Assembly: GCA_943330235.2 (NCBI GenBank)
Contig: CALQGY020000001.1
Location: forward strand, 1-64,000
Length of the DNA stretch: 64,000 bases
Source: Candidatus Kuenenia stuttgartensis
Lineage (GTDB): Bacteria; Gemmatimonadota; Gemmatimonadetes; Gemmatimonadales; Gemmatimonadaceae
Direction: 5' to 3'
Notes under the pieces: generated by a model
What the model was told of the DNA's origin: nothing
Databases searched by the model: none
What the model saw: the letters and a program-made list of their open reading frames with translations, nothing else
Shown: positions 1 to 64,000 of the stretch, one piece after another
Numbering within the stretch: position 1 is the stretch's first letter
Layout: every line of letters begins with the position of its first letter
Program-made: the position numbers and the translations under genes

Positions 1-1125
1 ACCACGCCCGGCAGCCGCCGGCGCCGCGCTGTCGGCCGAGGCCGCGCCACCACCGCGACCGGCGGGCTCAGGGACCTGCGCGCAGATCGACTCAAAGGCG
101 GCGGTAATAGCGCCCACGGGGAACTGCGGCACCGTCGTGCGCGGCATGTACTTGGCCTGCGGCGGAATGCCAAAGGCGTGATCGATCAGCACCTTGCCGT
201 CCATCGCCACCAGCACCGTCGCGCCACCCGCCGCCGCGTCGTTGTACTTCGCGAACAACGACGACACAAACGCCGCGGTGACCGGCGAGCCCGCGCTGGC
301 GCGCTTGATCACGCGGCGCGTGGCGAGGTTGTACGTGTCGCCCGGATAGAGCGTCAGCAACGGCGTGCCGGCATCGGGCGTGTCCTTGCCGTTGTACACG
401 AACCCTTTGTTGCGCCCGACAATCGTGCCCGTGTCGCCGCGCACCACCCACGCCGTGCCCTCGTCTTCCGAGATGGCCAGCAGGTTTGGGTAGCGCGGGA
501 TGATAGAATCGGCCAGGTCGGCCAGCCGCTCGCGCGCGACGACGTGTTGATCAATGCCCACGCCGCGCAGGTACGCGAAGCCCTTCTGGTACCCGGGGTA
601 CTCCATGATGAAGTTGTTGTTGGACGGCGCACCGCGCACGAGGAAGTCGCCAAGAATGGAGGCACCCGCCGACGAGCCGCCCACCACGCCACCGCGCGCG
701 AGGACTTCGTTAAACGCCGCTTCGGTCTTCGTGCCAGCGTAGGCATCCACGAGGTGGAACTGCCGTCCGCCTTCAAACCAGATGCCGCCGGCCTTCTTGA
801 GCACGGCCACAAACGAATCGGCGTCGGCCAGCTTCCGATCTTTCGTGAAGTACGTGTAGACGTGCTTCGCACCGTACTGCTTCCATCCGCGCGTGCTGGG
901 CCCGTCCTGCGGATAGCTGTCGGCGCCCCCGGCATTGGGCACGGTGACAATCAGCGCATCCGGACCGCCCGCGGCCTTGATGAACGCCTCATAAATCTCC
1001 GGCCCCATAGAACCGCCACCGACTACGATGACAGTGCCCTTGGCGGGTCCGACCTTGGGTGGCGTGGCGCCCTGCGCGAGCAGGAGGCTGGGCAGGGCGA
1101 TGAGACTGCAGAACAGTGCGCGCAT
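1..1125 (-). CDS. Secreted cyanophycinase-like peptidase (S51 family) with C-terminal beta-lactamase-like region; truncated by window start
   Basis: Manual minus-strand translation from ATG at 1125 (MRALFCSLIALPSLLLAQGATPPKVGPAKGTVIVVGGGSMGPEIYEAF...VVGGSSAGASILGDFLVRG...ATVLVAMDGKVLIDHAFG). Signal peptide and GxSxGA nucleophile motif. Frame stays open to base 1, which is probably why it is absent from the ORF track. Confidence 0.8.
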   Translation of the reverse strand, partial: MRALFCSLIALPSLLLAQGATPPKVGPAKGTVIVVGGGSMGPEIYEAFIKAAGGPDALIVTVPNAGGADSYPQDGPSTRGWKQYGAKHVYTYFTKDRKLADADSFVAVLKKAGGIWFEGGRQFHLVDAYAGTKTEAAFNEVLARGGVVGGSSAGASILGDFLVRGAPSNNNFIMEYPGYQKGFAYLRGVGIDQHVVARERLADLADSIIPRYPNLLAISEDEGTAWVVRGDTGTIVGRNKGFVYNGKDTPDAGTPLLTLYPGDTYNLATRRVIKRASAGSPVTAAFVSSLFAKYNDAAAGGATVLVAMDGKVLIDHAFGIPPQAKYMPRTTVPQFPVGAITAAFESICAQVPEPAGRGGGAASADSAAPAAAGRG

Positions 1126-1229
1126 GAGGACCGTCGGAGGTTCGGAGACAACGGGGGGCTGCTCCAAACTACGGCGGGCGGGCGGAATCCGCTGGCGTGT
1201 CCGCATGCGCCGCGGCCGACGCGGCTCAA

Positions 1230-2024
1230 TTACGCCGGGCCCGCCCCGTCCTCATCGCCGTCGTCATCATCATCGCCGTAGCTGGCCGCCGCCAACGCGG
1301 AAAATTGACGCGCGAGTCGCAGCTGCCACGACGGGTCCCGCTGCAGCGCGGCGGGCAGCGGGGCGGTGGCCACGCCGGCGTCAGCGCAGATTTCCGCCAG
1401 CAGCGCCTTTCCGTCCACGTACACCAGCGTATCGGCGTGCAGCCCCGAGAAGACGTGCACGCCATCCACCTGAATGGTGTACGCCAGCACGAACTCGCTG
1501 ACGCCGAGATCGTGCGTGAGGTCGGGTTCATGGACGAAGCAGGTGATGTCGCTGAGCCGATCGGTGATGGTGGCGCCGACACCGGGTTCCACCGTTTCGA
1601 CGGCCCACAGACCCAGCGGTACGTGCACCGAGGCCGTCACGAGCGCGCGCGCGTCGGCGTCGGCGCGCTTCCCGGCCGCATCGTCCAGCCACGCGGCGGC
1701 AATGGGCCTGCCGAGCGATGGCGGCTCGTACGTGCACAGCGACCAGGCGGTGAAGAGATCGGCGGCCCCTTCGTCGATATCCTCGTCCTCCGTCACGCCC
1801 CACGCATCGAGCGCCGCGTCAATCCACTCGGGGCGGAGCTTCTTGTCGGCCCAGTCTAGCAGATCCTGCCCGACGCGCTTTTGCCGCTGCAGCAGAACAT
1901 CGCCACGCAGCCATTCCGCCCGCGCATCGGCCGGCAGTGCCGCCGCTTCGGGGGGCACGGCGGCACCGTGACATTTCTTGAACTTTTTGCCGGAGCCACA
2001 GGGGCATGGGTGATTGCGATCCAT
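1230..2024 (-). CDS. SEC-C metal-binding motif protein
   Basis: N-terminus MDRNHPCPCGSGKKFKKCHG is a classic SEC-C motif; acidic C-terminal tail. Confidence 0.85.
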   Translation of the reverse strand: MDRNHPCPCGSGKKFKKCHGAAVPPEAAALPADARAEWLRGDVLLQRQKRVGQDLLDWADKKLRPEWIDAALDAWGVTEDEDIDEGAADLFTAWSLCTYEPPSLGRPIAAAWLDDAAGKRADADARALVTASVHVPLGLWAVETVEPGVGATITDRLSDITCFVHEPDLTHDLGVSEFVLAYTIQVDGVHVFSGLHADTLVYVDGKALLAEICADAGVATAPLPAALQRDPSWQLRLARQFSALAAASYGDDDDDGDEDGAGPA

Positions 2025-2079
2025 TCGCGCAATGTAATGTGGGGCGCCTGCCGATTGGCGGACGCCCTCACCCCCCGCC

Positions 2080-3276
2080 CTACTTCACCGCATTCACCAT
2101 GTCAAAGATCGGCAGGTACATCGCGACAATCATGCCGCCCACCACCACGCCGAGGAACACGATCATGATCGGCTCCAGCAGCGAGAGCAGCGCGCTCACG
2201 GCGGCGTCCACTTCGTCGTCGTAGAAGTCGGCAATCTTGGTCAGCATTTCGTCTAGGCCGCCGGTCTGTTCACCCACCGCAATCATGCTGATCACCATGG
2301 GCGGGAACACCTGCGATTTCTGCAGCGGACCGGCAATCGTTTCGCCGCCGGCGATGCTGGCGCGGCTGCCCATGATGGCGTCCTGCACCACACGGTTGCC
2401 CGACGTGCGCGCCGTGATTTCGAGACCGTCCAGAATGCTCACGCCCGATGAGATGAGCGTGCCCAGCGTGCGCGTGAAGCGCGACACCGCCGACTTGCGC
2501 AGCACGTCGCCCAGCACCGGCACATGCAGCAGCATGCGGTCGATCACCAACTGACCGCTGGACGTGGCGTAGTACTTCTTGACGAGATACGCGGTCCCGC
2601 TGCCGCCAAGCAGCAGCGCCCACCAGTACGTGTTCAGGAATCCTGACGCGCCGATCACGATCCGCGTGGGCAGCGGCAGCTCTTGGCCGATGCTGCCGAA
2701 CATGCTGGCAAACACCGGGATCACCTTCCAGAGCAGAATGACCACGCAGAGCGCGGCCACGCACATGATCACCGTGGGGTAGATCATCGCGCCTTTCACC
2801 TTCCGCACCAGCGCGTCGTTCTTCTCCATGAAGATCGCCAGGCGATTCAGGATGGTATCGAGAATACCGCCGGCCTCGCCGGCGGCCACCATGTTGGTGT
2901 ACAGGTCGGAGAACGCCTTGGGATGCTTGCGCATGGCGTCGGCGACCGTGTTGCCCGACTCCACGTCGAACACCACTTCACGCACCGTCGCCGCCAGCGC
3001 CTTGTTCTCGGACTGACGCGCCAAAATGTCCAGCGCCTGTACCAGCGGTAGACCGGCGTTGATCATCGTCGAGAACTGGCGGGTGAAGATCACGATGTCG
3101 CGCATCTTGATCGACCCTGAGTTCTTCTTCGGCAACCCCTTCGACTCATCCACTTTCAAGATGGTCAGGCGCTGCCGGCGCAGCTGCGCGACCGCCTCGT
3201 CGCGGTTGGGCGCGTCGATGGTGGCAGACTTCAGCTCACCTTTGATGGAGCGAGCGGTATACGTAAACGTGGGCAT
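2080..3276 (-). CDS. pilC: Type IV pilus / type II secretion inner-membrane platform protein (PilC/GspF family)
   Basis: FTYTARSIKGELKSATIDAPN...FTRQFSTMINAGLPLVQALDIL...GNTVADAMRKHPKAFSDLYTNMVAAGEAGGILD; next to pilT and pilB. Confidence 0.93.
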   Translation of the reverse strand: MPTFTYTARSIKGELKSATIDAPNRDEAVAQLRRQRLTILKVDESKGLPKKNSGSIKMRDIVIFTRQFSTMINAGLPLVQALDILARQSENKALAATVREVVFDVESGNTVADAMRKHPKAFSDLYTNMVAAGEAGGILDTILNRLAIFMEKNDALVRKVKGAMIYPTVIMCVAALCVVILLWKVIPVFASMFGSIGQELPLPTRIVIGASGFLNTYWWALLLGGSGTAYLVKKYYATSSGQLVIDRMLLHVPVLGDVLRKSAVSRFTRTLGTLISSGVSILDGLEITARTSGNRVVQDAIMGSRASIAGGETIAGPLQKSQVFPPMVISMIAVGEQTGGLDEMLTKIADFYDDEVDAAVSALLSLLEPIMIVFLGVVVGGMIVAMYLPIFDMVNAVK

Positions 3277-3336
3277 GACGGGCTCCTATAGGACCGATCT
3301 CGGCGACGTGCCGTGACCGCAACAACAGCTGCCTTG

Positions 3337-4491
3337 CTACTTGCGCAATCCACCCACCAACAGGCGATCGCTCGCTCGGCTGGCGGTCAACGCGGAGTCA
3401 TCGGTCGGTCCCTTGCCGATCATGCGCAGGAACTCGTTGGGATCGCCGGACGACCGCGTGCACTCGTCGGCGCTCACCTGACGCGTCACGTACAGCTGAT
3501 ACAGGGCGTCGTTCATGGTCTGCATACCGAACTTCTTGCCCGACTGCATCAGCGAGTAGATCTGGTGCACCTTGTCGTCGCGGATGAGCGACCGGATGGC
3601 CGGCGTCACCACCAGAATCTCCGACGCCATCGCTCGACCGCGACCGGCGATTTTCGGCATCAGGACCTGGGTGATGATCCCCTCCAGCACGAACGCCAGC
3701 TGCGCCCGCACTTGGCTCTGCTGATGACTGGGGAACACGTCGATGATGCGGTTGATCGCTTCGGCCGCACTGTTGGTGTGCAGGGTGGCGAAGACCAGGT
3801 GACCCGTTTCCGCAATGGTGAGCGCCGCCTGAATAGTCTCCAGGTCGCGCATTTCGCCGATGAGGATGACGTCCGGATCTTCGCGCAAGGCATACTTGAG
3901 CGCCGAGGCGAAGCTCTTCGTGTCCGCGCCCACTTCGCGCTGATTGATGATGCAGTTACGGTGCCGGTGGATGAACTCGATCGGATCTTCCACCGTGATG
4001 ATGTGTCCGCGCCGCTCGGTGTTGATCTTGTCAATCATCGCCGCCAACGTCGTGCTCTTGCCCGACCCCGTGGGCCCGGTGACCAGTACCAACCCACGCG
4101 GGCGCTCGGCGAACGTCGCAATGATCGGCGCCAATTGGAGGTCGGCGAACGTCTTGATCTGGAACGGGATCTGGCGGATGACCATGCTCACGCAGCCGCG
4201 CTGCTTGAACACGTTGCCGCGAAAGCGCGAGAGATTCGCGATGCCGAACGAGAAGTCCAGCTCGTCCTCCATCTCGAACCGCTTCTTCTGATTTTCTGTC
4301 AGCACCGAGTACGCCAGCTGCAGCGTGTCGCGCGGCGTCAGCGTGTGCTCGACGTTCGAATTCGTAATGTCCCCGTCGATGCGCATCTTCGGCCGGTCGC
4401 CGGCCGTGATATGCAAGTCTGATGCGTCGCGCTCGATCATTTCATCGAGCAGCGTGCGCAGCGAGACGGTGGGTGAAGCCGGTGCGGTCAT
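3337..4491 (-). CDS. pilT: Type IV pilus twitching ATPase PilT
   Basis: Walker A GPTGSGKSTTLAAMID, VEDPIEFIH, GEMRDLETIQAALTIAETGHLVFATLHTN. Confidence 0.94.
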   Translation of the reverse strand: MTAPASPTVSLRTLLDEMIERDASDLHITAGDRPKMRIDGDITNSNVEHTLTPRDTLQLAYSVLTENQKKRFEMEDELDFSFGIANLSRFRGNVFKQRGCVSMVIRQIPFQIKTFADLQLAPIIATFAERPRGLVLVTGPTGSGKSTTLAAMIDKINTERRGHIITVEDPIEFIHRHRNCIINQREVGADTKSFASALKYALREDPDVILIGEMRDLETIQAALTIAETGHLVFATLHTNSAAEAINRIIDVFPSHQQSQVRAQLAFVLEGIITQVLMPKIAGRGRAMASEILVVTPAIRSLIRDDKVHQIYSLMQSGKKFGMQTMNDALYQLYVTRQVSADECTRSSGDPNEFLRMIGKGPTDDSALTASRASDRLLVGGLRK

Positions 4492-4585
4492 CGGGGAGCG
4501 GAATACGTGAGCCAGTACGAAGAACTCGGGTTCATCGTCTCAAGGACGAACGGCCACGAGCGAGGAAACCCACCGTCACAGCAAC

Positions 4586-6427
4586 TCAACTCGATGTTTC
4601 ACGGATGACCTGTTCGAGCGTCGTAACGCCCTTGAGGACCTTCAGCCAGCCGTCCATGCGGAGCGTCAGCATCCCTTCGTTGATGGCCCCCTCACGCAGC
4701 ACCTGCACGTCGCAGTTCTGCATGACGAGCTTCTTGATGGGCGGCGTGAGAAACATCACTTCGTACAGACCCTGACGACCCTTGAGCCCCGTCCCGCCGC
4801 ACGCGTCACACCCGTGCCCCTTAAAGAAGGGCAGCTCGCCGATGGTGGTATCCAGCGACAGGTTGGTGAGGAATGGCACGGCATCCGGCTGCGCCCTGGA
4901 CTTGGCGTTCTCCAGCGCTTCTTCGGTGAAGCGGAGATCGCGCAACGTGGTACTGCGCGTCACCTTGGCCCCGATCAGTTCGGCATCGTCCGGCTCGTAC
5001 TTCACTTTGCAACTGGAGCAGATGCGGCGCACGAGACGCTGCGCCAGGATGAGATTGAGCGCCGACGCCACGTTGAACGGCTCCAACCCCATATCCAGCA
5101 GACGCGTGATGGTTTCCGGCGCGGAGTTCGTGTGCAACGTGCTCATGACCATGTGGCCCGTGAGCGCCGCCTTAATGGCGATACTGCCCGTTTCCAGGTC
5201 ACGAATTTCGCCCACCATGATGACGTTCGGATCTTGCCGCAAGAACGCCTTGAGTGCTGCGGCGAACGTCATGCCGATCTCGGTCCGCACCTGCACCTGA
5301 TTGATGCCAAACAGGTTGTACTCCACCGGATCTTCGGCGGTCATGATGTTCAAGTCGCCGGTGTTGATCTTCGACAGTGCCGAGTACAACGTGGTTGTCT
5401 TGCCCGATCCCGTAGGCCCGGTCACGAGCACCATGCCATACGGATTCGAAATGGCCTCCATCAGCTCGCGCTCGGCGCGGGGCTCAATACCGAACTTCTC
5501 GAGATCGAGCGTCAGGTTGCCCTTGTCGAGAATTCGCAGCACGATCTTCTCACCGAAGAGCGTGGGCAGCGAGCTGACGCGGAAGTCGATGACTTTTTTG
5601 CCGACTTTGAGCTTGATGCGCCCGTCCTGCGGCACGCGCCGTTCGGCGATATTCAGTGACGCCATGATCTTGAAACGCGAGATCAGCGCCGCGCGCATCT
5701 TGAGGGGCGGCTTCATGACTTCGGTGAGCGCACCGTCAATGCGGTAGCGCACGCGCAGCTCGTGTTCGAAGCACTCGAAATGGATGTCGGACGCGCCCTT
5801 GTTGACGGCGTTGGTCAGAATGGCATTAATGAGTTTGACGACGGGTGCTTCGTCTACCTGCGCGGCGAGCGCGTTGGCTTCATTAACGTCCGCGTCGGTC
5901 TCGAGCACCTCAACGTCATCATCGTCTGCCGCGATGTCCTGCAGCAGCGACTGCATCTGGATTTCATTCGCTTCGTAGTGCTTTTCAATCGCGGCGCGCA
6001 TGGAATACTCGCCGGCCAGCACAGGCACGATGTCGTAGCGCGTGATGAACTTGAGATCATCCACCACCCCCATCGATGTGGGGTCGGCGATGGCCACGGT
6101 GAGCTGACGTCCATCGCGTTTGAGCGGCAGCACGGTGTGCTTGGACGCCAGTTCGGCCGGGATGAGTTTGAGCAGCCGCGTGTCCACTTCGAAGCGCGAG
6201 AGGTCCACCGCCGGCATACGATACTGGCGGGCCAGCATGCGCACGACTTCTGTTTCGGGGACCATCCCCATTTTGACCACGGTCAGACCAAGCCGCTGAC
6301 CCGGGAACTGGGACTGTTCCTGGAGCGCCTTGGTCAGCTGGTCGCGCGTGAGTAGCCCCTCTTTCATGAGGAGATCGCCGAGTCGTTCGGCGGCGCGAGA
6401 TGGAATAGGAGCGGCGGGTGCGGCCAT
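4586..6427 (-). CDS. pilB: Type IV pilus assembly ATPase PilB/GspE
   Basis: MshEN-like N-terminus, Walker A GPTGSGKTTTLYSAL, GEIRDLETGSIAIKAALTGHMVMSTLHTN, zinc-binding CSSCKVKY...CDACGGTGLKGRQGLYEVM. Confidence 0.94.
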   Translation of the reverse strand: MAAPAAPIPSRAAERLGDLLMKEGLLTRDQLTKALQEQSQFPGQRLGLTVVKMGMVPETEVVRMLARQYRMPAVDLSRFEVDTRLLKLIPAELASKHTVLPLKRDGRQLTVAIADPTSMGVVDDLKFITRYDIVPVLAGEYSMRAAIEKHYEANEIQMQSLLQDIAADDDDVEVLETDADVNEANALAAQVDEAPVVKLINAILTNAVNKGASDIHFECFEHELRVRYRIDGALTEVMKPPLKMRAALISRFKIMASLNIAERRVPQDGRIKLKVGKKVIDFRVSSLPTLFGEKIVLRILDKGNLTLDLEKFGIEPRAERELMEAISNPYGMVLVTGPTGSGKTTTLYSALSKINTGDLNIMTAEDPVEYNLFGINQVQVRTEIGMTFAAALKAFLRQDPNVIMVGEIRDLETGSIAIKAALTGHMVMSTLHTNSAPETITRLLDMGLEPFNVASALNLILAQRLVRRICSSCKVKYEPDDAELIGAKVTRSTTLRDLRFTEEALENAKSRAQPDAVPFLTNLSLDTTIGELPFFKGHGCDACGGTGLKGRQGLYEVMFLTPPIKKLVMQNCDVQVLREGAINEGMLTLRMDGWLKVLKGVTTLEQVIRETSS

Positions 6428-6512
6428 ACCCTTTCAGGGATCGTCAGTTCATGGATGCCAGACTATTACGAGGCTGAGGGCACGCCTCACATTGGAATGG
6501 ACGGTGCCCGTC

Positions 6513-7040
6513 CTAAAACGTCACCGCGGGCGCCAGCAAGCTGGCGGTCGCGGGTCCGATGCCACGGACGTGACGGAGGTCGTCAATGGACTGAAAGGGC
6601 CCGTGCGATTCCCGCCAGGCCACAATCCGGCGTGCGAGCGCCGGTCCCACTCTGGGTAGTCCTTCCAATTCCGTCAGCGTCGCGCGGTTCACGTCCACCA
6701 CCTTCGGCGTGTGCGGGGGCACGATCTGTGAGGAAGGTTTCGGCGCTTCCTCCCCCGAACTGGAGCGGTCGGCAGCGAGTTGGGTGGGACGGTTGCCACG
6801 CCGCGTTGAGCCGCCGGTTCGGGTGCGTTTCGTCCCGGATCGTCGGGCCGAATCGACCGCCGAAATCTGCCGAGCGAGCGCCCGCTCGCCGATAGAGCCC
6901 CCGTCTTGGCCGTCCACGGGTACGCCGGCGGCATGTAGTTCGCGGGCGAACCGGCTCGCCGACACCAGGCGGACCGCGCCGCCCAGGCAGGCGACGGCGG
7001 CGAGGAAGAGGAGAGCGTGGCGTTCCGCGGTGGTGGGCAT
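6513..7040 (-). CDS. ComEA-like helix-hairpin-helix protein
   Basis: N-terminal TM and C-terminal VDVNRATLTELEGLPRVGPALARRIVAWRESHGPFQSIDDLRHVRGIGPATASLL. Confidence 0.85.
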   Translation of the reverse strand: MPTTAERHALLFLAAVACLGGAVRLVSASRFARELHAAGVPVDGQDGGSIGERALARQISAVDSARRSGTKRTRTGGSTRRGNRPTQLAADRSSSGEEAPKPSSQIVPPHTPKVVDVNRATLTELEGLPRVGPALARRIVAWRESHGPFQSIDDLRHVRGIGPATASLLAPAVTF

Positions 7041-7131
7041 GGCCGCACAGTACGCCGGCCGGCCCGGACCATCATCACCGTTTTCCCGCGCGGGCGTCCA
7101 ATTTGTTGCCTGACCGTAGGCGACCCCGCCG

Positions 7132-7191
7132 GCGCTTACGCAGGCGCTTACGCGGGCGCCCCCGCGGGCGCTTACGCAGGCGTTACCGCAG
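7132..7191. repeat. 12-bp tandem repeat (about 5 degenerate units of GCGCTTACGCAG) overlapping the 3' end of the SprA-like gene
   Basis: gcgcttacgcag gcgcttacgcgg gcgcccccgcgg gcgcttacgcag gcgttaccgcag; the SprA-like stop codon (7183-7185, minus) lies in the last unit. Confidence 0.9.
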
Positions 7192-10100
7192 CTCCCCGGC
7201 GAAGAACCGCATCTGCAGAATTACGCTGATGACCGTGTTCGACATCCGCCGGTTGTAGTTCCGGTCAAACGTGATGATGTGCGAACCCGTCATGCTGAAG
7301 GTCAGCAGCTCGGAGACGTCCGTGTTCGCGTTCAGGTTGAACGCTTGGCGCCCGTTGTTGGTCAGCACCGACGACGAGAACGCGGATCCTGCCAGCGGCA
7401 GCTCGCTCGCGCCCCCCACCGACGCCACCGACTCCTCCGACTGATACGACAGCTGCGTCCGCATCTGTCCCGTGCGGGTATTCCACTTCTTGGGGAGTTT
7501 GATGTTCCGCGACAGATCGAAGGACACGCGCCGCGTGTCACCGGTGGTGAGCGATCCTGGGCGGGCGTCTTCGCGGTGCGTGCGGTCCAGCGACCCGTTG
7601 GTGGTCAGGTTCCCGAGGAACTTCCACGTGATGGAGCCGGAGATGGGCCGGCTACGCGCCGTCGTGCTGCTGCGATCGGCCAGTCCGCCGCTCTCGTTCG
7701 GGATCTGGGTCTCCTGCTCGTTCACCACGTAGCGGCCATTCAGCGAGACCATGGAGATGATTTTGGTGAACCGCGCCGGCCGCCAGCTCCACCGCACACT
7801 GATGTCCGGATAGGTGCGGCGTTCGCTGGTGATCAGCGCCTGGAATCCATCCAGCGCGCGGCGCGTCCACGTCTCCGTGGTGCCGCGCTCGAAGCGCGAC
7901 TGCAGGTTGAGCGACAGCGGCAGGTTGAGCGCGCCGATGGTGCTGAAGTTCTGCACGCGCCCCGCCGTGCTGGCCAGCGTGCCGCCGGGCAGGCCGCGGA
8001 ACGACTCCACGCCCCCCAACCCCAGCTGATAGCCCGAGCCCGGGGCAAAGACCGTGTTGTCGTAGTTGGACGTGAGATCACGCTGCCATGTGATGTCGGC
8101 CGGCGCGAACATCTTCCCCAAACGATGCAGGAAGGACTTGTCGGACGTGCGGGCCATCAGCAGGCGCCCGAGCTGCAGCTGCGTGCCCGCGGTGAACGAC
8201 TGCGCGGCGCCTAACCGTTTGGGCAGCCGGAACGCGCCGGTCGTATCGCCTTCGCGCAGCAGCGCACGCGCATTGGGATCTTTCGACAATCGAAACGTCG
8301 ATCGGAAATCGAGCCTCGGCTGCAGCCATAGCGACACATTGGGCTGGAAGAGCACGCCGCTGGTCAGGTTGCGGTCCTGCTCCAGCCCCACCGACGCCCC
8401 CAACAACCGCAAGCGCTCCGCGGCCGCGGCCTGCCGTCGATCCGTGCTGTCGGCCGTCATCGCGACGCCCTGATAATTGCGCAGGTCCAGTACCTGCCGC
8501 GCGTCCATGCTGGCCGACAGGCTTGTGGTGGGGCGGAACTCGAGACGCGCCGCGTTCACCCACGCATGCGTGAGTCCGGTGATGACTTGCCCCGTGTCCG
8601 ACTCCGCCGAGGCGGCCTTGGTGAAGCTCGTGGTGGAATTCGTGTTGCGGGCGAGCGAACTGGTGAGACGGAATTGCGTTGGCGCCCAACGATACGATTG
8701 GCCGCGCACGTTGCGTATCATCTCGGTCTCGCGCAAAAAGCGCGGCAGCATGCCGAACATCGCGTTCACCACGCGCGGCAATTTGTTCTCGCGCCGGTCG
8801 TCGCTGATATCGAGCGTGGCGCCCATCACGTAGTTGGCGGTGCTCCCTTCTTGGAAGGCGCTCTGGGTCGCCCCCTTGGACCACGCGCCAGACATCGACA
8901 GGCCATTCAGCACGGGCGCGTACCATCCCGCCGTGAGCGGCGTGGCGCGACGCAGGGCGACCGAGTAGTTCACGCGCGAATCGCTGGGATTCCGCAGCCC
9001 GTCAATGCCGCTGGCGCGCACGTCCGATTTGTTGATGAACAGCGGCTGCACGCCAGAGCCGGCGTAGTCGATGTTGAACGGCATCACCAGGCCAAGCCGC
9101 GCCGGCAGCATGCGTTCCAAGTGCAGCGTCGTGCCCAGACTGACACCACTCGTGGTCAGGAAACTCGGGTCTTCGCCTAACTGCCGGAAGTTCGGATCAC
9201 GCCGGCTGACGTTGACGCGGAAGTCGGCCAGATCGCCGGCGTTCATCGACAGCCCCAGCTCGCCCGCAAAGCCGGCCGCATCGACCACATCGGAGAGGCG
9301 GATGTCGTTTACCCACAGCTCGAGCGTGTCGTTGGCCAGAATGCCACTGCCACCGCGCGGCACGCTGTCCACGCGCACGAGCCCCACCGACAGCTCCTGC
9401 ACGCCCGCCAGATTGGGCGGCGTCACGCTGGGATCCGCGCTGTACACGATGTAACCGTCCTGACAGACCGCGTAGCGACGCACCGTGACGCCGCGCGGTA
9501 ATCCCGAACGTTTGATCAGCTCGAGATCCGTGCCTTTGCACGCCAGCGAATCGGTTGAGCCTTTCAGGAAATTGTTTTCCAACTGTGCGCGCAGTATTTG
9601 GAATCGCGTCAGATCCACTCGCACTTCCGGATCCCACGCGCTCTGCGCCGGACCGGAATTCACGGGCGTGCGATACATGTAGAAATTGTTTTCGTCGCGT
9701 CCGACCTTGATGTAGCCGTTGAGTTCTCCCGACGGTCCCCACCCATTGCCGCGACCGCGCATCCACACGCGCAGCGTGCGGTAGCCCATGAACGACTTCG
9801 TCCCCTCGGGGAAACGGAAGAACGCTTCGGCACGATCGAACGTGCGGAACTGCTGGCCCGCGACACCGGCCTGCAGGCGCAGTGCGCGCTCGTTGATCTG
9901 GACGCGCGTATTCTCGTAGCCCGACAACCGGTTCTCTGGCGCCTGCACCACACCCGGTGGCGGCGAATACGGGAGCACCGACGATGAGTCGAGCGTGCCT
10001 ACCACACTGGCAATGACGTAACCGCCGGCCAGCGCCGCCGAATCGCCCGCCGCGCCGCTGATGGGGCGATCGGCGCGCTTGAGCCACGGGGCGCCCACGA

Positions 10101-13100
10101 GCTTGAACTTTGCCAGCGCCACGCGCACGAAATCATCGTCCGCCGACTGCGCGCTGGACACGACGGTCATGCGCATCGCGCGCATGCGCCGTTCATTCGG
10201 GCTGTTCAACTCTTCCAGCGGTGCGCGCCAATTCAACCGCACCTGCACCCAGCACACCGAGTCCGCCACCACCACGCCGCCCACGGTGGAGTCCACCTGC
10301 GCAAAGCACTTACCCACGCGCGTCCAGTTGCGCTTGTCACTCAGGTCTACCGCAAAGCGCCGGATCTGCTCGTTGTCGACGGCGCTGGACGGCAAATTCA
10401 GCTGGCCGTCCAGATCAATGTCTTCTTCGTCCAAGCGATTGTTGCGCGCCGAGCACACCGCGCGACTGTCGCCCAGCACCTGCACCACCGACACCGCCTG
10501 CGTACAGAGTGCGACCTTGTTGGCTGTGGTGATCTGCGGCGTGCCCTTGGTGCGATCCACCACCACGATGGTGTCGGCGACATCGCCCGCTAATCCCTTG
10601 TCGTTCTCGACCGCGTTGAAGGCGCGCGAGAAGGCATCGCGTTCCGAGTCGAAGCGGTCGTATCCCACGAGCCGTTTGCCGCGATACGTGGTATCGGTTG
10701 GCAGTCCAGCGCGCACCGGCGCGTTGACCGTCAGCGTTTCCGGCGCGAACGTGACGCTGTTTTCGCTGATCTCGCCGAAGTCCAGCACCAGCGTGGGATT
10801 GCGGCGCAGCTTCGTCGCTTCGGCCTGCACCAGCACGAAGAACTCGATGTTCTCAATGCGCGACAGGTCGGCGCCGCTGGGATTGAGTACCGTGCGCATG
10901 GAGCGCCATCGGCGGCCGGTGGGCGTGGTGCCCACCATCGAGTTGCTGCCGATCGTCCAGGCGAAGCGCCGCTGGCTGGTGCCCGGCGTGAAATCAAAAA
11001 TGCCGCCGGTGCGCAGCGGATAGAGCGTCATCCACAGCAGCTGCTCTGCGGACTGGATCCCACCACCCGTATCACGCACGGCCGGATCGATCTGATTAAT
11101 GCTGTACTGCACATAGTTGCCCGCGCCGTCCACGCCGTTGTTCTGGAAGGCCAGCGTGGACGCACGATTGAGATTGAGCGTCGGGCCCCCCACGAGCCCG
11201 GGGAGCACGCTGCCGAGCGCGGGCTTCGAGCTGTAGTACCACGAGGCCTCCGACAACGACACGCCAACACCCGCCTCGCCTTCAAACGATTCGATGTACG
11301 CCTGCCCCGCCGAATTGGGCTGCGGCTTGCTCATGGCGAATTCGCCTTGCACCGCCAGCCGCGACCGCGTGTTGCTCTGCGCGAACGGTAATTTGCGGAC
11401 GAGGCTACTCAGCGCGGTGGCATCCCACGCCATGTTGCCCGTGACGCCCGCCACCACCGAGCCATTCGGCTCGAAGCCCAACGGCGGGCGGTTGAGCCCC
11501 GAACGCTGCTGCTGCGAGATGGCGGTGAACGACAGCTGCCCGTTGTCCAGCGGGAACTGCGACGAGAACCCGAGAATGGTGATCGGTGCCGCCGCGAAGA
11601 GCGGATTCTCCTCGTAGCGCACCGTCACCTGCCGCGGCCGCGGGAACAACGTGTCGCCGCGCGTGAACGTGATGGTGCCCAGCTCGTACTCGATCTTGTA
11701 GTCCTTGTCGCGTTCCAGCACGCGCCCGTCAATGGCCACGCGCTCCGAGTTGGGGCGCAACTGCAGACTGTTCAACCGGATGCTGTACTGCGACACGCCG
11801 CCTTCCGACAGATAGCGCACCATCATGCGGTAGATCGCCTGCGGGCGCTGGGCCGAGTACAGATACTCGTTGGGGTAGCGGTAGAGCGTGTCGTTGGCCG
11901 GATTCGCCAGCGGCTGCGCCAATCCGCTGCGTGCAAACGGCTGCACCGACGGGAAGATCACGAAGTAATCGCGAATGAGCTTGTCGCGTCCGCCGCTGGC
12001 CGCCGAAAAGTTGTTGTCGTTGGGGCGTGGCCAGACGCGGTTCTCCACGTCAAACGCTGTGGGATTCGTGGCCTGCGCAAGACCGAACAGCTGGAGATAG
12101 GTCTCGCCGCGCGAGGTGTCGAACGGCTTTTCCTGATCGCCCGAAATACCGGTGACCAGCTTGAGCCCCACCGACTCACGCTGCAGGTCCTCGCCGCCCA
12201 GTCGATACACCGACTTGATCTCGCGCAGGAAATATTCGGGCAGCGATGGCTGGAGCTCGGGCTCCCACAACAGATTCGCGAACTGTGGCGCATCGGTGAA
12301 TTCCACATCGGGCGTGCCGCCGGTGCGCGGATTGCGACCGGGCACACCGTTGGTGCTCACCTCATACGCAACGGCCAGGCGCTCACTGTTGATGTTGAGC
12401 GGCCGCACCAACGCAATCCACAGCCCCGACGGATCGAGGTAGTAGTCCACGTTCTCGCGCAGCACTTCGTAGATCTGGCGCGCCGGATTGCGCGCCCCGC
12501 GCACGGAGAACTGCGGCCCGCGCGGATTCTGATTGGCCGCCCCGATCTGTTGCCGGTACACGTACAGCCGCGTAGGACGGATGGAGTCCGGCAGGGCGGC
12601 GGCCAGCTGCTGCATCTGCGAACGGTTGAGCAGATCGATATTGGGATACCCGCCCAGCCGTCGCGGATCGACGGTGAAAAAAAACCGTCGCGTTTCGATC
12701 TGGATGTCTTCGATGGGGCGATCGACTTGTTGCTGCGTGCGATCGCCGACGGTGAAGACGTTGTCCTTGGAGACGTTGCCCTTCTGCTGGGCCACGATGG
12801 ACGTGAAGCGCATGGGGCCAAGCTGGCCGCGCGCCTGAATGCCGTAATTGCCCGAGGGAATGCCCGAGGTCAGGAAGCGCGATGCGGGTGCCTGGAAGCT
12901 GACGTTGCCCACCTCCAGCCGCTGCAGGATCTCGTCGCTCTTCCCCTCGTAGTACACGGAGATGTTGTTCGACGCGTCGAACTCACGCTGGGAGTCGTAG
13001 TCCACGTTTACGTGCACGCGGTTGGCGATCACGCCGCCCGTGCGCAGGTTGAACTGGAAATCGAACGCGGGCGTGTAGGAGCCGCTGCAGTTGTTGCCGA

Positions 13101-13791
13101 GAATCGTGAGCTGGGCCGCGGTGCAGCGCTCGTTCCGCGCGCGCGACATCTTCGACTCGAGCCGCGCGTTGAGGTTGATCCCGAGGTCGGCCACGTTATT
13201 CAGGAATTCGGCCCCGGCGATCTGCGTCCGCGCGTCAGCCCCTTGCCGCAGCGCCGGCCCGGCCGGCGGCGTGACGGGGACCAGCGCGCCGGGGACCAGC
13301 GCGCCGGGGGCCGGCGCGCCCTCGGCCACCAGTCCCGTGGTCAGCCCCGCCTGCACCACCCGCGTCCACCGCGCGCGATTGAGACGCGCGCTGCGCGCCC
13401 GCGCCTCGGCCACCAACCGGTCGGCCACCCGCGCCGCGTCGGGACGGTACGGCAGTCCCGCGCGCAGCACGCCAAACCGCGGCAGCACGCGCAGCGCGAA
13501 GGTGTCCTCGGGGGCCCGCAGCCGTAGACCGGCAATGGGGAATGCGTCCGCGACCTGCGCCTGGACGGGGCGTGCGACCGCCGACAGCACAGCCACGCAG
13601 GCAAGCAGGGCGACTCGGCAGCCGAAGCGCCAGAGGGCGTGGATTCGGCCGTCGGACCGCTGGCGCATCGGACGGCGCACCGAACTCCGGTCGTGGGGTA
13701 CGAGCGGCGCACGCTGGTGCGCCACGGGATTCATGGACACGGGACCCAGACGGCGCGCCTCGCGGATGCCTACTTCCGCCCGATCACGCAC
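7183..13791 (-). CDS. sprA: SprA-like giant outer-membrane/cell-surface protein (T9SS/gliding SprA family)
   Basis: About 2200 aa; SprA-like segments (RRFAWTIGSNSMVGTTPTGRRWRSMRTVLNPSGADLSRIENIEFFVLV; NDTLELWVNDIRLSDVVDAAGFAGELGLSMNAGDLADFRVNVSRRDPNFRQLGEDPSF); signal-like N-terminus. True start may be the downstream MRQRSDGRIHALWRF. Confidence 0.8.
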   Translation of the reverse strand: MRDRAEVGIREARRLGPVSMNPVAHQRAPLVPHDRSSVRRPMRQRSDGRIHALWRFGCRVALLACVAVLSAVARPVQAQVADAFPIAGLRLRAPEDTFALRVLPRFGVLRAGLPYRPDAARVADRLVAEARARSARLNRARWTRVVQAGLTTGLVAEGAPAPGALVPGALVPVTPPAGPALRQGADARTQIAGAEFLNNVADLGINLNARLESKMSRARNERCTAAQLTILGNNCSGSYTPAFDFQFNLRTGGVIANRVHVNVDYDSQREFDASNNISVYYEGKSDEILQRLEVGNVSFQAPASRFLTSGIPSGNYGIQARGQLGPMRFTSIVAQQKGNVSKDNVFTVGDRTQQQVDRPIEDIQIETRRFFFTVDPRRLGGYPNIDLLNRSQMQQLAAALPDSIRPTRLYVYRQQIGAANQNPRGPQFSVRGARNPARQIYEVLRENVDYYLDPSGLWIALVRPLNINSERLAVAYEVSTNGVPGRNPRTGGTPDVEFTDAPQFANLLWEPELQPSLPEYFLREIKSVYRLGGEDLQRESVGLKLVTGISGDQEKPFDTSRGETYLQLFGLAQATNPTAFDVENRVWPRPNDNNFSAASGGRDKLIRDYFVIFPSVQPFARSGLAQPLANPANDTLYRYPNEYLYSAQRPQAIYRMMVRYLSEGGVSQYSIRLNSLQLRPNSERVAIDGRVLERDKDYKIEYELGTITFTRGDTLFPRPRQVTVRYEENPLFAAAPITILGFSSQFPLDNGQLSFTAISQQQRSGLNRPPLGFEPNGSVVAGVTGNMAWDATALSSLVRKLPFAQSNTRSRLAVQGEFAMSKPQPNSAGQAYIESFEGEAGVGVSLSEASWYYSSKPALGSVLPGLVGGPTLNLNRASTLAFQNNGVDGAGNYVQYSINQIDPAVRDTGGGIQSAEQLLWMTLYPLRTGGIFDFTPGTSQRRFAWTIGSNSMVGTTPTGRRWRSMRTVLNPSGADLSRIENIEFFVLVQAEATKLRRNPTLVLDFGEISENSVTFAPETLTVNAPVRAGLPTDTTYRGKRLVGYDRFDSERDAFSRAFNAVENDKGLAGDVADTIVVVDRTKGTPQITTANKVALCTQAVSVVQVLGDSRAVCSARNNRLDEEDIDLDGQLNLPSSAVDNEQIRRFAVDLSDKRNWTRVGKCFAQVDSTVGGVVVADSVCWVQVRLNWRAPLEELNSPNERRMRAMRMTVVSSAQSADDDFVRVALAKFKLVGAPWLKRADRPISGAAGDSAALAGGYVIASVVGTLDSSSVLPYSPPPGVVQAPENRLSGYENTRVQINERALRLQAGVAGQQFRTFDRAEAFFRFPEGTKSFMGYRTLRVWMRGRGNGWGPSGELNGYIKVGRDENNFYMYRTPVNSGPAQSAWDPEVRVDLTRFQILRAQLENNFLKGSTDSLACKGTDLELIKRSGLPRGVTVRRYAVCQDGYIVYSADPSVTPPNLAGVQELSVGLVRVDSVPRGGSGILANDTLELWVNDIRLSDVVDAAGFAGELGLSMNAGDLADFRVNVSRRDPNFRQLGEDPSFLTTSGVSLGTTLHLERMLPARLGLVMPFNIDYAGSGVQPLFINKSDVRASGIDGLRNPSDSRVNYSVALRRATPLTAGWYAPVLNGLSMSGAWSKGATQSAFQEGSTANYVMGATLDISDDRRENKLPRVVNAMFGMLPRFLRETEMIRNVRGQSYRWAPTQFRLTSSLARNTNSTTSFTKAASAESDTGQVITGLTHAWVNAARLEFRPTTSLSASMDARQVLDLRNYQGVAMTADSTDRRQAAAAERLRLLGASVGLEQDRNLTSGVLFQPNVSLWLQPRLDFRSTFRLSKDPNARALLREGDTTGAFRLPKRLGAAQSFTAGTQLQLGRLLMARTSDKSFLHRLGKMFAPADITWQRDLTSNYDNTVFAPGSGYQLGLGGVESFRGLPGGTLASTAGRVQNFSTIGALNLPLSLNLQSRFERGTTETWTRRALDGFQALITSERRTYPDISVRWSWRPARFTKIISMVSLNGRYVVNEQETQIPNESGGLADRSSTTARSRPISGSITWKFLGNLTTNGSLDRTHREDARPGSLTTGDTRRVSFDLSRNIKLPKKWNTRTGQMRTQLSYQSEESVASVGGASELPLAGSAFSSSVLTNNGRQAFNLNANTDVSELLTFSMTGSHIITFDRNYNRRMSNTVISVILQMRFFAGELR
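13276..13320. repeat. 15-bp tandem repeat x3 inside the SprA-like CDS (peptide PGALVPGALVP)
   Basis: ggggaccagcgcgcc x2 plus gggggccggcgcgcc. Confidence 0.85.
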
Positions 13792-13855
13792 GATTCATGA
13801 CCCCAACTGCACCCGCACCCTTGATAATGCAGGTAGTGATCACGGAATTTACGTC

Positions 13856-15601
13856 GTGAAGCTTGTCACCCGCTACGTCGTGCGCGAGCACGTCGGCCCT
13901 CTGCTGTTCGCGCTCAGCGCGTTGACGTCCCTGCTCATGTTGCAGTACGTCGCGCGCCAGCTGGCCAATCTGGCCGGCAAAGGGCTGCCGTGGAGCGCCA
14001 TCGCCAAATTTTTCGTCCTCTCGTTGCCGTTCACCATCGCCATGACGTTTCCCATGGCGGTGCTGGTGGCCACGCTTTTTGCGTTCGGGCGCATGGCGGC
14101 CGAAAACGAGATTACGGCCTTCAAAGCGAGTGGGGTCCGGGTCCGCGATCTCATGGCGCCCGTCTTGGTCTGCGCCTTCCTGCTGTCGCTGGGGATGGTG
14201 GCGTTCAACGACCAGGTGCTGCCGCGCGCCAACCATCAGCTGCGCATCCTCCAGCAGGACATCGCACGCACCAAGCCCACCCTGGCGCTGCGGGACCAAT
14301 CGCTCAACGCGATCACCGACCAGTTCTACATGCGGGTGGCGCGCAGCAACGCCGAAACCAACCAGATGTGGGACGTGGTCATTTACGACCTGTCCAAGGG
14401 CCCCGAGCGGAAAACCGTCTATGCCGACAGTGGCCTGTTCCTGCTGGCCCCCAACGGGAAGGACCTGCAGCTGCAGCTGTATACCGGCTACTCGCAGGAG
14501 TTCGTGAAGGGCGATCCGCGCCGGTTTCAGCGCACGTTCTTCCGCGAACAAACCGTGCAGGTACGCGGCATTACGCAGGGCTTTGAGGCCTCGCGGTCGG
14601 ACACCTACAAGGGCGACCGCGAGATGTCGATCTGCGAGATGCAACGCAAGTACGCGGTGTCGGCGGTAGAGTTCGCGCGCATCCGGCAGGAGTACATCCT
14701 GTACGCCAGCAAGCTCGTCGCACCGGGCACCAAAGCCATTCGCGTCCCGCGCGGCCGCCCCATGCAGGACGCGCTCGCGCAGTTCTACTGCGTCACCGTG
14801 CCGTCGCTCTGGACCGTGAAGACCGCGCGCGCCGCCGACGTGCAGCCGCCCGTCCCGCCCACCAAGGAACGACGTCCCCTCCAGCAACCAGTGCTGGAGC
14901 AGCCGCCGGTCAAGGCGCCGGTCCAGCCGCCGGTCCAGCCGCCGGTTCAGCCGACGCCGCAGCCGACCGTGACACCGACCGTCGTTCCGCAGCCGGCGGT
15001 ACCCGCGCCGCAACCGCCCGCCGACTCCGTGCGCGTCGTCAATGACTCGGGACGCGTCGTGGCGGATTCGACAGCCGCCGCCGTCGTCACGCCACCGGTC
15101 ACGCCCACCATCTCGGCCAGCGTGGACACCATGGAGATGTTCCGCGGCTCGATGCTCGCCGCACAGACCCAACTCGCCGACGCCCGCGAGTCGCTGGATA
15201 GCCTGTCCGTGGAAATCCAGAAGAAGTTCGCCCTCTCGTTCGCCTGTCTGGTCTTCGTGCTCTTCGGCCCCCCCATCGCGTTGCGCTTCCCGCGCGGCGG
15301 CGTGGGTGTCACCATCGGCGTCAGCATTGTCGTCTTCGGCCTGTATTACATCTGCCTCATGGGCGGCGAAGCGCTGGCCGACAAAGGCAAGCTCCCCGCT
15401 ATCGTGGCCATGTGGATCGCCAACGTGATTTTTGCCCTTGTCGGCATCCTGCTCGCGTGGCGGATCGAATCCACCACGGACGGATCGCGAGGTGGCGGGC
15501 TGCGTGAACGGTGGCAGGATCGTCAGGTGCGTCGTCAGCTGGCGCGCGAGCGGAAGGCGCGCCATGCCGCCGATCAGGGCCCCGCGTCGGTGTCCCCATG
15601 A
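13856..15601 (+). CDS. lptF: LptF/LptG-family permease (LptF-like) with Pro-rich periplasmic insertion
   Basis: GTG start gives VKLVTRYVVREHVGPLLFALSALTSLLMLQYVARQLANL...FPMAVLVATLFAFGRMAAENEITAFKASGVRVRDLMAP...LSFACLVFVLFGPPIALRFPRGGVGV; followed by an LptG paralog with ATGA overlap. Confidence 0.9.
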   Translation: MKLVTRYVVREHVGPLLFALSALTSLLMLQYVARQLANLAGKGLPWSAIAKFFVLSLPFTIAMTFPMAVLVATLFAFGRMAAENEITAFKASGVRVRDLMAPVLVCAFLLSLGMVAFNDQVLPRANHQLRILQQDIARTKPTLALRDQSLNAITDQFYMRVARSNAETNQMWDVVIYDLSKGPERKTVYADSGLFLLAPNGKDLQLQLYTGYSQEFVKGDPRRFQRTFFREQTVQVRGITQGFEASRSDTYKGDREMSICEMQRKYAVSAVEFARIRQEYILYASKLVAPGTKAIRVPRGRPMQDALAQFYCVTVPSLWTVKTARAADVQPPVPPTKERRPLQQPVLEQPPVKAPVQPPVQPPVQPTPQPTVTPTVVPQPAVPAPQPPADSVRVVNDSGRVVADSTAAAVVTPPVTPTISASVDTMEMFRGSMLAAQTQLADARESLDSLSVEIQKKFALSFACLVFVLFGPPIALRFPRGGVGVTIGVSIVVFGLYYICLMGGEALADKGKLPAIVAMWIANVIFALVGILLAWRIESTTDGSRGGGLRERWQDRQVRRQLARERKARHAADQGPASVSP

Positions 15602-16701
15602 GCCTCCCCGTCACGGGACGTCGGCGGCTCACCTCGGCGCTGGACCGCTATGTCGCGGCGGAATTCGCGCGCATCTTCTTCGTGACCATCGCCGGGTTTC
15701 CGGTGCTGGTGTTTGTCATCGATCTGGTAGACAATCTCCGCAAGTACACCGAACGAAAGCTCGCGGTGAAAGCGGTGCTGCTCAGCTACTGGTACTGGAT
15801 CCCGGACACGCTCTTCATGGTGCTGCCGGCGGCCGTGCTCTTCGCGACGGTCTTCTCCATCGGCACCTTCACGCGCTATTCCGAGATCACCGCCGCGAAG
15901 GCGTCGGGGATGAGCTTCTATCGGTTCGTCGCGCCCATCTTCCTGATGGCGACCTTTGCCACCGGTCTGGGGCTGCTCTTCAGCGAACTGGCCCCGCCGG
16001 CCAACAGCCAGCGATTGAAGTTGCTGGCGGGCAAGAGCGAGTTCCGCGAAACCGTGCGCTACAACTTCGCCTTCGCCAACGACCTCGGGCGCGTCTATCG
16101 CATCTACGCGCTGGACACCCAGAAGCAGCGGATCGACAAGGTGGAGATCGAGGAGCGCGGCTCGGCCAAACGGCCTGGGCTGCTCATTGCGGCCGACACG
16201 GGATTCTGGAAGCGCGGTCGCGGCTGGATGCTGCAGAAGGGCCAGCTGCACGTCCTGCCCAACCAATCCATCGACTTGGCCTTCGGTTTCGACTCCATCC
16301 TCGACCGTCGTCTCAAGGAGACGCCAGACGAGCTCCGCACCACGGAGCGCGAACCCAGCGAAATGACCTTCGCCGAGCTGACGCGGTTCATCCGAGCGCT
16401 GGAGCGCTCGGGGGCCGACGTGAACCTGCTCAAGGTCGAGCGGATGCTGAAGATTGCCATCCCTGTCACCTGCATCGTCATCGCCCTTTTCGGCGCGCCG
16501 CTGGCCACCAGTTCCCAACGAGGCGGGGCCGCCTTCGGTGTGGCCATCAGCTTGGCCACTACGGTATTGTTCCTCGTGCTTATTCAACTCACCAAAGCCA
16601 TCGGCGGCAAAGGGCTCATGGAGCCTGAACTCGCGGCCTGGATGCCCAACATGCTGGTTGGGCTCATTGCCGTGGTGCTGCTCTTTCGCGTCCGGACGTG
16701 A
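15598..16701 (+). CDS. lptG: LptG-family permease
   Basis: MSLPVTGRRRLTSALDRYVAAEFARIFFVTIAGFPVLVFVIDLVDNLRKYTERK...FATVFSIGTFTRYSEITAAKASGMSFYRFVAP; 4-nt overlap with upstream gene. Confidence 0.9.
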   Translation: MSLPVTGRRRLTSALDRYVAAEFARIFFVTIAGFPVLVFVIDLVDNLRKYTERKLAVKAVLLSYWYWIPDTLFMVLPAAVLFATVFSIGTFTRYSEITAAKASGMSFYRFVAPIFLMATFATGLGLLFSELAPPANSQRLKLLAGKSEFRETVRYNFAFANDLGRVYRIYALDTQKQRIDKVEIEERGSAKRPGLLIAADTGFWKRGRGWMLQKGQLHVLPNQSIDLAFGFDSILDRRLKETPDELRTTEREPSEMTFAELTRFIRALERSGADVNLLKVERMLKIAIPVTCIVIALFGAPLATSSQRGGAAFGVAISLATTVLFLVLIQLTKAIGGKGLMEPELAAWMPNMLVGLIAVVLLFRVRT

Positions 16702-17492
16702 CGCCGGTTCGCGTTGTGCACCGCACCATGCAGGCGCGCACCAGCGCGCTGTTGAGCGCCATGGGGCGCCGCGCGTATTTCGCGCGTGATATTGCCCGTG
16801 GGCTCCGCGAGCCGAGCACGTGGATTCCAGAGACCATCCGGCAGATGCGCACCATCGGTGTCGAGTCGGTGCCACTGGCGGTGATCGTTGCCGCGTTTCT
16901 GGGTGGTGTGACGGCATTTCAGACCCGCTATCAGCTCTTCCCCGGCGTGCAGCTCTCGGTCGTCGGGCTCATTGCACGCCAGAGCATCGTGCTCGAACTC
17001 GGCCCGCTGCTCACGGCGCTTGTACTGACGGGGCGCGTGGGCGCCCGCATGACGGCAGAAATCGGCACCATGCGCGTCACCGAGCAGATCGACGCCTTGG
17101 AGACGCTGTCGTTCGATCCCGTGGCCTATCTCGCGCTCCCGCGCGTCCTCGCGGGCATCGTAATGATCCCGGCGCTGGTCGTCGTCGCCAACGCGGCGGC
17201 CATCGTTAGCGCGTGGCTGACGCTCATTCTGGCCACTGATGTGCGCACGTCGGATTTCCTTGACGGCCTGCGCCTCGCCTTCACGGCGTTTCAAGTGGTG
17301 TACTCGCTCATCAAGGCCGTCTGCTTCGGCGCGGCCATTTCGTTTGTGTGCTCGTACGAGGGCTATGTCACCGAAGCCGGCGCCGAAGGCGTCGGACGCT
17401 CCACCGCCCTCGCCGTCGTCATCGCCTCGGTGTCCATTCTCGTGCTCGACGCCATCGTCGCTGCCGTGCTCGCTCCTTTCATTCAGGCCTGA
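16698..17492 (+). CDS. mlaE: MlaE-family ABC transporter permease
   Basis: TAFQTRYQLFPGVQLSVVGLIARQSIVLELGPLLTALVLTGRVGARMTAEIGTMRVTEQIDALETLSFDPVAYLALPRVLAGIVMIP; GTGA overlap with lptG. Confidence 0.92.
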   Translation: MTPVRVVHRTMQARTSALLSAMGRRAYFARDIARGLREPSTWIPETIRQMRTIGVESVPLAVIVAAFLGGVTAFQTRYQLFPGVQLSVVGLIARQSIVLELGPLLTALVLTGRVGARMTAEIGTMRVTEQIDALETLSFDPVAYLALPRVLAGIVMIPALVVVANAAAIVSAWLTLILATDVRTSDFLDGLRLAFTAFQVVYSLIKAVCFGAAISFVCSYEGYVTEAGAEGVGRSTALAVVIASVSILVLDAIVAAVLAPFIQA

Positions 17493-17540
17493 CGGCGCGG
17501 ACCGATCCGCCGCCGCTCCGCCCTGCACTCCCGCACACCT

Positions 17541-18425
17541 ATGAAACGTCGCCGCGACGAAGTCCTGGTTGGACTGCTCCTGCTCTTTGCCACCGTCACC
17601 GCCCTTGGCGGCACGATCTGGATCGCGCGCGGTGGCCTGACGCGCAATTACTCCATGTACGCGCGCTTCCCGTGGGGGGCCGGCCTGAAGAAGGGTCAGG
17701 CCGTACTCCTGGCCGGCGTGCAGATCGGCTTCGTGGACAATGTGTCGCTCGACCCGAACGGCACCATTCTCGTCTCCCTCAAGGTGCAGCAGGAGTACCG
17801 CGTACCCAAGGGATCCACGGCCACCGTCGAACCCAACGGCATCTTCGGCGATCAGCTTATCGCGTTGCACCCGATCATCGGATCGAAAGAGTACCTGCCG
17901 CAGGGCGATTCCATCCCGGTGGGCAAGAGCTCGCCCGGCACCGGCGAATTGCTCACTAAGGGTGACTCCATCGCCACCGATGTGCGGGCCATCACGAGCA
18001 AGGCGCGCAGCGAGTTCGTCGAAGGCGGCGGCATGCAGGACGTGCACAAGACCATCAACGACCTCACCAAGCTCGTCGCGCAACTCGGCACCATTGCCGC
18101 CGAACAGTCCAAGCAGCTCACCAAGACGCAGGAAACGTTGCGTCGCACCATCGCGTCCATCGATTCGGTGAAGGTCGATTCCACCATCGCGAACGTGCGC
18201 GCCACATCGGCCAGTCTGGAGCAGCTCTCGCGCGAACTGAAAGAGACGAACAAGCAGGTGCAGGGGCTGCTCACCAAGGTCAATTCTGGCCCCGGCACGG
18301 TGGGCAAGTTCATGAACGATCCGGCGGTCTACAACCGTCTCGATGCGCTGCTGCTGCGGGTGGATTCATTGACGGCGGAGTTCAAGTCCAACCCGCGCAA
18401 GTTTATCAATCTGAAGATTTTCTAG
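17541..18425 (+). CDS. mlaD: MlaD/MCE-family substrate-binding protein
   Basis: MKRRRDEVLVGLLLLFATVTALGGTIWIARGG...FPWGAGLKKGQAVLLAGVQIGFVDNVSLDPNGTILVSLKV...GSTATVEPNGIFGDQLIAL. Confidence 0.9.
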   Translation: MKRRRDEVLVGLLLLFATVTALGGTIWIARGGLTRNYSMYARFPWGAGLKKGQAVLLAGVQIGFVDNVSLDPNGTILVSLKVQQEYRVPKGSTATVEPNGIFGDQLIALHPIIGSKEYLPQGDSIPVGKSSPGTGELLTKGDSIATDVRAITSKARSEFVEGGGMQDVHKTINDLTKLVAQLGTIAAEQSKQLTKTQETLRRTIASIDSVKVDSTIANVRATSASLEQLSRELKETNKQVQGLLTKVNSGPGTVGKFMNDPAVYNRLDALLLRVDSLTAEFKSNPRKFINLKIF

Positions 18426-18440
18426 ACAGTCGTACCAAAC

Positions 18441-18486
18441 GACGAACGGCGCACGGCAGAAGAGTCTCTGCCGTGCGCCGTTTTCG
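18441..18486. terminator. Intrinsic terminator hairpin, convergent position (mlaD+ / TonB receptor-)
   Basis: 16-bp perfect stem AACGGCGCACGGCAGA / TCTGCCGTGCGCCGTT with 6-nt loop followed by TTCGTT. Confidence 0.85.
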
Positions 18487-18503
18487 TTATGCGGACCGTT
18501 CGA

Positions 18504-21500
18504 CTAGAACGCGTACCGCATGGTCAGCTGCATCTGGTAGTTGTTGCTGGCCGAGTTCGGGCTCACCGACCACGGGGAGTTGAACGTCGTCACACCGTTC
18601 TGCACGCTGGTGTTCAGGTTGTAGTTCCACTGCGCCGTGCTGAGCGCGCCGGCCGTACGACCCGCGGTGTTGAGCACCGCCTGGTTGTTGAACGACGACA
18701 CGATGGGGAAGTAGTTCCGGCCCCACGCGCGGTTGATCAGGTTGGCGAAGTTGAAGATGTCCAGCTGCGCCGTGAGGCGCTGGCCGCTGACCTGCGGGAG
18801 CGTCTGACGGATGGACACGTCCATGCGCTTCTGGAACGGGCCGTTGCAGCTGTTGCGCGCCATGATCGAGCCGCGCTGCTTGTCGAGACACGGCTGCATC
18901 GAGATGAACTTCTCGAACGCCGCGGCCGACGTCGTATTCAGCGCATACGTCGAGCCGGCACCGGTGCCGATGCGCACTTCGCTCCCGTCCGCACCATTCT
19001 TCGGCACGTAGATCGGATCGTTGCCGTTGATGCCATCGCCGTTGATGTCGTTGTTCGTGACATACGTGATGGAGTTGCCGGAAATGCCTTCAAAGTAGAA
19101 GGTCACGTCCGTCTGGTTCGTGCGCCACGGCGCCGTGTAGGTGCCGAACAGCATGAAGCGGTGCGGACGCTCGAAGTTGGACGTCGTGGCTTCGTCCGGC
19201 GCGAACTCGGCACCGGCGAACTGCCGTCCGTTACGCCAGTTCGAGACGGCACGGTCGGAGGTCAGCGACTGCACGTCCTTGGAGCGGTTAAACGTGTAGG
19301 CCGCGGTGGCCTCAAGCGTGCGATTGAACCGCTTCTTCAGCTGGCTGCTGAGCGTGTAGTTGTACCCCGCCTTCGCGTTGGTCAGCTGAATCGCGCCTTC
19401 CGAGAACGACACCCGATTGGAACCCAGCAGACGCGTGCCCGGGATGACCTTCTGGTTGTTGTTCACCACCGTCGCCGTGCCGTTCGTCGCCACCGTGATG
19501 GTGTCGGCGTAGAGCACGCGGCCGTTGGGATCGAGGTACGGCGAGCCGTTCACCAGACGCGGGCCCTTGAGATTGAGGTCACGCACGTAGAGCGCGTTCA
19601 TCTCCTTGCGGTACAACCCTTCCACCGTGAGCACGAAGCCGGCCGGGAGCTTCTTATCGAAGCCCAAGGAGACCGTCATGTTCTGCGGATACTTGAAGTT
19701 CGGATCGTTGACGTTGACACCCACCGTACCGGCTGTGCCCGGCGTCGGCGACGGCTGGCCACCGCACGACTTCGGCATGGCCGCAAGATCGGTGGTGAAG
19801 TTCGGCACGGCCGTCGCAGCGGTGGAACCGTTGCACGTCACCGTCACGCCACCCAGACCGGTGTTGCCGTAGGCATTACCGATGAGGATGTACGGCGTCT
19901 GCCCCGTGTACACGCCCACGTTACCGCGCAGCTGCGTGGACTGGTTGCCCGTCACGTCCCAGTTAAAGCCGATACGCGGCGAGAACATCGCCTGCGTCTT
20001 GATCTTGTAATCCGTGCGGATCAATCCGCCCGACGCCGCCGTGATGGTGTCGTTCTGGAGCGGCGCGTCCTGGAAGGACGGCAGATCAAGACGGACACCG
20101 CCCGAGACGGACAGGCGATTGGTGACGTTGAAGACGTCCTGAATGTACGCCGACGTCTGGTTGCCCTTGAACTTCGCGGCAATGTCACCGCCGTTCGCAT
20201 ACGAGAACGCGTAGCTGCTCGGGTTGCCGAGACGCAGCGAGTCGATGGTGCGGAAGTTGTAGGCGCCATACGCCGCACCGCTCAGGAAGTAGTTGTAGAT
20301 GTCCGTCGCCTCGAAGCGACCACCCACCGTCACGGTATGCGCGCCGAGCGGAATGGTGAGGTTGTCGGACAGCTCGAGAATCTTCTGGTTGAGCGCGTTG
20401 CCCGGCGAGAAACGCTCCGTACCCACGGTGACGACCGAGTTGGGCGTCGTGCCGCTGGGCACCGCCGTGGTCTGCTGCACCACACCAATCGCCAGTTCCG
20501 GCGCTTGGATGGGCACGATGCGGATGTCATCCACCGTGTTGTAGCCGAACAGGAATTCGTTGGCCGCGCCGCTCTGCAGGTTGGTGAAGAGCTGGGCGGT
20601 GTACGAGCGGTTCTTGTTCTGGCGCGTGAACGAGTTGGACGTCATGCGGATACCGCTGGACTGCGAGCCGGCATTGGCCGCAATCGTCGAGAAACCGCGC
20701 GAGTACTCGTCCTGCTCGGCCGTGTTATCGAGCATGCGGAACGAGAAGCGGTTGGCATCATTGATGGACCAGTCCAGACGACCCATCAGATTGGTCAGCG
20801 GGTTACCGCGGCGGAACACGCCCACGTTGCCCACGTCAAACTTCGGGGCGAGCAGCGACTTGATCAGGTTGATCGAGTCCATCGAGATGGACGTCGTCGC
20901 GTTGGCGATCGCCGAGCCGGCGGCATTGATGGTCGGGCCGGCAGTCGGGTCGGTCCGCTGCTGCCACTCCGGCGCGATGAAGAAGTGCAGCTTGTTCTTG
21001 ATAATCGGGCCGCCGAGCGTAAAGCCGTACTGCTTGATACGGAAATCGCTGGTGCGGATCTGATCGATGTTGGCCGCCATGTAGGGCGTGCGGAACATGT
21101 AGATGCCGCCGCCCTCATAGTTATTGGTGCCGCTCTTCGTGACCGCGTTCACCATCATGCCGGCGAAGTTGCCATAGCGCACGTCGGTGGGGCTCATGAG
21201 CACCTGGAATTCCTTCACCGCGTCGATCGACATGATCCGGCCGCTGGTGGCGCCGCCCGGCTGGCCGCCGGACGAACCCAGATTGAAGCGGTCGTTCTGG
21301 TTGGCGCCGTCCACCGTGAAGTTGTTCAGGCGGTTGTAGGCGCCACCGGCCGACGGACCCTGCGAGGTGCTGGACACCTGCGGCGTCAGCTTCACGAGGT
21401 CCGTGAAGTCACGCTGCAGGGTGGGCACGCGACGCAGCACCGTATCGGTGATGACCGTGGCGATGCCCTGACGGTTGGGCGAGAAGTCCGCCGCGATGGA

Positions 21501-21962
21501 CGGGACGGCGACCACCTTGACCTCGCTCAGCTGCGCCACCGACTCCTTCATGACGAAGTCGACGCGGGCGGCGACGTTGAGCGTGACGCGCACGTCTTGC
21601 GTCAGGGGCGCGAGCCCGAGGCGCTTGGCGGTCACGCGATAACCGCCGACCTCCAAGCCCTGAACGAAGTAGCGGCCATTGGACCGCGTCAGCACGCCGG
21701 CCTTAAAGCCGGTGGCAATGTTAACGATGGCGATCTGGACGCTTTCGAGCGGCTTACCAGCGCCGTCCGTCACGCTGCCGCCAACGGCGCCCGAGGTGAG
21801 CCCCTGGGCGGCTGCCGAGCGCGTAGCGCCCGTCAAGAGTACAAGAGCCATCGCGGCGAGGCCGAGCCAACGCTGCATGCGCATAAGACTGAGGGTCGAT
21901 GTGATTAGGAACAGACGTCGGTGCCAAAACCGATTGGATAGGCGTTTTCCGAAGTCCGTCAA
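18504..21962 (-). CDS. TonB-dependent receptor with N-terminal carboxypeptidase-regulatory-like domain (Oar type)
   Basis: GLTSGAVGGSVTDGAGKPLESVQIAIVNIATGFKAGVLTRSNGRYFVQGLEVGGYRVTAKRLG...plug and beta-barrel composition; ends NYQMQLTMRYAF (terminal aromatic). Likely start MRMQRWLGL. Confidence 0.9.
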   Translation of the reverse strand: MTDFGKRLSNRFWHRRLFLITSTLSLMRMQRWLGLAAMALVLLTGATRSAAAQGLTSGAVGGSVTDGAGKPLESVQIAIVNIATGFKAGVLTRSNGRYFVQGLEVGGYRVTAKRLGLAPLTQDVRVTLNVAARVDFVMKESVAQLSEVKVVAVPSIAADFSPNRQGIATVITDTVLRRVPTLQRDFTDLVKLTPQVSSTSQGPSAGGAYNRLNNFTVDGANQNDRFNLGSSGGQPGGATSGRIMSIDAVKEFQVLMSPTDVRYGNFAGMMVNAVTKSGTNNYEGGGIYMFRTPYMAANIDQIRTSDFRIKQYGFTLGGPIIKNKLHFFIAPEWQQRTDPTAGPTINAAGSAIANATTSISMDSINLIKSLLAPKFDVGNVGVFRRGNPLTNLMGRLDWSINDANRFSFRMLDNTAEQDEYSRGFSTIAANAGSQSSGIRMTSNSFTRQNKNRSYTAQLFTNLQSGAANEFLFGYNTVDDIRIVPIQAPELAIGVVQQTTAVPSGTTPNSVVTVGTERFSPGNALNQKILELSDNLTIPLGAHTVTVGGRFEATDIYNYFLSGAAYGAYNFRTIDSLRLGNPSSYAFSYANGGDIAAKFKGNQTSAYIQDVFNVTNRLSVSGGVRLDLPSFQDAPLQNDTITAASGGLIRTDYKIKTQAMFSPRIGFNWDVTGNQSTQLRGNVGVYTGQTPYILIGNAYGNTGLGGVTVTCNGSTAATAVPNFTTDLAAMPKSCGGQPSPTPGTAGTVGVNVNDPNFKYPQNMTVSLGFDKKLPAGFVLTVEGLYRKEMNALYVRDLNLKGPRLVNGSPYLDPNGRVLYADTITVATNGTATVVNNNQKVIPGTRLLGSNRVSFSEGAIQLTNAKAGYNYTLSSQLKKRFNRTLEATAAYTFNRSKDVQSLTSDRAVSNWRNGRQFAGAEFAPDEATTSNFERPHRFMLFGTYTAPWRTNQTDVTFYFEGISGNSITYVTNNDINGDGINGNDPIYVPKNGADGSEVRIGTGAGSTYALNTTSAAAFEKFISMQPCLDKQRGSIMARNSCNGPFQKRMDVSIRQTLPQVSGQRLTAQLDIFNFANLINRAWGRNYFPIVSSFNNQAVLNTAGRTAGALSTAQWNYNLNTSVQNGVTTFNSPWSVSPNSASNNYQMQLTMRYAF

Positions 21963-21993
21963 AGCTACGGATGCCGAGGTTGCGCTTCAAGCA

Positions 21994-22034
21994 CAAAAAA
22001 AACCGCGGGAGAAGGCAAATGCCCTCTCCCGCGA
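21994..22034 (-). terminator. Intrinsic terminator for the minus-strand TonB receptor gene 22098-25388
   Basis: On minus strand CGCGGGAGAGGGC-atttg-CCTTCTCCCGCGG followed by TTTTTTTT. Confidence 0.88.
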
Positions 22035-22097
22035 CTAAACCATCCCCAGCGCTAACCCGTCACCGTACGGCGACCGGGTCAGCGTCGAGCGACGTCA

Positions 22098-25000
22098 TCA
22101 GTTAAACGTGTACCGCAGGCCCAGCTGCATGCGCCACACGTCGTTCGAACCGGCGGTGTGCTGGTACGTCGAGGCGGGGAGCAGGTTCGTGCCGATGTTG
22201 CGCAGGCGATACAGCAGCGCGCCATTGGCGTCCGGCGCCTGCGGGAGCAGCGGCGTGGTGGAAACGATACGCTGGCCCGAGCCCCACTTCTTGTTGATGA
22301 GGTTGTCGAGGTTGAGCACGTCGAAACGCACCGACAGCGTGTTCCGCTTGCCGCCGACGTTCTGGAAGATTTCCTGCGTCAGCCCCAGGTCCGTCCGGAA
22401 CAGGATCGGGAGGAACACGGCGTTGCGCTCGGCGTACTTGCCGCGGCGCGAGCTCAGGTACTTGTCCTGCGCGATGTAGGCTTCCCACGCGGTCTGCTGA
22501 TCGGCCACCGTGAAGGTCTTCGTGGCCGTGGCGCAGTTGGTCACCACGCTGCCGGTCGGACCGACGCAGTACTGCTGGAAGTTCATCTCGCCGGCGCTGT
22601 TCGGGATGTAGATCAGGTCGTTGGTCTGACCATCGCCGTTGGCGTCCGCGCTGAACGTGTAGCTCGTGTTGCCCTGCGTCTGACCCTGCGTGAAGATCGA
22701 GATGGACGTCGAGCCGAACGAGAAGTACTCGTGCTTGTACGACAGCGCGAGGAACAGGCGCTTGCCCGGCGAGTAGGCCGAGAACTGCACGCCGGGGTTG
22801 TTCGGATCGTTGGCCTGGGCATTGCCGCCCCAGTTGCCGGAGGCCGTGGAGCCCGGATCGTACGAGTTGCGCGACACGCCGTACGCGTACGCCGCCTTCG
22901 CGAACAGGCCGTTCTTGAACTGGCGAGTGAGCGAGCCGGAGAGGTTGTACGAGTAGCCGTTGTTCGCGTTGCTCAGCACGAAGGCGTTGGTCACCTGGCT
23001 GTTGAGACGGTTGGCGGTCCAGCGCAACCGCTGGTCGGCGCCCGTGAACTTGCTCTGCGCGGCGGGGAGATTGGCGTTGGTGTAGTACGCGCCGTTCACT
23101 TCGGTGCTGTACAACCCTTCCAGCGTGCCGATGAAGCCAAACGGCAGCTTCTTGTCGACGGCCACGTCCGTACGCCACACCTGCGAGAACTTGTACGTCG
23201 GGTCGGTCACGTCCAGCTCGTACGAGGCGGCCGGGGCACCGGTGACGGTGGTCGGCTTGTACGTGTTGGGATTCGGGTTGAACGGACGCGTGGTCGTGTT
23301 CGTGAACTGGTCGAAGCCGGTCAGCACGCCGGTGTTGCCGAGCTGATTGGAGATCCAGACGTACGGCGGGGTGCCGGAGAAGATACCCGTGCCGCCGCGC
23401 ACGATGGTCGTACGATCACCCTTCACGTCGTAGTTGAAGCCGACGCGCGGCGAGAACTGCGGGTTGGCATCGGGCAGCTTGCCGGAGTTGAACTGCACCG
23501 GATTGCCGAAACGATCGCGGAACGTGAGCGCATCCGCCTGCGGATTATCGAACGCGGTGTTGCCGAACATCGGCACATCGATACGCACGCCCAGCGAGAG
23601 GCGCAGGTTCTTGGCCAGACGCCAGTCATCCTGCAGATACGCACCCAGCGTCGTCACTTCGAGCGGCTGCATCGGCACCGCTTGGCCCGGGATGTTCGCG
23701 TAGCGGACCTGGAAGCGGTTGAGCGTCACCGGCGCCGTGGTGCGGTTCGGGTTCGCCACGAACCCGTTCGCGTCGGCGTAGAAATCGGCCAGCGAGTTGT
23801 ACACGTACGCGCTCTGGAGACCCGGCGAGAAGCCGTTGTCCGAGTTGTACTTCTGCGCCGTCACACCGAACGTCAGGTCATGCTTGTCGGTGTAGATGGA
23901 GAAGTTGTCCTGGAACTGCAGCGTCTTGTACGTGAGGATGTTGCTCGGCGTAAACGGCTCAAAACCGAACGAGATGTAGTTGCTGCCGTTGTTCAGGATG
24001 TCCACGAGCGGGAACATCGTGCCCTTCGACTTACGGCTTTCGTCGTTCAGCGTCACGCCCGCGATGATCTGGTTGGACATGTTGCTGCCAATCGACGAGT
24101 TCAATTCGCCGATGTACGACTTGATGTTTTCCAAGATCGCGTAGCCCGAATTCTGGAAGCTCATCGAGTTCGCGTTATCGCGGCGGCTACCGCTCGTGTT
24201 GCCCAGCGAGCCGGAGTTCGAGATCGGCTGATCGGACTCGGAGTTCAGCTGGCTGTAGCGGAAGCTGAGCTTGTTCCGGTCGTTGATGTTGTAATCGAGC
24301 TTGCCGATGAAGCGCGTGGACGGCACTTCCAGGTTGAAGCCCTGATAGGGGCCGGTCGCGTAGTTGAACTTGCTCTGCAGGAAGCTCGACAGCTGATCGA
24401 GATCCGACGCGAGCACACGCGTGGTGTTGCCGCTCACCGTTTGCGTGCCCGTGTTGGCCGTGAACGACGTGGCCGGCGACGAGAGCGCATCGGTTTCGTA
24501 ATCGGCGAAGAAGAACAGCTTGTTCTTGATGATCGGGCCGCTGATGTAGCCGCCGGGCTGCGTGAACTTGTACTTGCCCTTATTGAAGAAGAGGCCGGCC
24601 GTGCTGTCGCCCTGCAGCCCCTGGTTACGCGTGGTGTAGTAGACCGAGCCCTTGAACTCGTTCGTGCCGCTCTTGGTGACGGCATTCACGCCGGCGCCGG
24701 TGAAGTTGCCCTGACGCACGTCAAACGGCGCCACGTTCACCTGCAGCTGCTCGATGGCGTCGATCGGAATCGGCGACACACCCGTGCGCGCACCCGGCTG
24801 CGAGCCGAGACCGAACGAGTTGTTGAACGACGAGCCGTCGAGCGTGAAGTTGTTCAGGCGGTTGTCCTGACCGGCGAACGACGAACCCGACGACTGCGGC
24901 GTGAGACGCGTGAAGTCGGTGATCGTGCGGCCGATGGTCGGGAACGCCGCGATCTGTTCCTTCGAGATCGCGGTGGAGGCGCCGGTGACCTTCGAGCTCA

Positions 25001-25388
25001 GCGCACCGCCGGTGGCGGTGACTTCAATGCCGGACAGCGTCACCGCGGCCTGCTTGAGGTTGAAGCGCACGTCGGTCGTGGCGCCCAGCGTCACTTCGAG
25101 ACCGTTCTGCGTCGTCTTCTCGAACCCGATCGCCACGGCCGTGACCGTGTACGGGCCGCCGACACGCATGCCGGGGATGTTGAAATGGCCGTCGGTGCGG
25201 CTCACGGCCGTGTAGGCCGAGCCAGACGGGAGGTGCGTCGCAACGATACGCGCCGCTGCCATCGGGCCGGTCGGCCCCTGCACGGTGCCGCTCATCGAGC
25301 CGGTGGTGACGCCCTGCGCGTGAACCGCGCCGGCCGCCGACATCAGTAAGCCCGTGAACAGCAGGACGTGGCGAAATGCCTGTCGCAT
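22098..25388 (-). CDS. TonB-dependent receptor with N-terminal carboxypeptidase-regulatory-like domain (Oar type)
   Basis: MRQAFRHVLLFTGLLMSAAGAVHAQGVTTGSMSGTVQGPTGPMAAARIVATHLPSGSAYTAVSRTDGHFNIPGMRVGGPYTVTAVAIGFE; barrel ends QLGLRYTFN. Confidence 0.9.
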   Translation of the reverse strand: MRQAFRHVLLFTGLLMSAAGAVHAQGVTTGSMSGTVQGPTGPMAAARIVATHLPSGSAYTAVSRTDGHFNIPGMRVGGPYTVTAVAIGFEKTTQNGLEVTLGATTDVRFNLKQAAVTLSGIEVTATGGALSSKVTGASTAISKEQIAAFPTIGRTITDFTRLTPQSSGSSFAGQDNRLNNFTLDGSSFNNSFGLGSQPGARTGVSPIPIDAIEQLQVNVAPFDVRQGNFTGAGVNAVTKSGTNEFKGSVYYTTRNQGLQGDSTAGLFFNKGKYKFTQPGGYISGPIIKNKLFFFADYETDALSSPATSFTANTGTQTVSGNTTRVLASDLDQLSSFLQSKFNYATGPYQGFNLEVPSTRFIGKLDYNINDRNKLSFRYSQLNSESDQPISNSGSLGNTSGSRRDNANSMSFQNSGYAILENIKSYIGELNSSIGSNMSNQIIAGVTLNDESRKSKGTMFPLVDILNNGSNYISFGFEPFTPSNILTYKTLQFQDNFSIYTDKHDLTFGVTAQKYNSDNGFSPGLQSAYVYNSLADFYADANGFVANPNRTTAPVTLNRFQVRYANIPGQAVPMQPLEVTTLGAYLQDDWRLAKNLRLSLGVRIDVPMFGNTAFDNPQADALTFRDRFGNPVQFNSGKLPDANPQFSPRVGFNYDVKGDRTTIVRGGTGIFSGTPPYVWISNQLGNTGVLTGFDQFTNTTTRPFNPNPNTYKPTTVTGAPAASYELDVTDPTYKFSQVWRTDVAVDKKLPFGFIGTLEGLYSTEVNGAYYTNANLPAAQSKFTGADQRLRWTANRLNSQVTNAFVLSNANNGYSYNLSGSLTRQFKNGLFAKAAYAYGVSRNSYDPGSTASGNWGGNAQANDPNNPGVQFSAYSPGKRLFLALSYKHEYFSFGSTSISIFTQGQTQGNTSYTFSADANGDGQTNDLIYIPNSAGEMNFQQYCVGPTGSVVTNCATATKTFTVADQQTAWEAYIAQDKYLSSRRGKYAERNAVFLPILFRTDLGLTQEIFQNVGGKRNTLSVRFDVLNLDNLINKKWGSGQRIVSTTPLLPQAPDANGALLYRLRNIGTNLLPASTYQHTAGSNDVWRMQLGLRYTFN

Positions 25389-25560
25389 AATGTGTGCTAT
25401 GGTATGTGAGGGTGGTCACTGCGCGCCGCGAGGTCCTCGGCGAACAGTTGTATACAACAACGCCTTGCTAGGATCAGCGGGACACCCACCGCTCCGTTAC
25501 CCAAACGGGACACGGTGGCGGATAACCCGATCAGTTCCGTTACAAACGTAACCAGACCGG

Positions 25561-26949
25561 TCACCGTCGGCTATTTCGCCCCACGGTCGCGAAGTACACC
25601 GGAATCCCGAGTGCAATCACCCCCAATACCGCCACCGTCCCCCACCGCTGCGTCGGATCCATCAGCGCGTTCACCAGGAGGAACAGCGTCGCGCCGCAGA
25701 ACAACAGCGGCGGCAGCGGATACAGCGGTACGCGCATGGACGGATTCCAGTCGGGACGGCGACGCAGCTTGAAAATCGCCCCCACGCTCAGGATGTAGAA
25801 CACCAGCGAGGCGGTCACAAAGATGTCCGCCAATTGCTCAAAGCTGCGGAGCAGCACGAACCCAATGCCGATGGAGGCCGCCAGCGAGATCGCGACGTAC
25901 GGCGTCTTGAAGGTCGGATGCACTTTTGCCACTTGCCGGAAAAAGAGCCCTTCGTCCGCCATGGCAAAGAAAATGCGCGGTCCGGTCAGCAACGAGCCGT
26001 TCACCGAGCCGAACGTGGACAGCAGCACCGTGATGGACACCAGCGTCACGCCCACCGGGCCGACCAGCCGCTCGGCGACATCGGCCGCGACCAGCCGAGC
26101 GCCCTTGATCTCGTCCACCGACAGCACCGACAGATACGCCACATTCGCTAGGACGTAGATCAGGATGATGGCCAACGTGCCGATGATGATCGCGCGCGGC
26201 ATGGTGCGCCGCGGGTCCGCCACCTCGCCCCCCACCTTGGTCAGGTCGCCCCAGCCGTCATACGCCCACAGCACCGACACCAGCGCCAGCCCGAACGCGC
26301 TGACCGAGAAGCTGCCCGGCGGCGTGGCCGGCGTGAAATGACCGCCCGTCTTGGGGAGCCCCAACGACAGCGCCAAGATCACGATCAGCATCAGGCCGCC
26401 GTACTTGGCCAGCGTGGTCACGTTCTGCACCAGCGCGCCCCACTTGAGGCCCACGATGTTCACGGACGCCATCGCGCCAAGCGCCACCGCGGCCACCCAG
26501 TGCGCATACGTGTCGTACGGCGCCAACCCCGGGTCGTAGCCCAGCGCGCGCAGCAGGTACTCGGCAAAGGTCAGCGAGATGCCGCCCAACGCGGCCGCGC
26601 GGATGATCACCAGCTCCGTCCAGCCGTATAAGAAGGCCGGAAGTCGTCCCCACCCTTCGCGGATGAACACGAAGTAGCCACCCGTGCGCGGCAGCGCGCC
26701 GGCCACCTCGGCTAACGTCAGGGCGCCGCACAGCGCGAAGATGCCGCCAATCACCCAGACCGAGATGAGCGGAAACGGACCCGGGAGCTTGGCGGCGATG
26801 CCGGCCGGCGACCGAAAGATGCCGGACCCGATGGTCGTGCCGATCACGACCGCAATGGCGCTCCAGAGTCCGAGCTGCCGCGGCAGTTCGGTGGGCACGG
26901 ACGCCGAGGGCTGGGAACCTGGAGAGGCTGTGGGCGATTTCATGCGCAC
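25561..26949 (-). CDS. APC-family amino acid permease
   Basis: LPRQLGLWSAIAVVIGTTIGSGIFRSPAGIAAKLPGPFPLISVWVIGGIFALCGALTLAEVAGALPRTGGYFVFIREGWG; about 12 TM helices. Confidence 0.92.
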   Translation of the reverse strand: MRMKSPTASPGSQPSASVPTELPRQLGLWSAIAVVIGTTIGSGIFRSPAGIAAKLPGPFPLISVWVIGGIFALCGALTLAEVAGALPRTGGYFVFIREGWGRLPAFLYGWTELVIIRAAALGGISLTFAEYLLRALGYDPGLAPYDTYAHWVAAVALGAMASVNIVGLKWGALVQNVTTLAKYGGLMLIVILALSLGLPKTGGHFTPATPPGSFSVSAFGLALVSVLWAYDGWGDLTKVGGEVADPRRTMPRAIIIGTLAIILIYVLANVAYLSVLSVDEIKGARLVAADVAERLVGPVGVTLVSITVLLSTFGSVNGSLLTGPRIFFAMADEGLFFRQVAKVHPTFKTPYVAISLAASIGIGFVLLRSFEQLADIFVTASLVFYILSVGAIFKLRRRPDWNPSMRVPLYPLPPLLFCGATLFLLVNALMDPTQRWGTVAVLGVIALGIPVYFATVGRNSRR

Positions 26950-27070
26950 ATGGTAGTCTCCGGCGCGCCAGATCGCACGGAATTCTTCCGCGGTCGGCCA
27001 CGCGCGAAATCACGCGGGTCCGGTCGCAGGGGGTCCCCCGGCCGCTGTGACCGTCTAGCTTATCCGCATC

Positions 27071-27385
27071 ATGGTGTCTCCGAACCTCGCGGTACCTACC
27101 CTCGTGCTCGACGCGCTTTTCTGGATCGCGGTCGGCGCATGTGTCGTTTCGCAGTTCTTCATTGTCCGGGCCGTCTGGCGGGTCATTCCGCCGGTGACGG
27201 GCCCGTCCTCGGTCCCGGCGCCTCGCCGCGCGGCCGAAGTGGTCTGGGCGCTGCTCCCAGCGCTCCTGATGGTCGGCGCCTTTGTTGGTGCGTGGCGCCT
27301 GATGCATCCTCCGATCCCCACTGGCCTGCCCGCCGCGCAGGGCGCGATCTCCGCGCCTGCGGCCGCACCTGCGACTTCGGCCTGA
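27071..27385 (+). CDS. Small two-TM protein resembling the N-terminal TM hairpin of cytochrome c oxidase subunit II
   Basis: ALFWIAVGACVVSQFFIVRAVWRVIPP...PRRAAEVVWALLPALLMVGAFVGAWRLM; directly upstream of ctaA/ctaB; no CuA domain. Confidence 0.5.
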   Translation: MVSPNLAVPTLVLDALFWIAVGACVVSQFFIVRAVWRVIPPVTGPSSVPAPRRAAEVVWALLPALLMVGAFVGAWRLMHPPIPTGLPAAQGAISAPAAAPATSA

Positions 27386-27402
27386 CGCCGAGAGCTCCTG
27401 AC

Positions 27403-28353
27403 ATGTCCGCTTCCGCGTTGCCCCCCGCACCGGTCCGTCGCGCTGCCTACATCGCGCTGTTCGTGGCCCTCGTGCACATCGTGTTCGGTGCCATTGTCCG
27501 CATTTCCGGCTCAGGCATGGGCTGCGGCGACAATTGGCCCAAGTGCTACGGCTACTGGATTCCCCCGTTTGAACGCATGGACCTCGTGATCGAAGTCATG
27601 CATCGTTATCTGGCGCTGACGCTCTTCGTGTCCATTGCGTGGCTCGTGTTCTCGGCGTGGCGGGCCCGCGGCGACGCGACGGTCGGCGGCAACGGTGGCG
27701 CGTGGAACGGCGCGCGTCTGGCCCTCGCCCTCTGGTTTGCGCCGGCACTGTTCGGCGCGGTCACGGTCTTCACCGGTAACCCGGCGTGGGCCACGGTGGT
27801 GCACAAACTGCTCGCCGCCTCGTTGCTGGCTGTGCTCACGGCCACGGCCATTCGGGCCGGCGGTTTGGGTGGCACGGCCATTCTCGGTCAGACGGGCACG
27901 CGTAAAGCCGTCGGCGGCGCCACCGGCGCCGCGGCGCTGGCGCTGCTGGTGGTGTTGCTGGGCGGACTCACCGCCAAGATCCCGGGCGCGGCCGTTGCCT
28001 GCGCTGGCTTCCCGTTGTGCGGCGAAGGATCGCTGGGCGGCGGCGCCCAGCATGTGCAGCTGACGCATCGCATTCTCGCCTATCTGCTCGTGCTGCATCT
28101 GGGCTCGCTGCCGTTCCTGTTCCGGAAGCGCGGCGAACCGGCCCCCGTACTGCGTGCCGCCTGGATCGGCCTCGGGCTCGGCGTCCTGCAAATTCTGTGG
28201 GCTGGCTGGATGGTCACCGGCGGGTTCCCTGGTGTGGTGCGCTCGCTGCACCAAGCCACCGGCATCTTCATCTGGGTGACGGCGTTCACCATGACGTATC
28301 TCGCGCGCATCGCCGCCGGCCGCACGGTCCTCGCCGCCTCGAGCCCACGCTGA
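27403..28353 (+). CDS. ctaA: Heme A synthase (CtaA/COX15)
   Basis: AAYIALFVALVHIVFGAIVRISGSGMGCGDNWPKCYGYWIPP...VIEVMHRYLALTLF; followed by ctaB. Confidence 0.93.
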   Translation: MSASALPPAPVRRAAYIALFVALVHIVFGAIVRISGSGMGCGDNWPKCYGYWIPPFERMDLVIEVMHRYLALTLFVSIAWLVFSAWRARGDATVGGNGGAWNGARLALALWFAPALFGAVTVFTGNPAWATVVHKLLAASLLAVLTATAIRAGGLGGTAILGQTGTRKAVGGATGAAALALLVVLLGGLTAKIPGAAVACAGFPLCGEGSLGGGAQHVQLTHRILAYLLVLHLGSLPFLFRKRGEPAPVLRAAWIGLGLGVLQILWAGWMVTGGFPGVVRSLHQATGIFIWVTAFTMTYLARIAAGRTVLAASSPR

Positions 28354-29288
28354 TGACCAGCATTCCCGTCGATCCGCACGGCGGGGCGCCGACGCCGGTT
28401 CCGCCCGTGAAATCCGAGCCATCGCTGTCGCGTGATCTCGTCACGCTGACGAAGCCGCGCATCATTTCGCTGCTCCTGGTCACCACCATTGCGCCCATGT
28501 ACGCCGCCGGTTCGCCCTCGTGGCTGACGGTGCTGCTGGTGACCATCGGCGGATACCTCATGGCCGGCGGCGCGAACGCCGTGAACATGTACCTCGACCA
28601 TGACATCGATGATGTCATGGCCCGCACGCGCCTGCGCCCCATTCCCAGCGGTCGCATGTCGCGGCAGCAGGTGCTGGCCTTCGGTGTCGCCTGCGCGGCG
28701 TTCGCCACGTGGTTGCTGGCGCAATTTGTGAACGTGCTCACGGCCGGACTCGCGCTCGCCGGGTTCTACTTCTACGTCTTCATCTACACGCGCTGGCTCA
28801 AGCGCTCGTCGCCGCAGAACATCGTCATTGGCGGAGCGGCCGGTGCGTTCCCGCCGTTAGTGGGCTGGGCCGCCGTCACCGGATCGCTGGATATCTCGGC
28901 GCTCTGCCTCTTTCTGATCGTGTTCTACTGGACACCGCCGCACTTCTGGGCGCTGGCCCTGCTCAAGCAGGTGGACTACGGGCGCGCCAAGGTGCCTATG
29001 GCGCCGCTCGTGTGGGGCGAGGCGGAAACGATGAACCAGATGATCTGGTACACCGTCATTCTCATCGTCCTCACGCTGCTCCCAGTACTGTTCGGCGCGT
29101 TCGGCTTCACGTACCTCATCTCGGCCGTAGTCCTGAACATCCTGCTGATGCGCGGCGTGCTCCGCATCCGCAGCGCCGCCAACGCCGGTCAGCCGTGGAC
29201 CGGCCCCGCGTGGTGGGTCTACAAGTACACGTTGCTGTATCTGGCGCTGTTGTTCCTGGCCATGGCAATCGATCGGGCCATTGGCTGA
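28353..29288 (+). CDS. ctaB: Protoheme IX farnesyltransferase (CtaB/COX10, UbiA family)
   Basis: LVTLTKPRIISLLLVTTIAPMYAAG...GGANAVNMYLDHDIDDVMARTRLRPIPSGRMS...IVIGGAAGAFPPLVGWAAVTG; stop/start overlap with ctaA. Confidence 0.95.
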   Translation: MTSIPVDPHGGAPTPVPPVKSEPSLSRDLVTLTKPRIISLLLVTTIAPMYAAGSPSWLTVLLVTIGGYLMAGGANAVNMYLDHDIDDVMARTRLRPIPSGRMSRQQVLAFGVACAAFATWLLAQFVNVLTAGLALAGFYFYVFIYTRWLKRSSPQNIVIGGAAGAFPPLVGWAAVTGSLDISALCLFLIVFYWTPPHFWALALLKQVDYGRAKVPMAPLVWGEAETMNQMIWYTVILIVLTLLPVLFGAFGFTYLISAVVLNILLMRGVLRIRSAANAGQPWTGPAWWVYKYTLLYLALLFLAMAIDRAIG

Positions 29289-29304
29289 AGAACGGTCCGG
29301 GAAC

Positions 29305-29410
29305 GGCGACGACGTTATAGGCGAAAAGGTGAACGGTGATCGGTTAACGCGCGTTGATTGGGCACGTTTCACTGATCACCGTTCACTTTTTCGCTCATAA
29401 CGTCGTCGCC
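29305..29410. repeat. Long imperfect inverted repeat filling a convergent intergenic gap (possible bidirectional terminator)
   Basis: Left arm 29305-29341 GGCGACGACGTTATAGGCGAAAAGGTGAACGGTGATC; right arm 29374-29410 GATCACCGTTCACTTTTTCGCTCATAACGTCGTCGCC; 34/37 complementary by hand count. Confidence 0.9.
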
Positions 29411-29413
29411 GTC

Positions 29414-30349
29414 CTACTCCTCGAATTTCATCGTGATTTTCGTATCCACGCCCGACGTCACCCGCAGCACGTGCGTGCGCACGCCGAGTTTTTCCTGCCA
29501 CACCACCAGCGTGTAGCGACCGGGCGGCACCGTCTCGAAGTGGAAACGTCCGTCCGGCTCCGTGATCGCGACGAAGGGATGCGCCGACGCGACAACAAAC
29601 GCGCGAACCCACGGATGGAGATCGTCCCGCACGGCAATCAGTCCCGCCGTGGCGGCGATCGCCTCGGAGGGAACGACCTGACCGGCGTCGTTGAAGAACA
29701 GCGTCGCCCGTACGCGCATCGGCGGGGGCACCTCCGCGAAGCGGAGCCTGGACATCATGGCATCGCGTGAGGTCACCATGAGCGTGCCGCCTACCGCCAT
29801 GCGCTGCACGCGGGGATCGAGCTGGCAACGGTCGAGGGTCAGTTCCGCCCGACGCGGCGCGTCCTGCACCGGCCCCGCCTCGACGCCCAGCAGCCAGACC
29901 ACCGCATTGCCGACGCCCCCATCGCGCGACGGCAGTGGCGAGTCGGTGAAGGGCTTGCAGACGGCCAGATCGTGCGTGGGGGTGATCACGGTATCACCGT
30001 TGGCGACCTTCGCCGATTCGACGCGGCCACTGATCGTCCCCGCGTGCAGCATCGCGGTGTCGCGCGTCGGTCTATACACCGCACCCTCGCCGTTACTGGC
30101 CTGACCTAGCGCGCCGAGGGTGCTATCGCGCGCGGTGCCGGCGGCCGGCGCCCTCGGGGCCGCGGTGTCGCGGCCCCCAAGTTCGCCGGGAACATCAGCA
30201 ATCCGCCCACCCGACGCCGGCGGGTCGGCGCGTTCGCGGCTACACGCGACGAGACTGCCGAGGCTCCCAAGCGCGAGGAGCACGCACCACGTGAAACAAC
30301 GAGAGACGTGTCGGACGGTCACACCGGTGCGCTGGACGGAAAGGCGCAC
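29414..30349 (-). CDS. Predicted lipoprotein with carboxypeptidase-regulatory-like/cupredoxin-like C-terminal region
   Basis: N-terminal LLALGSLGSLVACS lipobox; C-terminal ITEPDGRFHFETVPPGRYTLVVWQEKLGVRTHVLRVTSG typical of a carboxypeptidase-regulatory-like beta domain. Confidence 0.6.
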   Translation of the reverse strand: MRLSVQRTGVTVRHVSRCFTWCVLLALGSLGSLVACSRERADPPASGGRIADVPGELGGRDTAAPRAPAAGTARDSTLGALGQASNGEGAVYRPTRDTAMLHAGTISGRVESAKVANGDTVITPTHDLAVCKPFTDSPLPSRDGGVGNAVVWLLGVEAGPVQDAPRRAELTLDRCQLDPRVQRMAVGGTLMVTSRDAMMSRLRFAEVPPPMRVRATLFFNDAGQVVPSEAIAATAGLIAVRDDLHPWVRAFVVASAHPFVAITEPDGRFHFETVPPGRYTLVVWQEKLGVRTHVLRVTSGVDTKITMKFEE

Positions 30350-30353
30350 TCGG

Positions 30354-31538
30354 TCAGACGACGATCAAATCGCGCTGCGGCGCGCCGCTCGGCGTCACGA
30401 GCAACGCCTCGTCACCGACGAAGCAGTTCACTTCGCTCCGCACACCCAGCTCGCCGGGGATGTAGATCCCGGGCTCGATCGAAAACCCGACGCCCGGAAT
30501 GAGCAGCCGGTCATCACGCGATTCGAGGTTATCGATTTGCGGACCCGACCCATGCAGCTCGCGCGAGTCGATGCTGTGTCCCGTGCGGTGCCAGAACTGC
30601 GGTCCGAAGCCGCGCGCCGTGATGACCGCACGCGCCGCATCGTCCGCTTCACCGCCATGTACCGGCGCGCCGGCGGCGATCCGTGCCGTCAAGAGGTCAA
30701 GCGCCGCATCACGGGCGTCACGCACCGCCTCCCAAATCGTGACCGCGCGCGCAGAGGGCGCCCCGATGGAGCCCATCCACGTCTGGTCGGCATACACACC
30801 GCCCGACTGCTCGCGGGCCCACAAATCCACCAGCAGCAGATCCCCCTGCACAATGACGCGAGGCGTCGCCGCGGAGGGCGCGTAGTGCGGGTTGGCCGCA
30901 TTTTCCGAGGCGGCCACGTCGGGGCCGTGATCGGTGGTCAGCCCCGCACGCGCGAACGCATCGAGAATGCGCTGCTGCAGGACGTGTTCCTCGATAGGCG
31001 TCCCGGCGGCCACCATGGCTCCCGCATGTGCGATGGCCTCGAGCGCGATGGCCTTGATATGCTCCGCGGCCCGCAGATGGGACGCGAGCTGCGGCGCGGT
31101 CCAGGTGGCGTACACATGCGAGACCAAGTCGGCCGAACTGACCACCGTCGCACCGGTTGCCCGCACCATTTCCAGCACGCCCGCCGGAATACGATCGAGA
31201 TACGGAATGGCGTCGCCGGCGGAGTATTCCATCGCCACGCGCTTGCCCGCGACCAGCGCGTGCAGCTCATGCTCCAGCGCCTGCCACCCACTGTAGACGC
31301 GCAACGGCCACGCGGTCGGCCACTGGGCCCACGGCCCCGGCTCGATCGCGTGCTGGATGCCAATCGGCGTCCCCTCACGCGGAATGAACGCGAAGACGCG
31401 ACGCGACACGAGGCCGTCGAAACCCAGCAGCCCATGCGCGATCGCATTGGTGCCGCGGAAATCGTACAGCAGCCAGCCATCAAGCCCGGCGTCGGCGATC
31501 AGACGCTGCAGGCGGGGGAGCATGTCAGGAGTCAGCAT
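30354..31538 (-). CDS. M24-family metallopeptidase (Xaa-Pro aminopeptidase-like)
   Basis: GDLLLVDLWAREQSGGVYADQTWMGSIG...FWHRTGHSIDSRELHGSGPQID...DRLLIPGVGFSIEPGIYIPGELGVRSEVNCFV. Confidence 0.85.
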   Translation of the reverse strand: MLTPDMLPRLQRLIADAGLDGWLLYDFRGTNAIAHGLLGFDGLVSRRVFAFIPREGTPIGIQHAIEPGPWAQWPTAWPLRVYSGWQALEHELHALVAGKRVAMEYSAGDAIPYLDRIPAGVLEMVRATGATVVSSADLVSHVYATWTAPQLASHLRAAEHIKAIALEAIAHAGAMVAAGTPIEEHVLQQRILDAFARAGLTTDHGPDVAASENAANPHYAPSAATPRVIVQGDLLLVDLWAREQSGGVYADQTWMGSIGAPSARAVTIWEAVRDARDAALDLLTARIAAGAPVHGGEADDAARAVITARGFGPQFWHRTGHSIDSRELHGSGPQIDNLESRDDRLLIPGVGFSIEPGIYIPGELGVRSEVNCFVGDEALLVTPSGAPQRDLIVV

Positions 31539-31593
31539 GAGCGGCGAGGCGAGAGGACAAGCAACCAGCGGAATCGATCAGCGGCACCAACGA

Positions 31594-32277
31594 TCAGCGG
31601 CGACGCCACTCGGCGCGCCACTGACACTGCGCATCGCCACGCGAGCGGCACAACACATGTTCGACCGACCCGTCGGCGTCGGCCAACACATGCAACGCCT
31701 CGCGAAAGGCGGCCTCGTACAGTCCGCACCCGGCGCCGCGCGGCGCCGCATCGGCGGACACCGGCGCGGTCACTTCGAGCAGCAACGAGCTCCCATGACG
31801 GACGAGGGTGGCATCCATGTAGCGCTTCGCGATGTGCCGCAAATGCCGCAGCGCGATGGGGCGCCCGATGAGGGCGGGCAGCGAGCGCGCGGCCGTACGA
31901 CTCGCCGCACCGATGGTGGCGATCGATGCCCGTGCCCACCGACGGCCGGCCTCGCGAAACGCCAAGTCCGCGTCGGGACGTCGGCCAATGAGTCGCGCCA
32001 GCGCCAGCACTTCGTCGTACGTCACCCGCTGTTGCCGGCGCACGGCGTCTTGATAGCGCCGAATCTGCAACAGGACCGTCTCGCTCAGCCCGAGCCGCTT
32101 GTTGCGCAGCTCATGCACCAGCTCGGCATCAAGCTCCGCTTCCGGCGTGTCGATGGCCTTCACGGCCTCCAACAGGGCCAGGGGCAGACGTGCGTCAAGC
32201 AGGCCACCGGCGAGCGCGAGCGCCGGCATGCCGTGGGTCGCAGCCCGCGTTCCTAAGTCATCAGTCAGGGAAGACAC
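31594..32277 (-). CDS. Hypothetical protein with V4R-like C-terminal pattern
   Basis: C-terminus GCGLYEAAFREALHVLADADGSVEHVLCRSRGDAQCQWRAEW resembles the V4R end pattern (G..YL..C...GD..C.W). Start uncertain (GTG at 32277 proposed). Confidence 0.45.
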   Translation of the reverse strand: MSSLTDDLGTRAATHGMPALALAGGLLDARLPLALLEAVKAIDTPEAELDAELVHELRNKRLGLSETVLLQIRRYQDAVRRQQRVTYDEVLALARLIGRRPDADLAFREAGRRWARASIATIGAASRTAARSLPALIGRPIALRHLRHIAKRYMDATLVRHGSSLLLEVTAPVSADAAPRGAGCGLYEAAFREALHVLADADGSVEHVLCRSRGDAQCQWRAEWRRR

Positions 32278-32381
32278 AACTGGCGAAGCTAACGAGTCGC
32301 CGCCTACCGCAACAAGCGGCGCGTCCGTCTTTTCCGCTCGGAGGTGCACTCGTTTCGGTCGAGTGTGGTTCGGCGTGTGCC

Positions 32382-32437
32382 GATGGCCGCGACGCGATGG
32401 CCGCGACGCGACGGCCGCGACGCGATGGCCGCGACGC
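32382..32437. repeat. 14-bp tandem repeat x4 (GATGGCCGCGACGC)
   Basis: gatggccgcgacgc x2, gacggccgcgacgc, gatggccgcgacgc, in the divergent upstream region. Confidence 0.92.
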
Positions 32438-32573
32438 ATGCAGGTCACGCGATGTCGTCTATTGCGCGCCCGTGGTCCCGACTGCAGCGTGCGGATATGT
32501 CGTCATGATCGCCGAGCCCGGTGGTCCCGCCCCCAGCGTTCCGTTTACTCCTTCTTCGCGAGCTCGTCCCGAC

Positions 32574-32822
32574 GTGAGTCGCTGTGTCCACGTTCAACGG
32601 CACCTTGAGGCAACGGCGCCCGGGCCCGCTCCAGACCATGCGCAACCGATCTGGATTCGCGCACACCTGCAGGCGTGCCGTCAGTGCCGAGAGGAGCGCC
32701 TCGAGCGCGCTATGCTGACCCGCGTGAAGGCCGCGGCCAACGGCGAGGCGCTGACGGGCTGCGCGAGCGTCGCCCTCCGGGCACGCGTGAAGCACATCTT
32801 CGCACGCGCCCTCTCCCGCTGA
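32574..32822 (+). CDS. Small putative zinc-finger (anti-sigma-like) protein
   Basis: GTG start; VQRHLEA...RAHLQACRQCREERLERA resembles HxxxCxxC zf-HC2; small and uncertain. Confidence 0.35.
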   Translation: MSRCVHVQRHLEATAPGPAPDHAQPIWIRAHLQACRQCREERLERAMLTRVKAAANGEALTGCASVALRARVKHIFARALSR

Positions 32823-32846
32823 GCGCCGCACCAAGCACGCGCCGGC

Positions 32847-33665
32847 ATGCACGACATCGCTCCGTGGTCAGTCGCGATCCTACTCACCGCGGCTATCGTC
32901 ATCGCCGCATGGCGTAGCGGCAGCCTTGCCGGGAATGGCGCGGTCGCGGCGCTGCTGATTGGCCTGGTCGCGCTCCGCGTCCAGTGGAGCTGGGGCGCGT
33001 TTCTTCTCGCCTGGTTTGTGCTCGCGAGCCTCCTCTCCAGAATCGGGCGAGCGCGCAAAGCGGTCCGAACGGCCGGCGTCGTCGCCAAAGGCGATCGGCG
33101 TGACGCCCGCCAGGTGCTCGCGAACGGCGGCGTGTTCGCGCTCTGCGGCGCCGGGGTATATAGCGCCCTCGCCATCGGATTCCCCGCCGACACCACCGTG
33201 CTCACGACCGCCGCCGCCGCGGCCCTCGCCGCGGCCGGTGCGGACACCTGGGCCACCGAAGTCGGGACGCTCGTGGGCGGTACCCCGTGGTCCGTTCGAG
33301 AGGCCCGACGCGTCCCAGTTGGCACGTCAGGCGCGATCACCGCCAGCGGCACGCTCGGCGCGCTCTTCGGTGGCGTGGCCATCGCCGGCATCGCGGTGGC
33401 CGTCGGCATGCTGCCAGCGGCCAACGTCATCGCGGTCGCCATCGGCGGATTTGTCGGGGCGTTGGCCGATACGGTCGTTGGCGCGTGGTGGCAGGAGCAG
33501 CGCACATGCGCCGCCTGTGGACAGTCCACGGAGTGTCTCGTGCACCGCTGCGGCGCGACCACGGTTCGGGTGCGCGGCGTGGCGGGACTCGACAATGACC
33601 TCGTGAATGGGATCTGCACGGTCGTCGGGGCCGCCGTCGCGACCGCGATCGCCCTCGCGCGCTAA
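32847..33665 (+). CDS. DUF92 family membrane protein (VTE6-related family)
   Basis: RIGRARKAVRTAGVVAKGDRRDARQVLANGGVFALCG...AAAGADTWATEVGTLVGGTPWSVREARRVPVGTSGAITASGTLGALFGG. Confidence 0.85.
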   Translation: MHDIAPWSVAILLTAAIVIAAWRSGSLAGNGAVAALLIGLVALRVQWSWGAFLLAWFVLASLLSRIGRARKAVRTAGVVAKGDRRDARQVLANGGVFALCGAGVYSALAIGFPADTTVLTTAAAAALAAAGADTWATEVGTLVGGTPWSVREARRVPVGTSGAITASGTLGALFGGVAIAGIAVAVGMLPAANVIAVAIGGFVGALADTVVGAWWQEQRTCAACGQSTECLVHRCGATTVRVRGVAGLDNDLVNGICTVVGAAVATAIALAR

Positions 33666-33741
33666 ACGTCTGGGCCGGCTCCCGAACACGTCACGGCCCG
33701 TTCGGGATCGGTTCGTGCGATTTCGGCGTTAAGTTCTTCGT

Positions 33742-35076
33742 ATGACTGACGCCACGCTCCCCCGTGCCACGCAAGTGCTCATTGTCGGAGGCGGTCCTGC
33801 GGGCTCGTCGACCGCGTGGCACTGCGCGACGCTCGGGCTGGACGTGCTGCTCCTCGACCGCGCGCAGTTCCCGCGCGCGAAACCCTGCGCCGAGTACGTG
33901 AGCCCAGAGGGCGCCCGCATTCTCTCGGCGATGGGCGCCCTCGAGACCCTCGAAGCCGCGGCCGCGCCACTCAGTGGCATGGTCGTGCATGCCCCCTCTG
34001 GCGACCGTATCCACGGCGAATTTGTCGCACAGCATGGATTCCGCGGCTTCCGCGATCGCGGGCTGGGCATTCGCCGCGAAGTCCTCGATACCGTGCTGCT
34101 CGACCGCGCGCGCGCCGCGGGCGTGCAGGTCGTCGAAGGCGCCAAGATCGACGATGTGCTGCGGGATCACACCGGACGGGCCTGCGGCGTCCGCGTGCGT
34201 ACGAGCGCAGGTCTGAGCGATCTGACCGCGTCGTTGGTCATCGGCGCGGATGGGCTGCGTTCGGTCGTCTCACGACGCCTCGGCCTCGCGCACGTGTCGC
34301 GCTGGCCGCGGCGCGTCGCGTTCGTCGCGCACTATCGCGGCGTCAGCGGGGTGGGTGCGCTGGGAGAGATGCACGTCGCGGCCGACGGGTATGTCGGACT
34401 CGCGGCCGTCGGTGATGGGATCACGAATGTGGCGCTGGTGGTGCCGGTGGCTCAGGCACGCGAGATGACCGGTTCCCCCGAGGCGTTCCTCACCGCGTGG
34501 CTGGCCCGCCGCGAGACGCTGGCGCCCCGCTTTGCGCTCGCGGAACGCGTGTCGCCGGTCCGCGCCACCGGCCCCTTCGCGTCGCGCGCGAAGCGCCCCT
34601 ACAGCGCCGGTGCGGCGCTGGTGGGCGACGCCGCCGACTTCTACGACCCATTCACCGGCGAGGGGATCTTCGCCGCCCTGCGCGGCGGCGAGCTGCTGGC
34701 GCCCTTCGCAGCCGACGCGGTGCACGCGTCGTCGCGCGGTGACGCCGCCGCCGAACGCCGAGCGCTGGCGGCCTACGCCCGTGCGCGGCACGACACCTTC
34801 GCCGGCAAATGGCGTGTCGAAAAACTCATCGGCACCGCCGTCGCCGTTCCCGCGTTGATGAATGCAGCCGCTCGCGTGCTTGGGCGCGATCGCACCCTCG
34901 CGGATTTGCTCATCGGCGTCACGGGCGACTTTGTCCCGGCCTCCGCGGTCCTGTCCCCTCGCACGCTCCTGCGGGTGGCCGTCGGTATCGCGGGCGCGTT
35001 GATACGCGGGGCGGCGCACGCCGCCCCAGTCCTTCCGAATTCCCCGTCTGCCTCTCGGCATGCCCATAGATCCTGA
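33742..35076 (+). CDS. FAD-dependent oxidoreductase, geranylgeranyl-reductase/FixC-like
   Basis: VLIVGGGPAGSSTAWHCATLGLDVLLLDRAQFPRAKPCAEYVSPEGARIL...ALVGDAADFYDPFTGEGIFAALRGGELLA. Confidence 0.85.
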   Translation: MTDATLPRATQVLIVGGGPAGSSTAWHCATLGLDVLLLDRAQFPRAKPCAEYVSPEGARILSAMGALETLEAAAAPLSGMVVHAPSGDRIHGEFVAQHGFRGFRDRGLGIRREVLDTVLLDRARAAGVQVVEGAKIDDVLRDHTGRACGVRVRTSAGLSDLTASLVIGADGLRSVVSRRLGLAHVSRWPRRVAFVAHYRGVSGVGALGEMHVAADGYVGLAAVGDGITNVALVVPVAQAREMTGSPEAFLTAWLARRETLAPRFALAERVSPVRATGPFASRAKRPYSAGAALVGDAADFYDPFTGEGIFAALRGGELLAPFAADAVHASSRGDAAAERRALAAYARARHDTFAGKWRVEKLIGTAVAVPALMNAAARVLGRDRTLADLLIGVTGDFVPASAVLSPRTLLRVAVGIAGALIRGAAHAAPVLPNSPSASRHAHRS

Positions 35077-35536
35077 ACTGTTTCGCGCCGTGCTCGGGCG
35101 CTTCGCCACCGGCATCACCGTCATCACCGCCCGCGACCTCGACGGGCGCGATCACGGCATGACGGTCAGCGCGTTTTCCTCGCTCAGCCTCAGTCCGCCG
35201 CTGGTCCTCATGTGCATCGGCAACGAGGCCACCATGGCTCCGGTCATGCGCACGGCGGACACCTTCGCGGTGTCGGTGCTTGGCGACGACCAGGAAGCAC
35301 TCAGCCGCCGCTTCTCGGGCCGCCTTGACGACCGGTTCGCCGATCTCACGGTGGATCGCGGCCCGCTCGGCAATGCGTGGCTCAACGACGCGCTCGCCAC
35401 GATGGAATGCCGCATCGTGGCGCGCCATCCGGCTGGTGATCACGTCATCGTCGTGGGCGAAGTGCACGCCGGCGCCACGCGCGATGGACGCCCCCTGCTC
35501 TACTACCGCGGCGGCTACGCGCATCTCGAACGCTGA
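35060..35536 (+). CDS. Flavin reductase-like FMN-binding protein
   Basis: LFRAVLGRFATGITVITARDLDGRDHGMTVSAFSSLSLSPPLVLMCIGNEA; overlaps upstream CDS by 17 nt. Confidence 0.9.
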   Translation: MPIDPELFRAVLGRFATGITVITARDLDGRDHGMTVSAFSSLSLSPPLVLMCIGNEATMAPVMRTADTFAVSVLGDDQEALSRRFSGRLDDRFADLTVDRGPLGNAWLNDALATMECRIVARHPAGDHVIVVGEVHAGATRDGRPLLYYRGGYAHLER

Positions 35537-36245
35537 CCGTCCGTTCACGCCGGCACGCCGACGCGGTCACGAGATTCTCGATGACCCGTCGCACGACCCG
35601 GCGCTCGCCGAGCGCTCGTTGCGCGATGTGGCACTGGCCAACCGACTGTTCGGCGGCCGGCGCGCCATCGTGCGCGAAGTGCTCGGTGTTCTGAACAGGG
35701 CTCCCGCCCCAGCCACCCTCTCGCTGCTCGATATCGGCACGGGGCTGGGCGACATCCCGGCCGACGCCGCCCGCCGCGCACGCGCACACGGGCGGACGCT
35801 CACGACCATCGGCTTCGAACTCGCACCGACGCTGGCGCACGCCGCGCACGCGCAGTGCACGTACGCCGTCGCCGGTGATGCGATGACGCTGCCGTTCGCT
35901 GACGCCAGTGTGGACATCATCACCTGCTCGCAGGTGCTGCACCACTTCGAGGATGGCCCGGCGGCACAGCTGCTGCGCGAATGCACGCGTGTGGCACGGC
36001 ACGCCGTCATCATCGGCGATCTGCGGCGCAGTTGGCTGGCCGTGGCCGGGCTCTGGCTTTCCTCGTTCGCGCTGGGCTTTCATCCCGTCAGCCGTCACGA
36101 CGGTGTCGTCTCCATTCTTCGCGGCTATACCCGTCGCGATCTGGACGCATTGATCACACGCGCCACCGGACAGCGCGCAACGGTACGTCACGCGCTCGGC
36201 TGGCGCGTGACCGCCGTCTGGCATCCGCACTCCACCGTAGCCTGA
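35520..36245 (+). CDS. Class I SAM-dependent methyltransferase
   Basis: LSLLDIGTGLGDIPADAARRARAHGRTLTTIGFELAP...AGDAMTLPFADASVDIITCSQVLHHFEDG. Start codon approximate. Confidence 0.82.
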   Translation, partial: RISNADRPFTPARRRGHEILDDPSHDPALAERSLRDVALANRLFGGRRAIVREVLGVLNRAPAPATLSLLDIGTGLGDIPADAARRARAHGRTLTTIGFELAPTLAHAAHAQCTYAVAGDAMTLPFADASVDIITCSQVLHHFEDGPAAQLLRECTRVARHAVIIGDLRRSWLAVAGLWLSSFALGFHPVSRHDGVVSILRGYTRRDLDALITRATGQRATVRHALGWRVTAVWHPHSTVA

Positions 36246-36256
36246 GGGCTCCACCC

Positions 36257-36793
36257 ATGTCATCTCCCGTGCACGCGTTTGCCCTTGGCGATCTGCCGAC
36301 CGATCGACTCATGAAGACGGTGGACGAGCGACTCGTGCGGGCGCCGCTTGCGCGCATCTTCGAGATCGCGCGCGAGGTGGAGCATTGGCCCGCGTATCTC
36401 GCGCATTATCGCTTCGTCCGCTTTCGCGAGCGACGCGCCGACGGCGGCGGCATCGTGGAGATGGCGGCCAACCGGCCGTTTGGCGCCGTGAACTGGCCCA
36501 CCTGGTGGCTGTCGGAAATGGCGGTCAATCACGAGGTGCCGTGGGTACGTTACCGACACATCGGCGGCGTCACGACCGGCATGGATGTCGAATGGAATTT
36601 CACGGAAACGCCTGAGGGCACCATGACGCGCATCATTCACGTGTGGAACGGCCCGTCCTGGCCGGTAGTTGGCGCGTTCGCGGCCACGCAGATCATCGGT
36701 CCCGTGTTCGTGCATGGCATCGCGTCGCGCACGCTGGAAGGATTGGCGCGCGCCGCTGAACGGACGCCCCAGCACACGGGGACGCGCGCATGA
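36257..36793 (+). CDS. SRPBCC-family protein (polyketide cyclase/dehydrase-like)
   Basis: [41 protein letters not shown]...[31 protein letters not shown]; overlaps the KAS gene by 4 nt. Confidence 0.8.
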
Positions 36794-38055
36794 GCGATCA
36801 CACCGCCACCATGCGCGCACCGCGACGCCGCGTTGCCATTACCGGTATCGGCTGCGTGATGCCGCTGGGCACGGGCGTCGAGGCCATGTGGTCTGGGCTG
36901 CGCGCCGAACAGTCGGTGGTGCGCGCGGGCACGCGCTTCGACACCTCCATCTTCCGCAGTCAGTGCGCCGCCGAAGTGGACGGTTTCAACGCCGAGGACT
37001 ATCTCGATCCGCGGCGCGTCAAGCGCCTGGACCGCTTCGGCCAGTTCAGCGTGGTCAGCGCGCAGCTGGCCCTCAAAGATTCCGGTCTCGACCTCGACAC
37101 CGAAGATCGCGAGCGCGTGGGCGCGATGATGGGCACCGCCCTCGGTGGCATCGCCTACGCTGAGCTGCAAGCGGCCAAGTTCATGCGCGGCGGACTGCGC
37201 GACGTGGACGCGACCCTCGCCCTCGCCGTCTTTGGTGGCTCGTCCAGCTGCAACATCGCCATCGAGTTCGGCGTGTCAGGCCCGAACTGCACGAATGCGA
37301 TGAGCTGCGCATCGGGGGCGATCGCCATTGGCGAGGCGTTCCGGCAAATCCGCGACGGCTATGCCGACATCATGATCGCCGGCGGCAGTGAATCACCACT
37401 GGCGACACTGTGCTTCGGCGCGTTCGCGCTCATCCGCGCGATGTCCACGCGCAACGACGACCCGCAGCACGCTTCGCGTCCGTTCGACCGGGACCGCGAC
37501 GGGTTCGTGATGGGCGAGGGCGCATCCGTGCTCATTTTGGAAGAGTGGGATCACGCCGTGGCACGCGGCGCGCGCATCTACGCGGAGCTGGCCGGCTTTG
37601 GCACCACCAACGACGCGCACCATATGACCGCCCCGCTCCCCAGCGGCGCCCAAGCCGCGCGATGCATGCGTCAGGCACTCGCCGACGCCGGTGTGACGCC
37701 CGAGCAGGTGGATTACATCAACGCGCACGGCAGCAGCACGCCGTTGAACGACCCCACCGAAACCACCGCCATCCGCACGGTGTTCGCGGACCACGCCTAT
37801 CGGGTGCCCGTCTCCAGCACCAAGGGCTACTACGGCCATGCCCTCGGCGCGTCAGGCGCGTTTGAAGCCGCCATCTCAGCGCTGGTCCTGCAACGCGGCT
37901 GGATACCGCCCACGCTCAACCTCACCACACCCGATCCGGAGTGCGATCTGGATTACGTGCCGAACACCGGACGCGATCTGGATGCGCGCGTGGTGCTGAG
38001 CAACAGTTTCGGGTTTGGTGGGATTAATGCCAGTCTCGTGTTCCGGAAAGACTGA
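36790..38055 (+). CDS. Beta-ketoacyl-ACP synthase (FabF-like)
   Basis: [19 protein letters not shown]...[22 protein letters not shown]...[16 protein letters not shown]...[19 protein letters not shown]; Cys-His-His triad retained. Confidence 0.92.
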
Positions 38056-38064
38056 AGACATCAA

Positions 38065-38168
38065 CAACGACAACAGGGTGAAAACGTGAAAAGGTGATCA
38101 GTGAAAAGGTGATCAGTGCACCCTTTCACCGATCACCTTTTCACGTTTTCACCCTGTTCACGTCGTTG
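38065..38168. repeat. Long inverted repeat with internal 15-bp tandem repeat filling a convergent intergenic gap
   Basis: Left CAACGACAACAGGGTGAAAACGTGAAAAGGTGATC (38065-38099), right GATCACCTTTTCACGTTTTCACCCTGTTCACGTCGTTG (38131-38168); complementary apart from a 3-nt bulge; GTGAAAAGGTGATCA occurs twice in tandem. Confidence 0.92.
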
Positions 38169-38171
38169 CAG

Positions 38172-38708
38172 TCACCGTAAAAATGTATCCCGATACCGCT
38201 GCATGCTCTGCTTGATCACTTCCATCGCTTCCTCGCTCTTCTTCCACCCCGTGATCTCCATCCGCTTCCCTTCGAGATCTTTGTAAATCAGGAAGAAGTG
38301 TTCGACTTCCTTGAGGTAGTGCGGTGACAGATCGGCGATATCAAACACGTCGTGGAAGTACGGATCATCCGCCGGCACGGCGAGGATCTTGTCATCGGGC
38401 TCGCCCTTGTCCAGCATGCACAGCACGCCGATGGGGCGCGCCGAGATCTGACACCCCGGGAACGTGGGCTCGTTGATCTTCACGAGAATGTCGAGCGGAT
38501 CGTTATCCTCGTGCAGCGTCTGCGGAATGAATCCATAGTCGCTGGGATAATGGACGGCCGAGTACAGAACGCGGTCCAGTTTGAAGTGGCCGGTCTCTTT
38601 ATCCAGCTCGTACTTATTGCGCGATCCCGCGGGGATCTCGATGATGGCCGTCACCTGCTCCGGCGGATGCTTACCGGCGGGGATGTCGTGCCACGGATTA
38701 TGCAGCAT
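38172..38708 (-). CDS. ppa: Inorganic pyrophosphatase
   Basis: VTAIIEIPAGSRNKYELDKETGHFKLDRVLYSAVHYPSDYGFIPQTLHEDNDPLDILV. Confidence 0.96.
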   Translation of the reverse strand: MLHNPWHDIPAGKHPPEQVTAIIEIPAGSRNKYELDKETGHFKLDRVLYSAVHYPSDYGFIPQTLHEDNDPLDILVKINEPTFPGCQISARPIGVLCMLDKGEPDDKILAVPADDPYFHDVFDIADLSPHYLKEVEHFFLIYKDLEGKRMEITGWKKSEEAMEVIKQSMQRYRDTFLR

Positions 38709-38726
38709 GGTCAGGGTGCTCCCGCG

Positions 38727-39737
38727 TCAGCGGTCACGCAACGCGGCCGCAGCCTCGAGCGCGAAATAGGTGATTATCAGATCGGCACCGGCACGAGCAA
38801 TGGCGACCAGGGATTCCATCATCGCGCGATTGCCATCCAGCCATCCGCGCTCCGCGGCGGCTTTGATCATCGAGTATTCGCCGCTCACCTGATAGGCCGC
38901 GAGCGGCATCCCGGTGTCCTGCTTGACCGCGGCGATGATATCGAGATACGCGCCAGCGGGTTTCACCATCAGGATGTCCGCGCCCTCGGCGACATCCAAC
39001 CGGACTTCGCGCAGCGCTTCCCGCGCGTTGGCCGGATCCATCTGGTAGCTGCGTCGATCGCCGAACGCTGGCGTCGATTCAGCGGCTTCGCGGAACGGCC
39101 CGTAAAACGCCGACGAATACTTCGCGGCATAGCTCATGATGGGCACGTGCTGGAACCCGGCACCATCCAGCGCACGCCGGAGGTGACCGATGCGACCATC
39201 CATCATGTCGCTGGGCGCAATGATATCCGCGCCGGCCTCCGCATGCGCCAGCGCCTCACGCGCCAGCAGATCCAGCGTCGCGTCGTTGTCCACGTCGCCG
39301 GAGGCGGTCAGCAGGCCGCAGTGGCCGTGATCGGTGTATTCGCACATGCACACATCCGTAACCACCAGCAACTGCGGAAAGTCGCGCTTCACGGCGCGGA
39401 CCGCTTCGGCCACCGGACCATGCGGATCCCACGCCGAGGATCCCGTCGCGTCTTTGGTATCCGGAATTCCGAACAACAGAATGCCGCCGATGCCCGCGGC
39501 CACCGCGCGCCCGGCGTCCAGCAATAGTTCATCAACCGACGTCTGAAACACACCGGGCATGGAGCCGATGGGCATGCGGATGCCGTGCCCGGAGCGCACG
39601 AACAGCGGCCAGAGAAACTGCGCCGCGTCCAAGCGGGTCTCGCGCACGGCGCGCCGCAGCGATTCGGTACGGCGCAAACGACGGAGCCGCACCGGCAAGT
39701 CGATGCCGCCCGTCGTGGAAGTCAGACTGGGCGTCAT
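38727..39737 (-). CDS. hemB: Porphobilinogen synthase
   Basis: [28 protein letters not shown]...[19 protein letters not shown]...[22 protein letters not shown]...[16 protein letters not shown]...[13 protein letters not shown]. Confidence 0.97.
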
Positions 39738-40675
39738 GTCGCGCGCAGCTCCGCCAGAATGTGATGACCGCCGTCAGCATGCAGCTGGGCGGCGAGCGCC
39801 TGTCCCGCGCGTGCGGGTTCGTTCACGTCAACCGCCATGGATCCGCGCACGACCTGCGTGCCATCCACCGAGGCAATGATGCCGTGCAGGATCGGCCCCG
39901 ACACACCCGCCATCATAGCCGCGCCGATGGGCACCTGACATCCCCCTTCCAGCGCCGCCAGCAACGCGCGCTCGGCCGTGATGGCGGTGCGCGTGGGCGA
40001 GTGATCGAGCACGCGCAGAATGTCCATCATGGGTGCATCGTGCGCGCGCGCCTGCACGGCGATGGCGCCCTGCCCCGGTGCTCCCAGCCAATCCGGCGGA
40101 TCCAGCAAGGCCACGATGCGATCGCCAAGTCCCAAGCGGCGCAGACCGGCCGCGGCCAGCAGCGCGGCATCCACATCACCGGCATCGATCTTCCGCAGCC
40201 GCGTCCCCACGTTGCCGCGCAGCTCCAGCACCTCGAGATCAGGGCGTAGCGCGCGTAGCTGCGCGCGGCGGCGCAACGACGACGTCCCCACGCGCGCGCC
40301 GTGCGGCAATTCGTGCAACGACCGCGCCGTGACACCGGGCCCCGTAACCAGGGCATCGCGCGGATCTTCGCGCTCCAGCAACGCCACGATGGTCAGCCCC
40401 TCGGGATCGGCCGTTGGGAGATCCTTGAGGGAATGCACCGCACAGTCGGTACGCCCCGCGATCAAGTCGGCCTCAAGCTCCGCGGTGAACAACCCCTTTT
40501 CACCGATAGCCGAGAGTGGACGATCGAGGATGCGATCCCCGATGGTCGTGTACGTCACGAGTTCGCTGGCCACGCCGCGTTCCGCCAACAGCGCGGCCAC
40601 CTGACGCGCCTGGAACAGCGCCAGCTCTGAGGAGCGCGTCCCAATGCGGACGACGGGTTTCACAGAATCAGTCAT
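39734..40675 (-). CDS. hemC: Hydroxymethylbilane synthase
   Basis: [23 protein letters not shown]...[31 protein letters not shown]...[35 protein letters not shown]. Confidence 0.97.
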
Positions 40676-40683
40676 GCCCAATT

Positions 40684-41466
40684 CTATCGTGATCGGGTGT
40701 GCGCCGCGACGATGCTGCGCACGAAAGTGGCGGTCGTCGCGCTCTCAGACTCGACCTTCACTGGGAATCCTGCCAGGCGCGCCGCGCGTGCGGTAACCGG
40801 ACCAATGCAGGCCACCGGCAGTCGTCGCGCGTGCTCTGCCGGCAACGCGGCCAAGAGTGCGTCCACCGCACTCGGTGCGGCCACCGTCACCAGATCCAGC
40901 GCGCCCGCCGCGGCCAGCGCGCGTAGGGTCACCTGCCCATCCGGGTCCGGGGCGCTGCGATACACGGGAACCACATCCACCGCGGCGCCCAGCGCACGAA
41001 GACCGGCTGGCAAGACGTCGCGTGCCCCCTCCGCGGACGGGTACAGCATCTGCGCGCCCTCCACGTCACCGCGTGCGGCCATGGCATCCACCAGCCCTTC
41101 CGCCAAAAACCGCTCCGGCACGAGCGTCGCCCGCCACCCGTATTGTTCGGCCGCCTCCGCCGTGGCCGTCCCCACCACCGCGAGCTTGCGCGCACCGACC
41201 GCACTCCGCTGCGCCGACGACGTGGCCACGGCGGCCAGGTGGTGCACCGCGTTCGCGCTGGTCAGCAGCACCCAGTCGTACGACGCGAGTCGCGCCAACG
41301 CCTGCACCAGCGGCGCCGGATCCAGCGACTCAATGCGCGTCAGCGGAATCTCGGTGACCGAGGCGCCCTCGGCCCGCAACGCGTCGGCCAGCGGTCCCCC
41401 CCGCCCCTCCGCGCGCGTGACCGCGACGCGCAGCCCCTGCAGCGCGACCGACGCAGGCGTCGTCAT
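40684..41466 (-). CDS. hemD: Uroporphyrinogen-III synthase
   Basis: ATG at 41466: [46 protein letters not shown]...[16 protein letters not shown]; adjacent to hemC/hemB. Confidence 0.9.
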
Positions 41467-41700
41467 GCGCGCATCCCCGCGCACACGCACACGTCGGTCC
41501 GACGGGCGCGCAGCGGCCAGCATGTGCGGGGGGGCGTGGGCGTCTCGTCGGGCATGCGCCCAAGTGTAGCGACATCGCCCGTTGCATGCGACGCGGTGCG
41601 CCATGCAGCTTTGAGGACCGCACTCGTACGGTTTCCCTCCGCGGCACACGGCGGCACCATGTGGTGCCTCGCGCCGTCGCCCTCCGCCAATCTGCACGCC

Positions 41701-43665
41701 ATGAGCGATATCGACGTTCTCCTGCAAGAGCATCGAAAGTTCCCCCCGCCGGATGCCTTTCGTGCCAAGGCCCTCGTGGCCAGTCCGCGCCTGGCCGAGG
41801 ACGCCGCGATGGACCCGCTCAACTTCTGGGCGCGCGAAGCAGGTGAGCTGACGTGGAGCAAGCCGTGGGACACGGTCATGAACTGGACGCCGCCGCACGC
41901 GACATGGTTTGAGGGCGGTGAACTCAACGCGAGCGTCAACTGCGTCGATCGCCACATTCACGGCCCGCGCCGCAACAAGGCCGCGCTCATCTGGGAAGGC
42001 GAACCGGGTGACCGCCGCACCTTCACCTACTGGGATGTGTACCGCGAAGTGAACCTCGCGGCCAACATGCTCAAGCAGCTCGGCGTGCAGAAAGGCGACC
42101 GCGTCGCCATCTACCTGCCGATGATTCCCGAGGCGGTCTTCGCGATGCTCGCCTGCGCGCGCATCGGGGCGGTGCACACCGTCGTCTTTGGCGGGTTCTC
42201 CCCCGAGTCGCTGCGCGATCGGATCAACGATTGCCAGTGCAAGGTGCTCATCACCGCCGACGGTGGATACCGTCGCGGCCAGATTGTGCCGCTCAAGCGC
42301 AACGCCGACAAGGCGCTCGAAGACTGCCCCACCATCGAGCACGTCCTGGTCGTCATGCGCCGCCGTAGCGGTGTGGGCGACGAGATGTTCGCCGAGATGA
42401 AGGAGGGGCGGGATCATTGGTGGCATCGCCTGAAGCGGGACGTGCCACGCGAGTGCGCGCCCGAGCCGATGGCCGCCGAGGATCTGTTGTTCATCCTCTA
42501 CACGTCGGGCACGACCGGAAAGCCCAAGGGCATCGTGCATACCACCGGCGGCTACCTCACCGGCGCCTACGCGACGTCCAAGTATGTCTTCGACCTGAAG
42601 GACGAAGACGTTTATTGGTGCACCGCCGACATCGGCTGGATTACCGGCCACTCGTATCTCGTCTACGGCCCCATGGCCAACGGCGCGACGTGCGTGGTGT
42701 ACGAGGGCGCGCCCGATTGGCCGGAGAAGGACCGGTTCTGGGAAATCTGCGAGCGCTATGGCGTCACCATTTTCTACACGGCGCCCACGGCGATTCGCGC
42801 GTTCATGAAGTGGGGCGAGGCGTACGTCACGAAGCACGATCTGTCGCAGCTTCGCCTGCTGGGCTCCGTCGGCGAACCGATCAATCCTGAAGCGTGGATG
42901 TGGTACCATCGCGTCATCGGCAAGGAGCGGTGTCCCATCGTGGATACGTGGTGGCAGACGGAAACCGGCGCCATCATGATCACGCCGCTGCCGGGCGTGA
43001 CCAGCACGACGCCCGGATCGGCTACCACTCCGTTCCCCGGGATCCGCGCCGCGCTGCTCGATGCCGACGGGAACGAGGTGCAGGTCGGCGGCGGCCTGCT
43101 GGCCATCACGCATCCGTGGCCGTCCATGCTGCGCACCATCTGGGGCGACGACCAGCGGTACGTGGACACGTACTTCTCCAAGTGGCCGGGGCGTCCGGAC
43201 CTCTACTTCCCGGGCGACGGCGTCAAACGCGACGACGAGGGCTTCTACTGGATTCTCGGGCGCGTCGATGACGTGCTCAATGTCGCCGGGCATCGCATCG
43301 GCACGATGGAAGTGGAAAGCGCCCTCGTGGATCATCCCTCGGTGGCCGAGGCCGCGGTCGTCGGCAAGTCGCACGAACTCAAGGGACAGGCCATTGCGGC
43401 GTTCGTGACGTTGCGGGCGGGCTTTCAACAGAGCAGCGCCTTGCGCGACGAATTGCGTGAACACGTCGCCATGAAGATCGGCGCGCTCGCGCGCCCGGAC
43501 GACATCCTGTTCAGTGCCGATCTCCCGAAGACGCGCTCCGGCAAGATCATGCGGCGCCTGCTGCGTGATATCGCCGAAGGCCGCGCACTGGGCGACACGA
43601 CGACACTGGCAGATCCCAGCGTGGTCGCCAGCCTCAAAGATCAGTACGAGGCGCAGGAGTCGTAG
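41701..43665 (+). CDS. acs: Acetyl-CoA synthetase (acetate-CoA ligase)
   Basis: [24 protein letters not shown]...[19 protein letters not shown]...[26 protein letters not shown]...[18 protein letters not shown]. Confidence 0.96.
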
Positions 43666-43690
43666 TCCACGTCCGCGCCGGCGACACGAT

Positions 43691-43736
43691 ACGATACGAC
43701 CACGGCACCGCCTTCGCGGTGCCGTGGTCGTATCGT
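43691..43736. terminator. Bidirectional intrinsic terminator-like hairpin, convergent position
   Basis: Perfect 21-bp stem ACGATACGACCACGGCACCGC-cttc-GCGGTGCCGTGGTCGTATCGT between acs(+) and a DsbA-like gene(-). Confidence 0.85.
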
Positions 43737-43768
43737 GCCTCAAACGCGCAGCTAAACGGCCGTGCGCC

Positions 43769-44533
43769 TTACTTCTTCGTGCTGTCCGCCGCCTTGGGCG
43801 CCTTGGGCAGCGCCGCGTTGAGCGAATCGACGACGTGCTTGATCTCGTCGGCGGTGATGGAGCCCGGAAAGACCTGATTGCCAATGATGATCGTCGGCGT
43901 GCCATTCACACCGCGGTCGGCGCCGGCTTTCTGATTCGCCTGAATGCGCGGCATGTTCTTCTGTGAGCTGACGCACTCGCCGTAGACCTTCATATCGAGG
44001 CCCAGTTGCTGGGCATAGCCATCAAAGAACTTGCGCGGGTTGCTGGTGGCCTGCGTGTTCCAGTCGAACTGCCCGGCAAAGATGGCGTCGTGCATCTCCC
44101 AGAACTTGCCCTGATCGGCCGCGCAGGACGCCGCCAGCGAGGCCGCCAGCGTGTTCTGATGCATGGGCAGCGGGAAATCGAAGTAGCGGAAGTTCGCGAG
44201 CCCCGCATCGATGATGCGCGTGCGCAGATCGGGTTCGGCCAGCGTCGCGAAGCGTCCGCACTGCGGGCACTCGAAGTCGCCGAACTCCATGATCGTGACG
44301 GCCGCGTTCGGATCGCCGCGCAGGTAGCCTTCCGCCTTGGGCAGAGTGGCCGTCGAGGCCGCATCCAGCGTCAGCGGTTTCTGCTTGCTGGCTTGCATCG
44401 CGTACCAGATGCTAGAACCGCCAGCGATCGCGAGCAGGAGCAGCATGCCGTAGAACGGCGTGCGGGATTTTGTTGGGGTAGCCTTTACCACGCGCTCTCC
44501 TCGTCGTCCGGCGACCCGCCGGTCGGTGTCCAT
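43769..44533 (-). CDS. Membrane-anchored DsbA-like thioredoxin-fold protein
   Basis: TM anchor FYGMLLLLAIAGGSSIWYAM; AVTIMEFGDFECPQCGRFATLAEPDLRT with CPQC active site; GVNGTPTIIIGNQVFPGSI. Confidence 0.88.
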   Translation of the reverse strand: MDTDRRVAGRRGERVVKATPTKSRTPFYGMLLLLAIAGGSSIWYAMQASKQKPLTLDAASTATLPKAEGYLRGDPNAAVTIMEFGDFECPQCGRFATLAEPDLRTRIIDAGLANFRYFDFPLPMHQNTLAASLAASCAADQGKFWEMHDAIFAGQFDWNTQATSNPRKFFDGYAQQLGLDMKVYGECVSSQKNMPRIQANQKAGADRGVNGTPTIIIGNQVFPGSITADEIKHVVDSLNAALPKAPKAADSTKK

Positions 44534-44961
44534 GATTCGTCGTCACGCGGCCCGAATGTCCGCGTACGTGTCCGGTGTCGGACCGTCGTCAACCCGTGCT
44601 CGCCGGCTCGCACCCGTCACCACGGAACAAGCTACGAACCGGCGTGCGTGCTGGCTACGTCCGGATGCAGCTCCTGTCGCCGCCGCCCCCCAATACGCCC
44701 CGGTCCGGCGGTGCCCGCCGTGCCGCGCCACGCGGCCCTGCTGTGGTTCGGGGCCCCTTCTCTGTTCAACGCCGAGGGAGCCATGGGTGAGCAGCCAACG
44801 AAACGCCTGACCACGGCGTAGAACCTCTGGGACCAGACTCGCTGCCGCCGTTCAGGGGCCGCTAGGGTGGCCCTAGGAAGCTCGATACCTGTACGGTTAG
44901 ATTGTTCATGCTGACCGGATGCTCCGGTCCGCTTCGTTTTTCGGCGCATTACCCAGAGGAA

Positions 44962-45231
44962 ATGGCTAAGCCCAAGCTTCGTCCGCGTCGCGACGTCATG
45001 GTGAATTCTCCATACCAGGAAGCCCGTGACGAGCTCTTCCAGCAGATCATGCAGTGCGGCGTCATCGGGTGTCATCCCGAAGACCAGAAGGAGTGGTTCG
45101 ATGCGACCCTGCAGTATCTCGCGGGCCGCTATCCCGAGCTCAAGCCGACGGAAGTCGGCGAGTTGAGAACGTTAGGCGAGCGCTTCGCTCAGCCTCCCAA
45201 GTCTCAGACGCAGGAAGCCGCCGCAGTCTGA
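44962..45231 (+). CDS. Conserved-looking small hypothetical protein
   Basis: ATG start MAKPKLRPRRDVMVNSPYQEARDELFQQIMQCGVIGCHPEDQKEWFDATLQYLAGRYPELKPTEV; followed by a terminator. Confidence 0.6.
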   Translation: MAKPKLRPRRDVMVNSPYQEARDELFQQIMQCGVIGCHPEDQKEWFDATLQYLAGRYPELKPTEVGELRTLGERFAQPPKSQTQEAAAV

Positions 45232-45274
45232 TTGCGCAGCCCCGCGGTCTGGACAACGTCTCACGCAGTACGCG

Positions 45275-45303
45275 AACGCCTCCTGTCTCCAGGAGGCGTT
45301 TGT
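45275..45303 (+). terminator. Intrinsic terminator
   Basis: AACGCCTCCTG-tctc-CAGGAGGCGTT followed by TGT. Confidence 0.8.
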
Positions 45304-45330
45304 CGTTGGTAGCGCCAGCGACCGATCTCC

Positions 45331-45377
45331 GGACCGACCGAGCGACCGACTGAGCGACCGTCTCAGCGACCGACTGA
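45331..45377. repeat. 12-bp tandem repeat (GCGACCGACTGA-like, about 4 units) at the 3' end of the CDP-alcohol phosphatidyltransferase gene
   Basis: ggaccgaccga gcgaccgactga gcgaccgtctca gcgaccgactga. Confidence 0.85.
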
Positions 45378-45923
45378 GGGACCAACCGGTGTACTGGCCG
45401 TGCGCACGCGTTCGCGCCACAGCATCAGCGTGTAGTCGACGGTGGCGCCGACGCCGAGGAGCGCCACGACTACGACCAACCACGTCACGAGCGAGGGCAG
45501 CAGCAGCACCGCGAGAAACGTGAGCAGTTGGGCCACGGTCACGGCCTTGCCGATCAGGCGCGCCTTGAACGGAATGGGCCGCAACCAACTCACGGTGCGC
45601 GCCACGAAAAACCCGATCACCGACATCACATCGCGGAACATGATGGCCGTCGCCTGCCACGCGCTGAACTGGCCGCCCAGCACAAAGCTGATCACGACCC
45701 CCAGCACAAACAGCCGATCCGCGACCGGATCGAGCAACGCGCCAAACCGCGACACCACTTTCGTGCGGCGCGCGAGCCAGCCGTCGAGAAAATCCGTGAG
45801 GGACGCAATGCCGATGAGCGCCAACCGCGTCGGCACCGCGTCGGACGCCACAAAGCCCACCGCCAGCGCTACGCGCGAGCTGGAGACAAGATTGGGCAGC
45901 GTGAAGAGTGTCGGCCTCGCCAT
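45363..45923 (-). CDS. CDP-alcohol phosphatidyltransferase family protein
   Basis: FTLPNLVSSSRVALAVGF...IGIASLTDFLDGWLARRTKVVSRFGALLDPVADRLFVLGVV (DG..AR...G..LD..AD motif). Confidence 0.92.
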   Translation of the reverse strand: MARPTLFTLPNLVSSSRVALAVGFVASDAVPTRLALIGIASLTDFLDGWLARRTKVVSRFGALLDPVADRLFVLGVVISFVLGGQFSAWQATAIMFRDVMSVIGFFVARTVSWLRPIPFKARLIGKAVTVAQLLTFLAVLLLPSLVTWLVVVVALLGVGATVDYTLMLWRERVRTASTPVGPSVGR

Positions 45924-46117
45924 GATGGATATTACGCGAAGACCGGTCGACGGGGCCAGCGACGGACCCGACGATATCTCGCCACACGACACATCCGGTA
46001 ACACCACCGGTAACACATCCGGTGTCACCGCCGAGAATTCGTCAGCGTGCGGGCCGCGCTAACCCGCGGTCTCGCCGCACACCTGCCGGATCCCTCGGAT
46101 GGGGTTATCCTGCGTAC

Positions 46118-46483
46118 ATGAGGGCGCCGGAAGCGGTAACCGTAGTTCACTTAATGGCCGAGCTCACCGGAATTCCGTCGGCGCAGCTGCACGACCGTGC
46201 GCTGCTCGGCGGGCTGCTCATCGCGGCAGCGGGCGCGGCGGGCATTCATGCCGCCCATCCGCCGCTCATTCGCAGCCATGATGCGCGCGGCGTCGATGCG
46301 TTGTTGCTCCTCGACGGCGGACACGCTGCCGTGCATGCCCATGCGCCGCAGAGCACTCTGCTGCTCGATTTCCTCGCGCCGGAGCCCATCGAACTCGCTC
46401 GCGCACTGGACGTCTTCACGCGACGCCTCATGCCACGCGCCGTCTCGGCGGAGCGCATCGTGCGCGTCGGGCGGACCGCGTGA
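46118..46483 (+). CDS. SpeD (AdoMet decarboxylase)-like protein, apparently lacking the pyruvoyl-forming serine
   Basis: VVHLMAELTGIPSAQLHDRALLGGLLIAAAGAAGI...GVDALLLLDGGHAAVHAHAPQSTLLLDFLAPEPIELARALDVFTRRLMP matches SpeD layout by eye (GVSGVVxxxESHxxIHxxPE...DVxTCG), with ESH replaced by GGH. Confidence 0.55.
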   Translation: MRAPEAVTVVHLMAELTGIPSAQLHDRALLGGLLIAAAGAAGIHAAHPPLIRSHDARGVDALLLLDGGHAAVHAHAPQSTLLLDFLAPEPIELARALDVFTRRLMPRAVSAERIVRVGRTA

Positions 46484-46510
46484 TCCGTGCAGGCGCTCTG
46501 CGTAACCGAC

Positions 46511-46595
46511 GTGTCATTCATCGTGTCATCGCGCGTGTCATTCATCGTGTCATCGCGCGTGTGATTCATCGTGTCATTGCGCGTGTCATTCATCG
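46511..46595. repeat. 24-bp (2x12) tandem repeat, about 3.5 units, upstream of the 46629 gene
   Basis: GTGTCATTCATCGTGTCATCGCGC x2, one variant copy, then partial GTGTCATTCATCG. Confidence 0.93.
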
Positions 46596-46628
46596 CGACC
46601 CGCATCGCGACCCGCGCGTGAGTCCCCG

Positions 46629-48359
46629 GTGAATCTGCCGTTCGATCCGCTGGCTGTCGCCCAACTGGCCCCGCTGACCCTGATGGTGGCGGTCGCGGTG
46701 CTGTCGTGGGACATCCTGCTCGCCGGCTGGATGGCGGCCCAACGACAGGCACCGCGTGTCTTCACGCAGTTGACCAGCCTCTGCGGACTCCTGGTCGCGC
46801 CGGCAGTCGTCGTCGCCATTGCCTCTGGTACGGAATCGGGCGCCCGCACCGTGTCGGGGATCGCGTGGCTGCTGCCTGCCGTCTGCTTCGCCTTCGTGCT
46901 GCAGGTGTTCTACGCGATGAGTGTGCGGTTGGTCTCGCCGGTCGTCGCGGCCCCCATTCTGGTGTACAACATCGTGCTGGCCGCCGTCGCGACCGGCGAT
47001 TTCCTCGTGACGTGGCACGGTTCGGCACCGCTGGTGCTGCAGGCCGCCGTCGCGGCGCGCGATACACTCGTGGGCATGACCGTTGGACGCGCGTCGCTCG
47101 TCTCGCCGTTTGCGATCCTCGTCCCCATTATCGCGCCCGCATATCCCGCTCGGTGGCGACTGACCGCACTGACCCGCGCCGTCTTGGTGCTCGCGGCCGC
47201 CACCGTGACCACGCTCCTCGTCATCGAATGGCCCCGCGGCGTGGCAGCGGTGCGCAGTTACGAGCGCGCCGCGAGAGTGCCCATGCAGGCACGGCCGCGC
47301 GGCGATTTCGCGATGGGCATGCGATTCCTCCCGGTACTGGGTGGCCCCCCGCCGGCGCGCGCGGTGAAAGCCGACCGCACGCTCGTCGAGCAGTATGCGC
47401 CGGATGTCCTGCTGGTCGTGCTCGACGAGGACGGCACGCGTGGTCCGGCCCTCGATTCGCTCGCTCGCGTCCTCGAACCGATGCGCGCCGACAGCACACG
47501 CAGTGGTTCTCTCAGTGGCACTCGCAATGACACTCGCATCGCCGTGGCGCTCCATCACGGCCGACAGCCGGCGCCCGCCGATGATCCGGCGCGTCTGGCC
47601 TCCCTCGAACGCGTGTTACGGCGCCTCCGCCCCGATGTGCTCTTTCCCGCCATCGACGACCCGATCCCCGCGGTGCTCCCCTCGCGCGCGCCCAGCGTGA
47701 GTTGGTGGCGCCTGTTGATTCGGACCAGCAGCACCCTCCGCGACCGGGTGCGCCCCGCCACGCGCATCGGCATCGCGCTCTCTCATCTCGACACCCGCGA
47801 TAGCGCGATCTATGCGATGGCGATGGAGAACGCGCAGGTCTCGGTGGTCGGGGCGGCGATCTATCCGTCGTTTTCCGGACTGCCCGGCATTGACGCACGC
47901 CTGCGTGCCCTCGATCGGTGGCATGCACAGATCACGACGAAGTTCGCAACGCAACGCGCAACGCAACTCGCATCGCAACTCGCATCGCAACTCGCAACGC
48001 AACGCGCGGCGCAGGACCGCGTGCCGCTGACCACCACCACCTGGCTGGTGAACGTAGGCGGACTCCCCCACGCGCACGGGGACGCGTCACAGCTCGCGGC
48101 CATGCGGCAGTCGCTCGCCTGGGGCTCGCGGCGCGCGTGGGTGTCCGCCGTCATTCTGGGCGAACCCGCCGACTACGACGGCCCCTTCGGCATTCGCTCC
48201 GCGAACGGGCGCATCCGCATGGCCTGGGCGCCGCTCGCCGCCGCCGCCCGCGCCATGCGCGACGTACAAAGCGACGTCCCGAATAGCGTGTCGAATAGCG
48301 TGCCGAATGGCGTCCCGAATACCGTCCCAGACAGCGTCACGAACAACGAGCCGCGCTGA
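46629..48359 (+). CDS. Hypothetical multi-TM membrane protein with large C-terminal extracytoplasmic domain, possibly TIM-barrel/glycosidase-like
   Basis: About 6 N-terminal hydrophobic segments, then DVLLVVLDEDGTRG...RIGIALSHLDTRDSAIYAMAMENAQVSVVGAAIYPSFSGLPGIDARLRALDRWHAQ...TWLVNVGGLPHAHGDASQLAAMRQSLAWGSRRAWVSAVILGEPADYDGPFG. Confidence 0.6.
   Translation: MNLPFDPLAVAQLAPLTLMVAVAVLSWDILLAGWMAAQRQAPRVFTQLTSLCGLLVAPAVVVAIASGTESGARTVSGIAWLLPAVCFAFVLQVFYAMSVRLVSPVVAAPILVYNIVLAAVATGDFLVTWHGSAPLVLQAAVAARDTLVGMTVGRASLVSPFAILVPIIAPAYPARWRLTALTRAVLVLAAATVTTLLVIEWPRGVAAVRSYERAARVPMQARPRGDFAMGMRFLPVLGGPPPARAVKADRTLVEQYAPDVLLVVLDEDGTRGPALDSLARVLEPMRADSTRSGSLSGTRNDTRIAVALHHGRQPAPADDPARLASLERVLRRLRPDVLFPAIDDPIPAVLPSRAPSVSWWRLLIRTSSTLRDRVRPATRIGIALSHLDTRDSAIYAMAMENAQVSVVGAAIYPSFSGLPGIDARLRALDRWHAQITTKFATQRATQLASQLASQLATQRAAQDRVPLTTTTWLVNVGGLPHAHGDASQLAAMRQSLAWGSRRAWVSAVILGEPADYDGPFGIRSANGRIRMAWAPLAAAARAMRDVQSDVPNSVSNSVPNGVPNTVPDSVTNNEPR
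47947..48006. repeat. 12-bp tandem repeat x5 in CDS (peptide ATQRATQLASQLASQLATQR)
   Basis: gcaacgcaacgc gcaacgcaactc gcatcgcaactc x2 gcaacgcaacgc. Confidence 0.92.
48276..48347. repeat. 12-bp tandem repeat x6 at CDS 3' end (peptide VPNSVSNSVPNGVPNTVPDSVTNN)
   Basis: gtcccgaatagc gtgtcgaatagc gtgccgaatggc gtcccgaatacc gtcccagacagc gtcacgaacaac. Confidence 0.92.
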
Positions 48360-48369
48360 GACGACGGCG

Positions 48370-51090
48370 TCAGAGCGTCGGGCCGCGTACCACCCCTTCG
48401 ATCACCCGCGACGGATCGAAGTAGCGCTCCGCCAGCGCCCGCACATCCGCCGCGGTCACCGCGGCGATCTGTCGGTCGAACGCGGCCCGCTCTTCAAGAC
48501 CCGCGCCAAACAACCAGGCGTCCACCGCGTCGCCAAGCACGGCGCTGCCAGACTGCTGACTGATGGCGTGGGTCCCGATGAGGTACTGCTGCGCCCGTTC
48601 CAACTCCTCGCGCGTGACATCCTGCTCGCGGAATTTCGCAAACTCGCGCAGCAACCCGTCCCGGGCCTCGTCTTCGCGCGACGGTGACGTGGCGATGTAC
48701 GCGGCAAAGGCGCCGCCGGCACGTCGTTCCACGGGGAACGCCGACACGGTGTAGGCCAAGGACTGCTTGTCGCGCAGCTGCTCAAAGAATCGTCCACCCA
48801 GCCCGCTCGCGATGGCCGACAACACACTGGCCGCGAAACGCGCCGGATCGTGGCGCGACGGCCCCGGAAAGAGCAACGCCAACGCCGTCTGCTGCTTGTC
48901 GCGCGCATCCGCGACGCGCGTGCCAACGGTGGGCCAGACGGCATCCGGCGGCACGGGGTCGGCGCGATACTGCAGACGTGGGAATTCGCGCGCGAGCCGA
49001 GCCATCGTCTCGGCGGGATCCACGTCGCCCACCACGGCAATGACGGTGGCGCCTTCCAGCACGTGCGCCGCATGGAACGCACGCACGGCCGCTACATCCA
49101 GCGCGGCAATCGACTCCGGCGTGCCAATAACCGTGCGCGCGTACGGGTGTGACCCGTAGGCGGCCAACGTCGCCAACCGCATTGGCCACCGGTACATGTC
49201 ATCGCGCAGTCGCGTGACGTCCGCCAAGGCCAGCGAGCGCTCCGTCGCGACGCCCTCGTCTGGGAACGTCGGGTGCTGCGTGACGTCTGCCAGCAGCGCG
49301 ATGGCGGTGGCCAGGTGTCGGACCGGGACGGACAACGACCACCCAAGGCTCTCCAACCCCGCCGACACGCCGATGCTCCCCCCCAACTCTTCCGCGGCCT
49401 CGGCGATCTGCGCGCCCGTGCGCGTCGTCGTGCCCTTGAGCATTGCGTGAGCCGTGAGGCGAGCCAGTCCTTCGCTCGCGACCGGTTCGATGCCGCTGCC
49501 ACCGCGCTGTGCGACCGCCACCGTCGCCAACGGCGCCCCCGGGCGCGGCAGGATCAAGACGGTTACACCGGTGGACAGTTCCGCCACGTGTACCCCGTCG
49601 ATCACGCGGGCATCGGTGTAGGGGGCAGACACCGCGGTCGCCAACCCCTCGCCAGCGGTCGGCGAATCGTCGCGCGTGACCTCGCTCGTTGCGCCCTCGG
49701 TCGAGCCCTCGGTCGAGCCCTCGGTCGAGCCCTCGTCGGTGGCGCTCCACGACGCGCGCCGAGCGCCCGCGTCGTGATCCAGCCACTCGCGCATGCGGTC
49801 CACGTCGTCGGTGAGCGGCTCGGCGTCATGCGGCCGATAGCTCACCACCGAGGCCTGCGCGGGATCGAGGTGCGCCTGCAGCGCGTCGTGCACCTGCGCC
49901 GGGGACGTGGAGAGCAGCCGATCGTAGTAGGTCGCCGCACGCTCGAGGCCCCCGTCGGCCTCCCACATCGCGAGGTACGACGCCTGCCCATCCATCGATT
50001 CGAGTTGCCGCAACCAGCGCGCTTCGAGAATGCGCTGCGCGCGCACCACCTCATGCGCCCCGACGCCGGCATCGCGCGCCGCCTGCACTTCGCGCCACAT
50101 CTGTTGCGCGGCGGGCCGTGCCTGCGCGCCGGGCGCCTCGCCGTGCACCACGAAGACCCCGACGTCGCCCGACGTGTAGTGCCATGCCGACACCGACGAC
50201 GCCAACTGCCGGTCCCGCACCGCCCGATACAATCGAGACGCGCGCCCCGTGCCCAGCACCACGCCAGCCACGTCGAGCGTGGGCGTATCGACGTGCTGCA
50301 TGTTGGGCGCGCGCCAACCGAAGGCGATCTGCTGCTGCGCGATATCCCCCGACCAGTCGCGCGCGCGGAATCCGGGCGACGCGACTTCGATGGGCCCCGC
50401 GACCCGCGGCACCGGCGCGTCACTCAGCGTCCCGTAGCGCGCACGGACCGCCGCACGCACGGTCTCGGGATCGACGTCGCCGACAATGGACAGGATGGTG
50501 TTGGAGGGGCGATACCACGTCCGATAAAAATCGAGCAGGGCGCGCTGGGTCAGCGTGCGCAGGCCGACTTCCTCGCCGATTCGCCACCGCCGAATGCGGT
50601 GCCGATCGTGCAGCACCGCGTACAACGATTCGATCGCCACCGCGGACGGCGAGTCCTGCTTACGCTTGGCCTCCTGAATGATGACTTCGAGCTCGCGCGC
50701 GAGTTCATCGGCGTCAATCACCGAACGCGCGTAGGCGTCAAACTGGATGTCCAGTCCTCGCTCGAACGCTGCCGACGGGAGCACCGTGTAGTAGCTGGTG
50801 TGATCGTAGATCGTATGCGCGTTGAGATACCCGCCGCTGGCTTTGGTCTCACGCGCGATCTCCCCCACCCCTCGGGTGGGCGTCCCCTTGAAGAACATGT
50901 GCTCCAACACGTGCGCGATCCCGACGATGTCATCGGACTCGTCGAAGTAGCCGGTCTTCACGTACGTGACGATGGAGACCACCGGTGCGGAGCGATCTCG
51001 TCGCACGAGCACGGTCAATCCGTTCGCCAGCACATCGCGCGTCGTTTCGCGGTGCAGCGCGAGCGCCGCCCCGGTGGTCATCGTCGTCAT
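48370..51090 (-). CDS. M16-family zinc metallopeptidase, tandem (active plus inactive halves)
   Basis: NGLTVLVRRDRSAPVVSIVTYVKTGYFDESDDIVGIAHVLEHMFFKGTPTRGVGEIA (HxxEH); second half with M16-like fold but GLARLTAHAMLKGT (no HxxEH). Confidence 0.93.
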   Translation of the reverse strand: MTTMTTGAALALHRETTRDVLANGLTVLVRRDRSAPVVSIVTYVKTGYFDESDDIVGIAHVLEHMFFKGTPTRGVGEIARETKASGGYLNAHTIYDHTSYYTVLPSAAFERGLDIQFDAYARSVIDADELARELEVIIQEAKRKQDSPSAVAIESLYAVLHDRHRIRRWRIGEEVGLRTLTQRALLDFYRTWYRPSNTILSIVGDVDPETVRAAVRARYGTLSDAPVPRVAGPIEVASPGFRARDWSGDIAQQQIAFGWRAPNMQHVDTPTLDVAGVVLGTGRASRLYRAVRDRQLASSVSAWHYTSGDVGVFVVHGEAPGAQARPAAQQMWREVQAARDAGVGAHEVVRAQRILEARWLRQLESMDGQASYLAMWEADGGLERAATYYDRLLSTSPAQVHDALQAHLDPAQASVVSYRPHDAEPLTDDVDRMREWLDHDAGARRASWSATDEGSTEGSTEGSTEGATSEVTRDDSPTAGEGLATAVSAPYTDARVIDGVHVAELSTGVTVLILPRPGAPLATVAVAQRGGSGIEPVASEGLARLTAHAMLKGTTTRTGAQIAEAAEELGGSIGVSAGLESLGWSLSVPVRHLATAIALLADVTQHPTFPDEGVATERSLALADVTRLRDDMYRWPMRLATLAAYGSHPYARTVIGTPESIAALDVAAVRAFHAAHVLEGATVIAVVGDVDPAETMARLAREFPRLQYRADPVPPDAVWPTVGTRVADARDKQQTALALLFPGPSRHDPARFAASVLSAIASGLGGRFFEQLRDKQSLAYTVSAFPVERRAGGAFAAYIATSPSREDEARDGLLREFAKFREQDVTREELERAQQYLIGTHAISQQSGSAVLGDAVDAWLFGAGLEERAAFDRQIAAVTAADVRALAERYFDPSRVIEGVVRGPTL
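49693..49740. repeat. 12-bp tandem repeat in the M16 interdomain linker (peptide EGSTEGSTEGST)
   Basis: gccctcggtcga x3 plus variant unit. Confidence 0.92.
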
Positions 51091-51191
51091 AGTCTGTGCG
51101 CAGGGGTCGCGGCCACGCAGCGACCGGAGCGTCGTCCGGCCGCGTGGGTACCGCTCGATGATGGCTCGGTTACGGCTTGATGGCTGCTCGT

Positions 51192-52367
51192 CTACCGCTC
51201 GATGCGCAGCAATCCGGCATTCGCGCTTTCGCGCAGGAAGACTTCGGGCGCGTGCGAGGCGATGCGCAGTCCGGTCGCCCCGTAGTGTCGGCGCGCCTCG
51301 AGCGCCATGTATTCATCCAGCGGGCGCCCGGCATCACGTGCGTCGCGCAGCGCCTCGACGATCTCCTCCCACGTGCCCTCAAAGGCGCTGCCATCACGCA
51401 TCACGACACGATGCAGGCCGTTGGGGGCCAGCACGTCGGACGACGAGACGGACCCGAGGGACTCGGTGGGCGCATCATCATCCTGATGTTGCTGAGCGAG
51501 CCCCGACAACAGCCCGCCCAGCGTCGCCAATTGATCCTGCGCGTCGGAGGCATCCTCCCCGTGCTCCTGCTCCATCATCCGCTGCTCGATTTCATCGAGC
51601 ATGTCGTCGATGGGGTCGGGCTCACCGGTCAACTCCACCAGACGCGCCTGCCACGGCTGCAACTCCGGGGCGTCATCGGCGAGCGCCGACGCCGACTTGC
51701 GCAGATCGATCAACCGCCAGATCCCGAGCTCATCCCAGTGATCTTCCGGCGTGGTCTTCTCGAACTCGGCCATCGCGGCATCGAGATCACCGGCATCGTA
51801 GAGCAGATTGGCGACGTAGACCCGCGCCTCACTGAATTCGGGATCCAACGCGAGCGCATGCCGCAGCGCCTGCATGGCCTCATCGTCGTGATCCAACCGA
51901 TGCTGGGCATACCCGATACAGGCGGCCGCCTCGGCCGAATCCGGCGCGTGCGTCACCGCGCGCTCGAAGAATTCCAGGGCGCGATCCGCATAGCCCTCGC
52001 GAAACAGGGCGCGGCCGATCTGCAGCATGAGTTCGACGTCATCGTCATAGCCGAGTTCGATGATGCGTTCAAAGATGCGGAGCCCGGCGTCGGCCTGTCC
52101 GAACTTGAACAGCACCTCCCCCAGCCCCGCGAGCGCATCTTCATGCTCGGGGTCGATCACCGACGCCGCCTCGAACGCGCGGCGGGCCCACGCGAATTCC
52201 TCGCGGGCCAAGCGCGCGTATCCCACGCCGACGTGTAGTTCGACCGCGTCGGGATAGAGCGCTAATCCCTCGCGCAGAAGGGCCAGCGCGTCGTCATACA
52301 GCCCTTCATCGTAAAGGGCGTGCGCGCGCTCGTCGTATTCCTCGGAACTCAGGAACGGGGTCGGCAT
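51192..52367 (-). CDS. Tetratricopeptide-repeat protein
   Basis: Successive TPRs: YDEGLYDDALALLREGLALYPDAVELHVGVGYARLAREEFAWARRAFEAASVIDPEHEDALAGLGEVLFKFGQADAGLRIFERII. Confidence 0.88.
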   Translation of the reverse strand: MPTPFLSSEEYDERAHALYDEGLYDDALALLREGLALYPDAVELHVGVGYARLAREEFAWARRAFEAASVIDPEHEDALAGLGEVLFKFGQADAGLRIFERIIELGYDDDVELMLQIGRALFREGYADRALEFFERAVTHAPDSAEAAACIGYAQHRLDHDDEAMQALRHALALDPEFSEARVYVANLLYDAGDLDAAMAEFEKTTPEDHWDELGIWRLIDLRKSASALADDAPELQPWQARLVELTGEPDPIDDMLDEIEQRMMEQEHGEDASDAQDQLATLGGLLSGLAQQHQDDDAPTESLGSVSSSDVLAPNGLHRVVMRDGSAFEGTWEEIVEALRDARDAGRPLDEYMALEARRHYGATGLRIASHAPEVFLRESANAGLLRIER

Positions 52368-52449
52368 CTTCTGAAATCCTCCGGAGCGAGCGGGTTACCG
52401 GATAGTACCGTGCGCTTCGTACGAAGTTCACGCTCAGCTTGCCAATTCT

Positions 52450-53373
52450 TCACCAGCGACTCGGTTGCAGCAACTCCACGGCGATCTGACCGGCCAGCCG
52501 AGCGTTGGATTCGAGCAACGCCAGGTTGGCCACGACGGAGGCCCCGTCTGTTCGACGCTGGACCTCGGCGAGAAGAAACGGCGTCACCGCCGCTCCGCGA
52601 ATACCCTGTGCGGCGGCCGCCGCGAGCGCCGCCGCCGTGGCGGCTTCGACCACGGCGGGATCGAGCGCGTACGCCTTGGGCGGCGCTTGGACGACCAACA
52701 TGGCTCCCGGGCGCCCCAAGGCGCGATGCGCCCGCCACGCACGGGCGATCTGCGCCGGCTCCTCGGCAAACGCGGACAAGGGCAGCCCTGTTCCGGTGGT
52801 GAAGAAGCCCGGCAGCTCCGGCGTCTGGTAGCCCACCACGGGGACCCCGAGGGTCTCCAGGCGTTCGAGCGTTGCTGGCAGGTCGAGAATGGACTTCGCC
52901 CCCGCACAGACAACCACGGCGCTGGTCCGCGCGAGCTCGACCAGGTCGGCGGACTCATCGAAGGGCGCATCGCGATGCACGCCGCCGATGCCGCCCGTGG
53001 CGAACACCTCAATGCCGCCCAACGCGCACAGCGCGAGCGTACCAGCCACGGTGGTCGCGCCGTCGGCCTCGTCGGCCATGGCCATCGCCAAGTCACGCGC
53101 CGACACTTTGCGCACACCCACGCGCGCCAGGAACCGTTCGAGGGTCTCCGGCTCGAGCCCCAGCACCGGGACCCCGCGATCGAGCGCGGTGATGGCCGGC
53201 GTCGCGCCAGCGCCGATCACCGCATCGCTCATCCGCTCGGCGGCTTCGCGATTGAACGGCGGCAACAGCCCCTGCGCGAGCACCGAGCTCTCCAGCGCGA
53301 CAATCGCACCGCCCCGCGCGAGCGCGGCAGATACGGCGGCGGAACAACGCGGGCGCAAGCGATTCGCAGTCAC
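52450..53373 (-). CDS. psuG: Pseudouridine-5'-phosphate glycosidase
   Basis: GGAIVALESSVLAQGLLPPFNREAAERM...VRKVSARDLAMAMADEADGATTVAGTLALCALGGIEVFATGGIGGVHR. Confidence 0.94.
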   Translation of the reverse strand: MTANRLRPRCSAAVSAALARGGAIVALESSVLAQGLLPPFNREAAERMSDAVIGAGATPAITALDRGVPVLGLEPETLERFLARVGVRKVSARDLAMAMADEADGATTVAGTLALCALGGIEVFATGGIGGVHRDAPFDESADLVELARTSAVVVCAGAKSILDLPATLERLETLGVPVVGYQTPELPGFFTTGTGLPLSAFAEEPAQIARAWRAHRALGRPGAMLVVQAPPKAYALDPAVVEAATAAALAAAAAQGIRGAAVTPFLLAEVQRRTDGASVVANLALLESNARLAGQIAVELLQPSRW

Positions 53374-53581
53374 GCCCGAGTGTACTCATTGCCCTGCGAC
53401 ATGGCAACGGCGGCGTCACGCGGCGGGCGCAACTGTCACCGTCTGCCACTACGGACTCGGACAGTGTTATGCGCATCACCATCCTGCGCACTTTCCGTTC
53501 AAGAACCGCCTCGCACGAGCCGAAGAACAATCCAGACGGCAGCGCGCCTGCCACGTTCCTGTCTCACACATCAAGTCCATC

Positions 53582-53929
53582 GTGCCTGCCTCTCCCACGT
53601 CACTTAGCCGCAACGCCGTTGTTGCGTACGCGCCCCGCACCCTCGATCCGCTCGAACGCATTGTCCGTGCGTACGACCGTGCCATTGATGCCTGCGAGTC
53701 GTTCAACGTGGACGAGGCCCGTCAGGCGATCGGCCTGCTCCGTGCCGCGCTCGACCTCGACGGTCCGGCGTCACGCAGTTTCGATGCACTCTATGCGTGG
53801 TGTGAGGAAGCGGTGGACGGTCGCGATTTCGTTGGACCGGCCCGTACGTTGCGCGCCCTGCGCGATGCCTGGTGCCTGGCGGGGCAGCCCTCCCCGATCG
53901 TCACACGCAAAGACTGGCCGGTCTCCTAG
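53582..53929 (+). CDS. Small protein with FliS-like helical pattern
   Basis: DPLERIVRAYDRAIDACESFNVDEARQAIGLLRAALDLDGPASRSFDALYAWCEEAVDGRDFVGPARTLRALRDAW resembles the FliS layout; no flagellar neighbours. Confidence 0.4.
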   Translation: MPASPTSLSRNAVVAYAPRTLDPLERIVRAYDRAIDACESFNVDEARQAIGLLRAALDLDGPASRSFDALYAWCEEAVDGRDFVGPARTLRALRDAWCLAGQPSPIVTRKDWPVS

Positions 53930-54055
53930 CGGGTACCGGCGCACTCGGCAGGGGCTGACAGCGCCGTCCCCGCCGACCATCTTGCGGGTGGACCCGTACC
54001 ACCGCTGGCACGCGCGCCCGTGCCCCACGTAGGCCCCCGTCACGGATTCACGCGC

Positions 54056-55204
54056 ATGACCACCCCTGAAGCCCCACGGATCGGATTGGTGTTGGGCGGT
54101 GGCGCGCTCAAAGGGTTAGCGCACATCGGGGCGCTGCGCGCATTAGCCGAGGCGGGCATCCGTCCTGCCCTCTACGCCGGCACCAGCATCGGGGCGATGA
54201 TCGCCGCGGCAGCCGCCGCCGGCGTGCCCGTGGAGCATCTCGAGGAGCGTGCCCGACGGTTCAAACGGCGCGACCTCTTCCGCATCAACCACTTGGGCAT
54301 GCTGATGGACCGCATGCTCTCGCGGTCCATCTACCTGGAAGCGCCGCTCCGCGCGCTGTGCGACGAACTGGTCCCCGAAGGACAGTTTGCCGATCTAGCC
54401 ACCCCCCTGCTGGTCACGGCCGTGGATATCGACCGGGGGATCCCTGTGGTCTTCGGGCGCCCGGGGCTGAGGGATGTGCGGGTGCGCGACGCCGTCTACG
54501 CCTCCTGTGCCCTCCCCGGGTTCTTCCCGCCCGGTGTGGTCGGGGACCGGACGTGCATTGACGGCGGCACCACCGACAATCTCCCTGTGGACATCGCCGC
54601 GCTGGGGCTCGACGCCGTCATCGCGGTGGATGTCGGTATCGCCGACGTCCCGGTGACCACGGGCGTGGCCACGCAGGGATTCGCGTCGATTTTCATGCGG
54701 GCCGCCAGCATGATGATGCACGAGCAGCAGCAGCACGTCCTCGAAATGTGGACCTCGCCGCCCATGCTGCTCGTGCGCCCGACGGTGTCCCAGGTAGGCT
54801 GGTTCAGCTTCGGGCATACGGAGGAGTTGCTGGACGCCGGCTATACCGCCACACGCGACGCGCTCCGCGAGATCGAGACGATGCTGAATGCACGCGGGGG
54901 GATCTTCCCGCGACGCGAGATCAAGATCGTGGTCGATCAGGCCGCCTGCACCGGCTGCGCGCTCTGTGTGGCGCGCGCGCCGGACATCATGACCATCGAC
55001 GCCGCGCTCAAGGCGCACCCGATCACCCCGCGCCACGAGTGGTCCCCGGCCGATGGGGCCTTCGTGCGCTGCTGCCCCGTTGGGGCGATTCATGTGGTGG
55101 AACCGACCGCCAATGTGTGGCGAGACGACGGCCCACCCCCGATATTTCCGGAAGCCTCGTCGGTACCGAGTGTTCACCAGCATGGTGGCTCCGCGGCGCG
55201 ATGA
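54056..55204 (+). CDS. Patatin-like phospholipase with C-terminal [4Fe-4S] ferredoxin domain
   Basis: [31 protein letters not shown] (GxSxG), [10 protein letters not shown] (DGG/DGA-type); C-terminus [24 protein letters not shown]...[15 protein letters not shown] (CxxCxxC...CP). Confidence 0.88.
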
Positions 55205-55268
55205 GTGGCTCCGTCCAGAACGCGTAGGGCCACCCATGGGGTCGGCTCGCGCAGGGCCTCAATTCTCC

Positions 55269-57962
55269 ATGTCACATCCCAATTCGTTCGGCAGCCGCGC
55301 CACCTTGGCCGTGGGCGACCGTCACTATGCGTACTTCCGACTCGCCGCGCTCGACGCGCTGCCGGGCAGTACCGCCGCGTCCCTGCCGTTCTCGCTGCGC
55401 GTCCTGCTCGAGAACCTGCTGCGCGGGGAAGACGGCGCCTTCGTCAAGCGCGCCGACGTTGAGTCGCTCGCGCACTGGAACGTCAAGGCCACCGTCGACC
55501 AGGAAATCGCCTTCCGCACGGCCCGCGTGCTGCTGCAGGACTTCACGGGCGTGCCGTGTGTCGTCGATCTGGCCGCCATGCGCGATGCCATGGTCTCCTT
55601 GGGCGGCGACCCCACCCGCATCAACCCGCTGCAGCCGGTCGATCTCGTCATCGACCACTCCGTCCAGGTGGACGAGTACGGCACCGAAGCGGCGCTGCTC
55701 CTCAACACCGAACTCGAGTTCGAGCGCAACAACGAGCGCTACGAGTTCCTGAAGTGGGGACAGGACGCGCTCCGCAACTTCCGCGTCGTGCCGCCGGGCA
55801 CCGGCATCTGCCACCAGGTCAATCTCGAGTACCTCGCGCAGGTGGTCTTCACCGCGCAGGACGGTGCTGAAACGCTGGCCTATTGCGATTCGCTGGTCGG
55901 CACGGACTCGCACACCACGATGATCAACGGCCTCGGCGTGCTGGGCTGGGGCGTCGGTGGCATTGAAGCCGAAGCCGCGATGCTCGGCCAGCCGGTGAGC
56001 ATGCTGATCCCTGACGTCATCGGCTTCAAGCTGCACGGCAAGCTGCCGGCCGGTGCGACCGCCACGGACTTGGTGCTCACGTGCACCGAGATGCTCCGCA
56101 AGAAGAAGGTGGTCGGCAAGTTCGTGGAGTTTTACGGCACCGGGCTCTCGTCGCTGGCGCTGGCCGATCGCGCGACCATCGCCAACATGGCCCCGGAATA
56201 CGGCGCCACGATGGGCTTCTTCCCCGTCGATGACGAAACGCTCAAGTACCTGCGCCTGTCCGGCCGCAGCGACGAGCAGGTCGCACTGGTTGAGGCCTAC
56301 ACCAAGGCGCAGGGGCTCTTCCGCACCGACGCCACCCCCGACCCGGTCTTTACGGACACGCTGGAACTCGACCTGAGCACCGTCGTGCCCAGCCTGGCCG
56401 GCCCCAAGCGCCCGCAGGATCGCGTGCCGCTGTCGCAGAGCAAGGCCATGTACCGCGAGGCCCTCGCCACGCAGATGGCGACGCAAGGGGCATCAACGGA
56501 CGACGCCGGCGTCTCCATCACGTACAAAGATCAGACGTTCGCGCTGCAGCATGGCCACATCGTCATCGCGGCGATCACGTCCTGCACCAACACGTCCAAC
56601 CCCAGCGTCATGCTGGCGGCGGGACTGCTGGCGCAGAAGGCCGTGGCAAAGGGGCTCACGAGCAAGCCGTGGGTGAAGACCTCGCTGGCCCCGGGCTCCA
56701 AGGTGGCGACCGACTACTTCCACAAGGCGGGTCTGATGGACTCGCTGGACGCGCTGGGCTTTAACGTCGTGGGCTACGGCTGCACCACGTGCATCGGCAA
56801 CTCGGGACCGCTCCCCACCGTCGTCAGCGAAGCCATCGACACGGGCAAGCTCAACGTAGCGGCCGTGCTCTCGGGCAACCGCAACTTCGAAGGCCGCGTC
56901 AATCCGCAGACGCGCTTTAACTACCTCGCGTCGCCGCCACTGGTGGTGGCCTACGCACTCGCCGGCCGGATGGACATCGACATGGCCACCGAGCCGCTCG
57001 GTGAAGGCACTGACGGCCCGGTATACCTGCGCGACATCTGGCCGAGCGCGCAGGAAGTGGAAGACACCATCCTCAGCTCCGTCAAGCGCGAGCAGTTCAC
57101 CACGCAGTACGCCAACGCGTTCGCGGGCGATGAACACTGGCAGGCGATTCAGTCGCCCACCGGTGATCAGTATGCGTGGAACAACGTTTCCACATATGTG
57201 AAGAACCCGCCGTACTTCGACGGCATGACCATGACGCCGCCGGGCGTGCGCCCGATCGCGGGCGCCAAGGTGCTCGGCATGTTTGGCGATTCCATCACCA
57301 CCGACCACATCTCGCCGGCCGGTTCCATCGCCGCGGCGTCGCCGGCCGGATTGTGGCTCAAGGCGCTGGGCGTGGACAAGAAGGATTTCAATTCGTACGG
57401 CGCGCGGCGCGGCAATCATGAAGTCATGATGCGCGGCACCTTTGCCAACATCCGCCTCAAGAACGAACTGACGGGCGGCAAGGAAGGCTGGTGGACCGCG
57501 ACCGCACCGGGTGCGGAACCGTCCGCCATCTACGACGTCTCCATGGCGCGTCAGGCCGAGGGCGTGCCGCAGATTGTGATCGCGGGCAAGGAATACGGTA
57601 CCGGTTCGTCGCGCGACTGGGCGGCCAAGGGCACGATGCTCCTCGGCGTCCGGGCCGTGATCGCCGAAAGCTTCGAGCGCATTCATCGCAGCAATCTCGT
57701 GGGCATGGGTGTGTTGCCCCTCGAGTTCGTGGCCGGTGAAACGCGTCAGTCGCTGGGGCTCACGGGCTTCGAGACGTACGAAATCGCGGACATGAGCGAC
57801 AGCATGATGCCGCGCGCGACGCTGCAGGTACACGCAACGGCGCCCGACGGCACCGTGAAAACCTTCAGCGCCCGCTCGCGCATTGATACGCCGGAAGAGA
57901 TGCAGTACTACAAGCACGGCGGCATCCTGCCGTACGTGTTGCGGAGCCTGGTGAGCCGATAA
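55269..57962 (+). CDS. acnA: Aconitate hydratase
   Basis: [18 protein letters not shown]...[18 protein letters not shown]...[33 protein letters not shown]...[13 protein letters not shown]...[43 protein letters not shown]. Confidence 0.97.
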
Positions 57963-57976
57963 TCGCCACCAGCGCC

Positions 57977-58894
57977 GTGCCTCACGACAGCATGCAGCGG
58001 CTCGGCGGTCCCATTCACCTGCTGGTCAATCCGGCCGCAGGTGGTGGGCGTGCGGGACATTCCATCGACCGGGCCTACGCCGCGTTGCGGACCGTAGGTC
58101 CGGTCGAGTTGGTTGAGTCGACGTGCGCCGGCGATGAACGGCGTCTCGCGGCCGAGGCGCATCAAGCCCGCGCACGGGCGCTGGTCGTGCTGGGTGGTGA
58201 TGGCTCCCTCTCGCACGCGGCCCGCGGACTCATCGCCGCCCGCTCGGCGACCCCGCTGTGCGTGTTCGCCGCGGGCACCGGCAACGACTTCGCCAAGTCG
58301 CTCGGTGTGCCGGCGCACAATTTTCTCGCGATGGCGCGCCGGCTTGAAGCCGGTACCGTGCGCTCCATCGACGCCGGTGAGATTGACGGCGTGACCTTCA
58401 TCAACGCCGCGGGCTTCGGCTTCGACGTGGATGTCCTGCAGCGCATGCGCGAGCCGCGCCGCCGGCCGTTGCTGCGTGGGACGCCGCGCTACGTCGTCAC
58501 CGCACTCCAGCAGCTCTTCCGGTACAGCGGCTTACACGCCACCGTCCCCGTCCTTCGAGACGGTGCCTCGTCCCACTGGCTCACCGTCGTCTTTGCCAAC
58601 GGGCAATGGTTTGGCGGCGCGTTTCATATCGCGCCGGCCGCGCACGTGAGTGATGGGACGCTCGATCTGGTCGGTATTGCGGACGCGTCCCCGCTCACCC
58701 GCGCGGGACTCTTTGCTCGGGCGCTCCGCGGGAAGCATCTCTCGCATCGGGCCGTGCATACGCAGCGCGGGACCGCCTTTGTGATCACCTTCGTGGAGCC
58801 ACCGCATTTTCAGGCCGACGGGGAATTGCATCAGGCGTCGGGCCCCAGTGTCAGCGTCCGGTGTCTCCCGCAGGCCCTCCGCGTGGTCGGATAA
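57977..58894 (+). CDS. Diacylglycerol kinase-family lipid kinase
   Basis: HLLVNPAAGGGRAGHSIDRAYAALR...ALVVLGGDGSLSHAARGLIAARSATPLCVFAAGTGNDFAKSLG. Confidence 0.92.
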   Translation: MPHDSMQRLGGPIHLLVNPAAGGGRAGHSIDRAYAALRTVGPVELVESTCAGDERRLAAEAHQARARALVVLGGDGSLSHAARGLIAARSATPLCVFAAGTGNDFAKSLGVPAHNFLAMARRLEAGTVRSIDAGEIDGVTFINAAGFGFDVDVLQRMREPRRRPLLRGTPRYVVTALQQLFRYSGLHATVPVLRDGASSHWLTVVFANGQWFGGAFHIAPAAHVSDGTLDLVGIADASPLTRAGLFARALRGKHLSHRAVHTQRGTAFVITFVEPPHFQADGELHQASGPSVSVRCLPQALRVVG

Positions 58895-59021
58895 CCGGCC
58901 GCTCTGGCTGGGCCGTCGTTCGCCGATGTAACTTTCCTCGGTGTTGTAGGACTATCCGGGCTGACGTCCGCTCGGACCACCGAGGTCACCGCACGTTTCA
59001 CGTGCTTTTCGAGGAGCCTTC

Positions 59022-59615
59022 ATGTCGGTCTTCACGCGGTTCGCGCGCCTGTCTGTAGCTGCGGTATCCTCGTTCGCGGTCGTCGCCGTTTCGTCGGCGC
59101 ATGCGCAGGCGGCTCCCGCCGCTCCTGCTGCCGGCGTGTTGAAGGTCGGTGACATGGCGCCGGACTTTACCGTCGCCACCGTGACCGCCGCTGGTCTGGA
59201 GGCTAAGCCGTTCAAGCTCTCCGAGCACCGTGGCGAAACGGTCATCCTCGCGTTCTTCCCGAAGGCGCGCACGCGCGGATGCACCATGCAGATGGAGTCA
59301 TACCGCGACAAGTACGCCGACCTGTTCAAGAGCGGCAAGAAGGTGACGCTGGTGGGCGTCAGCGTGGATGCGGATAGCTCGCTCACGTCATGGGCAACGG
59401 ATGCCAAGTTCCCGTTCCGCTTCGCCGCGGATGTCGATCGCAAGGTGGGCGTGGCGTTCGGCGCCAGCGAAGGCACGGGCGTGCACAAGCGCTACCTCTA
59501 CGTGATTGACCCGAAGGGCAAGATCTCGTATGTCGCGACGCCGTTCCTGCAGATGTCCGCGGATGCCTACACGGAACTCGGCGCTGCGGTGACGCAGGCC
59601 GGCGGCGCGAAGTAA
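59022..59615 (+). CDS. Secreted peroxiredoxin (AhpC/TSA, Bcp-like), copy 1
   Basis: Signal peptide; LKVGDMAPDFTVATVTAAG...VILAFFPKARTRGCTMQMESYRDKYADLF (PxxxTxxC). Confidence 0.9.
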   Translation: MSVFTRFARLSVAAVSSFAVVAVSSAHAQAAPAAPAAGVLKVGDMAPDFTVATVTAAGLEAKPFKLSEHRGETVILAFFPKARTRGCTMQMESYRDKYADLFKSGKKVTLVGVSVDADSSLTSWATDAKFPFRFAADVDRKVGVAFGASEGTGVHKRYLYVIDPKGKISYVATPFLQMSADAYTELGAAVTQAGGAK

Positions 59616-59620
59616 TCGTG

Positions 59621-60187
59621 ATGACCACGCGTCATTCCCTGCGCGCGCTCGTCACCGCCGCGTTGATTGGCGCGAGTACGCTCGCCTCGGCGCGTCGCGC
59701 CGAGGCGCAGACGCTCAAAGTCGGCGACATGGCCCCGGACTTCACCGTGACGACGGTCACGGCCGCGGGCGTGGAGTCGAAGCCGTTTCATCTCGCCGAG
59801 CATCGTGGCGAGACGGTCGTGCTGGCCTTCTTCCCGAAGGCCCGCACTCCCGGCTGCACGACGCAGATGGAGTCGTATCGCGACCAGTACGCCGCGCTGT
59901 TTCAGGGCGGCCGAAACGTGGCGCTCGTGGGTGTCAGCACGGGTGGCACGAGTTCGCTGATCGCCTGGGCCAAGGACGACAAGTTTCCGTTCCGCTTTGC
60001 GGCCGACGAGGACAAGGCGGTTGGGAAAGCCTACGGCGCGAGCACCATCCTCTGGCACAAGCGTCATCTCTACGTGATTGATCCCGCGGGAAAGATCGCG
60101 TACATCGCGACGCCATTTCTGCAGATGTCCGCCGACGCCTACACCGCGCTGGGGAAGGCCGTCAGTGCCGCCGGCAGCACGAAGTAG
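59621..60187 (+). CDS. Secreted peroxiredoxin (AhpC/TSA, Bcp-like), copy 2
   Basis: LKVGDMAPDFTVTTVTAAG...VVLAFFPKARTPGCTTQMESYRDQYAALF; close tandem paralog of 59022-59615. Confidence 0.9.
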   Translation: MTTRHSLRALVTAALIGASTLASARRAEAQTLKVGDMAPDFTVTTVTAAGVESKPFHLAEHRGETVVLAFFPKARTPGCTTQMESYRDQYAALFQGGRNVALVGVSTGGTSSLIAWAKDDKFPFRFAADEDKAVGKAYGASTILWHKRHLYVIDPAGKIAYIATPFLQMSADAYTALGKAVSAAGSTK

Positions 60188-60198
60188 CCGCGGCCGAC

Positions 60199-61677
60199 GT
60201 GCACGCATCCACCGCTCCAGATAACGCCCGCGCGCTCGCGATCGCCCTTTATCGGGCGGCCGTCGAGGGCGCGGCGCCGTATCCGCGCACGCGCGATGCC
60301 GTGCACCAGTGGCTGACGTCGCATCCGGCCGCCGCAGAGGTCAGCGCGACCGCGCGCGTGCACTGCATCGCGTTGGGCAAAGCGGCGAGCGCCATGACGG
60401 CCGGCGCGGTTGACGCCCTGGCCGCCCAGACCCGCCCGGTGATCTCGGGCGTGGTGGTGACCTCCCATGCGCCGTCGCGCGAGGAGCTAGGACCGCTCGG
60501 CGCCCTGCCGCAGGGCGTGTCGCTCCACATCGGTGATCATCCCGTGCCCGGCCCCGCCTCGCTCGATGCCGCCGATGCCATCGACGATGCCGTGCGTGCC
60601 GTCGAGCCGGGCGATCTGGTGGTCGTGCTGCTGTCTGGAGGCACGACGGCCCTCACCGCGGCGCCGCTCCCCGCGTTCTCGCAGCAAGTCGGCGACGCCG
60701 GGCGCGCGCAGGCGCATCTCGCCAATCTCGCGCAGACACTGCTCGAGTCGGGGCTGGCCATTCACGAGATGAACGCCATTCGGCGGCGCGTGCTGCGCTG
60801 GGGGGCTGGTCGTCTCGCGGTCGCGTTACAGGCACGCGGCGCCGCGCACATCGCCGTCTTCGCCATTTCGGATGTCATCGGTGACGCGCCGGCGGTCATC
60901 GGCTCGGGCCCCTGCTCGCCCGAACCGCTGGACGACACCACGTTTTTCGCCCTGTTAGACGCGCACGATCTGCGTAGCAGTCTTGAGCGCGACATGGCGC
61001 AGTTCCTCGGGCTCGTCGGCGGCGGCCTGCCGCCCGCGGTGGCCACCACCGCAGATCCGGCGTTTGCGCAGGTGTCGTACCAGTACGTCGCGCGCAATCG
61101 CGATGCGCTCGAGGCGCTTGCGCGCACCGCCCGCGCGTGGGGCGTGGACCACGTGCTCATTGACGACACGCCCCTGGAAGGCGAGGCCGCCGAACTCGGC
61201 GACGCGATTGCGCGGCGCGCGGTGCAGATGGCGCTGGAGCTGCCCACCCGCGAACGCGCGGTGTGGGTGGCCGGCGGCGAGCCGGTGGTGCACCTGCGCA
61301 GCATCGTGGAACGCGCGCTGGCGGCCGACGAAGACGACGGTTCGCTGGATGAACCCATGAAGGGTGGGCGCATGCAGGCCCTCGCGCTGTCCGCCGCGCT
61401 GCGCCTTGAAGAGCACGCGCGGACCGAGCACGTCTGGCGCGTCACGCTGCTGGCGGGCGGCACGGATGGCCGTGATGGGCCAACCGATGCGGCGGGCGCC
61501 ATTGTCGATGGCGGAACGCCACTCGGCGCCCGCCGATTCGGGCATCGCCGTCCGGAGCGCGACCTCGAAACGGGACGATCGTGGTTTTCGCTCGACGCCG
61601 CCGATGCGCTCCTGCGCACCGGGCCCACCGGCACGAATGTGATGGACATCGTCGCCATTCTGATCGACGCGCGATGA
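60199..61677 (+). CDS. Glycerate 2-kinase family protein (DUF4147/MOFRL)
   Basis: VHCIALGKAASAMTAGAVDAL...VLLSGGTTALTAAPLPAFS...LESGLAIHEMNAIRRRVLRWGAGRLAVAL...LLAGGTDGRDGPTDAAGAIVDG. Confidence 0.92.
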   Translation: MHASTAPDNARALAIALYRAAVEGAAPYPRTRDAVHQWLTSHPAAAEVSATARVHCIALGKAASAMTAGAVDALAAQTRPVISGVVVTSHAPSREELGPLGALPQGVSLHIGDHPVPGPASLDAADAIDDAVRAVEPGDLVVVLLSGGTTALTAAPLPAFSQQVGDAGRAQAHLANLAQTLLESGLAIHEMNAIRRRVLRWGAGRLAVALQARGAAHIAVFAISDVIGDAPAVIGSGPCSPEPLDDTTFFALLDAHDLRSSLERDMAQFLGLVGGGLPPAVATTADPAFAQVSYQYVARNRDALEALARTARAWGVDHVLIDDTPLEGEAAELGDAIARRAVQMALELPTRERAVWVAGGEPVVHLRSIVERALAADEDDGSLDEPMKGGRMQALALSAALRLEEHARTEHVWRVTLLAGGTDGRDGPTDAAGAIVDGGTPLGARRFGHRRPERDLETGRSWFSLDAADALLRTGPTGTNVMDIVAILIDAR

Positions 61678-62507
61678 GCCCGAAGTCCATCGGCCCTGTG
61701 GGGCGACCAGCGAGCACGCCGCCCGAGACGGCGGCGTCGGCCACCGCCCCTGCCGATGGCACGCCAGGCCTCGACACCACATACCGCCGACGTCCTCGGC
61801 AGCCGCGCGGCCAGAAGCGCGTCGAGCTGTTGCTGGATGCCGCGGCCGCCGTGATCGCCGAGTCGGGACTGCAGGCGGCCACGGCCGAAGCGATTGCGTT
61901 ACGCGCGAAAACCGCCAAGGGATCGCTCTACCAGTTCTTTCCCAACCGCGATGCGGTGCTCGCGGCACTCGCGCTGCGCTACGCCGACCAAATGCGCGCC
62001 ATTCACGAGCGCGCAATTCCGATGGACTCGCAGGGGCTCTCGCTCGAACGACTGATCGAGCAGATTGTGCGGCCACTGGCCGAGTTCCACGACCGGAACC
62101 CCGCGTTCCGGCGCGTCTTTGCCGTGAATGAGGGCCCCTCCGACGATACGCGCTCGACGCCGGTGCGCCTCCGTTCGCAGCTGTTCGATTCCTTCGTCGA
62201 TCGACTCGACCTGCTCTTTGCGGCCCGCAATCCTGCGCTGCCCGCTCGCGACCGCCGTCGGCTCGCGCTGATCTGCGTATCGGTGGGGCAGGCCGTGCTC
62301 GCCCGACGCAGTCGCGTCGCCGCCGCCGAGAAGAAGCCACTACTCGACGACTTGCAGCGACTCTTGGTGGCGTATCTCGCACCCGTGCTGGAGCCGACCG
62401 CGCCGGTGTCGGCGCCGCGCGCCGCTCCCGCCAAGCGAGCGTCTGGCCCGCGGAAGACCAGCGCGCGGGCGGTTGTGACACCCGCGTCGCACACGACCGC
62501 CGACTGA
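61674..62507 (+). CDS. TetR/AcrR-family transcriptional regulator
   Basis: QKRVELLLDAAAAVIAESGLQAATAEAIALRAKTAKGSLYQFFPNRDAVLAALALRYADQM; ATGA overlap with upstream gene. Confidence 0.9.
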   Translation: MSPKSIGPVGRPASTPPETAASATAPADGTPGLDTTYRRRPRQPRGQKRVELLLDAAAAVIAESGLQAATAEAIALRAKTAKGSLYQFFPNRDAVLAALALRYADQMRAIHERAIPMDSQGLSLERLIEQIVRPLAEFHDRNPAFRRVFAVNEGPSDDTRSTPVRLRSQLFDSFVDRLDLLFAARNPALPARDRRRLALICVSVGQAVLARRSRVAAAEKKPLLDDLQRLLVAYLAPVLEPTAPVSAPRAAPAKRASGPRKTSARAVVTPASHTTAD

Positions 62508-62572
62508 CCACGTGACGCGCCACCGTGCGCGCGGTCATTGTGCCCACTTCCTCCGGTGGTGACTTTTCAGCC

Positions 62573-63511
62573 ATGTCATCGCCCGCCGCCTCCCGAACGG
62601 TCACCATCGGTCTCATCCAAGAGACCGCCTCGGACGACCTTGCCGCCAATCTCTCGCAAGCCGTGCAGCGCGTCCGCGACGCCGCCGCGCAGGGCGCGCA
62701 GATCATCTGCCTGCAAGAGCTCTTCAACGCCCCGTACTTCTGCAAGGTGATTCGTCCCGACCGGTTCGATATCGCCGAACCCGCCGACGGACCGATTGTC
62801 ACGACGATGCAGGCGCTCGCCAAGGAACTCGGCGTCGTCCTCGTCGCGCCGTACTACGAGAAACAGGCGCCGGGACTGTATCGCAATTCGGCCACCGTGA
62901 TCGACGCCGACGGATCCGTGCTCGGGACGTATCGAAAGATGCACATCCCGCACGACCCGCTCTTCGAGGAGAAGTACTACTTCGCCCCCGGTGATGTGGC
63001 ACCCGACCAACGCACCGACCGGCATCCCGGCACAAGCGGATTCCGCGTCTGGCGCACGAAGTTCGCCGACATCGGCGTCCTCATCTGCTGGGATCAGTGG
63101 TATCCCGAAGGCGCGCGCATCACCGCGCTGCTCGGCGCGCAAATTCTGTTCTATCCCACGGCCATTGGTTGGCATCCGGCGGAAAAGGCGACGTTTGGCG
63201 ATGCGCAGGTTGATGCGTGGCGCACCGCACAGCGCGCGCACGCCATCGCCAACGGGGTCTTCGTGGCGTCGCCCAACCGTGTTGGCTTTGAAGGCGAGCC
63301 CGGTACCGACGGGCTGGAGTTCTTCGGCCAATCGTTCATCTGTGATCCGTTCGGTCGCTATCTCGCGCAGGCCGACACGCAGCCGGCAATTCTGACGGCG
63401 CAGTGCGATCTCGGCCTCATCGAAGAGACGCGGCGCAACTGGCCCTTCCTGCGCGATCGGCGCGTGGATGCGTACGGCCCGATCACACAGCGTTGGCTGG
63501 GTGGCGCGTGA
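62573..63511 (+). CDS. aguB: Carbon-nitrogen hydrolase, N-carbamoylputrescine amidase
   Basis: VTIGLIQETASDDLAANLSQAVQRVRDAAAQGAQIICLQELFNAPYFC...YRKMHIPHDPLFEEKYYFAPGD...IGVLICWDQWYPEGARITALLGAQILFYPTAIG; adjacent to aguA. Confidence 0.93.
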   Translation: MSSPAASRTVTIGLIQETASDDLAANLSQAVQRVRDAAAQGAQIICLQELFNAPYFCKVIRPDRFDIAEPADGPIVTTMQALAKELGVVLVAPYYEKQAPGLYRNSATVIDADGSVLGTYRKMHIPHDPLFEEKYYFAPGDVAPDQRTDRHPGTSGFRVWRTKFADIGVLICWDQWYPEGARITALLGAQILFYPTAIGWHPAEKATFGDAQVDAWRTAQRAHAIANGVFVASPNRVGFEGEPGTDGLEFFGQSFICDPFGRYLAQADTQPAILTAQCDLGLIEETRRNWPFLRDRRVDAYGPITQRWLGGA

Positions 63512-64000
63512 GCACGGCGTCGTCGGCACCAACGGTGCGCATGCCCGCCGAGTGGGAGCCGCATGAGGCCACGTGGATTGCGTGGCCGCACCACGAGCCC
63601 GATTGGCCCGGCAAGCTCGGCCCCATTCCGTGGGTCTACGCGGAGATCGTGCGCGCGCTCGCGGCGTATGAACGCGTCGAGATTCTCTGTCACGACGAGG
63701 CCGTACGCCACGACGCCGAGCAGGCGCTCACGCTGCACGATGTGGACCCGGTGACCTATCGCCTGCATGTGCAACCGTCGGACCGTGTGTGGCTGCGTGA
63801 TTCCGGGCCCACCGGTGTGCACGGCGTCGATGGTGCGGTATCGCTCGTGCATTGGGGCTTTAACGCGTGGGCCAAGTACGACAATTACGCGCAGGATGCA
63901 CTGGTGCCGGCAGCGGTGGAACGCATCACCGGTCTGCGGCGTACCGAGGCGATGCGACACGACGTCATGCAGCGACTGGTCCTCGAAGGCGGTGGCATCG
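63508..64000 (+). CDS. aguA: Agmatine deiminase (truncated by window end)
   Basis: GTG start, manual translation: VSTASSAPTVRMPAEWEPHEATWIAWPHHEPDWPGKLGPIPWVYAEIVRALAAYERVEIL...WLRDSGPTGVHG; overlaps aguB; not in the ORF track because it runs off the window. Confidence 0.93.
   Translation, partial: MSTASSAPTVRMPAEWEPHEATWIAWPHHEPDWPGKLGPIPWVYAEIVRALAAYERVEILCHDEAVRHDAEQALTLHDVDPVTYRLHVQPSDRVWLRDSGPTGVHGVDGAVSLVHWGFNAWAKYDNYAQDALVPAAVERITGLRRTEAMRHDVMQRLVLEGGGI

What the first reader, a model, noticed from the sequence alone, without database searches (positions are those of the whole stretch)
54056..55204. Patatin-like phospholipase fused to a C-terminal single-cluster ferredoxin domain
The sequence shows a complete patatin-like domain ([22 protein letters not shown]) followed by [13 protein letters not shown]...CCPVGAI, the ligand pattern of a [4Fe-4S] ferredoxin. 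A redox cluster attached to an acyl hydrolase suggests redox- or oxygen-gated lipid hydrolysis, or electron transfer linked to lipid turnover. It sits upstream of another Fe-S protein (aconitase). I do not know of a characterised example.
Basis: partly seen in the sequence, partly recalled or inferred. Interest (0 to 1): 0.72.

Follow-up and report, generated by a model that had tools for sequence, protein, structure and literature searches.

The report
Lipid hydrolase with built-in iron-sulfur domain
A bacterial fat-splitting enzyme carries, as one protein, a small iron-sulfur (ferredoxin) domain; the combination is real, kept across a whole bacterial order with all four metal-binding cysteines intact, and appears not to have been studied, so it could be an enzyme switched by iron-sulfur or redox state.

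Summary
Window 54056-55204(+) is one intact 382-aa ORF: an RssA/PlpD-type patatin domain (Pfam E 3.5e-37, complete Ser44/Asp169 dyad) followed directly by a single-cluster ferredoxin domain (Fer4_15, E 1e-6) with four Cys ligands. It is not an assembly artefact. The same fusion occurs full-length in about 126 of 300 sampled phylum genomes, all in the window's order (Gemmatimonadales by the titles of named relatives), including single-contig genomes. Across 51 members sharing down to 37% identity, all four cysteines, the catalytic Ser and the catalytic Asp are invariant. AlphaFold gives two well-packed domains (pTM 0.88) matching PlpD and Pyrococcus ferredoxin. In the 17 loci read from other families of the class the patatin is unfused, and in 14 of them it sits divergently beside a suf iron-sulfur-assembly operon. 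In the window's family the fusion gene is usually upstream of aconitase. I found no literature on it. Most likely the cluster is a regulatory (redox/oxygen/Fe-S-status) module on a cytoplasmic acyl hydrolase; electron transfer or a purely structural cluster remain open. Hydrolysis, cluster binding and gating are untested. Distribution outside the phylum could not be surveyed sensitively.

The parts
54056..55204 (+). patatin-ferredoxin fusion gene (382 aa, ATG start; alternative GTG start 54020)
54086..54598 (+). patatin (PNPLA) acyl-hydrolase domain, residues 11-181; the fold continues to about residue 272
   Evidence: PF01734 E 3.5e-37; PlpD fold match, TM 0.88 on the target
54185..54187 (+). 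predicted nucleophile Ser44 (G-T-S-I-G)
   Evidence: invariant in 51 fused sequences
54560..54562 (+). predicted catalytic Asp169 (D-G-G)
   Evidence: invariant in 51 fused sequences
54926..55096 (+). single-cluster ferredoxin domain, residues 291-347
   Evidence: PF13459 Fer4_15 E 9.8e-7; fold match to P. furiosus ferredoxin, TM 0.86 on the target, 1.6 A
54947..54967 (+). cluster ligands C298, C301, C304 (C-x2-C-x2-C)
   Evidence: invariant in 51 sequences
55073..55075 (+). fourth cluster ligand C340 (C-P; C339 next to it is not conserved)
   Evidence: invariant in 51 sequences; followed by H instead of P in L107
55269..57962 (+). aconitase gene, 64 bp downstream on the same strand; conserved neighbour in the window's family only
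   Evidence: PF00330 E 9.6e-168; 42 of 49 family loci

Best explanation
It is a cytoplasmic RssA/PlpD-like patatin acyl hydrolase with a C-terminal, rigidly docked [4Fe-4S] ferredoxin domain that works as a regulatory module. With the cluster in place the two-domain form has one activity or oligomeric state. Loss or oxidation of the cluster (oxygen, peroxide, iron shortage) changes it, tying membrane-lipid hydrolysis to Fe-S/redox status. Shown: one ORF, both folds predicted, catalytic residues and ligands invariant, one order-wide conserved architecture, Fe-S-related gene neighbours. Inferred: catalytic activity, cluster binding, and the gating itself.
For: All four ligands and the Ser/Asp dyad are invariant across 51 sequences, while the rest of the ferredoxin domain drifts faster than the patatin part (pN/pS 0.25-0.78 against 0.16-0.47); what is kept is the cluster site more than the surface. 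No flexible linker: high pLDDT through the junction (above 90 in the window protein) and pTM 0.88 in two family models. A hydrolase needs no electrons, and no reductase or P450 was recognised among the neighbouring genes examined. The unfused relatives in the class sit divergently beside a sufC-B-D-Rieske-S-U operon in 14 of 17 loci, often with under 250 bp between start codons, so the family has Fe-S associations independent of the fusion. Aconitase, a labile Fe-S enzyme, follows the fusion gene in the window's family.
Against: No direct evidence of a bound cluster, of lipase activity or of a redox effect. Conserved neighbours within one family or class can reflect shared ancestry without a functional link. 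The suf linkage belongs to unfused relatives whose orthology to the fused clade is unresolved in the tree, and the fused genes are not next to suf (the window genome's suf operon is on another contig).
Confidence: 0.42

Rival explanations
1. The ferredoxin domain is an electron-transfer or docking module: it passes electrons to a partner enzyme (for example an oxygenase or desaturase acting on the released or bound acyl chain) and the fusion brings lipid substrate and reductant together, as in P450-ferredoxin fusions.
For: The domain is a canonical single-cluster ferredoxin by fold and sequence. The profile also matches the ferredoxin part of the Methylococcus CYP51-ferredoxin fusion, 6mcw, a precedent for a C-terminal ferredoxin serving a lipid-active enzyme.
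Against: Patatin chemistry is not redox chemistry. No conserved neighbouring redox enzyme that could be the partner was recognised in the three fused families. The domain's surface is less conserved than the patatin part.
Confidence: 0.24
2. The cluster is structural: it stabilises the fold or dimer of the enzyme, as in several Fe-S-containing nucleases and glycosylases, without sensing.
For: Rigid packing and the absence of a linker; invariant ligands in a faster-evolving domain.
Against: Close unfused patatins of the same class and order fold and persist without it, so stability does not require it.
Confidence: 0.22
3. The patatin is a non-catalytic or differently acting scaffold and the fusion has a moonlighting role, for example in aconitase maintenance or iron storage signalling.
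For: Aconitase pairing in one family.
Against: The catalytic dyad and oxyanion motif are retained throughout; no aconitase neighbour in the other two fused families.
Confidence: 0.08
4. Artefact: frameshift, chimeric contig or annotation read-through.
For: None found for this gene; one truncated chimera-like relative exists in an unrelated bin (L032).
Against: The same fusion is in many independent assemblies including single-contig genomes G019, G039 and G074, under purifying selection in both parts.
Confidence: 0.01

Closest known systems
PlpD patatin domain of Pseudomonas aeruginosa (PDB 5fya/5fqu)
   Same: Closest solved structure to the N-terminal part, 33% identity, TM 0.88 on the target; same Ser-Asp dyad motifs.
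   Different: PlpD is followed by POTRA and an outer-membrane barrel (general knowledge); here a ferredoxin domain follows and the ORF ends.
RssA-type cytoplasmic patatins (NF007623)
   Same: Best NCBIfam hit over residues 8-193.
   Different: Far below the equivalog cut-off (87 against 272 bits); RssA has no ferredoxin domain.
Single-cluster ferredoxins (P. furiosus 1siz/2z8q, T. maritima 1vjw)
   Same: C-terminal domain: same fold (TM 0.86 on the target, 1.6 A) and four-Cys pattern; profile E 2e-10 to T. maritima ferredoxin.
   Different: Those are free-standing proteins of about 60 aa; here the domain is fused to a hydrolase.
CYP51-ferredoxin fusion of Methylococcus capsulatus (PDB 6mcw)
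   Same: C-terminal single-cluster ferredoxin fused to an enzyme acting on lipid (PMC9519919).
   Different: There the partner is a P450 that consumes electrons; a patatin does not.
CBASS phospholipases CapV/CapE
   Same: Patatin domain under control of an additional signal; structural matches.
   Different: Score far below the CBASS equivalog cut-off (62.8 against 200 bits); they sense cyclic nucleotides and have no Fe-S domain.

Membership tests
Patatin-like phospholipases (PNPLA, PF01734) | patatin profile match above the curated cut-off | tested here: met
   128.9 bits against 27.7; 51 of 51 members match
Patatin-like phospholipases (PNPLA, PF01734) | GxSxG nucleophile Ser and DG[GA] Asp dyad, Gly-rich oxyanion loop | tested here: met
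   S44, D169 and G170 invariant in 51; K19 and G20 nearly invariant
Patatin-like phospholipases (PNPLA, PF01734) | acyl hydrolase activity | not testable with these tools
   needs an enzyme assay
Single-cluster [4Fe-4S] ferredoxin domain (Fer4_15/Fer4_13) | profile match above the curated cut-off | tested here: met
   Fer4_15 29.8 against 22.4 bits; 47 of 51 members match at E 0.001
Single-cluster [4Fe-4S] ferredoxin domain (Fer4_15/Fer4_13) | four Cys ligands C-x2-C-x2-C...C-P | tested here: met
   invariant in 51; the Pro after the fourth Cys is replaced by His in one (L107)
Single-cluster [4Fe-4S] ferredoxin domain (Fer4_15/Fer4_13) | bound Fe-S cluster | not testable with these tools
   needs UV-vis/EPR/Moessbauer on purified protein
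PlpD-type (type Vd) autotransporters | POTRA and C-terminal outer-membrane beta-barrel | tested here: not met
   the ORF ends 35 residues after the ferredoxin domain; no such domain found
CBASS phospholipase effectors | equivalog profile cut-off | tested here: not met
   62.8 against 200 bits
Fe-S-based redox/oxygen sensors (functional class) | activity changes with cluster state | not testable with these tools
   needs assays of holo, apo and oxidised forms

The most novel reading that the evidence does not exclude
An order-wide bacterial class of acyl hydrolases whose activity is directly gated by a fused [4Fe-4S] cluster, making membrane phospholipid turnover a direct readout of oxygen or Fe-S status, derived from patatins associated with suf Fe-S-assembly operons.
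Probability: 0.35. Interest if true: 0.78.

Novelty: new variant of a known kind. Interest (0 to 1): 0.56.

Why it matters
If the cluster controls the hydrolase, it would be a direct post-translational link between oxygen/iron-sulfur status and membrane-lipid turnover, in one small soluble protein of an under-studied phylum. Even without gating, it is a conserved uncharacterised enzyme architecture that names a clear, cheap experiment. The suf-linked unfused relatives suggest a wider, unrecognised connection between patatins and Fe-S homeostasis.

Tried and rejected
(1) Assembly or frameshift fusion: rejected by conservation in many independent genomes including single-contig ones. (2) 'SufS next to the fused gene': my first clustering merged three different class V PLP enzymes. 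NCBIfam shows true SufS only in the unfused class locus tested (605 bits, cut-off 475). The neighbour in the second family is only SufS-like (about 90-110 bits), and in the window's family it is kynureninase-like. So the claim that fused genes adjoin sufS was dropped. (3) The fused gene as simple orthologue of the suf-linked patatin: the tree does not resolve it. (4) CBASS or autotransporter patatin: cut-offs or domains not met. (5) The fusion on plasmids: only partial patatin matches, none covering 80% of the query. (6) Searching another phylum through L032: not accepted by the tool. (7) Promoter/terminator and Rfam scans around the gene: nothing.

Full report
OBSERVATION. Window 54056-55204(+) is a single open reading frame of 382 codons with no stop. 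Pfam places a patatin domain at residues 11-181 (E 3.5e-37) and a single-cluster ferredoxin domain, Fer4_15, at residues 291-347 (E 9.8e-7, above the curated cut-off). The ferredoxin ligands are C298, C301, C304 and C340; C339 beside the last one is not conserved.

REALITY AND CONSERVATION. A scan of public genomes with the protein alone returned 30 loci, nearly all titled Gemmatimonadaceae, Gemmatimonas or Gemmatimonadetes/Gemmatimonadota, and 28 full-length ones align with the window from one end to the other. A profile search of 300 genomes of the phylum gave, by my count of the listed places, 78 full-length matches in the window's family (f1) and 48 in two further families of the same order (f2, f3). 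These include genomes assembled as one contig (G019, G039, G074). In the rest of the class the listed matches end near model position 270, and the 17 such loci that I read carry no ferredoxin motif. The fusion is not universal: at least 20 genomes of f1, including two near-complete members of the window's genus, have no match, and some genomes of f1-f3 have only unfused patatins.

SITES. In an alignment of 51 fused proteins from all three families (37-77% identical to the window), S44, D169 and the four cysteines are invariant. Within the ferredoxin domain almost nothing else is invariant except the A-I after C340. Counts of substitutions show purifying selection on both parts. The ferredoxin part is looser (pN/pS 0.25-0.78) than the patatin part (0.16-0.47) (synonymous differences are near saturation, so only the direction should be trusted). 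C151, next to the patatin S-x-A-L-P motif, is also invariant in the fused set but C, A or S in the unfused loci where the motif was read; its meaning is unknown.

STRUCTURE. AlphaFold2 on the window protein gives mean pLDDT 90.9 and pTM 0.88; only the last 30 residues are disordered. A separate run on a second-family member gives 89.9 and 0.88. There is no low-confidence linker between the domains. Foldseek matches the first domain to PlpD (TM 0.88 on the target) and the second to Pyrococcus furiosus ferredoxin (TM 0.86, 1.6 A); no solved chain in the listed matches is recognisable as containing both. I had no coordinates, so the distance between cluster and active site is not known.

EVOLUTION. 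A maximum-likelihood tree of the patatin parts puts the f1 fusions in one clade (SH-aLRT 92) and the f2/f3 fusions in another (99). All fused proteins lie on one side of the branch that leads to the unfused ones. This fits one fusion event in the ancestor of the order followed by vertical descent and some losses. The root is weak (one distant outgroup row), so it does not tell whether the fused gene is the orthologue of the unfused class gene.

NEIGHBOURHOOD. In f1 the aconitase gene lies downstream on the same strand in 42 of 49 loci, and within 222 bp in 30 of these; in the window the gap is 64 bp and no terminator was found. In f2/f3 aconitase is absent; the usual neighbours are tyrosyl-tRNA synthetase (named from its sequence by eye, not by a profile) and a divergent class V PLP enzyme. 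That enzyme looked like SufS in a first clustering, but NCBIfam shows it is not: it scores about 90-110 bits against a cut-off of 475, and the f1 counterpart is kynureninase-like. In the unfused class loci the neighbour is a genuine suf operon: SufC, SufB, SufD, a Rieske-type ferredoxin, SufS and SufU, all but the Rieske protein above their curated cut-offs in the locus tested. It is transcribed away from the patatin in 14 of 17 loci from three families. The window genome's own suf operon is on another contig.

MECHANISM. A hydrolase has no use for electrons, no candidate redox partner was recognised nearby, the ligand set is kept while the domain surface drifts, and the wider family associates with Fe-S functions. 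I therefore rank a regulatory cluster first (0.42), ahead of electron transfer or docking (0.24) and a structural cluster (0.22). These are inferences; neither cluster binding nor hydrolysis has been shown.

COMPARISON. By its parts this is a member of two known families: patatins, and single-cluster ferredoxins. The combination is what is unusual. Literature searches for patatin with ferredoxin, 4Fe-4S or Gemmatimonas found no description; that library is open-access only. The nearest precedent for a C-terminal ferredoxin on a lipid-active enzyme is the CYP51-ferredoxin fusion, which does consume electrons. I could not survey other phyla sensitively: the one genome-wide scan used a single protein and missed even the second family, and plasmids gave only partial patatin matches.

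VERDICT.

Noticed in passing
L085, L087-L098, L100 (e.g. L094:2-6840): Unfused patatins of the class sit head-to-head with a suf operon (sufC-B-D-Rieske-S-U) in 14 of 17 loci, often under 250 bp between starts; a patatin/Fe-S-assembly link that I have not seen described.
   Followed up: partly
L073:7118-8350, L077:4742-5935, L112:2882-4207, L117:4650-6116: A divergent class V PLP enzyme (SufS-like in f2/f3, kynureninase-like in f1) lies upstream of many fused genes.
   Followed up: partly
window 54506-54508 (C151): A cysteine next to the patatin S-x-A-L-P motif is invariant in all 51 fused proteins but C, A or S in unfused loci.
   Followed up: partly
window 53591-53926 (+): Small ORF just upstream of the fusion gene with no Pfam match.
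   Followed up: no
window 57977-58894 (+): YegS-like lipid/diacylglycerol kinase gene two genes downstream; a neighbour in about 20 of 49 family loci.
   Followed up: partly
window 59022-59615 and 59618-60187 (+): Tandem pair of AhpC/TSA-type peroxiredoxin-like genes with N-terminal signal-like stretches (the first confirmed by Pfam).
   Followed up: no
L032:130-1080: A contig binned as Polymorphobacter joins an unrelated N-terminus to a Gemmatimonadaceae-like patatin fragment; probably a chimera or contamination.
   Followed up: no
L160:7608-8291 (-): SufR-like regulator (HTH start, C-terminal Cys cluster, judged by eye) upstream of sufB in the window's genome.
   Followed up: no
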